In this document: positions 1 to 64,000 of the stretch, in pieces
Layout: each line of letters opens with the position of its first letter
How positions within the stretch are numbered: the first letter of the stretch is position 1
The notes under the pieces: generated by a model
What the model saw: only the letters and a program-made list of their open reading frames with translations
The model's database searches: none
Told to the model about the DNA's origin: nothing
NCBI GenBank assembly: GCA_937872895.1
Contig: CALMUP010000028.1
Span: forward strand, 1-64,000
From: an uncultured Verrucomicrobiota bacterium
GTDB taxonomy: Bacteria > Verrucomicrobiota > Kiritimatiellia > CAIVKH01
Direction: 5' to 3'
DNA: 64,000 bases
Position numbers and translations under genes: made by a program

Positions 1-2
1 TG

Positions 3-1289
3 CCCCTGGCCAGCGGCGCCACCACCACCGTGTCCGTCATCTACAACCCCACCGGCCCCCTGGGCGTGCGCACCGCCACCTTGCGCCTCTACAGCAATGA
101 CCAGGATGTTCCGCTATGGAAGGTTCGCCTCACCGCCGAAGCCACGGACGACGAAGCGCCGGTGTTCCCGTCCTTGGAGGATCTCATCGCCTACGCCAGC
201 GATACCGGCGGCGTACGGGTGCTGCTCCAACCTCTCGCCGTCGACAACAGCGGCCTCCCGCCGGCGATCACCGTCACCCCGCCCACCACCACGAAATTCC
301 TGCCCGGTACCAACCCCGTCACCGTGGTCGCGACCGACGCATCCGGCAATGCCGCCACCGGCGCCTTCCACGTGATCGTGCGGGTCACCAGTACGCCGCC
401 GGTCGTCGGTCCGTCCGATCCGGTGCCGCCGAACCTCGCCCGTGGCAAGACCCCGTTCGCGCAGAATGTACTGCCGTTTTTCCCGCACAGCATTCCGGCA
501 CTGAACGACGGAGTCTATGGCAACAACAGCAGCTGGATCGGGTCCACCGTCAACAGTTTTGCCGGGATCAACCTCGGGGCCACGCCGATGCTCATCGACC
601 GTATCGCCTTCGGCCGTGACAACACCGGCCTCCAGATCAGCCGCGCCGAAGGAACGTATACCCTGCAGGTCACCACGACGCCGAATCCCACCGCCGCCAC
701 CCCGGACAACGCCTGGCAGACCATCGGTGTGGTTGTCAATCCGGGCCTGCTCGATGTCCTGCACCGCCGCAATCTCTTCGCCTTCAAGCCGGTTTTCGCC
801 ACCGGGGTCCGCATCCTCGTCGCAACCACGGGACCGGAGATCGGCATCGATGAAATCGAACTCTACGCCCCGCCCACGCCCTTCGCCGCCTGGCAGTCCG
901 TCAACTTCTCCGCGGGTGAATTGCTCAACCCCGCGATCAGCGGCCCGCTCGCCGACCCCGGTACTTCCGGCGTGGCGAATCTCTACCGCTACGCCACCGG
1001 ACTCGACCGGGATGATGACCCGCAACCCGCCTTGCCGCGCCTGCAATCGCTCCAGTTCATCTACCGCCGCCTGCTCGATCCGGAATCCGGCGTCGCGTAT
1101 GACGTCCAAATTTCCACCAATCTACTGAATGCCGCCGCATGGCGCGGGATCGAGATCGCCGACGGCATTACTGAAGCCAGCACATCCCCCAACCCCGACG
1201 GCATTACCGAAGACGTCCGGATGTCCATCCCGCCCGGCGCGATCACCCCGACCCTGAACCTGCGGTTGAAGGTGACGCCGGAGGAATAG
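3..1289 (+). CDS. Secreted modular cell-surface protein, 3' part (HYR and discoidin-like domains)
   Basis: The frame is open from base 3, so the gene begins upstream of the window; the GTG at base 30 is internal. The visible part starts in the last strands of an Ig-like repeat of the choice-of-anchor D type. A HYR-like domain follows (about residues 45-125, with the pattern TVVATDASGNAA). A discoidin/F5-8C-like jelly roll comes next (about 145-290, with LARG near its start and IDEIELYA at its end). The tail carries the segment LYRYATGL and a YDVQISTNL strand pattern, a layout common at the C-termini of secreted Verrucomicrobiota and Kiritimatiellota proteins. No catalytic domain is visible here. 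The role is probably binding of glycans or surfaces outside the cell. The domain calls come from sequence patterns only. Confidence 0.8.
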   Translation, partial: PLASGATTTVSVIYNPTGPLGVRTATLRLYSNDQDVPLWKVRLTAEATDDEAPVFPSLEDLIAYASDTGGVRVLLQPLAVDNSGLPPAITVTPPTTTKFLPGTNPVTVVATDASGNAATGAFHVIVRVTSTPPVVGPSDPVPPNLARGKTPFAQNVLPFFPHSIPALNDGVYGNNSSWIGSTVNSFAGINLGATPMLIDRIAFGRDNTGLQISRAEGTYTLQVTTTPNPTAATPDNAWQTIGVVVNPGLLDVLHRRNLFAFKPVFATGVRILVATTGPEIGIDEIELYAPPTPFAAWQSVNFSAGELLNPAISGPLADPGTSGVANLYRYATGLDRDDDPQPALPRLQSLQFIYRRLLDPESGVAYDVQISTNLLNAAAWRGIEIADGITEASTSPNPDGITEDVRMSIPPGAITPTLNLRLKVTPEE

Positions 1290-1330
1290 CGCACCGACTG
1301 GTCGGCGCAGAAATCGGCCTTGTCGCGAAG

Positions 1331-1381
1331 GTTCCAACCCTTGGAACTATTGACATCCGTTTTTTCCAACCATTGGAAAAA
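1331..1381. repeat. Double TTCCAA/TTGGAA palindrome, left copy
   Basis: Two hairpins lie side by side. The first is GTTCCAA-ccc-TTGGAAC (1331-1347). The second, at 1361-1381, has 9-base arms TTTTTCCAA and TTGGAAAAA around a 3-base loop. The 16 bases GTCGCGAAGGTTCCAA at 1322-1337 recur exactly at 12172-12187, where a second pair of palindromes follows in the same orientation. The element sits between the plus-strand gene and the end of the minus-strand restriction gene. The second hairpin ends in A/T runs on both sides, so it could also end transcription from either direction. Confidence 0.75.
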
Positions 1382-1437
1382 TCAACGTGTTGCAACAGGA
1401 GCTATTTCTATGTTCCCGGTTTGTTGTGTATCCCCAA

Positions 1438-4107
1438 CTACCGGATGGCCGCAATGATCGACGTGAAATCACGCTCCTTGGGCATTACAAACAGGCACTT
1501 TCCGCCGCTTCGCGACGCCCACACCGCACCGATGGCCCGTTTCTCCTCCGCGTCCGTCCACAAGAACCCGCCTTTGTACTCCACCACCAGAATCCGGCCG
1601 TCCTTGAGCTGGCAGACGAAGTCGGGATAAAACCAATCCTTGGACAAATGCAACCGGAATGAGGTGTTTTTACGGGCCAGATTGCGCACCCAGAACTCGA
1701 CCTCGGGAAGCTCGTCAAGAAACGCCGCGCATTGAAACTCCTCGGTGAGGCTGCCATCCGCGCGCTTTTCTTCAAGTTCTCCCGGCTTGGGACCGTAGTA
1801 ATGTTTTTTGAACTGGTAACCGCCTTCGTAGTGCCAGCTCGGTTCGTACATTATCGTCTTGAAATTGATCGCCATGTCTTCGCGCACCGTGAGCGCCGAG
1901 GTCGGGAGCAGAAATTCGCGAAAAGCCGCCGTGCGTTCCTGAATCCGGTGCCGCTGTATCGCCTCGTCGATGACATCCTGCAAACGGAACCGGTCGAGCG
2001 CTAACATGGAAATATCGGTGATGCCGTGCCGGGTCATCAAACCCCGCAGGGCCTTGCGCAAAAACTCCGCCGATTCACCCATCGGAATGTCGCGGTGATC
2101 GATCCGTCGATCCAGCCAGCCGATCAGGGCATCCAGCGTCCAATCCGTGCCGCCGTTGAAGGCCAAGGCCTGTTGATGAAGGGTGACGACAAAATCCTCC
2201 TGCTTTTCATCGTGCGCCTCCGTCTCGATGCTGCCCTTCGTGTTGACATCTAGCTTCCCAGTTCGCCCTTTGGGGCGTTCCAGCGGATTGTAGTTTACCG
2301 GCAGGCTGGCGTCTTTTTCGCTGAGCTTCCAGGGATACTCCAGCAGGAACGTGTCCTCAAAGGGGAACAGGTCGTCACCTTCCGCCACACACAACAGCGG
2401 CACCAGAAAATCGAGTTGCCGCTCATACGGCGACGGCGCGCGCGGCTGGCCGCTGCCCCCGAACGCTTTTTCCAGATCACGCACGGTTTGAACCGCCGCC
2501 AGCACCCGCTCCTTGGCCTCCGGCGTAGTGACGCACCCGGCCAGCAAATCAGCCTCGTCGTCGCTAAGCGGAACCACCACGGTAATCTCGCCCCTTTCCG
2601 GGTCGATCCGGGCCTTGCCTTCCAACGCCCGTGCTTGCACGGCGACCACCTCGGCGTCGATCACCGCCGTATCCAGGCGCACCGTCTTGGGCTGCACCCC
2701 CAACGGCAGGACGCCATTGACCATCGGCACAATGATGCGTTCCGCCTCCGCCGTCGAAAAGCCGTTGCTCTCCAGGGCGGACTTGAGTTCGTTCAGCACT
2801 TCAGGCAGCGAGTCGGAAACCGAAAACGCATAGGCGCAATTCAAATCCGGGTGTTGCTTGGCCGTTGCGCCGGGCAAGCGCAAGATGCGCCCGACAATCT
2901 GTTCAATCGCCGTGGCCGAGCGGGTTTCCTTGAGGCTGCACAATACATACGCGAACGGACAATCCCACCCCTCCCGCAACTTCTGCACGGTGATGATGTG
3001 GCGGACCGGGCATTTCAATGATCGTATTTCCTCCGCGCCCGGCAATTCGTCCAGCTTGCCCACGGATATCTTGATCTCCTCGGCAGCCAGCCCGTACTCC
3101 GCCACCAGGCGCTCGCGCAACGGCTCGCAGGCGTCCACCCGGTCGGCCTGAATCAACAAAATCGGCCTCAAATACTCCCCGGTCGCTTGCGCCTCGGCGG
3201 ACGCCAGCAGTTCGAGGTCGCGGCGCAGCGTGATCGCCTCGGCCAGCAACTGGTCTTTCTGGCTGGGATGGCGGGTAATCACCCGCAGGGGCAGCTTCAC
3301 CATGTCCGCCGCCTTGAGTTCCGCCGCCGAGACGTGGTGCAACACGTTGGACGGATTTTTGATCCGGGCCGGAGTCGCCGTGAACTCAACCACGCAGGCC
3401 GGGAGAATGTTGCCCAGCGTGTTGAAACTCAACTCGGTGCGGGCGTTGTGCGCCTCATCCACGATGACAATCGGACGACGCAAACGGAGCATGTTGACCA
3501 GCGAGGGCTTCGGCTTGCCATCCGGGCCTTCGAGCATATCGCCCAACCGGTCCGCCGGCAGGTTCAGCAGGTGCTCGCTGAAGGTCCCATTTTGATCGTA
3601 CACCTTCCGGGAGGACGGATCATCGGTGCGGAACGATTGAATCGTGGAAACAATCACCACGGTTTGGCCATCCACGGCGGCGCGGGACAAACGAAGCGCC
3701 TCGTCGATGGTCACCACCTCGACCGGCCCGCAAGCCAACTCCAGCGCCCGCCGATACGGGTGGCGCGGATCGCGCAACGCCTCCGCCGTCTGATCCAGAA
3801 TCGTGTTGCTCGGCACCAGCCACAGCGCCACCGCGCGTTCGATTCTCAGAAAGTCCTGCATCGCCGACCCGACGGCATGGCAGGCCAGCAACGTCTTGCC
3901 TCCGCCAGTCGGCACGCGCAAACACACATACGGCATGTGCGACGGCAGTCCGGCCGCCTGCACCGGAATGTACGGCATGACCGGTCGGCCACTTAGCTGC
4001 AACACCTCCTGAAACGCCTCGGCCGGATTGCGGGTGCGCGCGGCGATCCGGAAAAACTCCCGGAGCGAATCCAGTACGCGGATTTGATAGTCTTTCAGGG
4101 CGATCAT
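1438..4107 (-). CDS. res: Type III restriction enzyme, Res subunit
   Basis: This is the restriction and translocation subunit of a type III system. It uses ATP and cuts DNA only in complex with Mod. The 889 residues show the SF2 helicase motifs in order: PTGGGKT (66-72, Walker A), VDEAHN (Walker B), EFTATPA (motif III) and QIVGRILRLP (motif VI). A C-terminal PD-(D/E)xK nuclease follows (about 828-846: YPDF, then VVEYKGG). Length is near the family norm. The start at 4107 is chosen because its ATG overlaps the TGA of the upstream methylase gene (ATGA) and the protein then begins MIALKDYQIR, as helicase N-termini do; the longer frame to 4191 would overlap mod by 88 bases. All motifs are intact, so it looks functional. 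Confidence 0.93.
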   Translation of the reverse strand: MIALKDYQIRVLDSLREFFRIAARTRNPAEAFQEVLQLSGRPVMPYIPVQAAGLPSHMPYVCLRVPTGGGKTLLACHAVGSAMQDFLRIERAVALWLVPSNTILDQTAEALRDPRHPYRRALELACGPVEVVTIDEALRLSRAAVDGQTVVIVSTIQSFRTDDPSSRKVYDQNGTFSEHLLNLPADRLGDMLEGPDGKPKPSLVNMLRLRRPIVIVDEAHNARTELSFNTLGNILPACVVEFTATPARIKNPSNVLHHVSAAELKAADMVKLPLRVITRHPSQKDQLLAEAITLRRDLELLASAEAQATGEYLRPILLIQADRVDACEPLRERLVAEYGLAAEEIKISVGKLDELPGAEEIRSLKCPVRHIITVQKLREGWDCPFAYVLCSLKETRSATAIEQIVGRILRLPGATAKQHPDLNCAYAFSVSDSLPEVLNELKSALESNGFSTAEAERIIVPMVNGVLPLGVQPKTVRLDTAVIDAEVVAVQARALEGKARIDPERGEITVVVPLSDDEADLLAGCVTTPEAKERVLAAVQTVRDLEKAFGGSGQPRAPSPYERQLDFLVPLLCVAEGDDLFPFEDTFLLEYPWKLSEKDASLPVNYNPLERPKGRTGKLDVNTKGSIETEAHDEKQEDFVVTLHQQALAFNGGTDWTLDALIGWLDRRIDHRDIPMGESAEFLRKALRGLMTRHGITDISMLALDRFRLQDVIDEAIQRHRIQERTAAFREFLLPTSALTVREDMAINFKTIMYEPSWHYEGGYQFKKHYYGPKPGELEEKRADGSLTEEFQCAAFLDELPEVEFWVRNLARKNTSFRLHLSKDWFYPDFVCQLKDGRILVVEYKGGFLWTDAEEKRAIGAVWASRSGGKCLFVMPKERDFTSIIAAIR

Positions 4108-5723
4108 GACACTTTGATCTCGTAAGGAATCTGGCGCACGGTGATCCGCTCCTGTTGCAACCGTTCGCGTCCGAGCAGACAACCCAGGCAATACACCACC
4201 TTTTGTCCGGCAAACGGCGGCAACTGGGCCAGCACGGAACGGGTCAACACATTGCCGCCATTCGTCGATTTATCGCCAAGTATCCCGTTATACAACAAAT
4301 ACACCCCCACGCCCCGACACACCCCGATCAACGGCGACTTGGTCACCCGCTCGCGGGGCAACGGCTCGCCGGTCTCGGTGAAATACACATGCCGGGCCAA
4401 ATCGGCAAACCGGACGGTATCGCGAATCTTCCCGTCCTCATCAAACAACGGCTCCCCCAGCTCGCAAAACCGGAAACCACCACCCAACCCCGCCACCGGC
4501 TCGCCCTTCGCGTTGGTATACCCCCCCGCCACCCGCCGCACCCGCTCAGCGGTGATGTCGCGGGCGATGGCCGATTCCATTTCAACCAGGATGAATTTGC
4601 GCGGTGGTTGATCCGGTTGCGCTGCATTCATCTTCAACACCGCATGACCAGTCGTGCCGGAACCGGCGAAGGAATCCAGAATGAGATCGCCGGGATTGCT
4701 CGCAATCTGCATGATCCGCTCAATCAGGCGCGTGGGTTTGGGGGTGATGAAGACGGATTCGGAATCGGTGAAATCAATTGCTGCTAAAAGTTCCTTTTTT
4801 GCCTCTTGTGTGTGCCCAACAGCATCATGGAACCAAATAGTTTCAGGAACAACGCCGTCTTTGACCTCAGTTAAAAATCTTTTGAGCCGTGGCATATTAT
4901 TGCCACTTTTCCCCCACCAAATACGATGCTCACTCTCGAGCCGATCAAAGTTATCCTTCGATATGGTCCAATACCTTCCTTGGGGTGGCTTTTGAATTAC
5001 TCTTCCTGACGGACTGGTTACCGAATAAGTACCCAAGCTGTAGAAATTTCGTGCGCTAAGATCACTTGATGTCCATAGGCCTCTGGGATCATTATCCGGA
5101 TTCTTGTAGCGTTTATCCTGACGCAATTCTCGGGGAATCAAATTGATTGACCACATTGCCGAATTCCGCGCGTAGACAACAATATAGTCATGGTTGTCTG
5201 AGAAGAATCTGGCCGTGTTCTTTGGAGAAAAGGTCTTCTGCCAAAGTGCGGTCGCCACAAAATTCCCCGCCCCGAATATCTCATCCATTACATACCGAAG
5301 CGCCTGCACCTCGTTGTCATCTATGCTGATAAAGATGGCGCCGTCTTCGCGGAGGAACTGACGGAGAAGGGCCAGCCGGGGGTACATCATGCACAGCCAG
5401 CGGTCATGGCGGTCGAGGGTTTCGCCTTCTTTGCCCACGACCTTGTCGATCCATTCGCGGATGACGGGGTTGTTGACGTTGTCGTTATAAACCCACCCCT
5501 CGTTTCCGGTGTTGTAGGGCGGATCGATGTAGATGCACTTCACCTGCCCGGCGTAATACGGCAACAGGGCCTTCAGGGCCACCAGGTTATCGCCCTGCAC
5601 AATCAAATTCCCCGACCCCGGATCCCCGCACGCCAAATCAGACACATCCTTCAGCAGGTGAAATGGCACCTGCTGATGATGATTAACCACCGCATCTTTC
5701 CCAATCCAGTTCAGTGTCGGCAT
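4104..5723 (-). CDS. mod: Type III DNA adenine methyltransferase, Mod subunit
   Basis: This is the methylation and recognition subunit of the type III system, adding a methyl group to adenine from S-adenosylmethionine. Motif order is that of beta-class methylases: catalytic DPPY at residues 67-70 (IYIDPPYNTGNE), a variable central region that should hold the target recognition domain, then the SAM-binding FAGSGTTGHA near residue 355. At 539 residues it is shorter than EcoP-type Mod proteins (about 650) but within the range of chromosomal relatives. The stop overlaps the Res start (ATGA), so the pair is translationally coupled. No simple repeat tract that would cause phase variation is seen in the gene. 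Confidence 0.93.
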   Translation of the reverse strand: MPTLNWIGKDAVVNHHQQVPFHLLKDVSDLACGDPGSGNLIVQGDNLVALKALLPYYAGQVKCIYIDPPYNTGNEGWVYNDNVNNPVIREWIDKVVGKEGETLDRHDRWLCMMYPRLALLRQFLREDGAIFISIDDNEVQALRYVMDEIFGAGNFVATALWQKTFSPKNTARFFSDNHDYIVVYARNSAMWSINLIPRELRQDKRYKNPDNDPRGLWTSSDLSARNFYSLGTYSVTSPSGRVIQKPPQGRYWTISKDNFDRLESEHRIWWGKSGNNMPRLKRFLTEVKDGVVPETIWFHDAVGHTQEAKKELLAAIDFTDSESVFITPKPTRLIERIMQIASNPGDLILDSFAGSGTTGHAVLKMNAAQPDQPPRKFILVEMESAIARDITAERVRRVAGGYTNAKGEPVAGLGGGFRFCELGEPLFDEDGKIRDTVRFADLARHVYFTETGEPLPRERVTKSPLIGVCRGVGVYLLYNGILGDKSTNGGNVLTRSVLAQLPPFAGQKVVYCLGCLLGRERLQQERITVRQIPYEIKVS

Positions 5724-5760
5724 AGCGGCATACTTTTACCGGATTAGCGGCCACCTGTCA

Positions 5761-5868
5761 CGTCAACTGCGGGAAGAACGACTGCATTCACCTGCCAGGC
5801 CGCCTGCAACGGCGTGGGTCGCGCAAACCCACAATGGCGGCCCGGTCTGGTGCAAAGCTTTGTTAGCC
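5761..5868 (-). repeat. Possible attC-like imperfect palindrome
   Basis: Read on the minus strand, GGCTAAC (containing the stop codon of the HNH remnant) is followed by a long imperfect palindrome whose core has perfect arms GGCCGCC and GGCGGCC (5798-5842) around a nested TGGGT/ACCCA stem. GTTGACG closes the element at 5767-5761. Size and position directly after a gene resemble integron attC sites, but the end boxes do not match each other or the two better sites at 9331 and 10204. It could be just a terminator-type hairpin. Confidence 0.3.
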
Positions 5869-6141
5869 TACCGGGACCGTCTTATCGATTTCCCTTGGCC
5901 CGGTTGTGCTGCAGCACAGTATCTCGCAGTTATTAAGAGAGCTGTCGCCCCCCACCTTGCTCCACGCCGAGACGTGGTTAGCGTCCATCTCGTCGAAGTC
6001 GTAGATTCTCGCCTTGATCACGTCGTGACCCACGGCACACAGCGGGCCGTTGGATTTGTTCTTCCCATTCACCGCCTGAGTCTGCTTGGTGTAGGCGACC
6101 TACTTCGTCTTCTCGTCGAACAAGCGGATAGCGAGCGGCAT
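5863..6141 (-). pseudogene. Remnant of an HNH endonuclease C-terminus
   Basis: The frame reads MPLAIRLFDEKTK, an in-frame TAG, then continues for about 78 codons with a recognisable HNH nuclease tail: a Cys-x2-Cys-like segment (PLCAVGHD), the core EMDANHVSAWS, then LNNCEILC. HNH proteins of this group, often fused to DUF262, have this region at their C-terminus and are several hundred residues long, so this is a truncated and interrupted fragment. The end, where an HNRAKGN-like segment is expected, is also altered. It lies 12 bases after the HEPN-like gene on the same strand. It may once have been a nuclease of the same locus or of a different system. Confidence 0.7.
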
Positions 6142-6153
6142 TGGGTACGGCTC

Positions 6154-7029
6154 TCACTTAAGCTTCAAAGGCTTAGTCGCATTCGCCCAGTCGATGAGTA
6201 GGTCGCGAGTTGCCTCGAACATCGTGCGGAGGCGGGCATCGCGCTTCACCAGATCTTTGAGTGTCTTTGGCTTGTGGCTGACCGAATTGCGCCAATCTCG
6301 AAACCCTCGAGCGCGCACGATGAGGTCTTGATTGAAGTCTGGGCAGACACGACGTATCGAGTTTACATCGATTCGGTTCTCACAGCCTTGCAGCATCGGG
6401 CCCCAATCGCCGGTATTAAAGAAAGCCGCCCCATTCCCGGGATTCCAATTGTTTAAGAAGCATCCGCGTGAGTGTAGCGAAAGCAAAGCTCGTCTGGACA
6501 AATCCTCTAGTTCCTGACACACACTCTGACAACCTTGACCTGGGGCTCCGTTCAGAAACGTTTCTTCCGCAGAGGTGATCGCTTGCCGAAATTGAGTCGG
6601 CACTGTCTTTTTGTCGCAGCGATTTAGAGCAAACAGTGAGAAGGCAACCGGCAAGTGGAATACGTGCGGATCACCGTTTGGTGGGAAGTCGATTACGCCC
6701 GCCCCCATCTGCCGCGCGGTCCGCAATTCTTGGTTGAAAGTCGTGTCAGCTGTGCGCCTTAGTACGGCTACCCAAAGTACGACGGGTCGCGATGCTTGTA
6801 CGCATTTGTTCACAAACTCGTGAAGTGTCTGTGAAAACGGCTGCGACTGTACGTTCACTATCAAATCGTATCCATCGTGCAATTTTGCTTGCCAAGTTGG
6901 TCGCAAAGCCAGGTCGTCCGCGATCGGCTGTTCGCATTGAAATGACTTGGCACCGTAGTTAACCTTGAAATATTTCTGGGCCTTGTCTGCGGTATCGTGC
7001 AGGTCCAAACCAAGATATTGGTAGGCCAT
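6154..7029 (-). CDS. Putative HEPN-type effector of the methylase-ParB operon
   Basis: This 291-residue protein is not recognised as a named family. The N-terminal half (to about 135) is mixed alpha/beta with hydrophobic strands (YDLIVNVQSQ, RPVVLWVAVL, GAGVIDFP) and could be a Rossmann-like or nuclease-like fold. The C-terminal part is helical and contains RNSVSH (247-252), matching the R-x4-6-H signature of HEPN ribonucleases, preceded by FRDWRN as in many HEPN proteins. HEPN proteins commonly act as RNA-cutting toxins in defence and toxin-antitoxin systems. Its start overlaps the ParB-like stop by one base (TAATG), so the two are almost certainly co-translated. No signal peptide or membrane segment is seen. 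The HEPN assignment rests on one motif and helix content. Confidence 0.6.
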   Translation of the reverse strand: MAYQYLGLDLHDTADKAQKYFKVNYGAKSFQCEQPIADDLALRPTWQAKLHDGYDLIVNVQSQPFSQTLHEFVNKCVQASRPVVLWVAVLRRTADTTFNQELRTARQMGAGVIDFPPNGDPHVFHLPVAFSLFALNRCDKKTVPTQFRQAITSAEETFLNGAPGQGCQSVCQELEDLSRRALLSLHSRGCFLNNWNPGNGAAFFNTGDWGPMLQGCENRIDVNSIRRVCPDFNQDLIVRARGFRDWRNSVSHKPKTLKDLVKRDARLRTMFEATRDLLIDWANATKPLKLK

Positions 7030-7979
7030 TAGTCGCCCTCCAATACGGCTTGTGCGCGCCTAACGAGTTCTTCCAGCTTCTCGCGAACATCGTCGTCAAG
7101 TTCGTCAGCCTCAACCTCATCAAGCTTACTCAACAAACGATCGATACCAGTAACGATATCTCGTTCCGCATATGCCTCCGATACGGTTTCAGTCCACGCG
7201 TCATTGATTGAGTAATTCGGCTCGGTGAGTAGTCGACGTATTGCTTCTTGCGCTTCGACAGGGTCAGCGTTGACGGTTATCGCCCGCGCGATCTTGCCAA
7301 CCTTTCTCAGGTCGACAATGTTTGCAATGACGCCTTCTTTGTACTTCTTCAAAAGTGCTTGGCGAGCCTTGTCCTTGTCCGGCAATATGTCCGGCATCGC
7401 CCGCTCGACAGTCTTGAGCGACTTCTCCATCTCAATGAAGAAATCCTCGCTGATCGTCTGTTTGCTCTTAGGCTTTTTGATCTCTTCAAGAAGCATATCC
7501 TGATACTTCTGAGGCAGATTGATTAGAAGTCGGCAACGGCGAATGATGCCCCTCGAAAGCCCTGTGCGAACTGATAACTCCGCTTCGTTAGGCTCCCGAC
7601 CGTTCTCCTCCTTCATCAGGTCGATGATCTTTGGGAGCTTCAAGGCGATCGTAAGCAAATCCCACTGCTCACGAAGTGCGTGGATGTTGAACATCAGCAG
7701 AAGGTTTTCCAGGTCGGTTGGCTCATCTTGAACCAATGCCGGGATCGTCTTCATGTTGAGCTTCGAGGCGCATCGCCAGCGGCGTTCGCCGTCGATGAGT
7801 ACGTAGCCTCCTTTTGACCTGTAGACTGCAATCGGGACTTGCACGCCGAATTGTCGGATCGATTCCTGAAGTTGCTCTAATTCCTCTTGCCGGAACGCCG
7901 TGCGCGGATTCTCCAGATTAGTAAAAATCGAATCCACCTTGATATCCGCAAGCTTGCCGGTGCTATGCTCGAAGGTCAT
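7029..7979 (-). CDS. ParB/Spo0J-like N-terminal domain protein
   Basis: Residues about 12-105 form a ParB N-terminal (ParB/sulfiredoxin) domain with NPRTAF, the QFGVQVPIAV strand and the hallmark GERRWRCA box, which in ParB binds and hydrolyses CTP. A helix-turn-helix follows (about 150-180, ELSVRTGLSRGIIRRCRLLI), as in ParB. The rest is helical and acidic at the end (residues about 285-316). It is the middle gene of three: three bases separate it from the methylase and it overlaps the HEPN-like gene by one base. No ParA ATPase or parS-like site is adjacent, so a role in chromosome partition is unlikely. A DNA-bound sensor or adaptor in a defence module is inferred. Confidence 0.8.
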   Translation of the reverse strand: MTFEHSTGKLADIKVDSIFTNLENPRTAFRQEELEQLQESIRQFGVQVPIAVYRSKGGYVLIDGERRWRCASKLNMKTIPALVQDEPTDLENLLLMFNIHALREQWDLLTIALKLPKIIDLMKEENGREPNEAELSVRTGLSRGIIRRCRLLINLPQKYQDMLLEEIKKPKSKQTISEDFFIEMEKSLKTVERAMPDILPDKDKARQALLKKYKEGVIANIVDLRKVGKIARAITVNADPVEAQEAIRRLLTEPNYSINDAWTETVSEAYAERDIVTGIDRLLSKLDEVEADELDDDVREKLEELVRRAQAVLEGD

Positions 7980-7982
7980 ATT

Positions 7983-8831
7983 TCACCTGCCCTCGCCAAG
8001 GTTGGTAATCAGAACCTCGTAAGCTGATCGGCGAGCCCCCGCGAAACCTGCCACGTGTCTACGAACTCGAATTCGACGTCTGTCCCACCGCTGAAAGTGA
8101 GTGGCGACTTCGCTGCATTGGGCGTATGTCATGACGAATTTCGCCCCGCACTCATCAATGCGATACAGATGCTTCGACAAGCGAACCAGATCACGCGGCG
8201 TGAATGCCCGCTTATCGTATTGCCGAAAAACTCTACGAGAAGCGACGGCGTAGGGTGGATCGAGAAAAACGAAATCACCGCTTCGCACGCTCGAAAGAAT
8301 GCGGCCGAAATCGGCACACTTCAACGACGCTCGAGCAAGCAGCAGAGCAGCACGTCGAAAGTCCTCTATCGGAGGAATTGCACCGGCTCGGCTGTGCGCA
8401 TACGGCACATTGAATTTGCCTTCGGTGTTCGTCCTGAAGATGCCGTTGAAGCAGTGCCTATTAAGATAAACGAACCGGACAGCGCGATCGAATTTGCAGA
8501 GGCAACGAGGATCTTTATCGCGTTCAACGTAGTAGGCGTCTTCGCCTTTAGGCAGGCTTGTCACCGCGTGATACAGATCGTCCGGTTTCGATCGTACAAC
8601 GTCGTACGCTTCGATGAGGCCTGCATTGATGTCGCCGAGAAGGGCTTGTTGAGGCTGGAGATGAAAGAACAGGGCTGCAGAGCCGGCAAACGGTTCGACG
8701 TACCGTGTAAAGTCGGTGTTCCAATGGGATTCCAAAGCAGAGAGTTGTTTCCGCTTGCTTCCAGCCCATCGGAAAATAGGGTTTAATCGAAGTTTTGTTA
8801 TGGGCGCTGCGCCGCCCGAATACTTGTTCAT
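7983..8831 (-). CDS. D12-class DNA adenine N6-methyltransferase (Dam-like)
   Basis: The protein transfers a methyl group from SAM to adenine. Motifs in order are those of the D12/Dam family: FRWAGSKRK (motif X), EPFAGSAALF (SAM-binding motif I), NRHCFNGIFR, and catalytic FLDPPY near residue 195. Its 282 residues are normal for Dam-type enzymes. The first 15 residues before LNPIFRWAGS are not typical, but the ATG at 8831 is the only good start and has a G-rich site upstream. It heads a three-gene operon with the ParB-like and HEPN-like genes. As a methylase without a paired classical nuclease it may mark self DNA for that system. Its GC content looks lower than the flanking core genes. Confidence 0.88.
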   Translation of the reverse strand: MNKYSGGAAPITKLRLNPIFRWAGSKRKQLSALESHWNTDFTRYVEPFAGSAALFFHLQPQQALLGDINAGLIEAYDVVRSKPDDLYHAVTSLPKGEDAYYVERDKDPRCLCKFDRAVRFVYLNRHCFNGIFRTNTEGKFNVPYAHSRAGAIPPIEDFRRAALLLARASLKCADFGRILSSVRSGDFVFLDPPYAVASRRVFRQYDKRAFTPRDLVRLSKHLYRIDECGAKFVMTYAQCSEVATHFQRWDRRRIRVRRHVAGFAGARRSAYEVLITNLGEGR

Positions 8832-9289
8832 ATTGCCCCCACCCTTGTGTGCAAGGTTATTCGAGATCGCGGGTATCGAGCAAGAGAATTAATGCTGTTC
8901 GACATCCTCCCTCCAACTGCGCCGTCGTTGTTCTCGCCGGTCACGTGGTCAACTCTGACGGCGATGGCCTTGGGCTTCTTGCGGTGGCCGTTGCCCGCGT
9001 TATATTCGTCGAATAGCGTCATTTGCCCGGCGACGGGCGAGCCGTAATGGATGGTGCAGATGAGCCGCTTGGGACCGAGCTGGTTGAAGTTGGCGGCGAA
9101 GTACTTGAAGAAGTTGCTCTCGAACGGGTCATCTCAGTTGTAGTAGAGGACCTTGTCGCGGAAGGTATTGGGGTCGTACTCTTGGTTGGCTTCGACTTCC
9201 TTCTGGATGTCGACGTACTGAGTGTAGAAATCGTCCTGCTTTGCCACATTCGCGGCGCTGAGGGAGCGGTTGAGCGATTTGCTTGCTAT
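8828..9289 (-). pseudogene. Decayed EcoRI-type adenine methyltransferase (N-terminal part)
   Basis: One frame can be followed through SKSLNRSLSAANVAKQDDF, YTQYVDIQKEV, an in-frame TGA at 9134-9136, then DDPFESNFFKYFAANF. These match the N-terminus of the EcoRI-type adenine methylase family, where the sequence is CNCDDPFESNFFKYF; the stop falls where the second Cys codon (TGC) is expected. The expected initiator Met is an ATA (9289-9287). The tail loses similarity after about 150 codons, whereas the family has more than 300. Three independent lesions make it a clear pseudogene. Its final TGA overlaps the ATG of the Dam-like gene. Confidence 0.82.
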
Positions 9290-9330
9290 GGCGTAATTGG
9301 CTTCCTTGGGTATCCTCAACGTCTTTGTGG

Positions 9331-9397
9331 GCGCACGACCACCCTGAGTGGCGGGGGACCGCTGTGGTACCCCATCCACTCGAGGGACATGTTGTGC
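9331..9397 (-). repeat. attC-like palindrome B after the Gly-rich gene
   Basis: On the minus strand it starts with GCACAACATGT two bases after the stop of the small gene. It then folds into a long stem with unpaired bases: CCCT, AGTGG and GGGG on one side pair with CCCC, CCACT and AGGG on the other. It closes with TGGTCGTGCGC. The first 11 bases are identical to palindrome A at 10263-10253, and both end with a GGTCGT segment. Paired end boxes, a bulged stem, conserved ends with variable middles, and a position right after a stop codon are the features of integron attC recombination sites. Confidence 0.55.
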
Positions 9398-9399
9398 AA

Positions 9400-9579
9400 T
9401 TATTTCTTCGTTCCATTTGCGGAGCCGGAACCACCACTTCCGCCTTGCGGAGGTTTGGGAGCCGAGTTGCCTGACGAGCCACTTCCGGTATACCCCCCCC
9501 GTATTCCTCCACCGGCATAGCCGGAATTCTTCACCTGACCCTTAGATCCGCCACCTGATGACTGTTTATCCTTGCTCAT
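9400..9579 (-). CDS. Small Gly/Ser-rich protein (59 aa)
   Basis: A 59-residue protein starts at an ATG with an AGGAGA ribosome binding site eight bases upstream. It is almost entirely Gly, Ser, Lys, Pro, Asn and Tyr (MSKDKQSSGGG, GYAGGGIRGGYTGSGSSG, PKPPQGGSGGSGSANGTKK) with no hydrophobic core, so it is probably disordered. It begins 10 bases after the DUF6338-like membrane gene and ends two bases before an attC-like palindrome, so the two genes look like one cassette. The strong ribosome binding site and position argue that it is a real gene and a partner of the membrane protein. Function unknown. Confidence 0.65.
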   Translation of the reverse strand: MSKDKQSSGGGSKGQVKNSGYAGGGIRGGYTGSGSSGNSAPKPPQGGSGGSGSANGTKK

Positions 9580-9589
9580 TGGTTGTCTC

Positions 9590-10189
9590 CTATTGTTTTG
9601 GAAGGTTAAATACCTCTATGTGAGAGTATTCATCTTTGCGGACCAGAAGTCCTCTTGTATTCGGTATGACATGCTGAAACATACCGTTCTCGTCCACCTT
9701 GTAGACAAGTTCAATATAGATATCTCCTTCATGCGGATACGCAGATGCATATGAGCCAGCACCGTAGTAACCGCCTATCTTTTCGCCCGATTTTAGGTGA
9801 AGCAGAACGAATGCTTCTGGGCGCTGGTCAAAAAGGAAGTCCCAGGCTGTTGGATATGGCAATTGAACCCACCGAGTGAATAGCCGCTTCTTGTGCAAGA
9901 AGACAAGTAGGCACGGCCAAAGAATAGGAAATACAAGCAAAACGATGCCCCAGCAGATGTGAAACCATACGGGATGCAAAACAGACAAGTTGGATGCGTT
10001 GACTGGAATCAGGATCGGCAGGGAGAGAATCAAGTTCAGCAAGCCATAAAAGAGACCCTCGAATGCCGCACTACCCCAATCGAGCGCTCGTGCGGGCATC
10101 AAGAGGCGATATAGCTGCATCGATATGAGGCCTGGCAATATCAGCAAAACGACTAGCGTTACGGTGTCTATGTCAAATGGTAGTTCCAC
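9590..10189 (-). CDS. DUF6338-like membrane protein
   Basis: The 199-residue protein has three or four predicted membrane helices in its first 105 residues (LVVLLILPGLISMQLY; FYGLLNLILSLPILIPV; ICWGIVLLVFPILWPCLLVF). A soluble C-terminal domain follows with PTAWDFLF, VLLHLKSGEKIGGYYG and NTRGLLVRKDEYSHIEVF. This arrangement, an N-terminal PGLI-type helix followed by a W-x-PTAWDYFF and GGYYG domain, fits the uncharacterised DUF6338 family. The biochemical role is unknown. It starts 14 bases after attC-like palindrome A and is followed by the small Gly-rich gene. Base composition is lower in GC than the core genes, consistent with horizontal origin. Confidence 0.75.
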   Translation of the reverse strand: MELPFDIDTVTLVVLLILPGLISMQLYRLLMPARALDWGSAAFEGLFYGLLNLILSLPILIPVNASNLSVLHPVWFHICWGIVLLVFPILWPCLLVFLHKKRLFTRWVQLPYPTAWDFLFDQRPEAFVLLHLKSGEKIGGYYGAGSYASAYPHEGDIYIELVYKVDENGMFQHVIPNTRGLLVRKDEYSHIEVFNLPKQ

Positions 10190-10203
10190 GGTTGCTTTCT
10201 ATT

Positions 10204-10263
10204 GCACAACGACCAACCGCAGGGGCGGCGTCTTCGCCGTCCTCCTCGCGGTACATGTTGTGC
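10204..10263 (-). repeat. attC-like palindrome A
   Basis: A 60-base imperfect palindrome on the minus strand with perfect 7-base ends GCACAAC and GTTGTGC. Inside are perfect ACCGC/GCGGT arms and a bulged AGG-CGGCG/CGCCG-CCT stem with an AAGA loop. It begins three bases after the stop codon of the 10267-10701 gene and ends 14 bases before the next gene. The GTTGTGC end resembles the integron R' core (GTTRRRY) except for one position. A lone copy of the same heptamer lies at 10728-10734, just upstream of the preceding gene. Confidence 0.55.
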
Positions 10264-10266
10264 GTC

Positions 10267-10701
10267 TTATTCCCTAATAACTGATATAAGACCATTGGAT
10301 GTTAATGCAATATACTGAAGTAATTCTTTCTCTTTCGGCACCTTGATGACGGCAGATTTTAACCCTGACGAAGTCATCACTTCGCAACGCTTAACATCTG
10401 TCATGGAACCACGTATTGACGCCTCCGGAAATGGATATCGAGAAAAGTACGCCGTAGCGTAATTACTGGTGCCGGTCGATACAGTTGTCCATACATACGG
10501 GAAAACATCTTTGATATCGTCTTTGATCCAATCGATGCGCTGATTTCGCATTCTCGTGAGTTCCAAGAAGTTGAGTAGTGACCCACGAGGTACAGCAACA
10601 CAATCGACATTCTTTTGCCAAGCTTGCAGAATCAAGTAGACGCCGAGGGTTCTATGGCTGCGGCGGTGAGTTTCTCGATACGTAATATCAGGTGCTGGCA
10701 T
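10267..10701 (-). CDS. Hypothetical protein in a cassette-like unit (144 aa)
   Basis: A soluble protein of 144 residues with no recognisable family. It starts with a basic stretch (ETHRRSHRTLG), has a mixed alpha/beta middle (VDCVAVPRGSLLNFLEL; RIDWIKDDIKDVFPYVW) and ends in strands (GLKSAVIKVPKEKELLQYIAL). There is no signal peptide, membrane helix or obvious nuclease or toxin motif. A ribosome binding site (GGGAGAAAT) precedes the ATG. A GTTGTGC heptamer lies 26 bases upstream and attC-like palindrome A begins three bases downstream, so the gene has the layout of a single-gene integron cassette. Such cassettes often encode short proteins without known relatives. Confidence 0.6.
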   Translation of the reverse strand: MPAPDITYRETHRRSHRTLGVYLILQAWQKNVDCVAVPRGSLLNFLELTRMRNQRIDWIKDDIKDVFPYVWTTVSTGTSNYATAYFSRYPFPEASIRGSMTDVKRCEVMTSSGLKSAVIKVPKEKELLQYIALTSNGLISVIRE

Positions 10702-10994
10702 ATTATTTCTCCCTGGTTACTCTTTTCGCACAACAAGTTATTGAGCCGTTTCTTCTGTTAACGCAATGTTTTGAAGCCATATACACAACACCATGACTTA
10801 CAGGCTTAAACGAAGCGGCATTTTAACAGAACGTCAAGAATAACATGAGTTAATTGGTGTCATTGTTTCTTCCGTTTTCGGTTTAAATTGTTCGCCGCGT
10901 TGCCCGCGCTCCACAATCACAGCCTACAAGCGCCCGATGCCTCGCCGCACCGCCATTTTCTGTCCTCGCCCACGCCTTCAGCCCCCAAACCGCT
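10702..10994. other. AT-rich intergenic stretch between cassette-like unit and nuclease gene
   Basis: No gene is supported here. Bases 10735-10890 are clearly more AT-rich than the rest of the window. The only structured item seen is the heptamer GCACAAC (GTTGTGC on the minus strand) at 10728-10734, identical to the ends of palindrome A. No convincing promoter pair was found, although an AT-rich leader would suit one for the minus-strand cassette genes. No integrase gene or attI-like site is evident. Confidence 0.5.
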
Positions 10995-11972
10995 TCACCC
11001 GTAGGGCCCAGGTTCTTGATCAATCTTCAGTTTCTCCTTGATGTATTTCGCGATGTCTTTGGGCACATCATCAAACTCATTCCGGTGAATGCGCTTGGAT
11101 TCGTAGTCGATTTTTACGTCTTGCAGGAATCGGTCGAAATCCCGGTTTTGCTCGCACAGTTTATTGATCGTTTCCCAGTCGAGTTGGGCCCGGCCGCGTG
11201 CCGGGTAGAGGATGCGCGAGGCGTCGATGTCGGTGGGATCGAGTTGGATAATCCCGATGCCGAACGACGAGGCCAGCCGCTCCAGCTCAGCCAGAAATTC
11301 ATCGTCCTGGAGAATATCCACCGCCACCAGATAGCCCTCGTGCGCCCAGGATGAATTCGAGACGGCTTGAAAATAGGATTCCCGGTAATTGGCCTTGTTC
11401 AGTCCCTTCTTGATCTCGAACGAGAACAGCCGCAACGAGTTGTTGTCCGAGAGCCGGTTAAATTCGATTACATTGGGCCGCCAATCATCCAGGGGAAGAT
11501 AGAACCCGACCATGTCAGGGTGAATCCATTCGTTGTACCCGCCCTTGGTCGATTTTTCGTGCATGATCGTCTTGGTGTAGATCGAGCGGCCACGGTTGAA
11601 CGAGGGGTTGGAGTTTGCGTAGTACGTGAGCAGCGGATGCAGATCGCGCTCGTGGTACTCCGTCTTTTTCTCGGCCTTCCTCCCCTCCTCCTTCTCCAGC
11701 TTGCTGATCGCGTCGGCGGGGAGTTCGGCCGCCCGTTCTTTAAGGAAGAATCGTGTCGGTCGCGACCCGACCTTGATAAATAGGCCGTCATCGTTGTCGC
11801 GCACTTCCACATACAGGCGGGCGCCGAGACTTTGCCAAGGCGTCTTGCCGCTCGTTTCCAGCTTGGCCGTGAGTCCACGGTCCTGTCCGACTTTCCATAT
11901 CTCCTGATAGATCATCGGCTGGGTCGCCTGCTTCAGGACGTCGTAAGCCAAGTCAAGGAACGAGTAACTCAT
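10995..11972 (-). CDS. HARE-HTH protein with restriction-nuclease-like domain (COG2958 type)
   Basis: Residues about 3-80 form a HARE-HTH domain (FLDLAYDVLKQATQPMIYQEI, then ARLYVEVRDNDDGLFIKVGSRPTRFFL). This winged helix is found in restriction enzymes and chromatin proteins and has been proposed to sense modified bases. The remainder resembles a PD-(D/E)xK nuclease fold: EWIHPDMVGF (about 150) followed by RLFSFEIKKGLNK (about 185), giving an HPD...EIK core. The combination matches the uncharacterised COG2958 group. Start 11972 is preferred to the longer frame at 12005 because GGAGG lies 10 bases upstream and relatives begin close to FLDLAY. It stands alone with no adjacent methylase, so it may be a modification-dependent nuclease or a solitary defence gene. 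Confidence 0.75.
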   Translation of the reverse strand: MSYSFLDLAYDVLKQATQPMIYQEIWKVGQDRGLTAKLETSGKTPWQSLGARLYVEVRDNDDGLFIKVGSRPTRFFLKERAAELPADAISKLEKEEGRKAEKKTEYHERDLHPLLTYYANSNPSFNRGRSIYTKTIMHEKSTKGGYNEWIHPDMVGFYLPLDDWRPNVIEFNRLSDNNSLRLFSFEIKKGLNKANYRESYFQAVSNSSWAHEGYLVAVDILQDDEFLAELERLASSFGIGIIQLDPTDIDASRILYPARGRAQLDWETINKLCEQNRDFDRFLQDVKIDYESKRIHRNEFDDVPKDIAKYIKEKLKIDQEPGPYG

Positions 11973-12336
11973 GTTGTCATCGCCTCCAGATTCCCTCTCG
12001 TGCATGCCATAACATTACCTCGTGTGTGTTCGTAAAGGCTATTTACGACAAACCGGCAGACCCCATCTTTCGAAGGTCCATCGTAGCCGGGTATGGCCAA
12101 CAGGTAAAGTCGGGAAGCGATTGGTCGAAGCGTGGACGCGCACGCGAATCAAACAGCGGGACATCGACGCCGTCGCGAAGGTTCCAATCATTGGAACGTT
12201 TGCGTAGCGCATGTTCCAGTCCTTGGAAACCGCCCCGGGTCGCCAGGCTCGATCCGTTTCATGAAGCATGTAACCGCTTCATCGGCTCGGCGGGACCCAG
12301 GCGTATCAGGCGGCTAAGCCTAACCTTGAACCGGCT
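11973..12336. other. Intergenic region with the right palindrome copy
   Basis: No gene is supported: the open frames here are short, overlap each other and lack ribosome binding sites. The stretch holds the double palindrome at 12181-12230 and, before it, sequence without visible order. The segment GCCTAACC near 12315 lies just before the end of the outer-membrane gene and could be a chance match to an integron-type core box. Confidence 0.5.
12181..12230. repeat. Double TTCCAA/TTGGAA palindrome, right copy
   Basis: GTTCCAA-tca-TTGGAAC (12181-12197) is followed after 15 bases by a second, slightly imperfect palindrome GTTCCAGTCCTTGGAAAC (12213-12230). The nine bases before the first one, GTCGCGAAG, plus its first arm are identical to the left copy (1322-1337). 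Same order, spacing within two bases and same orientation make the two copies direct repeats enclosing about 10.8 kb of defence genes. Confidence 0.75.
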
Positions 12337-13863
12337 CTAGAAATGCAACTCGACGCCGAGGTCCACCCGGTATTCGGTGTCCCACTCCTCGCTGTCGCGC
12401 CACTGCGGTCCGGCGCGGACTTCGCCGATGACGAAGCGCTGGTACAGGTCCCACCGGTAGGTGGCGAGAAGACGGTATTGGTCGGTAGCATCATCCGACC
12501 CGAACACCGAGGCGCGTGCACCGTACCCTTCGATCGCGTCGCCGGCACCGATAGCGCGACCGGTCTCGCGGCGCGATTCATCAAACAAGGTAATCGGCCG
12601 GCCGATCATGAAGGTCTGCTCCCACTCGTATCCGTCGCTGGCCTCGGTAAACTTGCCGGACGTGTTCTGCCGGTACACCCAGCGGTTCCCGGCAAACCAC
12701 TTCAATGCGCCGAGCGTGGTTAGTTCTCCGAACCCGTCATCGGATTCCCAGAACACCCGCTGCTCGAAGTTCCACTTCCACGTGCCCCAGGCCCAGGTCG
12801 GCTTCCAGGCCGCCCGCGCAAACACCTCGGGCAGCCACTTCGCCCGGACGCCGACGTCGGTGCTGATGTCCCAGATGTTCTTCTTGCTGCGGGCACCGAC
12901 CGTCCACCCGTCGTCCTCGCGTTCCAGCTTGTCGCGGCCGGGCAGGTCGTCGCTGGAGGAACTTTCCACAAACAGGCTGACCCGGCGCTCGAGGTTGGGC
13001 AGGTCGACATCGAGGTTCACATCCGGCTTCAGCTCGATTTCGGTTTTGTCGCCGACCAGCGTTCGGGTGTAAAGGCCCATGGTCAGCTCGTCCATCGGCG
13101 GATGCACGATCACCGGGTCCCCTTCCCCGGCAAACCGCGCATCGAAGGATTGCATCTGGTTCTGCAACCGGTTGGGCACCTGTTCAGCGAGGTAGTCCAA
13201 CCGGTCCTGCGTGCTGGCGAACACGGAGGGCCGGTTGATGGTATCGTGTTCCGAGGTTGCGATGAAATGCGACATCACCCGGCCCTGTTCCGGAAGCTCA
13301 ACCCGTCTTCGCGGATAATCATCACCGCGCAGATCCATGAACAACCAGCCGGCCAGGAAGTCGGCGACCTCGAACGGATCCAGTCCGACTTCGGCACCGA
13401 CGAGGCCGAGGTGAAGGCCGACATCAACTTCGGCGAAGCCATACCGTGGCGGGTGCGGCCGTTCATCGCTGGCATCGACCCCGGCGATCACCAGTCCGCG
13501 CTGGTATTCGAGACCGAACGGATACCGGAACGTGTCGGGATACCGTGGTCCGGGCAATCCGATAAAGGCGGTCTTCTGGCTGCCGACATAAAACGCGGCG
13601 AAGTCGGTCGCCCGGGCGGTCACGCCGAATCCAGGGCCGACCTTGAGGCGGAGTCGAACGATATCCACCAGATCCATGACCCGGTTGGGTAGATACCACA
13701 AGGCGGCGGACCAGAACCCCGGCCCCTCCGCCCGTTCCGCCACGACCGGTTGCGCGACCGGAGCCGGTTCCTGTCCCGCAGCCGGCAACCATCCCGACAG
13801 CGCCACCAAACCTGCACACAGGCCGCACACCGCATGGCGGCCAACTCCACGAAACATGCTCAT
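12337..13863 (-). CDS. Secreted probable outer-membrane protein
   Basis: The 508-residue protein has a signal peptide (hydrophobic CGLCAGLVALSGWL, cleavage likely after AAGQ near residue 31). A segment with LPNRVMDLVDIVRLRLKVG and GFGVTARATDFAAFYVG follows, then alternating strand-rich sequence rich in Trp, Tyr and Arg. It ends YRVDLGVELHF, with the terminal Phe typical of barrel proteins inserted by BAM. It is the last gene of a minus-strand group of envelope proteins. No named family is claimed; similar secreted proteins with a PNRxxDLVDI segment occur in PVC and deltaproteobacterial genomes as far as I recall. A structural or transport role in the outer membrane is inferred. Confidence 0.7.
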   Translation of the reverse strand: MSMFRGVGRHAVCGLCAGLVALSGWLPAAGQEPAPVAQPVVAERAEGPGFWSAALWYLPNRVMDLVDIVRLRLKVGPGFGVTARATDFAAFYVGSQKTAFIGLPGPRYPDTFRYPFGLEYQRGLVIAGVDASDERPHPPRYGFAEVDVGLHLGLVGAEVGLDPFEVADFLAGWLFMDLRGDDYPRRRVELPEQGRVMSHFIATSEHDTINRPSVFASTQDRLDYLAEQVPNRLQNQMQSFDARFAGEGDPVIVHPPMDELTMGLYTRTLVGDKTEIELKPDVNLDVDLPNLERRVSLFVESSSSDDLPGRDKLEREDDGWTVGARSKKNIWDISTDVGVRAKWLPEVFARAAWKPTWAWGTWKWNFEQRVFWESDDGFGELTTLGALKWFAGNRWVYRQNTSGKFTEASDGYEWEQTFMIGRPITLFDESRRETGRAIGAGDAIEGYGARASVFGSDDATDQYRLLATYRWDLYQRFVIGEVRAGPQWRDSEEWDTEYRVDLGVELHF

Positions 13864-13866
13864 CGC

Positions 13867-14037
13867 CTAGGGTCTCCCGGTAATGCCCACGTGCGCCGCC
13901 GGGCTCACGTGGAACTTGCCGCCATAGTAATCCACATCCAATCCCACCGACAACCCCGGGGTGATCGTGCACGCCACCGCCGAGGCCGCCATCCCTATCG
14001 CGAGGATCAACCAACGCCATGATGAAACCCGTTTCAT
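13867..14037 (-). CDS. Small predicted lipoprotein (56 aa)
   Basis: This short frame encodes a basic N-terminus (MKRVSSWRW), a hydrophobic segment (LILAIGMAASA) and a lipobox-like VAC with Cys at residue 23, then a mature part of only 34 residues (TITPGLSVGLDVDYYGG). The ATG lies one base after the TGA of the VOC lipoprotein gene and is preceded by GGGAGGGCGG. The stop is three bases before the start of the outer-membrane protein gene. Tight spacing and a complete lipoprotein signal argue that it is real. The function is unknown; it may accompany the neighbouring barrel protein. Confidence 0.65.
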   Translation of the reverse strand: MKRVSSWRWLILAIGMAASAVACTITPGLSVGLDVDYYGGKFHVSPAAHVGITGRP

Positions 14038-14038
14038 G

Positions 14039-14899
14039 TCACCGCCCTCCCGTTGTTTCAGGATTCCAGGTCTGCACGGCCAGCGGGGCACCGGAAGGAT
14101 CCAGCACCAGCGCAAGGGAACCGCGACGGCGGGCCGGATCGGGCGCGACCACCACGCGGCCACCCTTGGCTTCGCAGCGGGCGAGGGTCGCCGCGACATC
14201 GTCCACCCGTACAAACGGGATCCAGGCCGAACGCGTATCCTCGAAGGGGTTGGCCAGGATGGCGGCCTGCGCCTCGTCCCCGGCCCGCAAGGTCCGGTAC
14301 GACGGATCGCCTTCGCCCCCGGCCACCACCTCGTACCCAAACACGGCTTGGTAAAACGTGGCGGCCCGTTCCGTATCGCCGGCCAGCAACTCGGCCCAGA
14401 GCCAGTTGTTCTGCGCGGGTTCGCGAACGGCCGGATCCCCGCTGCTGGAGGTGACGAGTTGGAACAGGGCGCCCTCCGCATCCTCCACCACCGCGACGCG
14501 GCCACGCCCGGCCAGCATCGACGGTTTGTAATGGATCGTACCCCCGGCCTTGACCACGGCGCGGGCGGCGTCACGGACATCGGGGACGGAGATCGCTTGC
14601 AACCACAAGGCCGACCGCACCGGACGTCCGGTGCGTTGGGCATCGAGGATACCGGCGACGGGCTGCCCGTCCAGCAAGGCCAGCACATACCCGGTGTCGC
14701 CCAAGGGCTCGAAGGTCCATCCGAACAGCTCACCGTAGAATTCCATGGCGGCGGCCGGATCGGGGGTCACCAGGTCGCGCCAGACCACCGCCCCGTGGCG
14801 GGAGACGCCGGGTTCGCCAAGCGGCGGGAACTGCGGGCCGCGCTGGCACCCGGTCATCGCCACCACGGCGAGCATTACCAATCCCCAGGATGATTTCAT
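14039..14899 (-). CDS. Lipoprotein with two VOC (glyoxalase-like) domains
   Basis: The N-terminus MKSSWGLVMLAVVAMTGC is a lipoprotein signal with Cys18. Two VOC-fold modules follow, about residues 36-150 (WRDLVTPDPAAAMEFYGELFGWTF) and 163-280 (WAELLAGDTERAATFYQAVFGYEV), each with the beta-alpha-beta start typical of the glyoxalase/bleomycin-resistance superfamily. VOC proteins bind a metal and small molecules and are normally cytoplasmic, so a lipid-anchored envelope form is uncommon. The substrate cannot be told. It lies in the envelope gene group between the DUF6268-like barrel gene and the small lipoprotein. Confidence 0.85.
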   Translation of the reverse strand: MKSSWGLVMLAVVAMTGCQRGPQFPPLGEPGVSRHGAVVWRDLVTPDPAAAMEFYGELFGWTFEPLGDTGYVLALLDGQPVAGILDAQRTGRPVRSALWLQAISVPDVRDAARAVVKAGGTIHYKPSMLAGRGRVAVVEDAEGALFQLVTSSSGDPAVREPAQNNWLWAELLAGDTERAATFYQAVFGYEVVAGGEGDPSYRTLRAGDEAQAAILANPFEDTRSAWIPFVRVDDVAATLARCEAKGGRVVVAPDPARRRGSLALVLDPSGAPLAVQTWNPETTGGR

Positions 14900-14920
14900 G
14901 TTTTTCTCCTTCGTACCCGC

Positions 14921-15871
14921 TTAGGGCGGGCGAACACTCCATGTCACGGAAATCCACGGCTCGTCGCTGGTGTCCTGCTCAAAAAGGACATCCCCGTCAG
15001 GATCAATTTCCAGGCTGCGCAGGCCGGATACACCGCCGCCAACCGAACACCATGTCGCTTTGCTGATGCGCCAGTTGGCCCAAACGCCAAGATCCCACCC
15101 ACCGAACGACGTAATCGCCTGCTTGTCGTTGCCCTCTTGTTCAATCGCCCAACTCGCTCCGGATGGCGCGACGCCAACGCGCAGGAAAAAGCGGTTATTC
15201 GGGGCATAGTTGACGGATGGCCAGGGTGCAATCATGGCCACGGATAACGACGGATCGACATTGTAGGTGAAACCGACGTAAGGCAGCGTATAGCCGTCGG
15301 AAAACGAATAGTCGTACACGGCTCCGTAGTACCACACGAGCCGTTCCCCGCTCAGGTGACGGCCCATCATGCCCCCCATCCCGCTCCACGCCCACGCGCC
15401 ATCCCCCTGCAACGGCGAGTAGGTCGAGGGCATGACAAACACGCCCCACTGGTTGCCACGGTCGGTTTGCCACAGCGTCGCCAGCGGCAGGTAGACCGAG
15501 GTTACATCCTCGTCGGATGGACCGCCCTCCACAAAGTGAAATTGCGTATAGCCGACATAGGGCACCGCGAGGGCGAACCCCTGCTCCCCGATGTAGAGGG
15601 GCACGGCGGCATAGGCGGAGGCCGACCGCGTGCGGAACGCCCCAGCAACATCCACATCCCCCTCAACGCGCTGGAATTCCGTCTTGCCGTACGCCCGGAG
15701 GCTCAAGGCCATGACCGGCTGAAACGGAATGTCGCTTTGACTCCGGGAAAAATCGAAGTCCATGGCATCCAGCCTGAGCATGGTGGCATCCACCCACGAA
15801 TTCGTATCCGCCTGCGCGGATGCGAAACCGAGGAGGATGCCCATGATCAAGCTGGTGCGATGGCGGTTCAA
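14921..15871 (-). CDS. Predicted outer-membrane beta-barrel protein (DUF6268-like)
   Basis: The 316-residue protein has a short signal peptide (SLIMGILLGFASAQA). The mature part consists of alternating amphipathic strands with many aromatic residues (AYAAVPLYIGEQGFALAVPYVGYTQ; YTLPYVGFTYNVDPSLSVAMIAPWPSVNY), typical of a small outer-membrane barrel. The pattern suggests the DUF6268 family, but this is not certain. The stop lies 21 bases before the next gene of the group. No enzymatic motif is visible. Confidence 0.7.
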   Translation of the reverse strand: MNRHRTSLIMGILLGFASAQADTNSWVDATMLRLDAMDFDFSRSQSDIPFQPVMALSLRAYGKTEFQRVEGDVDVAGAFRTRSASAYAAVPLYIGEQGFALAVPYVGYTQFHFVEGGPSDEDVTSVYLPLATLWQTDRGNQWGVFVMPSTYSPLQGDGAWAWSGMGGMMGRHLSGERLVWYYGAVYDYSFSDGYTLPYVGFTYNVDPSLSVAMIAPWPSVNYAPNNRFFLRVGVAPSGASWAIEQEGNDKQAITSFGGWDLGVWANWRISKATWCSVGGGVSGLRSLEIDPDGDVLFEQDTSDEPWISVTWSVRPP

Positions 15872-15878
15872 GCGCGGA

Positions 15879-16379
15879 TCAGAAGCCTAAACGGACCGCG
15901 GCGCCGAGAAACAAGGTGTCCGTATCAATCGCATCCACCGCATCACCCAGATCGGTCTCGCTGTCGATGCGGTAGCTGGCCGAAATATCGAGGTAGATAT
16001 TCGCGAGCAGGTTCAGGTCCAGACCGGCCTTCAAGGCATAAAAGGGATCATCAGCCCATTCGCTATCCTGGTAGATGATGCCGATGCCAGCGGCCGCATA
16101 GATGGCTTTTCCCACGACGAGGTAGGCGGCCGGGGCATACGCATCCTCACCGAACCGGTCGGGCAGGAGTTCCGCATCCAGCTGAAGTCCGAGTAAACCC
16201 GGACGGTATTGATACGTCAGCAGGTAGCTAAAGCCGTCATCATCGACATTGTCTACGTCCACATCATCGATCGCCACCCAGTAATTGACGCCCGCACCCA
16301 GCCGGGCGGCATGTTCCCCCGCGTTGACGATGGGGGCACTCAGCAAAAGACCGGCAACCAGCATCCACAGTTTTTTCAT
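15879..16379 (-). CDS. Small predicted outer-membrane beta-barrel protein
   Basis: The start is set at 16379 (MKKLWMLVAGLLLSAPIVNA), because AGGAGA lies eight bases upstream and a good signal peptide follows; the longer frame to 16460 adds residues that do not look like a signal. The mature part of about 145 residues has strand-turn repeats (YLLTYQYRPGLLGLQLDAELL; IYLDISASYRIDS) and ends AAVRLGF with the C-terminal Phe of barrel proteins. An eight-stranded OmpA/OmpW-size barrel is inferred. It is seven bases upstream of the next barrel gene and probably in the same transcript. Confidence 0.72.
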   Translation of the reverse strand: MKKLWMLVAGLLLSAPIVNAGEHAARLGAGVNYWVAIDDVDVDNVDDDGFSYLLTYQYRPGLLGLQLDAELLPDRFGEDAYAPAAYLVVGKAIYAAAGIGIIYQDSEWADDPFYALKAGLDLNLLANIYLDISASYRIDSETDLGDAVDAIDTDTLFLGAAVRLGF

Positions 16380-16411
16380 ACGCATTTCTCCTTTAGTATC
16401 ACAGCCTTGGG

Positions 16412-16801
16412 TTAGTTCCTGTCGCTTCCATCCATCATGAGCGGAAACATCCGTTCCCATTCCTCGCGCGTTACGCTCCCCTTCAAGGCAAAGCGGTGGC
16501 GGATCATGTCATCCTGATAATGCACGGTTGCCTCGAGCAGTTGATCGAGCCGTGCCTGCAGCGCGTCATCGGAGACCGACGTTTTTCCCTGCAGCTGGAA
16601 GATCGTTTTGACCAGCTTGTCGCGCTCCTCGACATACGTGGCGGTTGTTTGCCGGGCCGCCTTCAGCACATCGAGCAGCTCCTTCTGGCGGGAGGTGTCC
16701 GTGACAACCGCCTGGATCGGCTCTTTCGCATGATCCAGCATCGTCATCAAGCGTAGATCCTCCCCGCCCAACAACAGCCCTAACAACAGTAGAATTACCA
16801 T
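16412..16801 (-). CDS. Small envelope-associated helical protein (129 aa)
   Basis: The N-terminus MVILLLLGLLLGG is a short hydrophobic segment that may be a signal anchor. The rest is predicted helical and charged (KELLDVLKAARQTTATYVEERDKLVKTIFQL), likely a coiled coil, ending in EEWERMFPLMMDG. The motif EEW near the end recalls the SPEEWKAL segment of the next lipoprotein (16854-17309), so the two may be distant relatives that pair with each other. Function unknown. Confidence 0.6.
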   Translation of the reverse strand: MVILLLLGLLLGGEDLRLMTMLDHAKEPIQAVVTDTSRQKELLDVLKAARQTTATYVEERDKLVKTIFQLQGKTSVSDDALQARLDQLLEATVHYQDDMIRHRFALKGSVTREEWERMFPLMMDGSDRN

Positions 16802-16853
16802 GTGTTCACCTCAAGGCATGGTCAACGGCAACCGATGCCACGATGGATCGTCT

Positions 16854-17309
16854 TTACATCCCGCGACCCACGTCCAGCGCGGCATCCAGGGCCTCCAACG
16901 TAACATCGGACAACGCCTTCCACTCCTCCGGGCTGACCAGCGACCGAATCTGCCGGTTGATGGCCAGGGCCGTGCGCTGGCGAGCGCCTTTCTTCGCATT
17001 GAAGGAATCAAAAGCGGCACGGAAGTCGGCCTCCGTCGCGTCGAAGTTGGCGTTCAGGGAACGGAGCTGGTCATCATGAGCCCGACGCTCCACATCCGCA
17101 TCCGCGATCAGGTGCTCCATCCGATCGATTTGGGCGATCACCTGTTCCGCGCGGTCCTGATCACCGATCACGGCACGAACCTTGGTCCGCCAGTCGACCA
17201 TGGCTTGCCGGGCGGTCGCTGCGGAGGACGGTGCCGGGGTGCTCGCACAGCCGACCGACAGCGCCATGCCGGCCAGCACGAGGCAACGTTTCCATCCGAT
17301 CGCCATCAT
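16854..17309 (-). CDS. Helical lipoprotein (151 aa)
   Basis: A lipoprotein signal (KRCLVLAGMALSVGC, Cys at residue 21) is followed by a Pro/Ser-rich linker and a long helical, probably coiled-coil part (VDWRTKVRAVIGDQDRAEQVIAQIDRMEHL through FDSFNAKKGARQRTALAINRQI), ending SPEEWKALSDVTLEAL. It directly follows the secreted HAD gene, whose stop is at 17310. A structural or scaffolding role in the envelope is likely but nothing more specific can be seen. Confidence 0.7.
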   Translation of the reverse strand: MMAIGWKRCLVLAGMALSVGCASTPAPSSAATARQAMVDWRTKVRAVIGDQDRAEQVIAQIDRMEHLIADADVERRAHDDQLRSLNANFDATEADFRAAFDSFNAKKGARQRTALAINRQIRSLVSPEEWKALSDVTLEALDAALDVGRGM

Positions 17310-18284
17310 TTATTTGCCGGGTTCAGGATACACGCGGTTCCAATCGGACTTCATATCCACGACCAGCCAGTCTCGTGCCGGGGCTTCATCGAGCCCTCGG
17401 TCCAGCTTGCCGATGTGCGATGTGCGGTCGTAGGCATACTCGCGTTCCTCGTCCGTGTGATGAATCAAGACGCCCAGGCGTGGCCCGGATCCGGCGGTCG
17501 TCCACTCCAGCATCTGGAAGTCGCCATCGGAGTTGCCAAACGCGATCAGGGGGCGGCGTCCAATGTGGTGGTGAATGCCCACCGGCTTGCCCTCCTTGTC
17601 GTCGATGAAGTTGATTTCCGGCAGGCGTACGATGACGGGCACGCCATCGCGCACCTCGTATTTCGTCTTGATGCTGCTGCCCACGACCTGTTCGGGCGGG
17701 ACGCCATAGACCTGCTCGGCCCACGGCCGCATGAACTCGATGCCGCCACCGGAAACGATGAACGTCTTGAAGCCGTTCGCACGGAGATACGCGAGCACTT
17801 CCAGCATCGGCTGATACACCATCTCGGTATAAAGTTTTCCGGTTGCCGGATGTTGCGCGGTCGCGACCCATTCGCTGACGATGTGGTCAAACTCCTCGGT
17901 GGTCATGCCGGCATGAGTCGCCATCGCCATTTCCAGCAAGGCCTTTTCCCCGCCCGCGAGGGCGGACTTCACATCGCCGCGCAACACCGAAGCGAACGGT
18001 TCGGTGGTTTCCCACTCGGGATGTTGCGGTGCAAGTTCCTTGATCCGATCAAAAATGAAGAACGCCTGGAAATACATCGGTTGTTCCGACCACAGGGTTC
18101 CGTCGTTATCGAACGCGGCAATCCGCTCGGCGGGAGGAATACCGGCGGCATCGACCAGGGCGACAAAATCGATCAAGGCCTTCTTGGTTGCGGTATCGTT
18201 CCACGAGGGCAGTGGATCGTCGGCCAAGCCGTTCGCGGAGGCGGCCAAGCCCAGAATCAGGGTCAGGATGATTGATCTCTTCAT
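17310..18284 (-). CDS. Secreted HAD-superfamily phosphatase
   Basis: A signal peptide (MKRSIILTLILGLAASANGLA) leads into a HAD hydrolase. Motif I is AAFDNDGTLW with the nucleophile and acid/base Asp pair, motif II is FIVSGGG (about residue 180) and motif III is FGNSDGDFQM (about 245). The cap region between motifs I and II is helical. HAD enzymes with this layout remove phosphate from small molecules. Start 18284 is chosen because it opens the signal peptide; the frame to 18320 adds a non-signal extension. It sits 76 bases downstream of the arylsulfatase and is separated from it by a strong terminator-type hairpin. Periplasmic substrate unknown. Confidence 0.85.
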   Translation of the reverse strand: MKRSIILTLILGLAASANGLADDPLPSWNDTATKKALIDFVALVDAAGIPPAERIAAFDNDGTLWSEQPMYFQAFFIFDRIKELAPQHPEWETTEPFASVLRGDVKSALAGGEKALLEMAMATHAGMTTEEFDHIVSEWVATAQHPATGKLYTEMVYQPMLEVLAYLRANGFKTFIVSGGGIEFMRPWAEQVYGVPPEQVVGSSIKTKYEVRDGVPVIVRLPEINFIDDKEGKPVGIHHHIGRRPLIAFGNSDGDFQMLEWTTAGSGPRLGVLIHHTDEEREYAYDRTSHIGKLDRGLDEAPARDWLVVDMKSDWNRVYPEPGK

Positions 18285-18300
18285 GTGACGTGCTTCCCGG

Positions 18301-18334
18301 TGAAAAGGCGGGCCGCCCAACTTGGACGGCCCGC
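18301..18334 (-). terminator. Rho-independent terminator after the sulfatase gene
   Basis: On the minus strand the perfect arms GCGGGCCG and CGGCCCGC, with an inner CCAA/TTGG pair, form a stem (18334-18308) followed by CTTTTC. It would end or reduce transcription from the sulfatase gene before the HAD gene. Confidence 0.75.
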
Positions 18335-18360
18335 ACGTATCGATCGATATGGGACGAGGT

Positions 18361-19920
<1,560 letters not shown>

Positions 19921-20030
19921 GTACTCATTCCTTCTTGGTTTACACGTGGTGCAACGAACCGGCGATTTTCGTCCCGAAACCACCCCACACATCCATGCAC
20001 GGGCTATGACACTATCCTCCATTCCATTAT

Positions 20031-20043
20031 TTGCATATTGCAA
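20031..20043. promoter_or_regulatory. Candidate LysR-type binding box (T-N11-A palindrome)
   Basis: TTGCA-tat-TGCAA is a perfect palindrome with the T-N11-A spacing of LysR-family recognition sites. It lies in the 152-base gap between the sulfatase and LysR genes, 30 bases before the LysR ATG, where such boxes normally sit. Confidence 0.5.
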
Positions 20044-20057
20044 GATTATCAACGATT

Positions 20058-20076
20058 CCATAACGTCGCGTTATGG
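20058..20076. promoter_or_regulatory. Inverted repeat over the LysR start codon
   Basis: CCATAAC and GTTATGG are perfect arms with a five-base spacer. The right arm contains the ATG of the LysR gene. It could be an autoregulatory operator or an RNA hairpin that hides the start codon; no ribosome binding site is evident upstream, which makes the hairpin idea worth testing. Confidence 0.4.
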
Positions 20077-21041
20077 ATCTTGAACTTCGCACCTTGCAGC
20101 AGGTTATCGCCCTGGCCAACGAAGGCAGTTTTGCCAAGGCGGCCCGGGTGTTGCACATCAGCCAGCCGGCGTTGAGCCGGAGCATCAAGGACGCGGAATC
20201 CAGGATCGGGTTCGCGTTGTTTGACCGGGGGCGTCACGGGGCGGAGTTAACCGATGCCGGCAAGACCGTGCTCCGTCATGCGCTGAATGTGATGATGGCG
20301 GCGGACGACATGCGGCGCGAGGTATCCCTAATGACCGGACTGTCCTCGGGGGAGTTGCTGGTGGGTTGCGGGGTCTATCCCTCGGAGTTGTTCATGGGAG
20401 CGGCCATCGGCAGCCTGCTGAAGCCGGGCAGCAAGGCATCGATTCGGATCGTCAACGACGGCGCGGGACAGATCATCCAGCGCCTTCGCCGTCGGGAGAT
20501 CGACATCGGCGTCACTGATCCGCGCGGGCACGGGGTGACCGCGGAATTCACCATTCTTCCCCTCGCCACCTTCACCGGTTACCTGGTCGTGCGCAAGGGG
20601 CATCCGGTTCTGGCGAACAAACGGATCATGCTGGATCGGCTGCTCGAATACCCACTCTGCACGACCTCGCTGGCCCATGTGCTAATCGGCCAAATGAAGG
20701 CCGCCAGCACCGCGCAGGCCCGGACCCAGCAGGAACTGTTTGCCCGATGGATGCCGGCGGTGCATGTGGACTCGGTGGCGATGATGAAGCAGACCGTCGC
20801 CACATCCGATGCCGTCACCCTGATGCCCTACCTGCTGATCGAGAAGGAGCTCGAGTGGAAGCAACTGGTGGTCCTGCCATTCGCCCTGAACTGGTTGCAG
20901 GCCACCTTCTCGGTGATGCACCTGTCCCACCGCACCATGACCCCGCTGGGCGCGGCCCTGATCGCGGCGGCGCAGGCGGCCAGCCAGCGCGCGCTTGAGC
21001 GGGAGGAAATGCTGAAACGGAAATGGGGCGCGCCGCGCTGA
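20073..21041 (+). CDS. LysR-family transcriptional regulator
   Basis: Residues 1-62 are a typical LysR winged helix-turn-helix (LRTLQQVIALANEGSFAKAARVLHISQPALSRSIKDAE, then LFDRGRHGAELTDAG). A two-lobe effector domain follows (about 90-300, with LSSGELLVGCGVYPSEL and the DIGVTDPRG strand). At 322 residues the length is normal. It is transcribed away from the arylsulfatase, the usual arrangement when a LysR protein controls its neighbour. The effector is unknown; a sulfated or aromatic compound released by the sulfatase is one possibility. The sequence after residue 300 is a basic helical tail. Confidence 0.92.
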   Translation: MDLELRTLQQVIALANEGSFAKAARVLHISQPALSRSIKDAESRIGFALFDRGRHGAELTDAGKTVLRHALNVMMAADDMRREVSLMTGLSSGELLVGCGVYPSELFMGAAIGSLLKPGSKASIRIVNDGAGQIIQRLRRREIDIGVTDPRGHGVTAEFTILPLATFTGYLVVRKGHPVLANKRIMLDRLLEYPLCTTSLAHVLIGQMKAASTAQARTQQELFARWMPAVHVDSVAMMKQTVATSDAVTLMPYLLIEKELEWKQLVVLPFALNWLQATFSVMHLSHRTMTPLGAALIAAAQAASQRALEREEMLKRKWGAPR

Positions 21042-21080
21042 GCGCACGGACGGCCCCACCTTGCTGCCGATGGCGGATGG

Positions 21081-21581
21081 TCAGGTCGGCTGTTCGCCGC
21101 GCACCATCAGCACCTTGCCGGTGCGGACGAGTTCCACCACGTCGAAGGCCTTGATCATGCGCACGAAGGCATCGACCTTGTCGGAGTCGCCGGTGGCCAT
21201 GATGATCATCGACTTCTCGGTGAGGTCGACGGTCTTGCAGGCGAAGTGCTCGACGATCTGAAGGGCCTCGGAACGGCGATCGGCGCCGCAACGGATTTTC
21301 ACCAGGGCGAGTTCGCGCACCACCGCCTCGTCGCCGGTGTGATCCTTGCACGAAATCACATCGATCAGCTTGCTCACCTGCTTGATGATCTGGTCGAGCA
21401 TGCCGGGATTGCCGCTGATGCCGATGGTCATGCGGGAGAATTTCCCGTCCATGGCCGGCGACACCACGAGCGACTCGATGTTGAAGCCGCGGCGGGCGAA
21501 CACCTGGGCGATGCGGGCGAGCACGCCCGGTTTGTTGGACACGTACACGCTGAGCGTGTGGATGATCGGTTGATGGGACAT
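21081..21581 (-). CDS. ilvN: Acetolactate synthase, small regulatory subunit
   Basis: The 166-residue protein has an N-terminal ACT domain (HTLSVYVSNKPGVLARIAQVFARRGFNIESL), the binding site for feedback inhibition by valine, and a second ACT-like half (about 85-160) as in IlvH-type subunits. It regulates and activates the catalytic subunit in branched-chain amino acid synthesis. It lies 10 bases downstream of ilvB on the same strand, so the pair forms an operon. The name ilvH would be equally valid. Confidence 0.95.
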   Translation of the reverse strand: MSHQPIIHTLSVYVSNKPGVLARIAQVFARRGFNIESLVVSPAMDGKFSRMTIGISGNPGMLDQIIKQVSKLIDVISCKDHTGDEAVVRELALVKIRCGADRRSEALQIVEHFACKTVDLTEKSMIIMATGDSDKVDAFVRMIKAFDVVELVRTGKVLMVRGEQPT

Positions 21582-21591
21582 GGTTGTTTCC

Positions 21592-23331
21592 TCAGGTGGA
21601 GCCGGTGGGCTTTTCCATTTTGTAGCGGGGGCGTTCGATGATCATGTCCTCCAGCGCGCGGCCGGCGGGAATCATCGGAAACACGTTGTCGGTTTTTTCG
21701 CATTCGGCGTTGATCACGCAGGGACCGTCGTTGTACTCCATGGCCCGCTTGAGGATCTTGCGGATGTCGGCCGGACGTTTCAGGGTGAAGCCCTTCGCGC
21801 CGGGATAACAATCGGCCAGCTTGGCGAAGTCGGGGTTGCCCTCGAGGTCCACGCCGCTCTTGCGGTCGTCGTAGAACAGTTCCTGCCACTGGCGCACCAT
21901 GCCGAGGTAGTGGTTGTTGAGCACCAGCACCTTCACCGGGAGCTTGTGCACGCAGGCGGTGGACAGTTCGCACATGGTCATCTGGAACCCGCCGTCGCCG
22001 ACGATGGCCCACACCTGCTCCTCCGGTTTGCCGAACTGAGCGCCGATGGCGGCCGGGAAGCCGTAGCCCATCGTGCCGGCGCCGCCCGAGCTCAGCCAGT
22101 CGTCCGGACGCACCGTCTTGAGGAACTGCGCGGCCCACATCTGGTGCTGGCCCACGTCGGTGGACACAATGATCTTGCCGCCGGTCATCTTGTACAGCTC
22201 GTCGAGGATGTGCTGCATCTTCAGCCCGCCCTGCTTGCCGTACTTCAGCGGATACTTCTTCTTGTAGCCGTCGAGGTGCTTCAGCCACTCCTTGGTGTCC
22301 AGCTCGGACACGTGCTTCATCAACTCCTCCGCCACCAGACGGGCGTCGCCGATGCAGTAGTGGTGCACATTGATCATCTTGTTGATCTCGGCGATGTCGA
22401 TATCGATGTGGATGCGCACCGCGTCCTTGCAGAACTTCGAGGCCTGGCCGATGATACGGTCGTCGTAGCGCGAGCCGATCGACATCACGAGGTCGCATTC
22501 CACCATCGCCTTGTTGGCGTAGGCGGTGCCGTGCATGCCCAGCATGCCGAGCGCCAGCGGGTGCTCCTCGTTGAACGCGCCCTTGCCGAGCAGGGTCGTG
22601 GTCACCGGGGCCTTGAGCTTCTCGGCCAGCTTTTCGATGGTCGGGAAGGCCCGGGCGATCAGCGCGCCGTGGCCGGCGAGGATCACCGGGCGCTTCGACT
22701 TGGCCAGTGCGGCGGCGATCGCCTTCACATGGTCCTGGTTGATCTCGATCTCCGGCTTGTAGCCCGGCAGGTCCATCTCCGGATCCAACGTGCCGCCGGT
22801 AAACGGACCCGAGCTGATGTCCTTCGGAATGTCCATGAGCACCGGACCGGGACGGCCCGTGCTGGCGATGTGGAACGCCTCCTTCACGATGCGCGGGATG
22901 TCGTTGGAGTTCTTGATCAGGTAACTGTGCTTCACCACCGGCATGGTCAGGCCAAACACGTCGGCCTCCTGGAACGCATCCTTGCCCAGCATAGGGGTGA
23001 TGGTCTGGCCGGTGATCACGATCATCGGAACCGAATCCATGTGCGCGGTCATGATGCCGGTGATGGTGTTGGTCGCACCCGGCCCACTGGTCACCAGCAC
23101 CACCCCCGGCTTGCCGGTCGCCCGGGCATACCCGTCGGCCATGTGGGTCGCGCCCTGCTCGTGGCGCACCAGGATCAGCTTGATCTTCGTGCCCGTGGTC
23201 ACCAGGGCGTCAAAGATCGGAATGGCCGCGCCACCCGAAAGACCCCAGATGTACTCAACCCCTTGCGCCTCCAGACACTTCACCAGCGCCTGCGCCCCAT
23301 CCAACTTCATGTGTTCCGTACTGGCAATCAT
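21592..23331 (-). CDS. ilvB: Acetolactate synthase, large catalytic subunit
   Basis: This thiamine-diphosphate enzyme condenses two pyruvates, or pyruvate and 2-oxobutyrate, as the first common step to valine, leucine and isoleucine. Residues include GVEYIWGLSGGAAIPIFDAL, the ThDP glutamate segment RHEQGATHMADGYARATG, the central FAD-binding region and the GDGGFQMTMCEL ThDP/Mg motif with NNHYLGMVRQW. The 579-residue length is normal. The ATG at 23331 is used because GAGG lies six bases upstream; a TTG start at 23343 is the alternative. A good promoter is visible at 23362-23390. ilvN follows after 10 bases. No leader peptide rich in branched-chain codons was seen. Confidence 0.96.
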   Translation of the reverse strand: MIASTEHMKLDGAQALVKCLEAQGVEYIWGLSGGAAIPIFDALVTTGTKIKLILVRHEQGATHMADGYARATGKPGVVLVTSGPGATNTITGIMTAHMDSVPMIVITGQTITPMLGKDAFQEADVFGLTMPVVKHSYLIKNSNDIPRIVKEAFHIASTGRPGPVLMDIPKDISSGPFTGGTLDPEMDLPGYKPEIEINQDHVKAIAAALAKSKRPVILAGHGALIARAFPTIEKLAEKLKAPVTTTLLGKGAFNEEHPLALGMLGMHGTAYANKAMVECDLVMSIGSRYDDRIIGQASKFCKDAVRIHIDIDIAEINKMINVHHYCIGDARLVAEELMKHVSELDTKEWLKHLDGYKKKYPLKYGKQGGLKMQHILDELYKMTGGKIIVSTDVGQHQMWAAQFLKTVRPDDWLSSGGAGTMGYGFPAAIGAQFGKPEEQVWAIVGDGGFQMTMCELSTACVHKLPVKVLVLNNHYLGMVRQWQELFYDDRKSGVDLEGNPDFAKLADCYPGAKGFTLKRPADIRKILKRAMEYNDGPCVINAECEKTDNVFPMIPAGRALEDMIIERPRYKMEKPTGST

Positions 23332-23361
23332 ACCGCACCTCAACGTTGTCGATTTAAGGAC

Positions 23362-23390
23362 AACATAGGGTGCGTTGGGCTGGAAGGCAA
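23362..23390 (-). promoter_or_regulatory. Sigma-70-type promoter for ilvBN
   Basis: On the minus strand TTGCCT (23390-23385) and TATGTT (23367-23362) are separated by exactly 17 bases and lie about 31 bases before the ilvB start codon. Just upstream, CAACTT-AA-AAGTTG (23390-23403) is a small perfect palindrome that could bind a regulator. Confidence 0.55.
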
Positions 23391-23513
23391 CTTAAAAGTT
23401 GGCAATTTTTCTGCAAAATCGACCATCGTCCAAAATACGCACCAAAAAAGTGCCCGTTCAGGGCGAAAAAAGACACCTCGACATCGATCGGGTATGAAAA
23501 AGTGCGGGGTTTT

Positions 23514-24293
23514 TCACGAAAACAGGACTTTGATCTGGGATCCGCGGATCAATCCGTGGGTCAGCGAGCCGTTTCCGGCGTGGATGGCGACCTCCAGGTG
23601 GTCGCTGGAATTGATCAGGGCCAGGCTTTTCCCGGCCGGGACATCGCCGTAGGTGCGTTTGAACGGGATTTTATCGCCAAACGGGAGGATAACCCCCCGT
23701 GGTTTGGTCCGAAACTGGCCGAGGTGGCGTCCGGTAATACCGGTGATGGCGTTCCCGAAGCGGTCGATGTGCATGACCTGGCCGAGGATATGGTCTTTTT
23801 CGACGAGGACTTGGCTTTCGGGTAGGCGGGTGAGCGGCTGGTCGCAGAGCGTCAAGACGCCGTCCGGCAGCGCCCCGGTTGCCAACAGGGCGGCGGCATA
23901 GGCGAGGATGTCGCGGCCGTGAAAGGTGGCGCTGGCCCCGCCCGGGCGGTGCCAGTCGGGCCGGATCGTCCAGACCTGGTAGGCGTCCACGCCGCCGAGC
24001 CAGATGCTGACCAGGCCGTTATCGGGGGCAAGCACCCGTTGTCCGGCCGCCTCGACGAGGACGAGCGAACGGCCCGTCCCCACTCCGGGGTCCACCACAG
24101 CGACATGCACGGTCCCGGCCGGGTAATATGGCAGGTAGTTGGCCAAGGCCCAGGCACCGCCGGCGATATCCTGCGGGGCGATGTCGTGGGTGGCATCCAC
24201 AATGGCCAGACCGGGGGCGGCGTGGGCAATCACACCTTTCATGGCGGCGACATATCCATCGGCCATTCCAAAATCACTGAGTAATACAATCAT
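23514..24293 (-). CDS. SAM hydroxide adenosyltransferase family protein (DUF62)
   Basis: The protein begins MIVLLSDFGMADGYVAAMKG and contains VDATHDIAPQDI, HVAVVDPGVGTGR and LAPDNGLVS. These are the conserved segments of the family that includes SAM hydrolases, chlorinase and fluorinase. Most members hydrolyse S-adenosylmethionine to adenosine and methionine; halogenases have extra specificity residues that cannot be judged here. Its 259 residues are normal. The start is at 24293, where the conserved first strand begins; the long open frame upstream runs antisense through the next gene and is not coding. The gene is alone between ilvBN and a plus-strand gene. Confidence 0.9.
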   Translation of the reverse strand: MIVLLSDFGMADGYVAAMKGVIAHAAPGLAIVDATHDIAPQDIAGGAWALANYLPYYPAGTVHVAVVDPGVGTGRSLVLVEAAGQRVLAPDNGLVSIWLGGVDAYQVWTIRPDWHRPGGASATFHGRDILAYAAALLATGALPDGVLTLCDQPLTRLPESQVLVEKDHILGQVMHIDRFGNAITGITGRHLGQFRTKPRGVILPFGDKIPFKRTYGDVPAGKSLALINSSDHLEVAIHAGNGSLTHGLIRGSQIKVLFS

Positions 24294-24450
24294 ACCAGGT
24301 TCTCCATGCCGTCCGTGCCGGACAGGCGGTATTCTACTCCGGTCCGCCTCATCGGGGAAGCTTTGTTGGCCACGCCTCACGGAATAAACACTTGCGCTGC
24401 ATGCCACCCAACCGCTAGGTGTAGCGTATAGTGCAGTAGAGGAAGTTCCC

Positions 24451-25674
24451 ATGGCGTGGCGCATAGCCAAATACATCACCAAAGGCGAGTTGGATAACCG
24501 GCAGCAAGGCTTGGTTACCGGCACCCTGTGGCTGGCCGGTCGGTCCGACCCGGTCCGGCTGGAACTGCGCGGGAATTGCCTGCGCGATTTGGCCGGCCGG
24601 CTGGTTCGTTTTGAAAATTCGTCGGCGCAGCCGATGGAGTCGTTTGTGCTCGATGCATTGCACGTCGGATTTACCGGCGACATGACCGCTTCGCGCCGTG
24701 TGAAGGTGATCGACCTCCCTGCCCCGACCGACACGGATACGCCTGCGTCCGCCGCCGAGCTGCCCGCGCGCACGGTCAACAAGCTGTTCATCGAATGGTT
24801 CTCCGAGACCAACGGCCGCATCGTGATCGAGGCCACCGATTTCCGCCTGTCCATCAGTCCGGCGACCTGGACCATGACCGCCGACGAGGAGAGCCACCAG
24901 CTCGCCGCCAACCGCGATTCGTTCCGGCACTGGCTGGAACACCTGAGCGAACTGGAGTCCGCCGAGGAAATTCCGATGCCCTCCGAGGATAGCCGGCCCA
25001 TGAACGAGTTTGAGTGGGAGCGGGTGTTCAAGGAATCGGACATCAAAAACGAGCGGCTGAGCGAGGTGCTGGAAAAGTACCACGGCCATCCCGACTCGGA
25101 GATGCTGATCGCCCGCGAGATGGGCTGGATGTGGGTCGAGGAGGAACTGGAGGCCCAGGAGCGCGGCGTGTTTGCGGAGATTGAAGAGGACGATGCCGAT
25201 TTCGAGGAAGACGACGAGGACGATGACTTCCTCGCCGATGAACACCGCGAGCCCAACCCGCTGCGCGAGGGCATCGACTGGGTCCGCGACGACGATGGCA
25301 CCATCGAACACCCGCTGGCCCTGAAGGCGCTGCGCTTCAGCGCCGACCTGTGGAAGACCTTCGACGAGGAAGGCAAACTGGCCGAGGGCGGCGACAGCCG
25401 GATCTTCGAGTGGGTCGGCCTGGTCGAAACCGCCGGGGTGCGCCTCTCCAACACGCTCGGTGACGTGGCCTTCGGCGACGATGTGGAACACGGTTACGTG
25501 GTTGCCGGCCTGAAGCGCAGCGTACACCTGGTGCACCAGGCGCTGGACATGCTGCAGGTCATTGAACAGCAACACCTGCTGACCAGCGAATCGGCCCGCC
25601 TTGCCCAAAAACACTTGTTCGACCTGCGCGAGGAAATCATCGCGCTGATGAACGCGCACCGCCGGGACGGCTGA
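24451..25674 (+). CDS. Conserved acidic protein of unknown function (407 aa)
   Basis: No family is recognised. The first 100 residues look like a strand-rich domain (MAWRIAKYITKGELDNRQQGLVTGTLWLAG; VRLELRGNCLRDLAGR). Residues about 110-155 hold a second short beta segment (FIEWFSETNGRIVIEATDFRL). The middle is helical (MLIAREMGWMWVEEELEAQE) and carries a run of Asp and Glu near residues 245-262. The last 120 residues form an all-helical domain ending FDLREEIIALMNAHRRDG. The protein is strongly acidic, with no signal peptide or membrane segment. It converges on folC and their 3' ends overlap by 38 bases. The strong codon bias supports a real, expressed gene. Confidence 0.75.
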   Translation: MAWRIAKYITKGELDNRQQGLVTGTLWLAGRSDPVRLELRGNCLRDLAGRLVRFENSSAQPMESFVLDALHVGFTGDMTASRRVKVIDLPAPTDTDTPASAAELPARTVNKLFIEWFSETNGRIVIEATDFRLSISPATWTMTADEESHQLAANRDSFRHWLEHLSELESAEEIPMPSEDSRPMNEFEWERVFKESDIKNERLSEVLEKYHGHPDSEMLIAREMGWMWVEEELEAQERGVFAEIEEDDADFEEDDEDDDFLADEHREPNPLREGIDWVRDDDGTIEHPLALKALRFSADLWKTFDEEGKLAEGGDSRIFEWVGLVETAGVRLSNTLGDVAFGDDVEHGYVVAGLKRSVHLVHQALDMLQVIEQQHLLTSESARLAQKHLFDLREEIIALMNAHRRDG

Positions 25675-26986
25675 TCCGTTCGAGCACCTCGCCGGCGAGG
25701 TAGAGCGATCCGCAGATCACCACCGCACCCCCTTCGGCACGTGCCCACGATTCGGCCGCGCGCCATCCGGCCTCCAGATCGGGCGTGACCTCAACCGAAG
25801 GCAGGAAGGCGAGACGCCGCGCCAGTTCATCGACCGGCATCGCCCGCTCGCTCTGCACCGGAACGATCCAGACCCGACGGGCCAGCGGACCGAGCGCATG
25901 CATGAAGGCGGCGGGATCCTTGTCGCCGAGGAATCCGACGACCCAGCCCACCGGCGTTTTTTTGCCCGCGACTTTTTTCACCCAGGCCGCCAACGCCATC
26001 GCCGCTTCGGGATTGTGGGCCCCGTCGAGGATGGTCGGCGGATCGCTGGCGATCAATTGCCCGCGGGCCGGCCAGACGGCAGCGGCCAATCCGCGCCGCA
26101 CCGCGTCGTCGCCGACGGCAACGCCGAGGTCATCGAGCACTTCCACCGCCGCCACGGCCAATGCGGCGTTGGCGCCCTGGTGGAGGCCGGGCAAGGAGGT
26201 GTGGATCGTTCCATACGAGGTTTGTTCGCTGCTGATGCGCAGGGTTTGACCACCCCAGGTCATCGCCGAGACATCCACGCTGATCCGGTCCGCGGCGCGG
26301 AACAGCGGCGCACGCACTGCGCGGGCGCGTTCGAGGGTCACCGCCATCGCCTCCTCCGGCAAGGCACCGACCACGACCGGGCGGCCCGGTTTGATGATGC
26401 CGGCTTTTTCGGCGGCGATCTTCGCGAGGGAATCGCCCAGGTACACCATGTGGTCCCACCCGATCGAGGTGATCACCGATACGGCCGGCGTGACCACGTT
26501 CGTCGCATCGAGCCGTCCGCCCATGCCCGTCTCCAGCACGGCGACCTCGACCCCCTGCTGCCGGAAGTAGAGGAAGGCCAACGCGGTGGTGAACTCGAAA
26601 AAGGTGACGTCGCGCTGACCGCGCGCAGGCAAGGCGGCCGCGGCATGTTCGACCTCGCCCATCAATGCGCGCAACGTTTCGTCGGCGATGGTCTCCCCGG
26701 CGACCTGGATGCGCTCGTTGAAGCGGATGAGGTGCGGCGAGGTGTAACGGCCGGTGCGGTAGCCCTGGGCGCGCAGGATGGACTCGAGCATCGCGCAGAC
26801 ACTGCCCTTGCCGTTGGTGCCGGCGACATGGAGGCAAAGGTAATCGTTTTGCGGATTGCCCAGCGCGGCGAGCAACGCCTTCATCGGCTCGAGGTCGAGC
26901 TTGACCAGGTGGATGTTGCGGTGAAAAAGGCGCGACAGGGCGGCGTCGAGGCCGGAAGGCGCAGGTTGGTTTTTCGGGGTGTTCAT
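25637..26986 (-). CDS. folC: Folylpolyglutamate synthase / dihydrofolate synthase
   Basis: A Mur-ligase-family enzyme that adds glutamate to dihydropteroate and to reduced folates using ATP. Visible motifs are HVAGTNGKGSV (P-loop), the SPHLIRFNERI region, FFEFTTALAF, VAVLETGMGGRLDATN and, in the C-terminal domain, DGAHNPEA. The 449-residue length is normal. Start 26986 (MNTPKNQ) is chosen because the upstream part of the frame does not resemble the family. The 3' end overlaps the convergent acidic protein gene by 38 bases, so expression of the two could interfere. Confidence 0.94.
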   Translation of the reverse strand: MNTPKNQPAPSGLDAALSRLFHRNIHLVKLDLEPMKALLAALGNPQNDYLCLHVAGTNGKGSVCAMLESILRAQGYRTGRYTSPHLIRFNERIQVAGETIADETLRALMGEVEHAAAALPARGQRDVTFFEFTTALAFLYFRQQGVEVAVLETGMGGRLDATNVVTPAVSVITSIGWDHMVYLGDSLAKIAAEKAGIIKPGRPVVVGALPEEAMAVTLERARAVRAPLFRAADRISVDVSAMTWGGQTLRISSEQTSYGTIHTSLPGLHQGANAALAVAAVEVLDDLGVAVGDDAVRRGLAAAVWPARGQLIASDPPTILDGAHNPEAAMALAAWVKKVAGKKTPVGWVVGFLGDKDPAAFMHALGPLARRVWIVPVQSERAMPVDELARRLAFLPSVEVTPDLEAGWRAAESWARAEGGAVVICGSLYLAGEVLERISRPGGARSSAR

Positions 26987-27057
26987 CGGAACATCACCGC
27001 GACCATGGAACGGAAGGGCCACCGGTCGGACACCGCACGGCGGCGATCACGGCCGGA

Positions 27058-27906
27058 TCAGGCGACTTTCTTCTGCATGAAGCGGAGCAGGTTGACCAAG
27101 GTGTCCTTCAACTCGCCGCGTTTCACCACGACATCGATCAGGCCATGCTTGAGCAGGAACTCCGAACGCTGGAACCCTTCGGGCAGATCCTGCTGGGTCG
27201 TCTCCTTGATGACGCGGGGACCCGCGAAGCCGATCAGCGCTTCCGGTTCAGCCACGATCACGTCGCCGAGGGTGGCAAAACTCGCCATGACACCGGCGGT
27301 GGTCGGATGGGTCAGCACGGGAATGTAGGCGAGTCCGGCGGCAGCGTGGCGGGCCAACGCGCCGCTCGTTTTGGCCATTTGCATCAGGCTGAACATGCCC
27401 TCGTACATGCGGGCACCGCCCGAGGCACAGACCACGACGACCGGAAGGCCGTTGGCGGTGCCGTGCTCGATCAGGCGGGTTACCTTCTCACCCACCACGG
27501 CACCCATACTCGCGCCGAGGAATGAAAAGTCCATGACGCCGAGGCAAACCGGGAGTTCCGCCATCAGGCCGGTGCCGATGGTGATCGCGTCGTTGTAGCC
27601 GGTCTTCTTCTTGTTCTCGGCCAGCTTGCTCGTGTAGGAAGCGGTTCCGGTGAACCCGAGGGTATCCACACTGACCAGTTCCTCGTCCATCTCCTTGAAC
27701 GAGCCGGGTTCGGTCAACAGCGCGATACGGTCGCGGCGGGGCATTTGGAAATGATAGCCGCACTTGGGGCAGACCTGATTATTCGCCTCAAGCTCCTGCT
27801 TGAAAACGATTTCTGAACAGCCGGGGCATTTCAGCCACAGCCCGTCGGGCATTTCGCGTTTGCGCACTTTGATGGTCGAGTAATTCTTCTTGCTGAAAAA
27901 TGGCAT
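27058..27906 (-). CDS. accD: Acetyl-CoA carboxylase carboxyltransferase, beta subunit
   Basis: AccD forms the carboxyltransferase with AccA and makes malonyl-CoA for fatty acid synthesis. The N-terminus carries a four-Cys zinc ribbon (KCPGCSEIV ... CPKCGYHF). The crotonase-like carboxyltransferase core follows with SFLGASMGAVVGEK and the CASGGARMYEGM oxyanion region. At 282 residues it is typical. It lies downstream of comF-like (12-base gap) and upstream of folC on the same strand; accD-folC adjacency is common in bacteria. Confidence 0.96.
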   Translation of the reverse strand: MPFFSKKNYSTIKVRKREMPDGLWLKCPGCSEIVFKQELEANNQVCPKCGYHFQMPRRDRIALLTEPGSFKEMDEELVSVDTLGFTGTASYTSKLAENKKKTGYNDAITIGTGLMAELPVCLGVMDFSFLGASMGAVVGEKVTRLIEHGTANGLPVVVVCASGGARMYEGMFSLMQMAKTSGALARHAAAGLAYIPVLTHPTTAGVMASFATLGDVIVAEPEALIGFAGPRVIKETTQQDLPEGFQRSEFLLKHGLIDVVVKRGELKDTLVNLLRFMQKKVA

Positions 27907-27918
27907 AGGGACGTCCTT

Positions 27919-28644
27919 TTATTGACCCCGGGCAACCGTCACCACATCAACCGATGCCGCACCGGCGAGCATCAACGCGCGAGCACACGCGCTCACGGTC
28001 GCCCCGGTGGTCATGACATCATCCACCAACAGCACCCGCAACCCGGACCACCTACCGCCGGCCGAGGCTTCGAATGCACCCATGACGTTAGTGACCCGCT
28101 GCCTTGCTGTCAAACGTGTTTGCGACGGGGTGGCTTTCGTCCGGATCAGATCGCGTGGTGCGGCATAACCGACACCCAGACGTCGAGCCAGCGCCCGGGC
28201 GAGCAATGCCGCCTGGTTATAACCGCGCTCGCGGCGCTTCACCGGATGCAGCGGCACGGCACAGACCCGGTCATAAGCCTCGGCGGGGTAATGTGTGTGC
28301 ACGCAGCGTTCGAGAAAATCCACCAGGATGGATTCCAACCACAACGCCTGGTTGTATTTGAAGTGGGTGACCAACCGTTTGCCCAGTGGATTGTAATGAA
28401 TCGCCGCCCGCGCTTGGCGGTAATGCGGCAGCGTTTCCGTGCAAGCCTGGCAAGTAAAGGCATGGTCCACCCGGCCAAAAACCGCCTCCCCACACCAGCA
28501 ACAAACCGGCAGCGCGATGACCGATACCTCCGCCCGGCATGACCAGCACAAGTCGGGATCCTGTTTCGCCAAAGCCTCTCCACACCCCGGGCAGACCCGT
28601 GGATACAACGCCTCCAGGAACAGACGAAAATGCCGAACCTCCAT
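27919..28644 (-). CDS. ComF-family phosphoribosyltransferase-like protein
   Basis: The N-terminal part has two Cys-pair zinc-finger-like modules (CPGCGEAL ... CWSC; CCWCGEAVF ... CQAC), followed by a PRTase fold with YDRVCAVPLHPVKRRERGYNQA and the PRPP loop VLLVDDVMTTGATVSAC. ComF proteins are needed for DNA uptake during transformation in some bacteria, and their biochemical role is unclear elsewhere. The start at 28644 is preferred because AGGAG lies five bases upstream; a longer frame reaches 28707. It precedes accD by 12 bases. Confidence 0.88.
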   Translation of the reverse strand: MEVRHFRLFLEALYPRVCPGCGEALAKQDPDLCWSCRAEVSVIALPVCCWCGEAVFGRVDHAFTCQACTETLPHYRQARAAIHYNPLGKRLVTHFKYNQALWLESILVDFLERCVHTHYPAEAYDRVCAVPLHPVKRRERGYNQAALLARALARRLGVGYAAPRDLIRTKATPSQTRLTARQRVTNVMGAFEASAGGRWSGLRVLLVDDVMTTGATVSACARALMLAGAASVDVVTVARGQ

Positions 28645-28725
28645 CCTTGCTCCTTGCCACTCCCGCGCCATCAAGTCAAGCGCTTTACCGCCAAACCCTG
28701 TTTTCATCCTGATGGCGCACTGCTG

Positions 28726-28755
28726 CTATGTCCCTTCCCCATGTTCTATGTCCCT
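28726..28755. repeat. Two copies of CTATGTCCCT upstream of the M28 peptidase gene
   Basis: The decamer CTATGTCCCT occurs at 28726-28735 and 28746-28755. A third exact copy lies on the other side of the peptidase gene at 29802-29811, next to a CTCTGTCCCTATG variant. Short TGTCCC-type repeats in gaps resemble the REP-like sequences linked to RAYT transposases, but none is encoded here. Confidence 0.5.
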
Positions 28756-28791
28756 GTAGGCAGCAAGGACTGGATACGCTAGGCTGTGCCC

Positions 28792-29748
28792 ATGAGGTCG
28801 TTGGCACGCATTGCTATGGGGGTTGGGGTAGCCTTACTGATGATCTGGCTGGTGGTGGCGCAACCGGGCTGGCCAACGCAGGAGCCGGTTTCATTCTCTG
28901 TCCCTACGGAACGGCTGGAGCAGCATGTGCGGCGGTTGAGCGGGTCGTATCATCCGCGCAACTGGCGGCACACCGGGAACCTGGACCGGTGTGCGGACTA
29001 TGTTCGCGGCGAACTCGCGGCCGCCGGGGCTGCGATACGCGACCAACCGTACGAGGTGCGGGGATTGTCGTTCCGCAATGTGATCGGCCGGTTTGGTCCG
29101 GAACAGGGAGAGTTGCTGGTGATCGGGGCGCATTACGATGCGTTCGAAACCACGCCTGGGGCGGATGACAATGCAAGCGGGGTTGCGGTGCTGCTGGAAG
29201 TAGCCCGACTGCTGGGTACCCACCCCCCCAGCCAACCGGTGGAGCTGGTCGCCTTCACCCTGGAGGAACCGCCCTTCTTCCGCACCGAACACATGGGCAG
29301 TGCCCGCTATGCCGCCGAGCTGAAGGCGTCGAACCGCCCGGTCGCCGGGGTGCTCATCCTGGAAATGGTCGGCTATTTCACCGATGCGCCGCTTTCACAA
29401 CGGTATCCGTCCCCGCTGCTTTGGTTGCTCTACCCGTCGCGCGGGAACTTCCTTGCCGTAGTGGGCCGGTACGATCAGGGACGCTGGATCAGGGAGGTGA
29501 AGCGCGGGATGGCCGGGGCCACTCCCCTCCCCATCCACTCCATCCGCGCTCCGACCGTGTTGCCCGGGATCGATTTCTCCGACCACCTGAACTTCTGGGC
29601 CTTGGGCTATCCGGCCGTCATGCTGACCGACACCGCTTTCTACCGGAATACAGCCTACCACACGGCACACGACACGCCGGAACGGTTGGATTACAACCGC
29701 ATGGCCGAGGTCACCGCCGCCGTGGTCGCTTTCATCCAGTCGCGGTAA
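28792..29748 (+). CDS. M28-family zinc aminopeptidase-like protein, membrane anchored or exported
   Basis: An N-terminal hydrophobic segment (ARIAMGVGVALLMIWLVVAQ) serves as signal peptide or anchor. The M28 peptidase domain shows its zinc ligands in order: GAHYDAFETTPGADDNASG (His-x-Asp, then Asp), AFTLEEPPFF (catalytic and ligand Glu), a downstream Asp segment FSDHLNFW and a final His in TAYHTAHD. Length (318) is normal for a minimal M28 domain. ATG 28792 is used; a GTG two codons earlier is possible. No ribosome binding site is obvious. The gene is isolated, with TGTCCC-type repeats on both sides, and may have moved with them. Confidence 0.87.
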   Translation: MRSLARIAMGVGVALLMIWLVVAQPGWPTQEPVSFSVPTERLEQHVRRLSGSYHPRNWRHTGNLDRCADYVRGELAAAGAAIRDQPYEVRGLSFRNVIGRFGPEQGELLVIGAHYDAFETTPGADDNASGVAVLLEVARLLGTHPPSQPVELVAFTLEEPPFFRTEHMGSARYAAELKASNRPVAGVLILEMVGYFTDAPLSQRYPSPLLWLLYPSRGNFLAVVGRYDQGRWIREVKRGMAGATPLPIHSIRAPTVLPGIDFSDHLNFWALGYPAVMLTDTAFYRNTAYHTAHDTPERLDYNRMAEVTAAVVAFIQSR

Positions 29749-29772
29749 GTTGATCCCGCTCCCGCAGTGCCT

Positions 29773-29811
29773 GTCCCCGACCACAGTCCCCGACCACATG
29801 TCTATGTCCCT
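29773..29811. repeat. Tandem GTCCCCGACCACA repeat plus CTATGTCCCT
   Basis: The 13-mer GTCCCCGACCACA is present twice in perfect tandem (29773-29785, 29786-29798), immediately followed by CTATGTCCCT at 29802-29811. The segment is GTGCCTGTCCCC at its left end. No coding frame is associated with it. Confidence 0.55.
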
Positions 29812-29849
29812 CCGTGTGTTTCCTGCTCTGTCCCTATGTTTTTCGCGAC

Positions 29850-29879
29850 AAAAAAGCCCGGCGGGGATTCCCGCCGGGC
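29850..29879 (-). terminator. Rho-independent terminator of the DUF481 gene
   Basis: On the minus strand GCCCGGCGGG-aatcc-CCGCCGGGC forms a strong stem (29879-29856), followed directly by TTTTTT. It begins 25 bases after the stop of the DUF481 gene. Confidence 0.88.
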
Positions 29880-29904
29880 CGTCAGATTGCGCGTTGCCGC
29901 ACGT

Positions 29905-30642
29905 TTAGAACAAGGTGTAGGACAGGGCGCCGATGACGGTCAGGTCGTTGTCGTCGCGGCCGGGAGCCGGATCGCTGTCGTAGGCGTTCCTGACGACCAG
30001 GCGGACATTGATCTTCTCACTGACCGGGGCTTCGACGCCGATCTCGAGGTTGAGCAGGTAGGTGTCGAAATCGTCGATCTTCGGCAGGTACTCGGCCGAC
30101 TGCCAGACCTTGGCATTGGTGGACAACGACCGCTCGTAACGCTCGGCGATGCGCAGGGCGATGTCCTCGGTGGTCTCGCCACCCTTCTTCTCGCCCACCA
30201 CGGCGGGACCGACCTCGGTGCTCAGCGTGGCCCGTTCGTTCTTCATCAGGAGATACCCGAGGCCTGGTGACACCACCCACCGGTAATCGAGATCGGCAAT
30301 ATCGTCCGTCCGGTAACTGAGGTTCAGCGCGGCATAAGCGCGCTCGGTGAGGAGATGGCGGTAATCAAACGCCGCGTTGGCATTGTCGGTGGTCTTGTCG
30401 TTATCCGTTTCACCGTAGGCGGCATCGAGGGCCAGGCGCACCGAGTTCTTCTCGTCGAGCGTGCGGTCGTAGGTGAACGCCGCATTGAACATCGAGTTGT
30501 CGGTGTTACCTTCGTTCACGGTGAGTCCGAGCGCGATCGACGAACTGGCCGCCTTCTCTTCGCTCACGGCTTCCGCGGCCCAAACCGCACCCGCCACCAT
30601 GGCCACACTCAACGAACCCGCTACCAATAGCTTCTTCAACAT
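29905..30642 (-). CDS. DUF481 outer-membrane protein (salt-induced type)
   Basis: After a signal peptide (KKLLVAGSLSVAMVAGAVWAA) the protein has the repeated strand pattern of DUF481 barrels: SIALGLTVNEGNTDNSMFNAAFTYDR, YRWVVSPGLGYLLMKNERATLSTEVGP and YLLNLEIGVEAPV. It ends IGALSYTLF with the terminal Phe of outer-membrane proteins. The family is often annotated as putative salt-induced outer-membrane protein; function is not known. It has its own terminator and appears to be a single-gene unit. Confidence 0.87.
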   Translation of the reverse strand: MLKKLLVAGSLSVAMVAGAVWAAEAVSEEKAASSSIALGLTVNEGNTDNSMFNAAFTYDRTLDEKNSVRLALDAAYGETDNDKTTDNANAAFDYRHLLTERAYAALNLSYRTDDIADLDYRWVVSPGLGYLLMKNERATLSTEVGPAVVGEKKGGETTEDIALRIAERYERSLSTNAKVWQSAEYLPKIDDFDTYLLNLEIGVEAPVSEKINVRLVVRNAYDSDPAPGRDDNDLTVIGALSYTLF

Positions 30643-30760
30643 GCATGTCTCCTTCGGTTTACTGCGTTTGATCCACCCAATCTAAACACTATCTGAAGCC
30701 ATTTCAAATGTTTCACGCACATCGCGGGGTAAACCGGTGGCGCGGCGAAGCGGCATGGGA

Positions 30761-30937
30761 TTACATCAGGGATTTCTGGCGGGTGTGGACAATCAGGCGC
30801 ACCAGGCGATGCGCGCTGTCGAATTCCGCGTCGATTTTCTCGCGCGGGGCGCCGGTGATCAGGACCATGCCGGAAGGACGCGGCAACCGGAACACGTGGC
30901 GCGGTCGGCTCATCCATTCCTTGATCATGCAAATCAT
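30761..30937 (-). CDS. Small hypothetical protein after the GH57 gene (58 aa)
   Basis: A 58-residue frame starts 36 bases after the GH57 stop on the same strand, with AGGA eight bases before the ATG. The sequence MICMIKEWMSRPRHVFRL continues into PSGMVLITGAPREKIDAEFD and SAHRLVRLIVHTRQKSLM, with third codon positions mostly G or C, as in real genes here. It is basic and could form a small alpha/beta domain. No relative is recognised. It may be co-transcribed with the GH57 gene, but chance cannot be excluded. Confidence 0.4.
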   Translation of the reverse strand: MICMIKEWMSRPRHVFRLPRPSGMVLITGAPREKIDAEFDSAHRLVRLIVHTRQKSLM

Positions 30938-30973
30938 GGCATTATCCTACACGATGTTGATGCGGGTTCCAAC

Positions 30974-33082
30974 TCAGGCGAGGTGGATTCGTTCGAGGGA
31001 ACTGGTCGTCCGGTTGCCCCGGAGGTCTTCCGCCTCGATGAAGTACCGTACCGTCCCGGCCCCGACCGGCAATTCCGCCGTGAAGTGTTCGGCCGTACAA
31101 CGCGCGCCGATTCCGCACGGATAAGCTCCGCGGTTGGTCATCGGCACCACGATCTCCGTCGCGCCGCTGCGGATGACCAGTCGAACGAATGCCAACCCGC
31201 TGACGTCGTAAACAAAGGTATGCAGGACGCCTTGCGCTCCCGCCTGGACGAGTCCGCCAGTGCCCCAGGTCTGGCCGCCCGGATTTTCGGGCAGGACCCA
31301 CGGCGGGAAAATGGTAGGTCCCGTCGCATCGCGTCCGGCGGAAAGGAGGTCATCAAGCTCGCCGCGCACGAGGTCGATGCCGCGGTTGGCGGCGGCGGTG
31401 ACCTGGCCATCCCAGACATCCTGGCCGGTCCAGTACCAATAGCAACTGGTCTCGGCGGTAAGCAACAGGCGGGCGGCCTGGGCCAAGGCATCGCCGCCCC
31501 TCCGGGCATCCTCGAGGCTGTGCACGGCGTTCTGGAAGGCGGTAAGCACGGCCCACGAATTCAGATCGGGCGAATAGTCGTCGCGGTAGCGGCTGAACCA
31601 TTTGGCAAACTGCGGATCCCCATTGTCGGCACCGGCCCACGAACCGGGCTCGATGTGGATGGACTGCGACGGATCGGGCGGGAACAGGTCGAGGTAGTCG
31701 CGGATGGTGATCAGTTCGAACCGGGGATCCTGTTGCAGCCAGTTGACCAGGCCGTCGGTGTTATGGCGGTAATAACTGTCGGTGCCGCCGCCGTAGTTAT
31801 CGCCGTCGGAATGCAGCAGGAAAAACGGCGGATGTTTGGGATCGATCGCACCGGGTCGCGCCAACTGGTCGTACAACTGGCCGAAGCAGTCGGGATACTG
31901 GAGCGCACCGAAGCCGCCGCGGGCATCCTCGTTACCGAGGTAACGTTCGGCCGGGACGGCGATGATGCGGTGTTGCTGGCCGGAGGGATCCTCGTAGTGC
32001 ACGTACTCGGGCTTGAGTTGGCCGGGGCTGATCTTCGAACCGGCCCAGACGTTCTGCAACTGGTACCAGTCGCCGGCCGGCGGATTTTCCTGCTCGGCGC
32101 GGTTGGGCGGGAGCATACCTTCGTTCGCGCCGGCATAGGGATAGTCGCGCGAGGCGCGGGCGCGGTGGATGCTGTCGTAGATCACCGCCTCGACCCCGGC
32201 CTGGTTGAGCGCGGGGATCATGCGCACATGGAAGGCGGTTTCCGGCGGGAACAGGATGCGGGCGGCGGGCTGGCCGAAGGTGCGTTCGATGATGGCGCGG
32301 TGCCATTCGATCTGGCGGACGATGTCGCGGGCGGGGATCAGCGGCATCAGCGGATGAAAAAAGCCGAAGGCGGTGAAGTCGAGGCGCGGATTGCCGAGCT
32401 TGGTGCGCGCGGCGGCGGCGCGCTGCAGCGGCTCGCGCCATCCACGGAATTGTCCGCCGCACAAGCCCTCGCGCTCGCAGCGGTCAAGCTGTTCGATCAG
32501 CGAGCCGCTCCAACTCGTGCTGAGTCCGGCGTGGGCAAGTCCGCCATCGATGTAGCGTGACACCGCGTCGTTCAGGTAATCGGAATAGGCACCGCGCCGC
32601 GATCCGAAAATGCCGTCCTTCTCGCCATCCCAATAGGCGGTATCCACCGTATTGTAATACGGCTGGTGCATGTGCTTGTGGATGCCAAAGTAGATTTTCG
32701 TGGCGACCGAACCGCGGGGAGGCGCCTGGCGCACGATGCGGACCTGGGGCGGTGCGGCCAGCTCGAGCACGGTGTGGTGCTTCACCCAGTCGTGTCCGCC
32801 CGCGCGGGTGATGTCGGCCACGCGGCAACTTTCGACCTGGATCGGGTGGCGACCCGGGGCGAGCAGGCCGGCCGGCACATCCACGGCATACCGGCAGTCA
32901 TCCAACCGGCGCACCTGGTCGCGGGTGAACAACACTTCCTGGCCATGGGGACGGACGATCACCTGCGGAAACGGCGCCGGCGCATCGGTTTCAAAGAGGA
33001 TGGCGAACGGCTTGTTTTTCCCGGTGGACGGATCCACCTCCGGCTTCGGATCCAGATCAATGGCGGTAATGCTGGTCAACAT
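30974..33082 (-). CDS. Glycoside hydrolase family 57 protein
   Basis: The 702-residue protein begins with a beta-rich domain (about 1-120). The GH57-like barrel follows with IYFGIHKHMHQPYYNT, a His pair typical of the first strand, FGFFHPLMPLIP, ILFPPETAFHVRMIPAL with the Glu expected as nucleophile, and FLLHSDGDNYGGG with the Asp expected as acid/base. A C-terminal strand domain resembles an Ig-like module. GH57 enzymes act on alpha-glucans (alpha-amylase, branching enzyme, amylopullulanase). No signal peptide is visible, so it is probably cytoplasmic and acts on glycogen-like storage polymer. Start 33082 is chosen because AGGGGA precedes it and the upstream part is not protein-like. Confidence 0.85.
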   Translation of the reverse strand: MLTSITAIDLDPKPEVDPSTGKNKPFAILFETDAPAPFPQVIVRPHGQEVLFTRDQVRRLDDCRYAVDVPAGLLAPGRHPIQVESCRVADITRAGGHDWVKHHTVLELAAPPQVRIVRQAPPRGSVATKIYFGIHKHMHQPYYNTVDTAYWDGEKDGIFGSRRGAYSDYLNDAVSRYIDGGLAHAGLSTSWSGSLIEQLDRCEREGLCGGQFRGWREPLQRAAAARTKLGNPRLDFTAFGFFHPLMPLIPARDIVRQIEWHRAIIERTFGQPAARILFPPETAFHVRMIPALNQAGVEAVIYDSIHRARASRDYPYAGANEGMLPPNRAEQENPPAGDWYQLQNVWAGSKISPGQLKPEYVHYEDPSGQQHRIIAVPAERYLGNEDARGGFGALQYPDCFGQLYDQLARPGAIDPKHPPFFLLHSDGDNYGGGTDSYYRHNTDGLVNWLQQDPRFELITIRDYLDLFPPDPSQSIHIEPGSWAGADNGDPQFAKWFSRYRDDYSPDLNSWAVLTAFQNAVHSLEDARRGGDALAQAARLLLTAETSCYWYWTGQDVWDGQVTAAANRGIDLVRGELDDLLSAGRDATGPTIFPPWVLPENPGGQTWGTGGLVQAGAQGVLHTFVYDVSGLAFVRLVIRSGATEIVVPMTNRGAYPCGIGARCTAEHFTAELPVGAGTVRYFIEAEDLRGNRTTSSLERIHLA

Positions 33083-33222
33083 ACGGAAATCCCCTGAAAT
33101 CACCGGGACACAACCCAGCCCGGATTGCTGAAAAGATAGCCATACCGGAGACGTCCAAGGCAAAGGGAAAATGGCGGAATGGGCTGATTTTCGAGAACGC
33201 TCACGGGGGAGAAACAGGAAGG

Positions 33223-33309
33223 TGGTGCACTCGAGAGGACTTGAACCTCCACGCCATCGCTGGCATAAGAACCTGAATCTTACGTGTCTGCCAATTCCAC
33301 CACGAGTGC
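33223..33309 (-). tRNA. tRNA-Leu (anticodon CAG)
   Basis: An 87-base cloverleaf on the minus strand: acceptor arms GCACTCG and CGAGTGC, D arm TGGTGGAATTGGCAGACA, anticodon stem TAAGA/TCTTA with loop TTCAGGT, a long variable arm typical of class II tRNAs, T arm GAGGTTCAAGTCCTC, and an encoded CCA end. The anticodon CAG reads the leucine codon CUG, which is very frequent in this genome. Confidence 0.96.
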
Positions 33310-33384
33310 GACCGGCGGGAGGAAGCTAGCAAGACCGGGTCCCGGTTGTCAACCGGGGTTTGCGCAAAACCCCGTGCCGCACCC

Positions 33385-34224
33385 TCAACGGTTATTGATG
33401 ATGCTTTGCACCGGCTTTGGACCGGTCGGGCCGCCTTGCTGGCCGATGGATTCAACCGATCCGTCCGCCTTCGTACCCAGGCTGATCGTGCTGTACTCCT
33501 GGCCAAAGACCTTCTGGTTCATCATTGAACCATACGGGGAGTAGGTCAGGTGGAGGATCCGGTTCGGTGAGCTTTTGAACAGGATGTGGGCATTGCCGGC
33601 GGCATCCACGACCATCTGGGGTTTCTCGTTCATGACCGAACGGCCCAGGGGGAAGACGCCGTAGCAGAGGCTGGCATCCTCGTCGTCGATGCGCAACAGG
33701 ATGTGGTCCTGCTGGCGACGGTTCAGGTGGAAAATCTTGTAGGTGCGGGACGAGCCATCGGAAGGGACATTGGCGGTGACACGCATCACCTCGCGACCGG
33801 CCACCACTTCGATGTGGCGTTTTTCCCCCTGGTAGGTTTTGCCCATCCAATCCACGCAGGGCTGGATGCTGTAGAAACCCGGCCGGGCCAGGTTGTACAA
33901 CCGCAGCATGTTGTTGGTGAAGCCGATGGTCGCCTGGGCCGGAACCATCGTCGGTTCGGCCCGCGGGGCATCGGCCAATGGGGGCATCTGGTGCCCGTAG
34001 TCATCGTTGACGCGAAAGTAGAAATTCGGGCCGGTCGGTTCGGAATTGAACACCACCGGTTGTCCGATGCCGGTCTTCACCGTGGTGCGGGCGATCATCG
34101 GTTCGAACTGCAGGTACACGACATGGTCAAGGGTGGTTGAGAGCTGGATCTGGGCCGAGACGGTACCGCCGGCCATCAGAGTCAACCAACCCAGCAAAAT
34201 GAAAGAATGAGTGCAAAGGCGCAT
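33385..34224 (-). CDS. Secreted hypothetical protein (279 aa)
   Basis: A signal peptide (LCTHSFILLGWLTLMAGGTVSA) precedes a mature part rich in beta strands (STTLDHVVYLQFEPMIARTTVKTG; YRIDDEDASLCYGVF-like middle). The central ANVPSDGSSRTYKIFHLNRRQQDH and the segment VDAAGNAHILFKSSPNRILHLTYSP could be a repeat of propeller-like blades. No family is recognised. It lies 15 bases downstream of the metallophosphoesterase gene and may be co-transcribed. Periplasmic or surface location is inferred. Confidence 0.7.
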   Translation of the reverse strand: MRLCTHSFILLGWLTLMAGGTVSAQIQLSTTLDHVVYLQFEPMIARTTVKTGIGQPVVFNSEPTGPNFYFRVNDDYGHQMPPLADAPRAEPTMVPAQATIGFTNNMLRLYNLARPGFYSIQPCVDWMGKTYQGEKRHIEVVAGREVMRVTANVPSDGSSRTYKIFHLNRRQQDHILLRIDDEDASLCYGVFPLGRSVMNEKPQMVVDAAGNAHILFKSSPNRILHLTYSPYGSMMNQKVFGQEYSTISLGTKADGSVESIGQQGGPTGPKPVQSIINNR

Positions 34225-34239
34225 GGCGGAAAAAAGCTT

Positions 34240-34962
34240 TCAGCGACCGACGGCCAGGCGGGCGGCCAGACGCGGTGGGAGACCGGCATCGATGATTTTT
34301 TTCTGGGCGGCCTGGATGTCATACGGCACCCGCCGCAATTCGACCAGGTTGTTGATCATGTCGTAGATCACGTAGGCGGCCCGCGGATCCCCGTCACGCG
34401 GTTGCCCGACACTGCCCACGTTGATGAAGTATTTCTTCCCGACGGTGATGCGGATCTTCGAATACAAACCGAACCGGATGGTGTCGGTCTTTTCGAAGGC
34501 CAGCGGGACATGGGTGTGGCCGAAGAAACACACGGTCGAAGTCTGGTAGCTGAAATTCGCCTCCGCCTCGAGCTTGTCGAACACGTACCCCCACCCCTCC
34601 GGCGTATCCAACGTGCTGTGGACCATGGTAAAGGTTTCCACACGGGCAATGTAGCGCAGGTTGCGGAGGTATTCCACCTGGTCGGGATTCAACTGGCGGC
34701 GGGTCCAGGCGACCACATCGGCGGCCAACGGGTGGAAATTGTCGAGTTTTTCGTCATGCGCACAGTAGTGGTCGTGGTTGCCACGGACAGAGACGGGACA
34801 CAAGGTGCGGATTTTCTCGAGACACTCGATCGGGCTGGCGTTGTATCCCACGATATCCCCGACGCAGGCATAGTGCGTAACGCCCTGACTGGAAGCATCT
34901 TCCAGCACGACGGACAACGCATCCATGTTGGCGTGGATGTCGCCGAGAATGGCATATTTCAT
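34240..34962 (-). CDS. Metallophosphoesterase (YfcE/MJ0936-like)
   Basis: A two-metal phosphoesterase of 240 residues with motifs in order: GDIHANMDAL (D-x-H), VGDIVGYNASP (GD), RGNHDHYC (GNHD), a His at TMVHSTL and FFGHTHVPL (GHTH). The family hydrolyses phosphodiesters; substrates of such small cytoplasmic members vary and cannot be named. There is no signal peptide. It is the first gene of a likely two-gene unit with the secreted hypothetical protein. Confidence 0.92.
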   Translation of the reverse strand: MKYAILGDIHANMDALSVVLEDASSQGVTHYACVGDIVGYNASPIECLEKIRTLCPVSVRGNHDHYCAHDEKLDNFHPLAADVVAWTRRQLNPDQVEYLRNLRYIARVETFTMVHSTLDTPEGWGYVFDKLEAEANFSYQTSTVCFFGHTHVPLAFEKTDTIRFGLYSKIRITVGKKYFINVGSVGQPRDGDPRAAYVIYDMINNLVELRRVPYDIQAAQKKIIDAGLPPRLAARLAVGR

Positions 34963-35056
34963 AAGGTCAACCCGCGGCCATCATAGGAAAAACGCGGAAA
35001 ACTGCAACGCACTAAATAGGGTTCGCCACTGCGGTTGGCGGTTTGGCCGGAATGGC

Positions 35057-35359
35057 TCAACTGTAGCGAACAGCGAAGTCCGGGTATTCGCCGGAGGCAT
35101 CGGACCAGGTCAGGTCTTCACGGGTTACATAGCGAAAGATGTGGGCCTCGCGGATCTGGTTCAGGAAGGCATAGAGGTCGTGTTCAAATCCCTCGGCGAC
35201 CAGCTTGACCGATCCATCCATGAGGTTGAGCACGAAACCGGTAACCGGATGGTTGCGGGCGATCTCGACCGTGGTGAATCGGAAGCCGACACCCTGTACA
35301 TGGCCCGTGAACAGGGCGGTGACGCGACGGGGTTTCTGGTTTTTTGCTTGTTTGTCCAT
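35057..35359 (-). CDS. acyP: Acylphosphatase
   Basis: A 100-residue enzyme that hydrolyses acyl phosphates. The signature is present near the N-terminus (ALFTGHVQGVGFRFTTVEIA, with the catalytic Arg) and the Asn-containing segment VTGFVLNLMDGSVKLVAEG holds the catalytic Asn. Start 35359 (MDKQAKNQKP) is chosen because AGGAGGG lies a few bases upstream; a longer frame to 35452 would overlap the divergent signal peptidase gene. The gene is monocistronic and divergent from lepB. Confidence 0.93.
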   Translation of the reverse strand: MDKQAKNQKPRRVTALFTGHVQGVGFRFTTVEIARNHPVTGFVLNLMDGSVKLVAEGFEHDLYAFLNQIREAHIFRYVTREDLTWSDASGEYPDFAVRYS

Positions 35360-35405
35360 GCTGCCCTCCTGACCGGATGGCCTAGTTTGGTGTATGGTGA
35401 CCGGT

Positions 35406-35897
35406 ATGACAAGACTCAAGCGGCTTTTCTTCGGACGAAATCCGCGCCGCACCCTGATCCGTGCCGCCGCGCTGGCGGCGGTGAGTTATGCCGTGTTTGG
35501 CCACGTGCTTCGCCCGGTGCGGGTGCAGGGCATCAGCATGGCCCCCACCCTGGTTGACGGCACGATCCATCTGGTAAACCTCGCGGCTTATTGGCGGAAC
35601 GAGCCGCAGCGTGGCGACATGGTGGCGGTGGAGATGCCGGGTCGCCGGGCCTACTACATGAAGCGGGTGCTGGGCCTGCCCGGCGAACAGGTGGGATTCG
35701 CCGAAGGTCAATTGCTGGTGAACGGCGAACCGATGGCAGAACCCTATCTGGCGGCACGCGGTGATTGGAACATGGGGAAACAGCCGGTGCCGGAGGGTCA
35801 TTACTTCATCGCCGGTGACAACCGGCTGACCTCGTTCGAGGGACACACCCTTGGTTTCGTGGAAACGCGGCGAATCGCCGGCCGCTTGTGGAGATGA
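35406..35897 (+). CDS. lepB: Signal peptidase I, short form
   Basis: This membrane serine protease removes signal peptides from exported proteins. One N-terminal membrane segment (LIRAAALAAVSYAVFGHVL) is followed by GISMAPTLVDG with the catalytic Ser, YYMKRVLGLPGE with the catalytic Lys and FIAGDN (box E). At about 163 residues it is near the minimum for the family, like Gram-positive enzymes, and lacks the long insertions of E. coli LepB. ATG 35394 is an alternative start four codons upstream; neither has a strong ribosome binding site. The stop is four bases before the next gene. Confidence 0.9.
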   Translation: MTRLKRLFFGRNPRRTLIRAAALAAVSYAVFGHVLRPVRVQGISMAPTLVDGTIHLVNLAAYWRNEPQRGDMVAVEMPGRRAYYMKRVLGLPGEQVGFAEGQLLVNGEPMAEPYLAARGDWNMGKQPVPEGHYFIAGDNRLTSFEGHTLGFVETRRIAGRLWR

Positions 35898-35901
35898 ACC
35901 G

Positions 35902-36408
35902 ATGATCAGGATCCTGGCATGGTTGGTTGCGGCGATGGTGACTGCGGTGGTGCTGGTGCGGTGCTGGCCGAATGACCTGCGCGCCGTGGAGAAACGCATG
36001 GGCCAGTTGCTGGAAGCGGTGGAGAAAACGGGGCCGGAAAGCCTGCCGGTCTCGGCCGCGCGTTCGCTCGAGGCCGCATCGTATCTGGCGAGCAATGTCG
36101 TACTGGAACTCGGACACCCCTTCCCGAAACGGATGCGGCGAAGTGATGCCATCAGCCTGTTCCAGCAGGGCCGCATGCAGGCGGAGTCGGTGCGGGTCCA
36201 GCAGCGGGGTCATGAAATCGCGCGACAGCCCGACGGGCGCATCGCGCTGGATGCCACGTTGGAGGGACGGATAAGCTACCGGGGGCAGACCGAACAGGTG
36301 ATCGGCATCTACCGGTTCATCTGGGAAAAGGGCGAGGATGGCTGGAAGATCGCCGAGGCGCGGGTGAGCGATGTGGTCCAGCACCCGAACGGGTTGATCG
36401 CACCCTAG
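35902..36408 (+). CDS. Hypothetical membrane-anchored protein (168 aa)
   Basis: An N-terminal helix (RILAWLVAAMVTAVVLV) anchors or exports the protein. The rest begins helical (DLRAVEKRMGQLLEAVEKTG) and ends in strands (GRISYRGQTEQVIGIYRFIW; GWKIAEARVSDVVQ), a pattern resembling the NTF2-like fold but too vague to assign. GGAGATGAACCG precedes the ATG, which is four bases after the lepB stop, so the two are translationally coupled. Function unknown. Confidence 0.7.
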   Translation: MIRILAWLVAAMVTAVVLVRCWPNDLRAVEKRMGQLLEAVEKTGPESLPVSAARSLEAASYLASNVVLELGHPFPKRMRRSDAISLFQQGRMQAESVRVQQRGHEIARQPDGRIALDATLEGRISYRGQTEQVIGIYRFIWEKGEDGWKIAEARVSDVVQHPNGLIAP

Positions 36409-36432
36409 TTGCGTTCAAGCACCGGTTGCCCC

Positions 36433-37122
36433 CTAGACCGGGCCGGCGACCTGCTCGAATTCGCGCAACTGCTCGAAGGTGCTGATCTTCAATGGAAAAC
36501 GCGAGGACTTGGCCAGGCGGGCCGCCGGTCCGGTGACCTGCAGGGCCTCGATGACCGTCTTGACGTTCTTGCGTTTCTTGGTCACCACGTCGATCGCCTT
36601 GTGCAGGGTGGCCGCACTTACCGCGACCGGGGAGCCGAATTTCCACACCGAGCCGGGATCAAGGTGTTGCTCGATTACGGCGTTCTTGCCGACGAGCACC
36701 GCCTGTTCCGACAATTCGCGGCCGGCGAATACGACGTCGTGCTTCCGAGCCAGCTTGATCTGCTCGGAGATGTCCGCCGCCGTCAACCCGGGCCGCGAAG
36801 CCTCGTGCACCACGATAACCTTGGCGTCCTTGTCCACGTACTTCATCGCCGCGACCACCGAGGCATACTGGGTGGGACCACTGGGCACCACCTTGCGCAC
36901 CTTGTGGCAACCGAACAATTGGATAACCGGGAGCACCTGTTCGAGCCGGTCGCGCGGTGCGACGATGATCACACCCTCGATCTCCGGGCAATGCTCGAAC
37001 GCGGTAAGGCTGTAGGAAAGAATCGGTTTGTTGTGCAGGTTGAGGAACGCGGTGCAGGTTTCGGGATTGAGCATCTCGTCCTTGCCCCCGGCAATGATCA
37101 CCGCCCACGACGTTGATGTCAT
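36433..37122 (-). CDS. IspD-like nucleotidyltransferase with altered active site
   Basis: The fold and order of segments follow IspD, the CTP:MEP cytidylyltransferase of the MEP isoprenoid pathway: a first strand with AVIIAGG, FLNLHNKPILSYSLTAFEH, VIIVAPRDRLEQV, GPTQYASVVAAMKYV, VIVVHEASRP, and a C-terminal ALQVTGPAARLAK region. Key positions differ. The usual A-x-G-x-G-x-R-M loop is GGKDEMLNPET, the PKQF lysine region reads CTAFL, and HDAARP has become HEASRP. It may have another nucleotide-sugar or polyol substrate, be a poor enzyme, or be inactive. A promoter, a 13-codon leader frame and a palindrome precede it. A canonical ispD was not seen in the window. Confidence 0.75.
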   Translation of the reverse strand: MTSTSWAVIIAGGKDEMLNPETCTAFLNLHNKPILSYSLTAFEHCPEIEGVIIVAPRDRLEQVLPVIQLFGCHKVRKVVPSGPTQYASVVAAMKYVDKDAKVIVVHEASRPGLTAADISEQIKLARKHDVVFAGRELSEQAVLVGKNAVIEQHLDPGSVWKFGSPVAVSAATLHKAIDVVTKKRKNVKTVIEALQVTGPAARLAKSSRFPLKISTFEQLREFEQVAGPV

Positions 37123-37127
37123 AGTGC

Positions 37128-37169
37128 CTATTCCTCTCCCGTGCGCAAATTGCGCATCATCGTTGTCAT
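37128..37169 (-). promoter_or_regulatory. Possible 13-codon leader frame upstream of the IspD-like gene
   Basis: ATG at 37169 opens a frame encoding MTTMMRNLRTGEE and ends in TAG five bases before the start of the IspD-like gene. GGGGAT precedes its ATG. It spans the palindrome at 37142-37156 and could be a translated leader; it may also be chance. Confidence 0.3.
37142..37156. promoter_or_regulatory. Perfect palindrome in the IspD-like leader
   Basis: TGCGCAA-A-TTGCGCA is a perfect 15-base palindrome 20 bases before the IspD-like start codon and about 60 bases after the candidate -10 box, where a repressor site or an RNA hairpin would act. Confidence 0.4.
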
Positions 37170-37216
37170 ATCCCCAAGTCCCTCAACGATTAACTGCCCC
37201 GCTAAACGTCCCCTCT

Positions 37217-37246
37217 ACGCTAGGGAACGGGGATGGACGGGGTCAA
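37217..37246 (-). promoter_or_regulatory. Candidate promoter of the IspD-like gene
   Basis: On the minus strand TTGACC (37246-37241) and TAGCGT (37222-37217) are 18 bases apart. They lie about 95 bases before the IspD-like start, leaving room for the leader frame and palindrome. Confidence 0.4.
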
Positions 37247-37299
37247 GCGGGATTATTAGATTTGTATAAATACGGCGTTAATGCATGGAGGACAAGATA

Positions 37300-37983
37300 T
37301 TACGCAGACGAATGGGTTTCCGAAGCGGTCAGGGAAGCCGGAAGGGCGGGTTGAAGCCGGGCGATCCGGTCCATGACCAGGCGGCCGATGGCGTCGAAAT
37401 CCGGCTTGCCGCGCTCGTCGTGCAGCATGAGTTCACCGGGTTGGATGGGTGCGCCATAGGTGATGGTGATCGGGTGTGAGACCATCTTCTTCGCGCCTTT
37501 GGGAAAGGCTTCGAACGATCCCTTGATGTAAACAGGAACAACCGGCACGCCGGCCTTGGAGATCAGGAATCCGATGCCACCCTTGGCCGGTTGCAGGTGG
37601 CCGTCGGTGGTGCGTGTCCCTTCGGGAAACAGGCAGACGCAGGCACCCTTCTTGAGCAGGCCGATGGCGGTCTTGATCGCGCCGACATCGCCTTTCTCGC
37701 GGGACAACGGGACGACGCCAATACGATGGAAGATCCAGCTGACCACCGGATTGCAAAACAGGGTGTCGCGGGCCATGTACCGGACATCGCGCTGCTTGAT
37801 CGGGACACCCAGCAAGGGTGGGTCGAGGTAACTCGCGTGGTTCGAGGCGAGGATGACGCCGCCGGTCGCCGGGACATTTTCGACGCCGTGCACGCTGACC
37901 TTGAATTTCCAAGCGAGCCAGGCACGCAGCACCACACGGCTCACCGCATACAGCCAGGGCAGGTGCTTGGTGCCGTCGGTCAT
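37300..37983 (-). CDS. plsC: 1-acyl-sn-glycerol-3-phosphate acyltransferase
   Basis: The enzyme adds the second acyl chain in phosphatidic acid synthesis at the inner membrane. Signature blocks are present: NHASYLD (H-x4-D catalytic motif, about residue 48), the VPLSREKGD block, FPEGTRTTDG (glycerophosphate binding) and VPVVPVYIKGS. At 227 residues it is normal, with a hydrophobic N-terminal segment (YAVSRVVLRAWLAWKFKV). Its ATG overlaps the cmk stop (ATGA), and cmk-plsC coupling is known in other bacteria. It is the last gene of the aromatic operon. Confidence 0.94.
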   Translation of the reverse strand: MTDGTKHLPWLYAVSRVVLRAWLAWKFKVSVHGVENVPATGGVILASNHASYLDPPLLGVPIKQRDVRYMARDTLFCNPVVSWIFHRIGVVPLSREKGDVGAIKTAIGLLKKGACVCLFPEGTRTTDGHLQPAKGGIGFLISKAGVPVVPVYIKGSFEAFPKGAKKMVSHPITITYGAPIQPGELMLHDERGKPDFDAIGRLVMDRIARLQPALPASLTASETHSSA

Positions 37984-38666
37984 TTCCCGGCCGTGTGTGC
38001 GCGCACGTCGTTGAGGATCAGGTCGACGACCTGGTCGGCTTCCATACCGGTCGAGTCGATGACCTTGGCACCGAGGGCGATCTGGAGGGGCGCGGCCTTG
38101 CGGGTGGTGTCCTTGCGGTCGCGGCGGGCGAGCGAATCAAACACTTCGCCGACATTGCTGTAACCATTCTTCACGGCAAGTTCGTTGTAACGGCGACGCG
38201 CACGCTCCTCGGGATCGGCATCAAGGTAGTACTTGAACGGACTGTCCGGGAACACCACGGTGCCGATGTCGCGGCCTTCCATGGCGAGCGAACCGAGGCG
38301 GGCGGTTTCGCGCAACATGTTCACGAGGAAGGTGCGGACCTCGGGCACGGCGGCGATGTCGCTGACGTGCTCCTGCACGGGCTGGGAACGGATCTGGTCG
38401 CCCGGCTCCTCGCCGTCGATGGTGAACTGAACGGAACCGTCGCGCAGGAAACACTGGAAGTCGATGCGGTTGATCAGCGCGACGACCTGCTGGCTGTCGG
38501 TGGTCTCGATCCCTTCGCGGAGGGCCTTCCAGGTGATCCCGCGGTAGAACGAGCCGGAATCCACGTAGTTGAAGCCGAGTTTGACCGCGGCGATGCGCGC
38601 CACGGTGGACTTGCCGGAAGCGGACGGACCGTCGATGGCGATGACGATGGCGGATTTACTCGACAT
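37980..38666 (-). CDS. cmk: Cytidylate kinase
   Basis: CMP/dCMP kinase of 228 residues. The P-loop IAIDGPSASGKSTVAR lies at the N-terminus, FNYVDSGSFYRGITW follows, and LAMEGRDIGTVVFP matches the conserved EGRDIGT segment; the LID-type arginines lie in EERARRRYNELA. Start 38666 is chosen because the P-loop strand follows directly; the frame runs further upstream antisense-like through aroA. The start overlaps the end of aroA by 11 bases and the stop overlaps plsC (ATGA). Confidence 0.95.
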   Translation of the reverse strand: MSSKSAIVIAIDGPSASGKSTVARIAAVKLGFNYVDSGSFYRGITWKALREGIETTDSQQVVALINRIDFQCFLRDGSVQFTIDGEEPGDQIRSQPVQEHVSDIAAVPEVRTFLVNMLRETARLGSLAMEGRDIGTVVFPDSPFKYYLDADPEERARRRYNELAVKNGYSNVGEVFDSLARRDRKDTTRKAAPLQIALGAKVIDSTGMEADQVVDLILNDVRAHTAGK

Positions 38667-40011
38667 GGCCGCCCAACTCCCGCAGGTGGTCCCAGAAACC
38701 CGGATACGAGGTGTCGACACAGGCCACGTTCTGGATGACCAGCGGGGCTTGGGCGTAAGTGGCGAGGATGGCCATCGACATGGCGATCCGGTGGTCGCCG
38801 TAACTGCGCACCGAAGTGGTCGGAACGATGGGGGCACCGCCCTTGATGATCATGCCGTCGGGGGTCTCCTGCGCATCCACGCCCATCAACCGGAGGTTGC
38901 CGGCCATGGTGGCGATGCGGTCCGACTCCTTCACGCGCAATTCCTGGGCGTCGCGGACCACCGAGGTTCCGTTGATCAAGGCGCCGAGCACGAAGATGAT
39001 CGGCAGTTCGTCGATCAGGTTGGGGATGACATCGCCCCCGACTTCAAACGGCTTCAGCGGACCGCCCTTGACGGTGATGTCGCCGGCCGGTTCGGTGTGG
39101 TTCGTGCCCTTGTATTCCTTGACGGTGATGTTCACTCCGGCCTGCCGAAGCACATCGAGCATCGCAGTGCGGCGCGGGTTGAGGCCGACGTTGCGGATGG
39201 TGACGGAGTGGCCGGGACGTCCGGCGACAGCCACCATCCAGAAGGCGGCGGAGGAAAAATCGCCGGGAATGATGAACGGGCGGGCCTTGATGGCCGGGCC
39301 TTTCGGACCCAACCCCTTGATCTCGATCTGGAGCCCCTTCACCGTGATCGGCAGGTCGAGCGTGGCCAGCAACCGCTCGGTGTGGTCGCGGGTGTGGACC
39401 GGTTCGGTAACGCGGGTGATGCCTTCGGCAAACAAGCCGGCCATCATGATGCACGACTTGACCTGGGCCGAGGCGACGGGCAACAGGTAGTCGATGCCCT
39501 TGAGTTTGCCGCCGGTGATGCGGACCGGAGCGGTCCCCTTCTCGCCGGTCAGCTCGACCTTCGCGCCCATCAGCTCGAGCGGCTCCTTGATGCGTTTCAT
39601 CGGGCGCGAGCGGAGGGACTCGTCGCCAGTGAGTTCGACGGTGATCGGTGAACCGGCGAGCAAGCCGGTGAGCAGGCGCATGCTCGTGCCCGAGTTGCCG
39701 ATGTCCAGCATGCCGGCCGGCTCCATGAACTTGCCGCCGGTGCCCTGGATGTGCAGCTTGTGATCGGGCGTCTCGAACGACCGGGCCCCGAGGGCCTCCA
39801 TCGCCTTGAGGGTATTGATACAGTCCTCGCTCTGGAGGTAATTCTCGACGATGGACGTTCCGGACGCCATGCCGGCCAGCATCGCCACGCGGTGGGAGAT
39901 GCTCTTATCGCCGGGGACCTGGAGGGATCCGTCAATTTTCCCCACCGGGTGGACGATCGCGGAGATCGGGATCGGGGTGGCGCTATTCTTCGCTGTTGTG
40001 TTGATGTCCAT
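38656..40011 (-). CDS. aroA: 3-phosphoshikimate 1-carboxyvinyltransferase (EPSP synthase)
   Basis: The sixth step of the shikimate pathway, joining PEP to shikimate 3-phosphate. Two repeated halves of the EPSP fold are seen, with VPGDKSISHRVAMLAGMASG (the SIS-HR substrate loop), LDIGNSGTSMRLLTG, DESLRSRPM, and in the second half LRVKESDRIATM and YGDHRIAMSMAI. The 451-residue length is normal. The gene overlaps tyrA upstream by 29 bases and cmk downstream by 11 bases, so it belongs to the tightly packed aromatic operon. Confidence 0.96.
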   Translation of the reverse strand: MDINTTAKNSATPIPISAIVHPVGKIDGSLQVPGDKSISHRVAMLAGMASGTSIVENYLQSEDCINTLKAMEALGARSFETPDHKLHIQGTGGKFMEPAGMLDIGNSGTSMRLLTGLLAGSPITVELTGDESLRSRPMKRIKEPLELMGAKVELTGEKGTAPVRITGGKLKGIDYLLPVASAQVKSCIMMAGLFAEGITRVTEPVHTRDHTERLLATLDLPITVKGLQIEIKGLGPKGPAIKARPFIIPGDFSSAAFWMVAVAGRPGHSVTIRNVGLNPRRTAMLDVLRQAGVNITVKEYKGTNHTEPAGDITVKGGPLKPFEVGGDVIPNLIDELPIIFVLGALINGTSVVRDAQELRVKESDRIATMAGNLRLMGVDAQETPDGMIIKGGAPIVPTTSVRSYGDHRIAMSMAILATYAQAPLVIQNVACVDTSYPGFWDHLRELGGHVE

Positions 40012-40864
40012 AAGCTGTAAATGCCTTGCGCGCGTTTTTTCCGTCGCTCAGGGCCCTCTCTATAGCAGATATGTCGTTTTGTTCCAACTGTTCGATCAGG
40101 GCTTCCAGTTTTTGCCGTAAGACGTTCAATTCACTGGCGATAGGCCGGCGGTTGGTGCGGAGGATATCGAGCCAGATGTCCACCCCGCCTTCGGCGATGC
40201 GGGTTGTGTCGCGGTAGCCGGACCCGCAATAGGCGGGCAGATCCGGTGTCAGCCCGGGGCGGCCCACCGTCGCGGCGAGCAAACTGGCCATGACATGCGG
40301 AACGTGGCTGGTCAGCGCGAGAATCTGGTCGTGGGCTTCCGGCGACATCGCGGACACCACCGCGCCGGCGTGTTTCCAGAGGGACTCGACCGCGGCGACG
40401 GCGTCGCGGGGCGTGGCCAGGTCGGGGGTGATCACCACCATGGCCTTCTGGTACAGATCAACCTTGGCCGCCTCCATGCCCTGTTGTTCCGATCCGGCGA
40501 TCGGATGGCTGCCGACAAAGACGGCGTCGCGTCCGGCGAGCAGCTCGCGGCACTGCTGCTGGATCTCGGTCTTGGTGCTGCCGACATCGGTAACCACCAC
40601 CCCCGCCTTGAGGGCATCGCGCACCGCCGCCAACTGGGCGGGAATGGCGAGGATCGGGGCACACAGGACGACGACATCGGCATCGGCCACCGCGGCGGTC
40701 GCTTCGGTATGAAAATGATCCACCGCGCCGCGCTCGACCGCACAGCGTCCACGTTCGGCCGACCGGGTGTGGCCATGCACGACCAGACCGGGACGCGCCC
40801 GCTTCAGCGCCAGGCCAAGCGAGCCGCCCATCAGGCCGAGGCCGAGGATTGCGATGGATTTCAT
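39983..40864 (-). CDS. tyrA: Prephenate dehydrogenase
   Basis: NAD(P)-dependent oxidative decarboxylation of prephenate on the way to tyrosine. The N-terminal Rossmann motif is [20 protein letters not shown], followed by [26 protein letters not shown] and [16 protein letters not shown], the usual catalytic His region. The helical dimerisation domain follows ([31 protein letters not shown]). At 293 residues it has no ACT domain, so feedback inhibition by tyrosine through such a domain is absent. Start 40864 overlaps the aroF stop (ATGA). Confidence 0.94.
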
Positions 40865-41727
40865 GAGTGGGCACCCCACGATTGGACCGACCGGTCAATG
40901 GCCGCGGTGACCCGGCGCAAACTCGCCATCATCGCGTCGAACTGGTCGAAATCGAGGGTCTGTTGGCCATCGGATGTCGCCTTCTTCGGGTCGGGATGCA
41001 CCTCGACCAGCAACAAGTCCGCCCCGGCGGCCACCGAGGCGCGCGCCATGACCGGCACCAGCGCGGTGGCCCCCGTGCCGTGGCTGGGATCGGCGGCGAC
41101 CGGCAGGTGCGAGAGGGACTGAAGTACCGGCACGGCATTCAAATCGAGGGTGTTGCGGGTCGCCCGCTCGAAGGTGCGAATGCCCCGCTCGCAGAGGATC
41201 ACGTTCGGATTGCCCTGGCTCATGATGTACTCGGCGCTCATCAACAATTCCTCGATCGTGCCGGCGATGCCGCGCTTGAGCAGCACCGGCTTGTTGACAC
41301 GCCCGACCGCCTTGAGCAAGGCAAAGTTCTGGGTGTTGCGCGCACCGATCTGCAACACGTCTGACACATCCCCCACCATCTCGACATCCCGCGTGTCCAT
41401 GACCTCGGTGATGAACGGGAGCCCGAATTTCTCGCGCACCTCGATGAGGATGCGCAACCCCTCGACGCCGAGGCCCTGGAACGAATAGGGCGACGTGCGG
41501 GGCTTGAACGCGCCGGCCCGGAGCATCACGGCCCCGGCCGCGCGGATCGCTGCCGCCGTCTCGAACATGATCTCGCGCGTCTCGACCGAACAGGGTCCGG
41601 CCACCACGACCACGCCCTGGTTGCCGCCGATGATCACATCGCGCACGCCGGCCGCATTGACCGGGATGCGGATCTCGGACCGCTCCGGGTGCTGCTGGCG
41701 GCTGGCCAAGGGATACGGAACGGTCAT
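40861..41727 (-). CDS. aroF: 3-deoxy-7-phosphoheptulonate synthase
   Basis: DAHP synthase, the first step of aromatic synthesis. At 288 residues without an N-terminal regulatory extension it resembles the type I-beta/KDO8P-like group. Conserved blocks include [80 protein letters not shown] and LLVEVHPDP. The short form suggests that feedback control, if any, relies on a partner such as the chorismate mutase encoded two genes upstream; this is inference. Start 41727 overlaps the hisC stop (ATGA), and its stop overlaps tyrA (ATGA). Confidence 0.95.
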
Positions 41728-42845
41728 ACCCCACACTCCCGTCCGGCCATGACCGCACGCAAGGCGGCCAGCATTGCCCGGTTTTCCTCCGGCGTACCGA
41801 TAGTGATGCGGATGTACTCGGGCAATTGATACACATCGACCGGCCGGGCGATCACCTTGCGCCGCTGCAACGCCTCGAACACCTTGCGCCCGTTGCCGAC
41901 CTTGACGAGGATGAAATTGGCCACCGAAGGCACGTAGGTTAGACCCATGACGTCGAGGGCGGCACAGACCTCCCGCAACCCGTCGGCGATGATGGTACGC
42001 GTCTGCTCGACGAATTCGTCGTCGGCCAGCGCCGCCAGCGCGGCCGCCTGTGCCATGGCATTGATGTTGAAGGGTTGGCGCACGCGGTGCAACAGGTTCA
42101 CCCCTTCGGCCGGCGCCAGCGCATATCCGATGCGCAAACCGGCCAGGCCGTAGGTCTTCGAGAAGGTGCGCAACACAAACACATTCCGGTTCTCGCGCAC
42201 ATAACGCAGCGTGTCGGGCTGGCGTTCCGGCGGCAGCAATTCAATGTAGGCCTCGTCGAGCACCACCGCGGTGTGCGCGGGAACGTCCTTCATGAAGGCA
42301 TCGAGTTCGCGTCCATCCACCATCGTCCCGGTCGGATTGTTCGGATTCGCGATAAAGACCAGCCGGGTCTGCGGGGTGATCGCCTTGGCCATGGCCGACA
42401 GGTCATGCCGGAAGTCGCGCATCGGTACATGGATCACCGGGGTCCGGTAGAGCGCGGCGACCAATTGGTACACGATGAAGGCGTGTTCGGAGACAACGAT
42501 GTTGGTGGTTTCATCGAGGAAAACATGGCCTAACAACTGGATAATCTCGTTGCTGCCATGGCCGACGAAAACCTGGTTGGCTCCGACATGCAGCTTGGCG
42601 GCGAGCGCCTGGCGTAATTGAAAATTATCGCCATCGGGATAGATGTGCATCGCGCCGGCGGCGGCACGCATCGCCTCGATGGCGTGGGGCGACGGACCGA
42701 GGGCATTCTCGTTGGAGGCGAGTTTGATGATCCCGGCGGGATCGCCAAGGCCAAGCTCGCGGGCAACTTCCTCGATTGGCTTTCCCGGCTGGTACATGCC
42801 GAGCCCACCCACCCATGTTTTCGCAATCTGATTCAACTGATTCAT
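41724..42845 (-). CDS. hisC: HisC-type aminotransferase
   Basis: A PLP-dependent fold-type I aminotransferase of the HisC group. [12 protein letters not shown] is at the N-terminus, then [33 protein letters not shown], and [17 protein letters not shown] with the PLP-binding Lys. HisC enzymes act on histidinol phosphate and often also on phenylpyruvate and hydroxyphenylpyruvate. The position between chorismate mutase and DAHP synthase, with no other his genes near, favours the aromatic role. Start 42845 is taken from the ATGA overlap with the preceding gene; ATG 42857 is also possible. Confidence 0.9.
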
Positions 42846-43618
42846 GAAAGGATCCATACGGCCTGGCAATGCGGAGCGATCCCGGGTAACCAGGTCGTTG
42901 CCGCATCACGGGCATTTAGTTCCATCTTGGCCAACACCAGCGCAGCTGCCCCTTCGGGCGTCACGCCAGCCACATCCAAGGAACGGGCGGGAAGCGCCCG
43001 CAGCCAGTCCGGCGGCACACCGCCCGCCAGCGAGGCGGTATCAATGACGGCCGCCAGCGTGGCTGGCCGGTTGAGCGGCAGGCCGGTAGCGCGGTGCGCG
43101 TACACATGCATCAGAGGTTGACCGTCCACCGGCATCCGCCAGCATCCGCGCCACACCGCACCGCGCGCGGTCACCGCCGCCCCATGCTGGCGCGACCAGG
43201 TTTCGCCGGCCACCAGCAGGCTGGCGGAATCCGCACCCATCGCCGCCACCGCCTCGTCCACCGTCTCCGCCAGCGTCACCGCCGCCTCGGGACCAACCGC
43301 ATACGCCACGGCGGCCCTCAACACCTCGGCAGGTGCACCGGCCGCCACCACCGTGGCCCGGTCCTCCAAGGCCAGCGAAGCCGCCATCACTTCGCCGAAA
43401 ATCCGGCAGATCGACCGGTGCGAGAGCGGTCCTTCGTTGCGGCTGACCAAGCGCTCCAGCACGGCCCGCTCGCGCTCGGGAACATACAACTGCGCACCGG
43501 AGGCGTGCTTCACGCGGCCGATCTCCACCGCCAGGGCGGCACGACGGTTCAACAACGGCAGGATCTGTTCATCCAGCCGGTCAATCTCCGCCCGTAATTG
43601 CTCCAAGGTCATGGCCAT
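42842..43618 (-). CDS. Chorismate mutase (AroQ) with unusual C-terminal domain
   Basis: Residues 1-88 are a helical AroQ chorismate mutase (MTLEQLRAEIDRLDEQILPLLNRRA, EIGRVKH, YVPERERAVLERL, FGEVMAASLALE), giving prephenate. In two-domain PheA proteins a prephenate dehydratase domain follows at this point. Here the remaining 170 residues (VAAGAPAEVLRAAVAYAVG through NARDAATTWLPGIAPH) are Ala-rich and show none of the dehydratase motifs such as the TRF segment. The C-terminus may be a remnant or a regulatory module. ATG 43618 is used; no clear ribosome binding site exists, and the gene starts three bases before the scpB stop. Confidence 0.82.
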   Translation of the reverse strand: MAMTLEQLRAEIDRLDEQILPLLNRRAALAVEIGRVKHASGAQLYVPERERAVLERLVSRNEGPLSHRSICRIFGEVMAASLALEDRATVVAAGAPAEVLRAAVAYAVGPEAAVTLAETVDEAVAAMGADSASLLVAGETWSRQHGAAVTARGAVWRGCWRMPVDGQPLMHVYAHRATGLPLNRPATLAAVIDTASLAGGVPPDWLRALPARSLDVAGVTPEGAAALVLAKMELNARDAATTWLPGIAPHCQAVWILS

Positions 43619-43620
43619 GG

Positions 43621-44625
43621 TCAACGATCGTCGCGGTCGTCCTCTTCCTCTTCGTCTTCGTCCGCGTCGTCGTCATCCTCCTCGTCGTCCTCGTCCTCGT
43701 CGTCGTACTCTTCCTCCTCGTCCTCGACGTCCTCCTCATCCGACTCATCCTCATCCGACGAATCCTCGTCGTCCTCATCCTCGTCGAACTCGTCTTCTTC
43801 CTCGTCCTCATCCTCGTACACGTCATCGTCCTCGGTCATGGCAGTCTCCCCGTTTTCGTCAACCACTTCGTCCCGTTGTTCATCGGGGGCACCATCATCC
43901 TCGTCGGCCCCGGCATCCGTGTCACCGGTTTTCCCGGGTGGCACCTCGCCCGACCGGTCGCCCAGCGGCAACTCCGGACTGACCGCGTTCTCCTCCTGTA
44001 CCGCCTTCTCGATCGCCTCGTTGCGCTTGGCTTCGGCCTGGGCCTTCTCCATGCGGCGCAACTCCTCGATGCCCGGAAGGTCCTTCACATCCTTGAGTCC
44101 GAAATACTCGAGAAACTTCTGGGTGGTGGCGAACAGCCACGGACGTCCCGGCAATTCGCTGCGGCCGGCCGCCTTGACGAGTTGCATTTCCATCAGGTTC
44201 TTGAGGATCGCGTCGACGGCGACGCCGCGGACCGATTCGATCTCCGACCGGGTGCAGGGCTGCCGGTAGGCAATGATGGCCAGGGTCTCCAACGCCGGTT
44301 TGCTGAGCCGGTTGTTGCGGCCCTTTTCCAGCATTTGCCGGATCCACAATCCGCAGTTGAGATCGTTCTGCAGGCGGTAGCCATTGGCCACCTCGCCGAT
44401 GTGGATGCCGACGTGGTTGCGGGTGAGGTCGTCGCCAAGCTGCTTCAATGCCGCATGGATGTCCTCATCGCTCGCCTTGGCAAAATCCTGCACCGGCCCC
44501 TCGTATTGCTTGCCCGCGTCGCGCAGGGTCTTGCGAATCGTCTCGAAGGCGATCGGCTCGCGCGCGGCGAACAGCAAGGCACCGATGATCTGCTTCAGTT
44601 CGGGAATGACGTTCATGTCGGTCAT
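43621..44625 (-). CDS. scpB: Segregation and condensation protein B with long acidic tail
   Basis: ScpB binds ScpA and SMC in the condensin-like complex that organises the chromosome. Residues 1-190 hold the two winged-helix domains (IIGALLFAAREPIAF; ALETLAIIAYRQPCTRSEIESVRGVAVD; GRPWLFATTQKFLEYFGL). The remaining 145 residues are low complexity; the last 75 or so are almost purely Asp and Glu. Such a tail is not part of known ScpB domains and is likely disordered. The repetitive GAG/GAC codons are also prone to slippage. ATG 44625 follows AGGAAT; scpA ends 12 bases upstream. Confidence 0.92.
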   Translation of the reverse strand: MTDMNVIPELKQIIGALLFAAREPIAFETIRKTLRDAGKQYEGPVQDFAKASDEDIHAALKQLGDDLTRNHVGIHIGEVANGYRLQNDLNCGLWIRQMLEKGRNNRLSKPALETLAIIAYRQPCTRSEIESVRGVAVDAILKNLMEMQLVKAAGRSELPGRPWLFATTQKFLEYFGLKDVKDLPGIEELRRMEKAQAEAKRNEAIEKAVQEENAVSPELPLGDRSGEVPPGKTGDTDAGADEDDGAPDEQRDEVVDENGETAMTEDDDVYEDEDEEEDEFDEDEDDEDSSDEDESDEEDVEDEEEEYDDEDEDDEEDDDDADEDEEEEDDRDDR

Positions 44626-44637
44626 ACAATTCCTGGT

Positions 44638-45366
44638 TTAGGGTTCCTCGACCGGGACAAGGTCGATATCACCGAAGTGGTCGCTCTGCCGCGCACGGAT
44701 CTGCTTGAGGCGGATCAGCTCGAGAATGGCAAGGAAGGTACAGACCATCTCGTAACGATGGGTCATGCCGGCCAGCAGGCGGGACAAGCTCGCCCGACCC
44801 TTGCTGCGCATGATGCCGACGATGACATCGATCTTCTCCGCGACGGTGAACTTCTCGGCGAAGATCTCCTTCAGCTCCTCGCGCGGAGCCTTCCGCAAGG
44901 CCTCGTTGAAGGCGCTGATCAGGTCGAAGATGCTGACATCCTCAAGCGCGATATCCGGTTCGGGGCCGAGCTGGATGCCCTCCCCCGAGCGGGCGAACAT
45001 GTTCTCCTGCCGCGCCTCGAGGTCGCCGAGGTGGTTGGCCGCATCCTTGAACTTCTTGTACTCGACGAGCTGGCGCACGAGGTCCCAGCGCGGGTCCTCC
45101 TCGTCCTCCATCTCCGGCCGCTCCTCGACCGGCAGCAGCATGCGGCTCTTGATCATCATCAGGGTCGCAGCCATCACGATGAACTCGCCGGCGATGTTGA
45201 GGTCGAGCATCTTCATCACATCCAGGTACTGCATGTACTGGTTGGTGATGCGTTCGATCGGGATGTCGTAGATGTCCACCTCGTCCTGCTTGATGAGGTA
45301 CAGCAACAGGTCGAGCGGACCCTCGAACACGTCGAGTTCCACCTTGTAGGGATCGGTCGTGCCCAT
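44638..45366 (-). CDS. scpA: Segregation and condensation protein A
   Basis: The kleisin subunit of the SMC-ScpAB complex. The N-terminal KVELDVFEGPLDLLLYLIKQDEVDIYDIPI is the hallmark of the family and binds SMC. IAGEFIVMAATLMMIKSRMLLP follows, and the C-terminal winged helix includes LLAGMTHRYEMVCTFLAILELIRLKQIRARQ. Length (242) is normal. It sits between trpS (2-base gap) and scpB (12-base gap) in one operon. Confidence 0.96.
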   Translation of the reverse strand: MGTTDPYKVELDVFEGPLDLLLYLIKQDEVDIYDIPIERITNQYMQYLDVMKMLDLNIAGEFIVMAATLMMIKSRMLLPVEERPEMEDEEDPRWDLVRQLVEYKKFKDAANHLGDLEARQENMFARSGEGIQLGPEPDIALEDVSIFDLISAFNEALRKAPREELKEIFAEKFTVAEKIDVIVGIMRSKGRASLSRLLAGMTHRYEMVCTFLAILELIRLKQIRARQSDHFGDIDLVPVEEP

Positions 45367-45368
45367 GG

Positions 45369-46331
45369 CTACTCCAACCCCACGGCCCGGCGGGCGCGGT
45401 GAAGGACCTCACCCACCTCGGCCTTGGCGCGGCGGGCACCATCGGCGAGGACCTGCTCGACGTAATCGAGGTTGCTCTCCAGCTCCTCGCGCTTGCGGCG
45501 CAACGGTTCGAAATGCGCCTCGAACAGGGCATGCAATTCCTTCTTGGCCTGGCCATACCCGAGGCCGCCCTGCCGGTAGCGCGCAGCCAGGTCCTGGCGC
45601 TGCGCCTCGTCGGCGAAGAGCGCGAAAAGCTTGAACACGTTGCAGGTGTCCGGATCCTTGGGCTCCTCCACGGTCTTGCTGTCGGTGACGATCCGCATGA
45701 TCGTCGCGCGCACCTCGCTCGGCTTGCCGAAGATCTCGATGGTGTTGTTGTAGGACTTGGACATCTTCTGCCCGTCCGTGCCGGGCACGACCGCGACATG
45801 GTCCTGGATGCGCGGCTCCGGAATCCTGAAGGTCTCACCATACTGCAGGTTGAACTTCACCGCGATGTCGCGGGTGACCTCGATGTGCTGCTTCTGGTCG
45901 CGACCGACCGGCACGACATCCGCGTTGACGCTCAGGATGTCCGCCGCCATCAACACCGGGTAGGCAAACAGACCGTGGCTGGGCACGATCCCGTGCGCGG
46001 TCTTGTCCTTGTAGGAATGGCAGCGCTCCAGCAACCCCATCGGCGTCACCACCGACAACAGCCACGCCAGCTCGGTCACCTCGGGAACATCGCTCTGACG
46101 GTAGAAGGCCGTACGCCGCGGATCCAACCCGCACGCCAGGAAATCAAGGGCGACATCACGGGTCGCCTGGCGCAGCAAGGCCGGATCGCGCACCGTGGTC
46201 AAGGCATGGTAATCGGCGATGAAGAGAAAGGCCTCCCCCTGCTCCTGCAGCTCGAGCGCCGGCTTCATCATGCCGAAGTAGTTGCCGACGTGGAGTTTAC
46301 CCGACGGCTGGATACCGGACAAAATTCTCAT
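45369..46331 (-). CDS. trpS: Tryptophanyl-tRNA synthetase
   Basis: A class I aminoacyl-tRNA synthetase of 320 residues that charges tRNA-Trp. PSGKLHVGNYFG carries the HIGH-equivalent, then FIADYHALTT, the AYPVLMAADIL and GRDQKQHIEV segments, and the KMSKS loop (TDGQKMSKSYNNTI). It begins an apparent run trpS-scpA-scpB-chorismate mutase and onward, with only two bases to scpA; trpS-scpAB linkage is frequent in bacteria. A terminator of the upstream btpA-like gene lies before it. Confidence 0.96.
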   Translation of the reverse strand: MRILSGIQPSGKLHVGNYFGMMKPALELQEQGEAFLFIADYHALTTVRDPALLRQATRDVALDFLACGLDPRRTAFYRQSDVPEVTELAWLLSVVTPMGLLERCHSYKDKTAHGIVPSHGLFAYPVLMAADILSVNADVVPVGRDQKQHIEVTRDIAVKFNLQYGETFRIPEPRIQDHVAVVPGTDGQKMSKSYNNTIEIFGKPSEVRATIMRIVTDSKTVEEPKDPDTCNVFKLFALFADEAQRQDLAARYRQGGLGYGQAKKELHALFEAHFEPLRRKREELESNLDYVEQVLADGARRAKAEVGEVLHRARRAVGLE

Positions 46332-46399
46332 GGCAATGTGTGGCTTTCTGGTTCAAACCGAGCGGAAAACCTACACGAGCACCGGAAATCCGGCAAAGC

Positions 46400-46424
46400 A
46401 AAAAACCCACGGGCCACAGCCCCG
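46400..46424 (-). terminator. Probable terminator after the BtpA-like gene
   Basis: On the minus strand CGGGGC-tgtg-GCCCG forms a stem with one bulged base (46424-46410), followed by TGGGTTTTTT. It lies between the end of the BtpA-like gene and the start of trpS. A second hairpin, AGGTGTG-tc-CACACCT, lies upstream at 46443-46458. Confidence 0.55.
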
Positions 46425-46467
46425 GCTACACACGCGTCTCCAAGGTGTGGACACACCTCGCGGGGAG

Positions 46468-46485
46468 TTTTCCAGGGATTGGACC
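46468..46485. repeat. Degenerate copy of the TTCCA/TGGAA palindrome
   Basis: TTTTCCAGGGATTGGACC resembles one half of the paired palindromes at 1331 and 12181. It ends one base from the stop codon of the BtpA-like gene. Only the TCCA/TGGA core pairs, so it may be unrelated. Confidence 0.35.
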
Positions 46486-46486
46486 A

Positions 46487-47281
46487 TCAGCAGGAGCGGT
46501 AGGCGTCCATGAACCGGTCGATACGCGCCGGATCCAGCGCAGCCGACCAGACGCCGCCCCGCTTGAAGGCCGAACCGACAATGAATCCGTCCGCCACCGG
46601 GTAGAAGTCCCCGAGGTTGTCGGCCGTTACACCCGATCCGAGCATGACCGGAAGCGACGTGTGGGCCTTGACCTCCTCGACGTCGGCGCGGCGGGGCGGA
46701 TCCCCGGTAACCGCTCCGGTGACGATGACCGCATCGCCACGCATGAACTCCACCGCGTGCGCGGTCTCGCCGATCCCGACATCGGCGGTGATCGCATGGG
46801 AGCTGTGCTTCTTCTTGATGTCCGCCCAGACCTGCACCGCCTCGGCCCCGATGGCCCGGCGGTAGCGGAGCAACTCGGCCGCGCACGATTGCAGGATCCC
46901 TTCATCGGCGACATGCGCGAAGGCAAACCCCTCCGCCCGGATGAACGCCAACCCGGCCGCATGCGCCACCGCCAAGGCTTCCCGGTTGGCCGCGGCCAGG
47001 ATCTGGATCCCGCACGGCAGCGGTGCGGCCGCCACCACCGCACGGGCGACCGCGGTCATCGCAGCCACGATCTCCGGACCCGTCGCCCCGCGCGGATACG
47101 GCGTGTCGTGCATGTTCTCGATTATCAACCCGTGCACGCCGGCCCGCGCATACACCTGTGCCTCCACCGCCGCCGCCTCGATGATGGAGGACAACGATGC
47201 AGCGGCCGCCGGCGTTCCCGGCAACGCCCCGACATGGATCATGCCGATGACCGGCTTGGGCTTCGTGAATGGAATGGTCAT
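46487..47281 (-). CDS. BtpA/SgcQ-family protein
   Basis: A TIM-barrel protein of 264 residues with the family segments KPVIGMIHVGALPGTP, GVHGLIIENMHDTPY, AFIRAEGFAFAHVADEG, VWADIKKKHSSHAITADVGI and VMLGSGVTADNLGDFYPVADGFIVGSAFK. BtpA was first linked to photosystem I stability in cyanobacteria, but most members are in non-photosynthetic bacteria and their reaction is unknown; SgcQ is encoded with sugar-utilisation genes. Start 47281 (MTIPFTKPKP) fits the family. It follows the M42 peptidase gene by two bases. Confidence 0.88.
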   Translation of the reverse strand: MTIPFTKPKPVIGMIHVGALPGTPAAAASLSSIIEAAAVEAQVYARAGVHGLIIENMHDTPYPRGATGPEIVAAMTAVARAVVAAAPLPCGIQILAAANREALAVAHAAGLAFIRAEGFAFAHVADEGILQSCAAELLRYRRAIGAEAVQVWADIKKKHSSHAITADVGIGETAHAVEFMRGDAVIVTGAVTGDPPRRADVEEVKAHTSLPVMLGSGVTADNLGDFYPVADGFIVGSAFKRGGVWSAALDPARIDRFMDAYRSC

Positions 47282-47283
47282 GG

Positions 47284-48339
47284 TCAGCTCTCCGGAATAT
47301 AGCAACGGGCGGAAGGTGCGTTCAGATAGGCCGCAAGCAGATCCACCGCCGCGGTGATGTCGCTCCGGTTGGCCATCTCGTTGACGGTATGGATGTACCG
47401 GGTCGGAATGCTGAGCGTGACCGAAGCCGTGCCTCCCCGCGTGCGCTGCATCGCGCCACCGTCGGTCCCGCCGCGCGGCAGGATCTCCAACTGGTGGGGT
47501 ATGGCCTGGGCCGCCGCGACCTCGCGCAGGTGCTCGACCAGCCCGTGATGGCAGATCAGGCTCGCATCCATCAGCTTGATCGCCACGCCCTTGCCCAGCA
47601 TGGTCACACTGTCCATGTCGGCGATGCCGGGAAAGTCGTTGGCCAGCGTGGTGTCGAGGGCGATGCCGATCGCCGGATCAATTGCATACGCCGCCGTCGT
47701 CGCACCGCGCAATCCAACCTCCTCCTGCACCGTGGCCACGGCGAAGAGATCGAAGGCATCACCGGTGACCCGCCTGACCGCCTCGATCATCACGAACAAC
47801 CCGACCCGGTTGTCGATGGCCTTGCTGATGACCACCGCATCGCGCACCACCGCCTCGCGGTCCATCGTCACCATGTCGCCGATACCCACCACCGCCTTGA
47901 CCACCTCGGCGGGCATGCCGAGATCCACGAAGAACTTGTCGATCACCGGCGACTCCTTCGCCTCCTCCGGCGTCAACAGGTGCGTCGGTTTGGTCGTGTA
48001 GGACAGCACCCCGACCAGCGGTTCCCCGCCGCCGCGCGGATGCACCGCCACCCGTTGCGCGAACAACTGCCTGGGATCGAATCCGCCCAGCGGCTGCAGG
48101 CGCAGAAACCCCTTGTCGTCGATGAACTTCACCATGAACCCGATCTCGTCCATGTGCGCAGCGATCATCACCCGCGGCTTCCCCGGTCGAGACCGGCGGG
48201 CGACCAGGTTCCCCATCACATCGACCTCGATCGCATCCACGACCCCGGCGAGCGCGCCGCGCACCACCGCGCGCATCCGCTCCTCGCGCCCCGGCACCGC
48301 CGGGGTCTCACACAATTCCTTCAACAGGTTCCAGTCCAT
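47284..48339 (-). CDS. M42-family aminopeptidase
   Basis: A cobalt- or zinc-dependent aminopeptidase of the TET/FrvX group, 351 residues. Metal ligands and catalytic residues are visible: MIAAHMDEIGFMV (His and Asp), AIDNRVGLFV (bridging Asp), TVQEEVGLRGA (the catalytic Glu pair), IALDTTL (Asp) and a final His in TRYIHTVNEM. The PDZ-like insertion with VGVLSYTTKPTHLLTPEE lies between the first ligands. These enzymes form dodecameric shells in the cytoplasm and trim peptides. It leads the short operon with the BtpA-like gene. Confidence 0.93.
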   Translation of the reverse strand: MDWNLLKELCETPAVPGREERMRAVVRGALAGVVDAIEVDVMGNLVARRSRPGKPRVMIAAHMDEIGFMVKFIDDKGFLRLQPLGGFDPRQLFAQRVAVHPRGGGEPLVGVLSYTTKPTHLLTPEEAKESPVIDKFFVDLGMPAEVVKAVVGIGDMVTMDREAVVRDAVVISKAIDNRVGLFVMIEAVRRVTGDAFDLFAVATVQEEVGLRGATTAAYAIDPAIGIALDTTLANDFPGIADMDSVTMLGKGVAIKLMDASLICHHGLVEHLREVAAAQAIPHQLEILPRGGTDGGAMQRTRGGTASVTLSIPTRYIHTVNEMANRSDITAAVDLLAAYLNAPSARCYIPES

Positions 48340-48415
48340 GCCATCCTCGCTGTTCCGCGACTTCGATTTGCCAATCGGCCCGTTATGACGGACACTACAG
48401 GAACGGAATCCAACG

Positions 48416-49855
48416 ATGCAACCTGCGACTCATCCCAACAACCCCGTCATCTGGTGGATCCGCCGCGACCTCCGACTCACCGACAACCCGGCCCTCGATG
48501 CCGCCATTGCCAGCGGACGAAGGATCCTCCCCGTCTTCATCTGGGCTCCCGACGAGGAGAAACCCTGGGCTCCCGGTGCCGCCTCCAACTGGTGGCTGCA
48601 CCATTCCCTGGTCGCCCTGGCCTCCCGCCTCGAAGCCCTGCACGCCCCCCTCATCATCCGCAAAGGTCCGTCCCTCGCCGCCCTGCGCAGCATCATCCGC
48701 GAATCGGGCGCCGGTCTCGTCGTCTGGAACCGCCTCTACGAACCCGCCGTCATCGCCCGCGACAAGGCAATCAAACTCGCCCTGCGCCAGGATGGCCTCG
48801 ACGTCCACTCCTACAACGCCAACCTGCTCTTCGAGCCGTGGACCATCGCCACCCAGCAGAATCAGCCCTACCAGGTCTTCACCCCGTTCTACCGGAACTG
48901 CTCAACCTACGGTAACCCCTCGAAACCATCCCCCGCCCCCCGCCACCTGCCCCGGCTCACCCACCCCCCCTGGTCCGTCCCGGTCGACGAACTCGGCCTG
49001 CTCCCCGCCCTCGACTGGGCCGATGGTTTCCACCAGTATTGGAAGCCGGGCGAACCCGGCGCACGGGCCGCGCTCGACGACTTCGAGGCCGCCGCGGTAA
49101 CCCGCTACAAGAGCGACCGCGACCGACCCGACATGACCGGGACCTCCCGCCTGTCCCCGCACCTGCACTTCGGCGAACTCAGCCCGCGCCAGGTCTGGTA
49201 TGCCTGCATGAATGCCCCGATGGCCGAACCCTACCTCCGGCAACTGATCTGGCGCGAATTCGCCCACCACCTGCTCTACCACTTTCCCCGCACACCGGAC
49301 GAACCGCTCCGCGACGCCTTCCGCCGCTTCCCCTGGAAGAACGATGCCAAGGCCCGGCGCGCCTGGGCTCGCGGGCAAACCGGCTACCCGATCGTCGATG
49401 CCGGCATGCGCGAGTTGTGGAAAACCGGCTGGATGCACAACCGCGTCCGCATGATCGTCGCCTCGTTCCTCGTCAAGGACCTCCTGATCCCCTGGCAGGA
49501 AGGCGCCCGCTGGTTCTGGGATACCCTCGTCGATGCCGACCTCGCCAACAACACCCTCGGTTGGCAATGGGCCGCCGGCTGCGGAGCCGACGCCGCCCCG
49601 TACTTCCGTATCTTCAACCCGGTCCTCCAGGCCGCAAAGTTCGACCCCGAAGGCACCTACGTGAAAACCTGGATCCCCACCCTGCGCGACCTGCCCGCCC
49701 CCGACCTCCACCGCGTATTCGAACTCCCCCCCGCCCTGCTCGCCCGCGCCGGCATCGAGCTCGGCACCACCTACCCCCGCCCCATCGTTGACCATAAAAA
49801 GGCCCGCGATGCCGCTCTCAATGCCTATGCTCGCCTCAAAGGGCCCATCGCCTGA
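48416..49855 (+). CDS. phr: Deoxyribodipyrimidine photolyase
   Basis: A light-dependent repair enzyme for pyrimidine dimers. The N-terminal antenna-binding domain starts IWWIRRDLRLTDNPALDAA. The FAD-binding domain has TGTSRLSPHLHFGELSPRQVW, LIWREFAHHLLYHFP, TGYPIVDAGMRELWKTGWMHNRVRMIVASFLVKDL and WQWAAGCGADAAPYFRIFNP. At 479 residues it is of class I CPD-photolyase size. The FAD and tryptophan-triad regions appear intact. The gene is divergent from the M42 peptidase and upstream of phoB with a 104-base gap. Confidence 0.95.
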   Translation: MQPATHPNNPVIWWIRRDLRLTDNPALDAAIASGRRILPVFIWAPDEEKPWAPGAASNWWLHHSLVALASRLEALHAPLIIRKGPSLAALRSIIRESGAGLVVWNRLYEPAVIARDKAIKLALRQDGLDVHSYNANLLFEPWTIATQQNQPYQVFTPFYRNCSTYGNPSKPSPAPRHLPRLTHPPWSVPVDELGLLPALDWADGFHQYWKPGEPGARAALDDFEAAAVTRYKSDRDRPDMTGTSRLSPHLHFGELSPRQVWYACMNAPMAEPYLRQLIWREFAHHLLYHFPRTPDEPLRDAFRRFPWKNDAKARRAWARGQTGYPIVDAGMRELWKTGWMHNRVRMIVASFLVKDLLIPWQEGARWFWDTLVDADLANNTLGWQWAAGCGADAAPYFRIFNPVLQAAKFDPEGTYVKTWIPTLRDLPAPDLHRVFELPPALLARAGIELGTTYPRPIVDHKKARDAALNAYARLKGPIA

Positions 49856-49959
49856 CCCGCACTTCCCACCCAAAGCTTGCCCAAAGTCTCACCGTTCCCT
49901 CATCATTCGCTAACCAAGCCCGTGGACGCTTAACCGTACACACATCGAGGAACAGCATC

Positions 49960-50649
49960 ATGGCCCGGGAAAAAATACTGGTGGTTGAGGACGAGGAAGA
50001 TATCCTTGAATTGATCAAGTACAACCTGACCAAGGAAGGATACATCGTATCCACCGCGACTTCCGCCGAGTCCGGCATCGAACTGGCCCGCAAACAGATC
50101 CCCGACCTGATCCTGCTCGACATCATGCTGCCCGGCATGGATGGCCTCGAGGCCTGCCGCCTGCTCAAGCACGATCCGCTGACCGAAAAAGTCCCGATCG
50201 TCATGCTGACCGCCAAGGGCGAGGAAACCGACATCGTCACCGGCCTCGAACTTGGCGCCGACGACTACATGCCCAAGCCCTTCAGCCCGAAAGTGGTCAT
50301 CGCCCGCATCCGCAACCTGCTTCGCCGCAAGACACGCAGCGAAAGCGATGACACCACCCCGATCAAGCACAAGGAACTGGTCATCCATCCCGGCCGCCAC
50401 GAGGTGATCGTGAAGGGCAAGCCGGTCGAACTCACCTTCACCGAATTCCGCGTCCTGCAATTCCTCGCCCGCCGCCCCGGCTGGGTCTATACCCGCCAGC
50501 AGATCGTCGATGCCGTTCGAGGAGAGGACTACCCGGTGACCGACCGATCCGTCGATGTGCAGATCGTCGGCCTGCGCCGCAAACTCGGCACCACCTGCGG
50601 TGCCTACATCGAAACCGTGCGCGGCGTCGGCTACCGCTTCAAGGAATAG
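49960..50649 (+). CDS. phoB: Phosphate regulon response regulator
   Basis: An OmpR-type response regulator of 229 residues. The receiver domain (1-120) has the acidic pair EDEED, the phosphorylated Asp54 in LILLDIMLPGMDG, Thr in MLTAKG and Lys in MPKPFSP. The winged-helix DNA-binding domain (about 130-228) contains LTFTEFRVLQFLARRPGWVYTRQQI and the recognition helix DRSVDVQIVGLRRKLG. It stands first in a row with phoR, a porin and pstSCAB-phoU, which fixes the assignment as PhoB. The upstream gap has CTAACC and TTAACC spaced 22 bases apart, but no E. coli-type Pho box. Confidence 0.92.
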   Translation: MAREKILVVEDEEDILELIKYNLTKEGYIVSTATSAESGIELARKQIPDLILLDIMLPGMDGLEACRLLKHDPLTEKVPIVMLTAKGEETDIVTGLELGADDYMPKPFSPKVVIARIRNLLRRKTRSESDDTTPIKHKELVIHPGRHEVIVKGKPVELTFTEFRVLQFLARRPGWVYTRQQIVDAVRGEDYPVTDRSVDVQIVGLRRKLGTTCGAYIETVRGVGYRFKE

Positions 50650-50708
50650 CTGTTTCCGCCCCACGGAAATCGCTATAACCGCGTCGCCATGGAAAGGGTC
50701 CCCGACCG

Positions 50709-52166
50709 ATGAACCAGCGCCGCCGCCTGATCCGGCAGTTCCTGCCATTCTACCTGCTGCTCGGCGGCCTCGTCTTCACCCTCACCCTGCTCGCCATCCA
50801 CGCGACCCGCATGCGCAGCGCCGAGGCTCCGATGTCCTCCCTCCTGCGCCCCGACCTCCATGCCTTCCTCTGGGCCACCCTGTCCGGCCTGCTCGCCGCC
50901 ACCGTCGGCATCGGTGTCATTCACCACATCAGCCGCTCCCTCGAACGCACCCGCGAAGGCGCCCGGCGCTTTGCCGAAGGCGACCTGACCTTCCGGCTCG
51001 ACGTCCCCGCTTCCGCCGAACTCGGAAGCCTCGCCGCGACCCTGAACCGGATGGCCGCCCAACTGCACGAACGCATCGCCATCATCAACCAGCAACGCAC
51101 CCAGCAGGAAGCCATGCTCGGCAGCATGGTCGAAGGCGTGATCGCCCTCGACCGCCACGGCGTGCTCCTCCAGATCAACAAATCCGCCGCCGGCTGGCTC
51201 GGCCTCGCACCCGAAGCCATCATCGGCCGATCCCTCCACGAACTGATCCGCAACCATGAGTTGAACCGGATGGTCGATGAAACCCTCTCCACCCACAAAC
51301 CCGCTGAAGCGGAGATCCGCTTCCACGATCTCGAGGATCGCTCCATGCAGGTGTATGCCACCCCCCTGCTCGACCAGACCCAGGGCGGCGGCGGCGCCCT
51401 GCTCGTACTGCACGACCTCACCCGCATCCGACGCCTGGAACGGATGCGCCGCGACTTCGTCGCCAACGTCTCCCATGAACTGAAAACCCCGCTGACCTCG
51501 ATCAAGGGATTCGTCGAAACCCTGCTAGACGGCGCACTGGAGCAACCCGAGGAAGCCACCAGGTTCTGCACCATCATCGCCAAGCAGGTTGACCGGCTCC
51601 AGGCCATCATCGAAGACCTGCTCAGCCTCTCGCGCATTGAACAGGAGGCCGAACAGGGCCAGGTCATCCTCAAACCCGCCAACCTGCGTGATGTCCTGCA
51701 CACCGGCCTGATGAGCTGCGCCCACCAAGCCGCGGAAAAAGGCATCACCGTGGACATTCATTGCGACCCCGCCTTCACCGCGCGCATCAACGTCCCCCTG
51801 TTCGAGCAAGTCGTTGTCAACCTGATCGACAACGCCATCAAGTACAGCGACCCCGGCAGGACCGTGACCATCCAAGTCACCCCGATCGGACCTCACTGGG
51901 AAATCCGCTTTCAGGACCAGGGCTGCGGCATTGAAGCCGCCCACCTCGCCCGCATCTTCGAACGCTTCTACCGCGTGGACAAGGCCCGCAGCCGCAAGGT
52001 CGGCGGGACCGGCCTCGGCCTCGCCATCGTCAAACACATTGTCAGCGCCCACCAAGGCCGGATCCGCGTCGAAAGCCAACCCGGCAGTGGCAGTTGCTTT
52101 ACAGTGATCCTTCCGCGCCATGTCGAAGACGCGGTTGTCATGAATAGATTTACCGAAACGCTTTAA
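50709..52166 (+). CDS. phoR: Phosphate regulon sensor histidine kinase
   Basis: Two N-terminal membrane helices (FYLLLGGLVFTLTLLAIHA; FLWATLSGLLAATVGIGVI) are joined by only about 20 residues, so there is no periplasmic sensing domain, as in typical PhoR. A HAMP-like segment (SLERTREGARRFAEGDLTFRL) and a PAS domain (about 130-240, MLGSMVEGVIALDRHGVLLQIN) follow. HisKA has the phosphorylated His in NVSHELKTPLTSIKGFVETL, and the ATPase domain has NLIDNAIKYSDPG and GGTGLGLAIVKHIV. It phosphorylates PhoB and is probably controlled through PstSCAB and PhoU, which are encoded downstream. Confidence 0.92.
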   Translation: MNQRRRLIRQFLPFYLLLGGLVFTLTLLAIHATRMRSAEAPMSSLLRPDLHAFLWATLSGLLAATVGIGVIHHISRSLERTREGARRFAEGDLTFRLDVPASAELGSLAATLNRMAAQLHERIAIINQQRTQQEAMLGSMVEGVIALDRHGVLLQINKSAAGWLGLAPEAIIGRSLHELIRNHELNRMVDETLSTHKPAEAEIRFHDLEDRSMQVYATPLLDQTQGGGGALLVLHDLTRIRRLERMRRDFVANVSHELKTPLTSIKGFVETLLDGALEQPEEATRFCTIIAKQVDRLQAIIEDLLSLSRIEQEAEQGQVILKPANLRDVLHTGLMSCAHQAAEKGITVDIHCDPAFTARINVPLFEQVVVNLIDNAIKYSDPGRTVTIQVTPIGPHWEIRFQDQGCGIEAAHLARIFERFYRVDKARSRKVGGTGLGLAIVKHIVSAHQGRIRVESQPGSGSCFTVILPRHVEDAVVMNRFTETL

Positions 52167-52306
52167 TTTGCCGACTTCTCGCCGCAGCCTAATATGTTGC
52201 TAACACGTCGCAATCACCGTCGCCGCAACAAATGGAGCTACTCCATTTGGCAACCACAAGCATGCACGGCGGATTACTGCCAGCAACCAACCCAAGAGGA
52301 AGAAGC

Positions 52307-53410
52307 ATGAAGAAGTTGATGATCGCAATGTTAGCCGGGTCGATCATGGCCGGCGTCAGCGCCAATGCCCAGGAAACCGCAGCCAAACCCCAGTGGACGG
52401 ACTCCGTAAAGGTCAAGGGCGACGTACGCGTCCGCTTTGAATCGATCGACGAGGAAGGCCGCGATACCCGCGACCGGATGCGCTACCGCGCCCGCCTCGG
52501 CGCTGAAGCCAAGGTGACCGACGAAGTGGATGCCGCCATCGCCCTCGCCTCCGGCAACGATGACCCGGTCTCCACCAACGAGACGTTCGACAATGGCTTC
52601 AGCTCGAAGGACGCCCGCATCGACCTCGCCTACATCGATATCCACCCGAAAGCCCTCGACGGCCTCAACGCCATCCTCGGCAAGATGAAGAACCCCTTCA
52701 TCGCCGTGAACGACCTGCAGTGGGACGGCGACCTGAATCCGGAAGGTGTCGCCCTGAACCTCGAACTGCCCGCGAGCGAAACCTTCAAGCTGCTCGTCAA
52801 CGGCGGCGCGTTCTGGGTCGAGGAACGCAGCAGCGATGACGAAACCATGCTCTACGGCGCCCAGGCCGCCGCGGAACTGAAGACCGATGCCGCCAAGATC
52901 ACCACCGGCGCCTCGTTCTTCTACTACGACAACATCGAAGGCTTCGCGCCGATCTACGACGCCGAAGACAGCTTCGGCAACTCGGTCACCGAGTCGGAAG
53001 ACGGCGACCTCGCCTACGCCACCGGCTTCGAGATCGTCGAACTGTTCGCCAAGGTCGGCTTCGATGCCGGCCTGCCGGTTGAACTCTCCGGCAACTACCT
53101 GGTGAACCAGGACGCCGACGACAACGACACCGGCTACATGGTCGGCATCAAACTCGGCAAGCTGAAGGACGTCGGCTCGTTCGACCTCGGCTACAGCTAC
53201 CGCGAACTGGAAGCGGATGCCGCGGTCGGCGCGTTTGCCGATTCCGACATCGGCGGCGGCGGCAGCGACATCAAGGGCAGCAAGATCACCGCCGGCTACC
53301 AGCTCATGAAGAACCTCACCGGCAACCTGTCCTACTTCATCAGCCAGAAGGGCGTGGATGACGGGACGGACTACGACCGCCTCCAAATCGACCTCGTCGC
53401 CAAGTTCTAA
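52307..53410 (+). CDS. Putative porin of the phosphate gene cluster
   Basis: Start 52307 gives a signal peptide (MKKLMIAMLAGSIMAGVSANA) after AGAGGAAG. The mature protein of about 345 residues has the strand-turn pattern of a 16-stranded porin (VKVKGDVRVRFESIDEEGRDTRDRMRYRARLGAEAKV at the front; GNLSYFISQKGVDDGTDYDRLQIDLVAKF at the end with terminal Phe), with acidic loops. Between phoR and pstS it is the likely outer-membrane entry channel for phosphate, similar in role to PhoE or OprP though not clearly homologous. Regulation by PhoB is expected but no matching box was identified. Confidence 0.82.
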   Translation: MKKLMIAMLAGSIMAGVSANAQETAAKPQWTDSVKVKGDVRVRFESIDEEGRDTRDRMRYRARLGAEAKVTDEVDAAIALASGNDDPVSTNETFDNGFSSKDARIDLAYIDIHPKALDGLNAILGKMKNPFIAVNDLQWDGDLNPEGVALNLELPASETFKLLVNGGAFWVEERSSDDETMLYGAQAAAELKTDAAKITTGASFFYYDNIEGFAPIYDAEDSFGNSVTESEDGDLAYATGFEIVELFAKVGFDAGLPVELSGNYLVNQDADDNDTGYMVGIKLGKLKDVGSFDLGYSYRELEADAAVGAFADSDIGGGGSDIKGSKITAGYQLMKNLTGNLSYFISQKGVDDGTDYDRLQIDLVAKF

Positions 53411-53423
53411 CAATTCCGGCAGC

Positions 53424-53448
53424 CCGGTCCGCCCCTTCGGCGGACCGG
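53424..53448. terminator. Perfect hairpin between porin and pstS
   Basis: CCGGTCCGCC-ccttc-GGCGGACCGG is a perfect 10-base stem starting 14 bases after the porin stop. No T run follows, so it is more likely a transcript-stabilising or attenuating hairpin than a full terminator. Confidence 0.5.
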
Positions 53449-53482
53449 TGCCGCCGAACCATCACCACGAAAGGATACCCCG

Positions 53483-54409
53483 ATGAAAACCATGACCGCC
53501 TCCCTCCTGGTCGCCGGCCTCGCCGCCTCGGCCAGTTTCGCCCAAGTGACCCTGCCCGAGGTAAACCCGCTGGACCTCTCCGGCGCCATCGTCACCGCCG
53601 GCAGCTCGACCGTCTACCCGCTGGCCGAACGCATCGCCGAACGCTTCAAGGATGAAGGATTCAGCGGCAACGTCACCATCGACAGCATCGGCACCGGCGC
53701 CGGATTCTCCCGCTTCTGCGAAGCCGGCGAAACCGACATCGCCAACGCCAGCCGTCCGATCAAGGACAAGGAAGTCGTTCTCGCCGCCAAGATCGGCCGC
53801 ACCCCGATCGAATTCCGCGTCGGCACCGATGCCCTCGCCGTCGTGGTCAGCTTGAAGAACGACTTCGTCAAGGACATCACCATGGAACAGCTCGCCGCGC
53901 TCTTCAGCACCGCGAAAAACTGGTCCGATGTCGATCCGTCCTGGCCGAATCAGCCGATCCAGCGCTTCTCGCCCGGCACCGACAGCGGCACCTTCGACTA
54001 CTTCACCGAGGAAGTGTTCAAGAAGGAAAAAGGCCCGCTCCTCAGCGCCCCCAACCTCCAGTTGAGCGAAGACGACAACGTCCTCGTCCAGGGTGTCGAA
54101 GGCAGCCCCTACGCCATCGGCTACTTCGGCTACGCCTACTACGAGGAAAACGCCTCCAAGGTGCGCGCCGTCGCGATCAACGGAGTCGCCCCGAACAAGG
54201 AACACGTGGACGACCACACCTACCCGCTGGCCCGCCCGCTGTTCCTGTACAGCGATGCCAACGTCATGAAGGCGAAACCCCAGGTCGCCGCCTACCTGAA
54301 CTTCTTCCTCACCTTCGTGAATGAGGAAGTGGAAGCCGTCGGCTACTTCCCCGCCCCCGAAGCCGCCCTTGAACAAGCCCGCCAGAGCTGGCTTGATGCG
54401 ATGAAGTAA
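53483..54409 (+). CDS. pstS: Phosphate ABC transporter substrate-binding protein
   Basis: Periplasmic phosphate-binding protein of 308 residues. A signal peptide (MTASLLVAGLAASASFA) is followed by the family segments VTAGSSTVYPLAERIAERF, IDSIGTGAGFSRFCEAGETDIANASRPI and RFSPGTDSGTFDYF, whose Ser and Thr residues coordinate phosphate. It has no lipobox. ACGAAAGGAT precedes the ATG. Hairpins both upstream and downstream set it apart from its neighbours, as expected if it is made in excess over the permease. Confidence 0.95.
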   Translation: MKTMTASLLVAGLAASASFAQVTLPEVNPLDLSGAIVTAGSSTVYPLAERIAERFKDEGFSGNVTIDSIGTGAGFSRFCEAGETDIANASRPIKDKEVVLAAKIGRTPIEFRVGTDALAVVVSLKNDFVKDITMEQLAALFSTAKNWSDVDPSWPNQPIQRFSPGTDSGTFDYFTEEVFKKEKGPLLSAPNLQLSEDDNVLVQGVEGSPYAIGYFGYAYYEENASKVRAVAINGVAPNKEHVDDHTYPLARPLFLYSDANVMKAKPQVAAYLNFFLTFVNEEVEAVGYFPAPEAALEQARQSWLDAMK

Positions 54410-54424
54410 ACCAGCCTACACTGC

Positions 54425-54460
54425 GCGGCCGGGCGTTCACCCGCCCGGCCGCCTTGTTTT
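54425..54460 (+). terminator. Strong hairpin with T-rich tail between pstS and pstC
   Basis: GCGGCCGGGCG-ttcacc-CGCCCGGCCGC is a perfect 11-base stem 16 bases after the pstS stop, followed by CTTGTTTT. It should stop part of the transcripts, allowing more PstS than PstCAB. Confidence 0.7.
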
Positions 54461-54472
54461 CAAGAGAACCCG

Positions 54473-55396
54473 ATGAACCGGAACAGCGACATACAACGCT
54501 CGATACGCCGCACCCGCCGCCCCGGCGAACGGCTGATCGAGGTTTTCCTCCGGTTCTGCGGTGCCTTGTCCGTGTTCACCACGATTGGCATCGTGGTGAT
54601 CCTCGCCGAGGAATCCTTCCGGTTTTTTCTCGGACCCGAAGTCAGCCTCATCGAATACTTCACCACGACCATGTGGCAGCCTGTGATCGGGAAATTCGGC
54701 ATCTGGTCACTCGTGAATGCCACCCTGACCACCACCGCCTTCGCGATGCTGGTCGCCCTGCCCCTCGGTATCGGAGCCGCCATCTACCTTTCCGAATACG
54801 CCTCCCCCCGCCGACGCGAAGTACTCAAGCCAATCCTTGAAGTGCTTGCCGGCATCCCCACCGTCGTGTACGGCTATTTCGCCCTGACCTTCATGACCCC
54901 GCTGCTGCGCGACATCTTCGGTCCCGATATCGTGCAAATCTACAACACCTGTTCCGCCGGACTGGTCATGGGCATCCTGATCCTGCCCCTCGTCGCCTCC
55001 ATGGCCGAAGACGCCTTGAATACCGTGCCGAATTCCCTGCGCGAAGCCTCCTACGGCCTCGGGGCCACCAAACTCGAGACCGCGATCCACATCGTCTTTC
55101 CCGCCGCAATCTCCGGCATCACCGCCGCTGTCATCGTGGCCATCTCCCGCGCCATCGGCGAAACCATGATCGTCGCCATCGCCGCCGGTGCCGGCCCGGC
55201 CTTCACCTTCAACCCCTTTGCCGCCGCCGAAACCATGACCGGCCACATCGTCCGCATCAGCGGCGGCGACCTGAGCTACCAGTCGATCGACTACAAGAGC
55301 ATCTTCTCCATCGCCCTTCTGCTTTTCCTTATTACCCTCGTGCTGAATATGATTAGCCGGCGTATCGTCGAGAAATACCGCGAGGAATACGAATGA
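54473..55396 (+). CDS. pstC: Phosphate ABC transporter permease PstC
   Basis: One of the two membrane subunits of the high-affinity phosphate importer. It has about six membrane helices ([76 protein letters not shown]; the helix after [40 protein letters not shown]) and the binding-protein-dependent permease loop [20 protein letters not shown] (EAA motif). At 307 residues it is normal. Its stop overlaps the pstA start (ATGA). Confidence 0.95.
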
Positions 55397-56637
55397 TCAG
55401 CCACTTCCCTGACGGAAGCGACGAACAACGCCACCGCAAGCGCCGCCAGAACCGCGGCCGCCGCTGGCAGGCCCTCTTCCTGTGCTCCACCCTCGTCGCC
55501 ATCGTCGCCCTGTCCGCCTTGCTCTACAACGTGATCAACAGCTCCTTCGGGCTGGTCGCCGTCAAGGAGCAGGTTCCCGCCGAGGAACTCGCCATCGACG
55601 GCACGGAACTCGCCGATATGGACGCCCCGCAACTGGTCGGTATCCTGGAAAACCGCCTGTCAAAGGGATTGATCCGCCGGTTCAACCACGAAGCACCCCT
55701 GATCGAACGCTCTCCCGACGAACTTCGCAGCCTCATCGATGAGCGCATTATCAAACCGACCATCATCAAAACCTACACCCTGGTCGATACCGTGCGCGAC
55801 AACCGCCGTATCCGCGCCGAGTGGGCCGAGAAGGACGCCTCCGTCACCGTGCGCTTCCGCGCCTGGGTCCACAAGGATTTCCTGACTTCCTCCCAGTCAA
55901 GCGACCCGAACAAGGCCGGCATCCGCACCGCGATCATCGGCTCGCTGATGATCATCCTCTTTACCGTTTCCTTCGCCTTCCCGATCGGCGTCGGCGCCGC
56001 CATCTACCTCGAGGAATACGCGGACAACACCATCTTCAACCGGATCATCAAGACGAACATCAGCAACCTCGCCGGCGTACCATCCATCATCTACGGCATG
56101 CTCGGCCTAGCCCTGTTCGTCCGCATGCTCGAACCCCTCACCAGCGGAGCGCTGTTCGGCCTGACCGACCCGACCACCGCCAACGGACGCACCATCCTCG
56201 CCGCTTCCCTGACCCTCGCCCTGCTGATCCTGCCCATGATTATCATCAACGGCCAGGAGGCAATCCGCGCCGTCCCGAACTCGCTGCGCGAGGCCTCCTA
56301 CGGCGTCGGAGCAACGAAGTGGCAGACCATCTGGAACCACGTCCTGCCCAAATCAATGCCCGGTATCCTGACCGGCACCATCCTCGCCGTCTCGCGCGCC
56401 ATCGGCGAAACCGCGCCGCTCGTCGTGGTCGGCGCCTCCACCTTCATCGCCGTCGACCCGAGTGGCCCGTTCTCGAAATTCACCACCCTGCCCGTGCAGA
56501 TCTACCAGTGGACCTCCCGCCCGCAACCGGAATTCCGCCACATCGCCGCCGCCGCCATCGTCGTCCTGCTTGTTCTGCTCTTGAGCATGAACGCCTTCGC
56601 CATCATCATGAGAAACCGCTACAGGAAACAGTCGTGA
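55393..56637 (+). CDS. pstA: Phosphate ABC transporter permease PstA with a large extracytoplasmic insert
   Basis: The second permease subunit. The transport core (about 175-414) has [50 protein letters not shown] and the EAA loop [20 protein letters not shown]. Unusually, about 130 residues (about 50-175, [18 protein letters not shown] through [16 protein letters not shown]) lie between the first membrane helix and the core, giving 414 residues instead of about 290. This part should lie in the periplasm. It could contact PstS or another sensor. The ATG overlaps the pstC stop; pstB starts one base after the stop. Confidence 0.94.
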
Positions 56638-56638
56638 C

Positions 56639-57442
56639 ATGAATACCGACACCCTCAGCAGAACCGCAACCGCCCACCAGCCCCCGGTTATCGGCCCTGC
56701 CGCCATCGAGGCCCGCAACCTTGACATCTTCTACGGCGACTTCCACGCGGTGAAGGGCGTAAACCTCGGCGTCGAGTCCGGCAGTATCACCTCGCTGATC
56801 GGTCCCTCGGGTTGCGGCAAAAGCACCGTTCTCCGCTCATTCAACCGGATGAACGACCTGATCAGCACGGCCCGGGTAAAAGGCGAAGTTCTGTTCCATG
56901 GCCACAACATCTACGACAAGGATGTCGATCCCGTGATGATCCGCCGCAAGATCGGCATGGTATTCCAGAAGCCGAATCCCTTCCCGAAAAGCATCTACGA
57001 CAACATCGTCTGGGGTGCCCGTATCAACGGCTACAAGGGGGATAACGACGAACTGGTGGAAAAATCCCTGCGTAAAGCAGCCCTATGGAACGAGGTGAAG
57101 GACAAGCTGCGCCAGAACGCCCTCGCCCTCTCCGGCGGGCAGCAGCAAAGGCTGTGCATCGCCCGAGCCATCGCCATCGAGCCCGACGTGCTGCTAATGG
57201 ATGAGCCCTGTTCGGCCCTCGACCCGATCGCCACGTCCAAGATCGAGGACCTGATGCTCTCCCTGAAGGAGAACTACACGATCGCCATCGTGACCCACAA
57301 CATGCAGCAGGCCAGCCGTGTATCGGACTACACCGCCTTTTTCTACCTGGGTGAACTGATCGAGTTCGACGTGACCGACAAGCTGTTCACCTCGCCTTCG
57401 TTGAAGCAGACTGAAGATTACATCACCGGCCGTTTCGGTTGA
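56639..57442 (+). CDS. pstB: Phosphate ABC transporter ATP-binding protein
   Basis: The ATPase of the phosphate importer, 267 residues. It carries Walker A ([22 protein letters not shown]), the Q loop ([18 protein letters not shown], typical for PstB), the signature [15 protein letters not shown], Walker B ([13 protein letters not shown]) and the switch His in [20 protein letters not shown]. The intact motifs indicate a working pump. It lies one base after pstA and 15 bases before phoU. Confidence 0.97.
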
Positions 57443-57457
57443 TCAGGAGCACACGCC

Positions 57458-58165
57458 ATGGCCCAGCACCTCGTCCGCGAAATTGAAAAACTGAAGAAAC
57501 AGGTCCTGTCCCTCGCCGCCCATGTCGAGGAGAACGTGCGCGATGCCGTACGCTCCGTCGCCGAGCGCGACCAGGCCCTGGCCTGCAAGGTGATCGAGAA
57601 CGACCACCAGATCGACATGGCCGAGGTCGATGTGGAGGAGGAATGCCTGAAGATCCTCGCCCTCTACCAGCCCGTGGCCCACGACCTGCGCTACATCGTC
57701 GCCATCCTCAAGATCAACCGCGACCTCGAACGCATCGGCGACCTCGCCGTAAGCATCGCCGAGCGCAGCATCCAGATGATCGCGAAACCACGCCCGCAAA
57801 CCACCTTCAACCTCGCCGCCATGGCCGCCATGTCCGATGCCATGGTCGCCCGCAGCCTCGACGCGATGATCAACCGCGACGCAAACCTCGCCCGCACCCT
57901 CTGGCTCTCCGAGGATGACCGGATCGACAAGATGATGGCCGAGGCCTTCGACCTCGTGGAGAAGGAAATCCGCGAACGCCCGGAGAATACCGAACCCCTG
58001 ATGAACGTGCTCTCCGTGGCCCGCTCCCTCGAGCGCATCGCCGACCACGCGACCAACATCGCCAAGGACACCATCTACATGGTGGAAGGCGATATCGTCC
58101 GCCACCGCAAACGGAAGTACCGCGAACAAATGGCCGCCAGCCAGAATCCGCCCCCGGCACAATAA
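57458..58165 (+). CDS. phoU: Phosphate transport system regulator PhoU
   Basis: PhoU links the Pst transporter to PhoR and dampens the regulon when phosphate is plentiful. The 235-residue protein is all helical with two PhoU repeats, each with the conserved acidic metal-binding pattern: DMAEVDVEEECLKILAL...DLRYIVAILKINRDLERIGDLAVSIAE and KMMAEAFDLVEKEIRE...VARSLERIADHATNIAKDTIY. AGGAG precedes the ATG. It closes the operon. Confidence 0.96.
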   Translation: MAQHLVREIEKLKKQVLSLAAHVEENVRDAVRSVAERDQALACKVIENDHQIDMAEVDVEEECLKILALYQPVAHDLRYIVAILKINRDLERIGDLAVSIAERSIQMIAKPRPQTTFNLAAMAAMSDAMVARSLDAMINRDANLARTLWLSEDDRIDKMMAEAFDLVEKEIRERPENTEPLMNVLSVARSLERIADHATNIAKDTIYMVEGDIVRHRKRKYREQMAASQNPPPAQ

Positions 58166-58203
58166 CGGTTGCCCCGGGAACACCCGGCCGCCACACTGTA
58201 CGC

Positions 58204-58938
58204 ATGCAACCCGATACCGCATCCTTTCCGGAAACCGCCGACATCGAAACCTCGACCGACGCCTATGCCGGCCGCTTTGCCGGCCCCTCCGGCGCTTGGA
58301 TGCTGGAGGTTCAGGAGAAGACCACCCTTACCCAGCTGGCCGGGCTCGGCGGCCCCTGCACCGTTCTCGATGTCGGCGGCGGCCACGGCCAGCTCGCCCA
58401 CCCCCTCGTCCGCGACGGCTACCGCGTCACCGTGGTCGGCAGCCACCCCGACTGCGCCCACCGGATCCAGACCCTCATCGACGCAGGTACCTGCCGCTTC
58501 GATGTCGGCAATGTGATCAACCTGCCCTATCCCGACCAGGCCTTCGATGCCGTCCTCTGCTTCCGGTTGGTCACCCACTGCGAACGCTGGCCGGTGTTGA
58601 TCGCCGAACTCTGCCGCACCGCCCGGCGCTCCGTAACCATCGACTACCCGACCAGCACCAGCCTGAACGCCATCGCCCCCTTGCTGTTCAAGGCCAAGAA
58701 AAAACTGGAGAAGAACACCCGCACGTGGACCCTGTTCACCCACCGCCAGATCGACGAGGTCTTCGCCACGCATGGATTCAAGCGCATATACCGCGACGGT
58801 CAGTTCTTCTTCCCCATGGTGCTGCACCGGATGCTGAAATCGCGCACGGTGTCGAACGGCCTCGAATCCGCCACCCGCCTCGTCGGCTTGAACAACCTGC
58901 TCGGTTCACCCGTCGTCGCGACCTATATCCGCGCCTGA
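58204..58938 (+). CDS. SAM-dependent methyltransferase (class I)
   Basis: A 244-residue methyltransferase with motif I VLDVGGGHGQLAHPL (about 55), motif II-like RVTVVGSHP, and motif IV/V LPYPDQAFDAVLCFRLVTH. A C-terminal region follows with FTHRQIDEVFATHGF. The layout suits small-molecule methylation (UbiE/type 11 group). The substrate is unknown; the C-terminal basic helix (FKAKKKLEKNTRTW) recalls enzymes acting on lipids or isoprenoid compounds. It follows phoU by 38 bases on the same strand and may be read through from the pst operon. Confidence 0.88.
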   Translation: MQPDTASFPETADIETSTDAYAGRFAGPSGAWMLEVQEKTTLTQLAGLGGPCTVLDVGGGHGQLAHPLVRDGYRVTVVGSHPDCAHRIQTLIDAGTCRFDVGNVINLPYPDQAFDAVLCFRLVTHCERWPVLIAELCRTARRSVTIDYPTSTSLNAIAPLLFKAKKKLEKNTRTWTLFTHRQIDEVFATHGFKRIYRDGQFFFPMVLHRMLKSRTVSNGLESATRLVGLNNLLGSPVVATYIRA

Positions 58939-58963
58939 AGATCACACAGGCGGAAACCCGCCA

Positions 58964-59290
58964 TCAGGTCCGCTTCGATTCGGTAGGCATCTGCTCCTGC
59001 GCCTGCCGGGCCGTCTCCATCATCTCGTCAAACCGGTCGATCGGAATGACCGGCCCCGTGCTGAAGTGGATACCGGTGACCCGCGACAGGCCGACCGATA
59101 CCTCCATCGCCTCCCGGTTGCCGGGCAGGTTGACCACCAGGACCACATCGAACTGGCCGAGCATGGCGTACATGGACACCACCTGCCCGTTGTTCTTCTC
59201 GATCACCCCGACCGCCTCCTTGGTCCGCGCCGCATTGATCTCGCGGACCGAAGGATGCGTGTAGTTGCCCAGCATCAGATACAGCGCCAT
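58964..59290 (-). CDS. GYD-domain protein
   Basis: A small protein of 108 residues with the ferredoxin-like alpha-beta sandwich of the GYD family (MALYLMLGNYTHPSVREINAARTKEAVGVIEKNNG; VVSMYAMLGQFDVVLVVNLPGNREAMEVSVGLSRVTG). In relatives the motif reads GxYD; here it is GQFD. The fold resembles the ligand-binding domain of Lrp-type regulators, but there is no DNA-binding part. The role is unknown. It lies four bases downstream of the Nudix gene. Confidence 0.82.
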   Translation of the reverse strand: MALYLMLGNYTHPSVREINAARTKEAVGVIEKNNGQVVSMYAMLGQFDVVLVVNLPGNREAMEVSVGLSRVTGIHFSTGPVIPIDRFDEMMETARQAQEQMPTESKRT

Positions 59291-59294
59291 GGTG

Positions 59295-59729
59295 TCACCT
59301 GCTCCATCGTTGAATGAATCCCTGCTGGCGGATCAGGAAATCCCGGTCACTCGGGTGCGTCAGCAACGCCGCCGCCTCCGCAAACCGCATCCACCGCGCC
59401 TCCGGATGATCCGCCGCATCCATCGGCACCAACGTCACCTGCCCGCTCCGGAACAGGAAAAAGTGCAATTCCTTCAGCTCCGAAGGATCCTCGCCCCCGA
59501 ACTTTCCGATGCGGCAACGTTCATAACAACCGAGGTAATGCACCAGCGAAAGATCCGCCACCCCCGACTCCTCACGGATCTCGCGGATCGCCGCCTCCAG
59601 CAACGATTCCCCGGGGTCCAGGTGCCCCTTGGGCAGCGACCATGCCCGTCCACGCTGGTTGACCACCAGCACCTGCCCCTTCCGGTTCAGGACCACGCCG
59701 CCCGCGCTGATGGTCCTTCGCCGCTTCAT
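59295..59729 (-). CDS. Nudix hydrolase
   Basis: A 144-residue pyrophosphohydrolase. The Nudix box GHLDPGESLLEAAIREIREESGV fits G-x5-E-x7-R-E-U-x-E-E-x-G-U exactly, preceded by AWSLPKG, a pattern seen in diadenosine polyphosphate hydrolases. Start 59729 is supported by the ATGA overlap with the tyrS stop and by the direct start of the Nudix strand (KRRRTISAGGVVLNRKG). It probably clears nucleotides that arise from synthetase activity, such as Ap4A; this is inferred from the coupling with tyrS. Confidence 0.92.
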   Translation of the reverse strand: MKRRRTISAGGVVLNRKGQVLVVNQRGRAWSLPKGHLDPGESLLEAAIREIREESGVADLSLVHYLGCYERCRIGKFGGEDPSELKELHFFLFRSGQVTLVPMDAADHPEARWMRFAEAAALLTHPSDRDFLIRQQGFIQRWSR

Positions 59730-60955
59730 GCCAACCGCAACCGCACAAAGCCGCGTTTGCCGGACTTGATGATCAGGCCATCCACCGGGACCACCTTCGC
59801 CTGCACCTCCGTCGCCTTCTCCTCGCCGATCTTGACCGCACCCTGCTGGATCAACCGCTTGGCCTCGCCGTTGCTCGCACACAACCCGCCCGCCACCATC
59901 AGCGCCATCAATCCCGCACGCCCTTCACCATCCAGCAGATCCGGCGTGACCACCAGCTCCGGCATCTCGCTCGGAGCCTGCCCGGCGGAAAAAACCCGGC
60001 GGAACTCCTCGGATACCGCCCGAGCCGCCGCCTCGTCGTGGAACCGCGCCGCCAATGCCGTGGCCAGCCGGTCCTTGGCATCGCGCGGATGCACCGTCCC
60101 GGATTGCACCTCCGACTGCAGCTGTTCAATGGCCTCACGGCCCCACCCCAGCACCAGCCGGAAATACTTCCACATCAAATCGTCGCTGATCGACATCGCC
60201 TTGCCGAAGATGTCCTTGGCCGGTTCGTTGATGCCGATGTAGTTGCCGAGGCTCTTGCTCATCTTGTTGACCCCGTCCAGCCCCTCGATCAGCGGCAGGG
60301 TCATCACCACCTGCGGCTCCTGCCCCATCACCTTCTGAAGCTCCCGGCCCAGCAACAGGTTGAACAACTGGTCTGTACCTCCCAGTTCGACATCCGCCTT
60401 CACCTTGACCGAGTCGTAGGCCTGCACCAGCGGATACAGGAACTCCACCAGCGAGATCGGCTGGTTGGCGGCATACCGCTTCGAGAAATCATCCCGGGCC
60501 AGCAACTGCGCCACCGTGACATGCGCCGATAACCGGATGACCTCCTCGAATCCCATCGGTGAAAGCCAGTTTGAATTGAAGGCAATCTCCGTCTGCTCGC
60601 GGCGCAGGATCCGGAACACTTGTTCCTGGTAAGACAAGGCATTCGCCGCGACCTGCTCACGCGTCAACGGCTTGCGGGTCTGGGAGCGGCCGGACGGATC
60701 CCCGATCATGCCGGTGAAATCGCCAATGATGAACACCACCGTGTGGCCACAGTCCTGGAACCGGCGCAACTGGTTCAACCCCACCACGTGACCGAGATGG
60801 ATATCAGGCGCCGACGGGTCCGCCCCGTATTTGACCCGCAATGGCCGGTTGTCACGCCGGGTCGTTTCCAGTTTGCGCTTCAACTCCTCGCGGGAAAACA
60901 AATCAACGGCGTTTTCCGCCAGCAGCTCCAGTTGTTCCTCGATCGCTTTCGTCAT
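59726..60955 (-). CDS. tyrS: Tyrosyl-tRNA synthetase
   Basis: A class I synthetase of 409 residues. The HIGH element is HLGHVVGLNQLRRFQ, the tyrosine pocket includes FLYPLVQAYDSVKV and the GGTDQLFNLLLGRELQ loop, and the KMSKS loop is GVNKMSKSLGNYI. The C-terminal part (about 340-409) has an S4-like RNA-binding domain (CASNGEAKRLIQQGAVKIGEEKA). It resembles the TyrZ-like branch in length. It is coupled to the Nudix gene at its 3' end and separated from rpsA upstream by a terminator. Confidence 0.95.
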   Translation of the reverse strand: MTKAIEEQLELLAENAVDLFSREELKRKLETTRRDNRPLRVKYGADPSAPDIHLGHVVGLNQLRRFQDCGHTVVFIIGDFTGMIGDPSGRSQTRKPLTREQVAANALSYQEQVFRILRREQTEIAFNSNWLSPMGFEEVIRLSAHVTVAQLLARDDFSKRYAANQPISLVEFLYPLVQAYDSVKVKADVELGGTDQLFNLLLGRELQKVMGQEPQVVMTLPLIEGLDGVNKMSKSLGNYIGINEPAKDIFGKAMSISDDLMWKYFRLVLGWGREAIEQLQSEVQSGTVHPRDAKDRLATALAARFHDEAAARAVSEEFRRVFSAGQAPSEMPELVVTPDLLDGEGRAGLMALMVAGGLCASNGEAKRLIQQGAVKIGEEKATEVQAKVVPVDGLIIKSGKRGFVRLRLA

Positions 60956-61009
60956 GATCGCCCCATTGTAGGATGCACGCTGAAAAAATCATCAACTTCC
61001 TTTCCGGCA

Positions 61010-61042
61010 AACAAAAACGCCCCGGCCTTTCGAGCCGGGGCG
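61010..61042 (-). terminator. Rho-independent terminator after rpsA
   Basis: On the minus strand GCCCCGGC-tcgaaa-GGCCGGGGC forms a strong stem (61042-61018) followed by GTTTTTGTTT. It begins 26 bases after the rpsA stop. Confidence 0.88.
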
Positions 61043-61067
61043 CAATCGCAGGACGATGGAAGAAGGA

Positions 61068-62795
<1,728 letters not shown>

Positions 62796-63007
62796 AATAA
62801 TTCTCCATTCATCGGCCGCAGCCTCGACACACAGTGCCGAACCAAACCGCGACCATTCACCGGGATACAACAGGTATCCAAGGAAACGCGCACGGTACAG
62901 GGATCACCGGTCAGGAGCAACCAAAATCCCCCCTTTTGCACGGTGCCGGAAAGGTCTGGGAACCTGCATCGTGGTCAACCTCGAAAGGAATTGGCGCAAG
63001 CGCTTCA

Positions 63008-63739
63008 TCACGAACGTATTGTGAAGTCCATGGCCAGCGGTAGATGGTCGCTTAGCGTGGAATCCGGCATCCAGAACCGCTCCGTCTCGATCTGGTTGCT
63101 GCACAGGATGAAATCCAGATGGCGTTTCGGAGCCCAGCTCGGAAACGAGGGCCGGCTCTCCTGGTTTACGTTGCGCAACCCGCTGGCGGCAAGAAAGAGG
63201 TCGATTTCCCGCTCCCCCCAAAGTGCGTTGAAGTCGCCCGCCACGATATGGGGCTTCTTCGTTTCCTTGACCAGCCGGTAGAGCATGGCGAGCTGCTGGT
63301 GGCGGATCCGGAAGCCCAGCGACAGGTGCACGAGAAACACCACCAGATTTTCCATTTCCAATTCGATGACCAATCGCTTGAACCCGCGTTCGAAATAATG
63401 ATAGCGGGCGTCCTGGATCGAATCGCGCGTAATAAAGGCATTCCCCTGCTTGTTCATGACCGGAACCCTCCGGGAGATCCGGCCATGCTCGCTGTACTTG
63501 GTCCGGTAGGCATGATAGTGGCCCAGCGCCTGGGCAATCGCCTCCGCCTGGTTGGTACGACCCGTGCGGTACGAACCACCATCAACCTCCACCAGCCCCA
63601 TGATGTCCGGCTCAAGCGGCTTGATGAACCGGATGATTTCGTCGAGATGCCCGTTGGTGCGGTTGAAGTACCCGCTCCACGGGAGCCGGGGCAGCCGCGC
63701 ACCCGTCGCATACCGGATGTTGTACAACAAGAACCGCAC
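63008..63739 (-). CDS. Endonuclease/exonuclease/phosphatase family protein
   Basis: The 243-residue protein begins directly with the family's first strand (MRFLLYNIRYATG). The metal-binding Glu is in DIMGLVEVDGG, the catalytic GDFNALW is at about residue 165, and HLDFILCS and LSDHLPLAMDF form the final Asp-His pair. The group includes DNase I-like nucleases, sphingomyelinases and inositol phosphatases, so the substrate is open. No signal peptide, so it is cytoplasmic unless anchored. It is divergent from the gene at the window's right edge. Confidence 0.9.
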   Translation of the reverse strand: MRFLLYNIRYATGARLPRLPWSGYFNRTNGHLDEIIRFIKPLEPDIMGLVEVDGGSYRTGRTNQAEAIAQALGHYHAYRTKYSEHGRISRRVPVMNKQGNAFITRDSIQDARYHYFERGFKRLVIELEMENLVVFLVHLSLGFRIRHQQLAMLYRLVKETKKPHIVAGDFNALWGEREIDLFLAASGLRNVNQESRPSFPSWAPKRHLDFILCSNQIETERFWMPDSTLSDHLPLAMDFTIRS

Positions 63740-63824
63740 GCTCTAGACCCGTTTGATCATGATTGCTTCCGACACCACGGCGTACAATACTACTCAATCA
63801 GAACCCTTTCACGGGATTTTTTAT

Positions 63825-64000
63825 ATGGATAAACCGCAGGTGACCGACCTTTACTTCATGGACGCCCGCTCGAGGTTGATCGAGTTGGCTGCCACCCTGG
63901 ACCGGTTGCACCGAGCCAGCGGCGAGACCGACTTCCGCTGGCACTGCCTCATGGACTGCCTGCCGATCCTGCAGGACACGGCCCCGGAAAAAACCGCCCG
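63825..64000 (+). CDS. Hypothetical protein, 5' part
   Basis: An open frame from ATG 63825 runs off the window's right edge. The first 58 residues (MDKPQVTDLYFMDARSRLIE, then LAATLDRLHRASGETDFRWH and CLMDCLPILQDT) are mainly helical and soluble. Similar openings with DLYFMDAR are familiar from conserved hypothetical proteins. A T-rich stretch (GGGATTTTTTATATGG) lies just before the ATG. Function cannot be judged from this part. Confidence 0.65.
   Translation, partial: MDKPQVTDLYFMDARSRLIELAATLDRLHRASGETDFRWHCLMDCLPILQDTAPEKTA

Follow-up and report, generated by a model that had tools for sequence, protein, structure and literature searches.

An IspD-family protein that has probably become a pseudoenzyme in a bacterium with mevalonate pathway genes

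A 64,000-nucleotide stretch of DNA from an uncultured Verrucomicrobiota bacterium (contig CALMUP010000028.1 – the window in what follows) encodes an IspD-like protein that is probably an inherited IspD turned pseudoenzyme and still under selection. The lineage appears to have swapped the MEP pathway for the mevalonate pathway, losing the old genes and keeping ispD, and the loss of active-site residues with the fold kept suggests a second job for IspD. Absence of pathway genes, residue loss, predicted fold, synteny and selection were all computed. Loss of the arginine and lysine that bind the triphosphate fits a non-catalytic role better than a new substrate.

Family assignment and isoprenoid genes

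The IspD-like frame is real and open, and its 229-residue product (Table 1) is placed in the IspD family by Pfam PF01128 (68.7 bits against a cut-off of 27). Its score with the NCBIfam IspD equivalog TIGR00453 lies far under the cut-off (88.2 versus 181.3 bits), and its score with the NCBIfam ribitol-type model NF001183 is also under the one set there (63.3 versus 166 bits). An AlphaFold2 model based on a 16-sequence alignment has a mean pLDDT of 90.7 and a pTM of 0.88, with the P-loop region (residues 11-20) and the C-terminus as its weakest blocks. The solved folds nearest to the model are TarI and IspD – the first Foldseek match is S. aureus TarI, and the best solved match by VIA-align is T. 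maritima IspD (1vpa, Z 28.5). As modelled, the window protein has the IspD fold. A preliminary description of the gene, made from the letters alone, had proposed that this fold is kept and that the protein is not an ordinary IspD; the first point is borne out by the Pfam profile, the predicted structure and the Z score to IspD, the second by the low TIGR00453 score and by changes at active-site positions that prove to be real.

No canonical ispD turned up in the genome. Within its own assembly, which is 95% complete and not closed, the window gene is the sole PF01128 match above the cut-off, with five weaker matches below it. If the pseudoenzyme reading is true, an IspD call made at the Pfam cut-off misleads in these mevalonate organisms. 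A single-sequence query of the genome contigs with the window protein matched no relative.

Table 1. Features at and around the IspD-like gene (positions in the window)
Feature	Position	Strand	Remarks
Metallophosphoesterase (MPE)	34240..34962	-	Two plus-strand frames and the acylphosphatase frame intervene before ispD here
Acylphosphatase frame	35057..35452	-	Separates orphan ispD from MPE; frame probably starts further in
Orphan IspD-like protein	36433..37122	-	229 aa; IspD fold without Arg20/Lys27 equivalents
13-codon leader frame	37128..37169	-	Peptide not conserved in G001; probably chance
Probable ribosome-binding site GGAGAGG	37133..37139	-	10 bases before ATG; read from the sequence
Inverted repeat TGCGCAA-A-TTGCGCA	37142..37156	.	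Not conserved, near chance expectation
Promoter-like TTGACC-N18-TAGCGT	37217..37246	-	Counterparts in G001 and G004; not listed by consensus scan
plsC-like acyltransferase	37300..37983	-	Directly upstream of orphan ispD
Cytidylate kinase frame	37980..38837	-	Pfam match begins at residue 66, so true start probably further in; aroA, tyrA and DAHP synthase gene follow upstream

The MEP genes searched were dxr, ispE, ispF and ispH, with dxs and ispG outside the set. None of the four gave a match at E 1e-10 in the window genome, which carries a mevalonate gene cluster; its mevalonate genes are those for HMG-CoA synthase (HMGS), HMG-CoA reductase (HMGR), an FMN-dehydrogenase-family protein fitting IDI-2 and two adjacent GHMP kinases. 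With these genes present and the four MEP genes missing, the genome looks like that of a mevalonate organism, not of a MEP organism.

Among 58 relatives, dxr, ispF and ispH co-occur in the same 19. ispE scored above the cut-off in those 19 and in G003, an assembly with 6% contamination, and was sub-threshold in G011, G028 and G039. HMGR is present in 39 relatives: 38 of the 39 without dxr, plus G019, which has dxr. The one relative with neither gene, G044, is 63% complete. Across an even sample of 193 genomes from the class, which is probably Kiritimatiellia, dxr and HMGR are nearly mutually exclusive; dxr alone was found in 70 genomes, HMGR alone in 110, both in three (G019, G106 and G134) and neither in 10.

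All 19 dxr-bearing relatives have an IspD-family gene, as do 32 of the 39 that lack dxr. Class-wide, the corresponding counts are 70 of 73 with dxr (G084, G177 and G178 gave no IspD match), 83 of 110 with HMGR only and 7 of 10 with neither. Since 27 of the 110 HMGR-only genomes, some of them incomplete assemblies, have no match, the role of the retained protein seems dispensable or replaceable. Best IspD scores are at least 172.9 bits in dxr genomes and at most 166.5 in HMGR-only genomes, save for G043 (184.4) and G139 (191.4). Four genomes in which neither dxr nor HMGR was found (G093, G141, G174 and G182; 68-88% complete) score 189-214 and are canonical-like; they stand outside the 80 aligned proteins described below.

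According to the accessible part of a published survey, 541 species combine the mevalonate pathway with a set of MEP genes that is incomplete or missing (PMC10663253); a retained IspD is not discussed in that part, and the term kiritimatiell is absent from the main text. Judged by titles and abstracts, the open-licence literature yielded no report of an ispD orphan or pseudoenzyme alongside a mevalonate pathway and, judged by title, nothing on-topic for an isoprenoid or mevalonate route in Kiritimatiellia.

Active-site changes and selection

We number residues according to E. coli IspD (sequence from NC_000913). In the accessible text of PMC5099578, Arg15, Lys22 and Lys209 of B. subtilis IspD – equivalent to Arg20, Lys27 and Lys213 – are described as strictly conserved residues in contact with the triphosphate of CTP, and Thr at position 215 contacts Arg20 in known structures. 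For the E. coli enzyme, the available part of PMC5020098 credits Lys27 and Lys213 with stabilising the transition state. The window protein has M17 in place of Arg20, T24 in place of Lys27 and E107 in place of Asp106. Further changes turn Thr140 into Q140, Arg157 into P156 and Thr165 into S164, and position 215 is Ser. Arg109 persists as R110 and Lys213 as K212. The preliminary description had listed the G-x-G-x-R-M loop, the PKQF lysine region and the HDAARP motif as changed. The altered Arg20, Lys27 and Asp106 sites stand, but most of the PKQF change is ancestral: the motif already reads DKAF or DKCF in the 19 relatives with dxr, so within it only the loss of the lysine is derived.

Our alignment covers 80 IspD-family proteins – every main match from the relatives (51) and another 29 hand-chosen from the class sample – together with the E. 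coli protein and three second copies. The 80 represent 27 of the 70 proteins from dxr genomes and 53 of the 90 from genomes without dxr (the latter referred to as orphans). Arg20 and Lys27 are both kept in all 27 dxr genomes, and at least one of them is lost in 52 of the 53 others. The exception, G139, is a 79% complete assembly with all eight canonical residues and no dxr or ispF found, and is probably a MEP organism with missing contigs. Scored over eight active-site residues, 25 dxr genomes keep eight and two keep seven; without dxr, zero to five are kept in 51 of 53, G043 (seven) and G139 (eight) making up the remainder. The second copies, found in the dxr genomes G105, G155 and G181 (loci L132, L134 and L136), carry the classical PKQ motif and are TarI-like by motif only.

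The main rival to a pseudoenzyme is the idea put forward in the preliminary description – that the protein is an active nucleotidyltransferase with a rebuilt active site, handling another nucleotide or acceptor. Residues such as Arg215 would then grip the triphosphate in place of Arg20 and Lys27. We judge this possible but rather unlikely. Much of the pocket persists across the 53 genomes without dxr (R109 in 46, K/R213 in 47, H105 in 43, E/D106 in 44, W161 in 52 and P110 in all 53); R109 and the basic residue at 213 are ones that an enzyme, too, would require. Certain substitutions recur. Arg is found at 215 in 30 of these 53 versus 0 of the 27 with dxr, Glu at 106 in 28 versus 0, and Ser at 108 in 37 versus 1, with G043, G032 and G144 among the Ser carriers. 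Three orphans (G039, G127 and G151) keep Arg20 and have lost Lys27. Arg215 in many orphans and Arg20 in these three make a rebuilt active site possible in some of them, but not in the window protein, which has neither the old basic pair nor Arg215. Moreover, the P-loop has gained no new conserved set: without dxr, position 20 is occupied by Q, E, K, R, P, M, D, F and others, and position 27 by T, V, A, P, R, I and others. Thr140, Arg157 and Thr189 have been freed as well. TarI enzymes, which do use another acceptor, keep residues of the Arg20/Lys27 type.

Orphan frames are open in all 32 relatives without dxr, one of them cut by a contig end, and no internal stops were seen in the IspD rows of the relatives or among the class-sample matches listed. 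Pairwise dN/dS is 0.08-0.37 in the 10 orphan pairs, out of 12, that gave a computable dS and 0.08-0.18 in four dxr-genome pairs; these values are rough, as dS is high in most pairs. G71, K74, P111 and a new W6 are invariant in 30 of the 32 relatives without dxr, that is, in all but G043 and G032. The Trp at window position 6 is not invariant in the six aligned members of family f30, and the gap in this column for G077, G078, G127 and G165 reflects a start taken too late. Between the window and G001, a genome of the same genus, identity is 53% for the IspD-like protein, 90% for MPE, 85% for Cmk, 80% for AroA, 62% for PlsC and 56% for LepB. The orphan ispD thus evolves faster than most of its neighbours, yet is under purifying selection.

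Such fast divergence, together with the 27 HMGR-only genomes that have no match, could be read as the trace of a functionless leftover heading towards a pseudogene. The open frames, the low dN/dS, the four invariant residues and the confident fold prediction speak against decay, which we consider very unlikely.

Descent and gene neighbourhood

A maximum-likelihood analysis of 51 rows unites 29 orphans in a single clade (support 100/99) beside the canonical IspDs of the class. G032 and G043 lie nearest to this clade, on the canonical side, and all 31 orphan rows fall on one side of a weaker branch (62/78). The preliminary description had named an ordinary outcome, in which the gene is the only ispD of a MEP organism and clusters with active enzymes; we find instead a mevalonate-type genome whose protein clusters with other altered orphans in the trees. 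E. coli, which alone represents IspD from beyond the class, sits on a very long branch inside the dxr part; with this single outgroup, the topology by itself is no proof of an origin of the orphans within the class. In a second, larger tree, built quickly from 79 rows, four changes of dxr label are needed, for which G139 is one cause, and at least two of the changes are forced by well-supported branches. G034, cut by a contig end, was left out of both trees, and E. coli and the three second copies were left out of the second.

G043 groups with its own genus, g35 (G071, G098 and G134; 98% SH-aLRT), apart from the main orphan clade. Within this genus, G071 and G098 have dxr without HMGR, G134 has both, and G043 has HMGR without dxr or ispF and an IspD in which Arg20 has become Gln. 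The genomes of g35 show the replacement of one pathway by the other at different stages. For G134 (loci L130, L139 and L140) a broken dxr was considered and ruled out, the two reported stops lying past the end of an intact dxr frame. G144 is possibly a further separate case of change, its placement being weakly supported.

Gene order provides the stronger argument. The MPE gene is next downstream of ispD in all 19 dxr genomes of relatives. Of the 32 relatives without dxr, 15 have it no more than 3.5 kb downstream of ispD and a 16th has it at 4.0 kb; in five of the remaining 16, the contig continues for less than 2.4 kb downstream. An acylphosphatase gene separates orphan ispD from MPE in 10 of the 32. 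This shared neighbourhood argues for vertical descent, and points to the orphan descending from the class's own ispD.

The MPE is highly conserved, with a match in 52 of the 58 relatives. As an obligate partner of the orphan it was rejected on a tally covering those 58: G024, G036, G047, G050 and G056 have MPE and no IspD-family match, and G004 (86% complete), G022, G045 and G055 have the orphan and no MPE match at E 1e-30. In G007 the MPE frame (L045, about 9930-11492) reads on to 521 aa, its profile match covering positions 2-224 of 242 with one TAG reported inside. Upstream of the orphan, the window carries a row of plsC, cmk, aroA, tyrA and DAHP synthase genes (37300-41736, minus strand). 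A cmk gene lies upstream of orphan ispD in 11 of the 32 genomes that lack dxr; none appeared in the stretches taken from the 19 dxr genomes, five of which have less than 1.8 kb upstream.

Descent from the class's own ispD, as the synteny has it, also counts against a TarI/ISPD-type CTP:ribitol 5-phosphate cytidylyltransferase. Such an enzyme would agree with the first Foldseek match, and animals keep the relative ISPD for CDP-ribitol, according to the available part of PMC4873967. The NF001183 score is nonetheless well below its cut-off, and the conserved basic P-loop residues of TarI are replaced by M17 and T24, making this identity highly improbable. That the gene is a working IspD whose MEP partners are missing through incomplete assembly can be practically dismissed: the assembly is indeed not closed, but dxr, ispF and ispH are jointly absent from 39 of 58 relatives (38 of them with HMGR), the window genome has HMGS, HMGR and GHMP kinases, and both key basic residues are lost.

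The region ahead of the gene looks ordinary, contrary to the earlier proposal that it carries more regulation than a housekeeping gene usually has. The promoter-like site, the 13-codon frame and the perfect 15-base palindrome on which that proposal was built all exist (Table 1), but none of them distinguishes the gene. In G001 and G004 the promoter-like site has counterparts, 121 and 135 bases ahead of the start, respectively. The pattern TTGACN-N15..19-TANNNT occurs in the 260 bases preceding the gene for 11 of the 19 ispDs from dxr genomes and for 18 of the 32 from the others (mean by chance, 0.78 of 51 in 100 mononucleotide shuffles). Because it stands equally before canonical ispDs, this promoter type is not special to the window gene. 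A consensus promoter scan listed other sites, at 37281-37252 and inside the gene start. The upstream stretches of G001 and G004 lack the palindrome, and each carries a different, unrelated repeat with 7-base arms. Mononucleotide shuffling of the leader gave a repeat of equal quality in 7% of 2000 cases, and 50 of 349 window tiles contain one. At the Rfam gathering threshold only a tRNA matched in the window, where a tRNA-Leu (CAG) gene lies at 33223-33309 on the minus strand. A complex leader was rejected on these grounds.

Proposed role and comparison with known systems

We favour an inherited pseudoenzyme as the explanation of the window gene. A lineage, probably of Kiritimatiellia, would have taken up the mevalonate pathway in place of the MEP pathway and lost dxr, ispE, ispF and ispH, and ispD would have stayed near its old neighbour with its fold kept. 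The side chains lost would be those that grip the CTP triphosphate and stabilise the transition state (Arg20 and Lys27); Thr140, Arg157 and Thr165 are altered as well in this protein. The pseudoenzyme would act by binding rather than by cytidylyl transfer, and what it binds may be a protein partner, or else a nucleotide or phosphorylated ligand sitting on the H-E/D-x-S-R-P pocket floor, which survives. Binding would then be a second role that the IspD of the class already had before the pathway was lost.

The lack of catalysis, the second role and the age of that role we infer from several observations taken together – retention in most pathway-losing genomes, recurrence in two or more lineages, loss of one or both residues of the basic pair, selection, and the surviving fold and pocket floor. 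As expected of a pseudoenzyme derived from IspD, catalytic residues have been lost from a protein whose frame and predicted fold remain under purifying selection.

A wider version of this account, extending to the whole class, is one that we advance tentatively and with less confidence. The IspD of the class would have had a prior non-catalytic role; the MEP pathway would have been lost independently at least twice (in the main orphan clade and in G043 of genus g35, perhaps also in G144); and in every case ispD would have been the one searched MEP gene to be kept, turning towards a pseudoenzyme through recurrent active-site changes. If this is true, IspD is a moonlighting protein, perhaps beyond this class, and a core target of drugs and herbicides has a hidden second function that persists after its pathway is gone. 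The genomes of the class would then form a graded natural series in which to look for that function, running from MEP only, through both pathways, to mevalonate only with fresh loss and mevalonate only with deep loss.

Proteins of related fold provide points of comparison. Non-catalytic subunits of the GMPPA type keep a nucleotidyltransferase fold for regulation after catalysis is lost. The orphan differs from them in that no catalytic paralogue was seen, the genome having no other PF01128 match above the cut-off. TarI and ISPD (CRPPA) resemble it as IspD-fold proteins kept outside the MEP pathway. They are active CTP:ribitol 5-phosphate cytidylyltransferases, whereas the orphan sits at the class's own ispD locus and is without the basic pair. 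From canonical IspD the orphan differs in the changed equivalents of Arg20, Lys27, Thr140, Arg157 and Thr165, and in belonging to a genome with mevalonate genes and without the four other searched MEP genes. It is to canonical IspD, all the same, that it is alike in its whole-length fold, family profile, scattered structural residues and gene neighbourhood.
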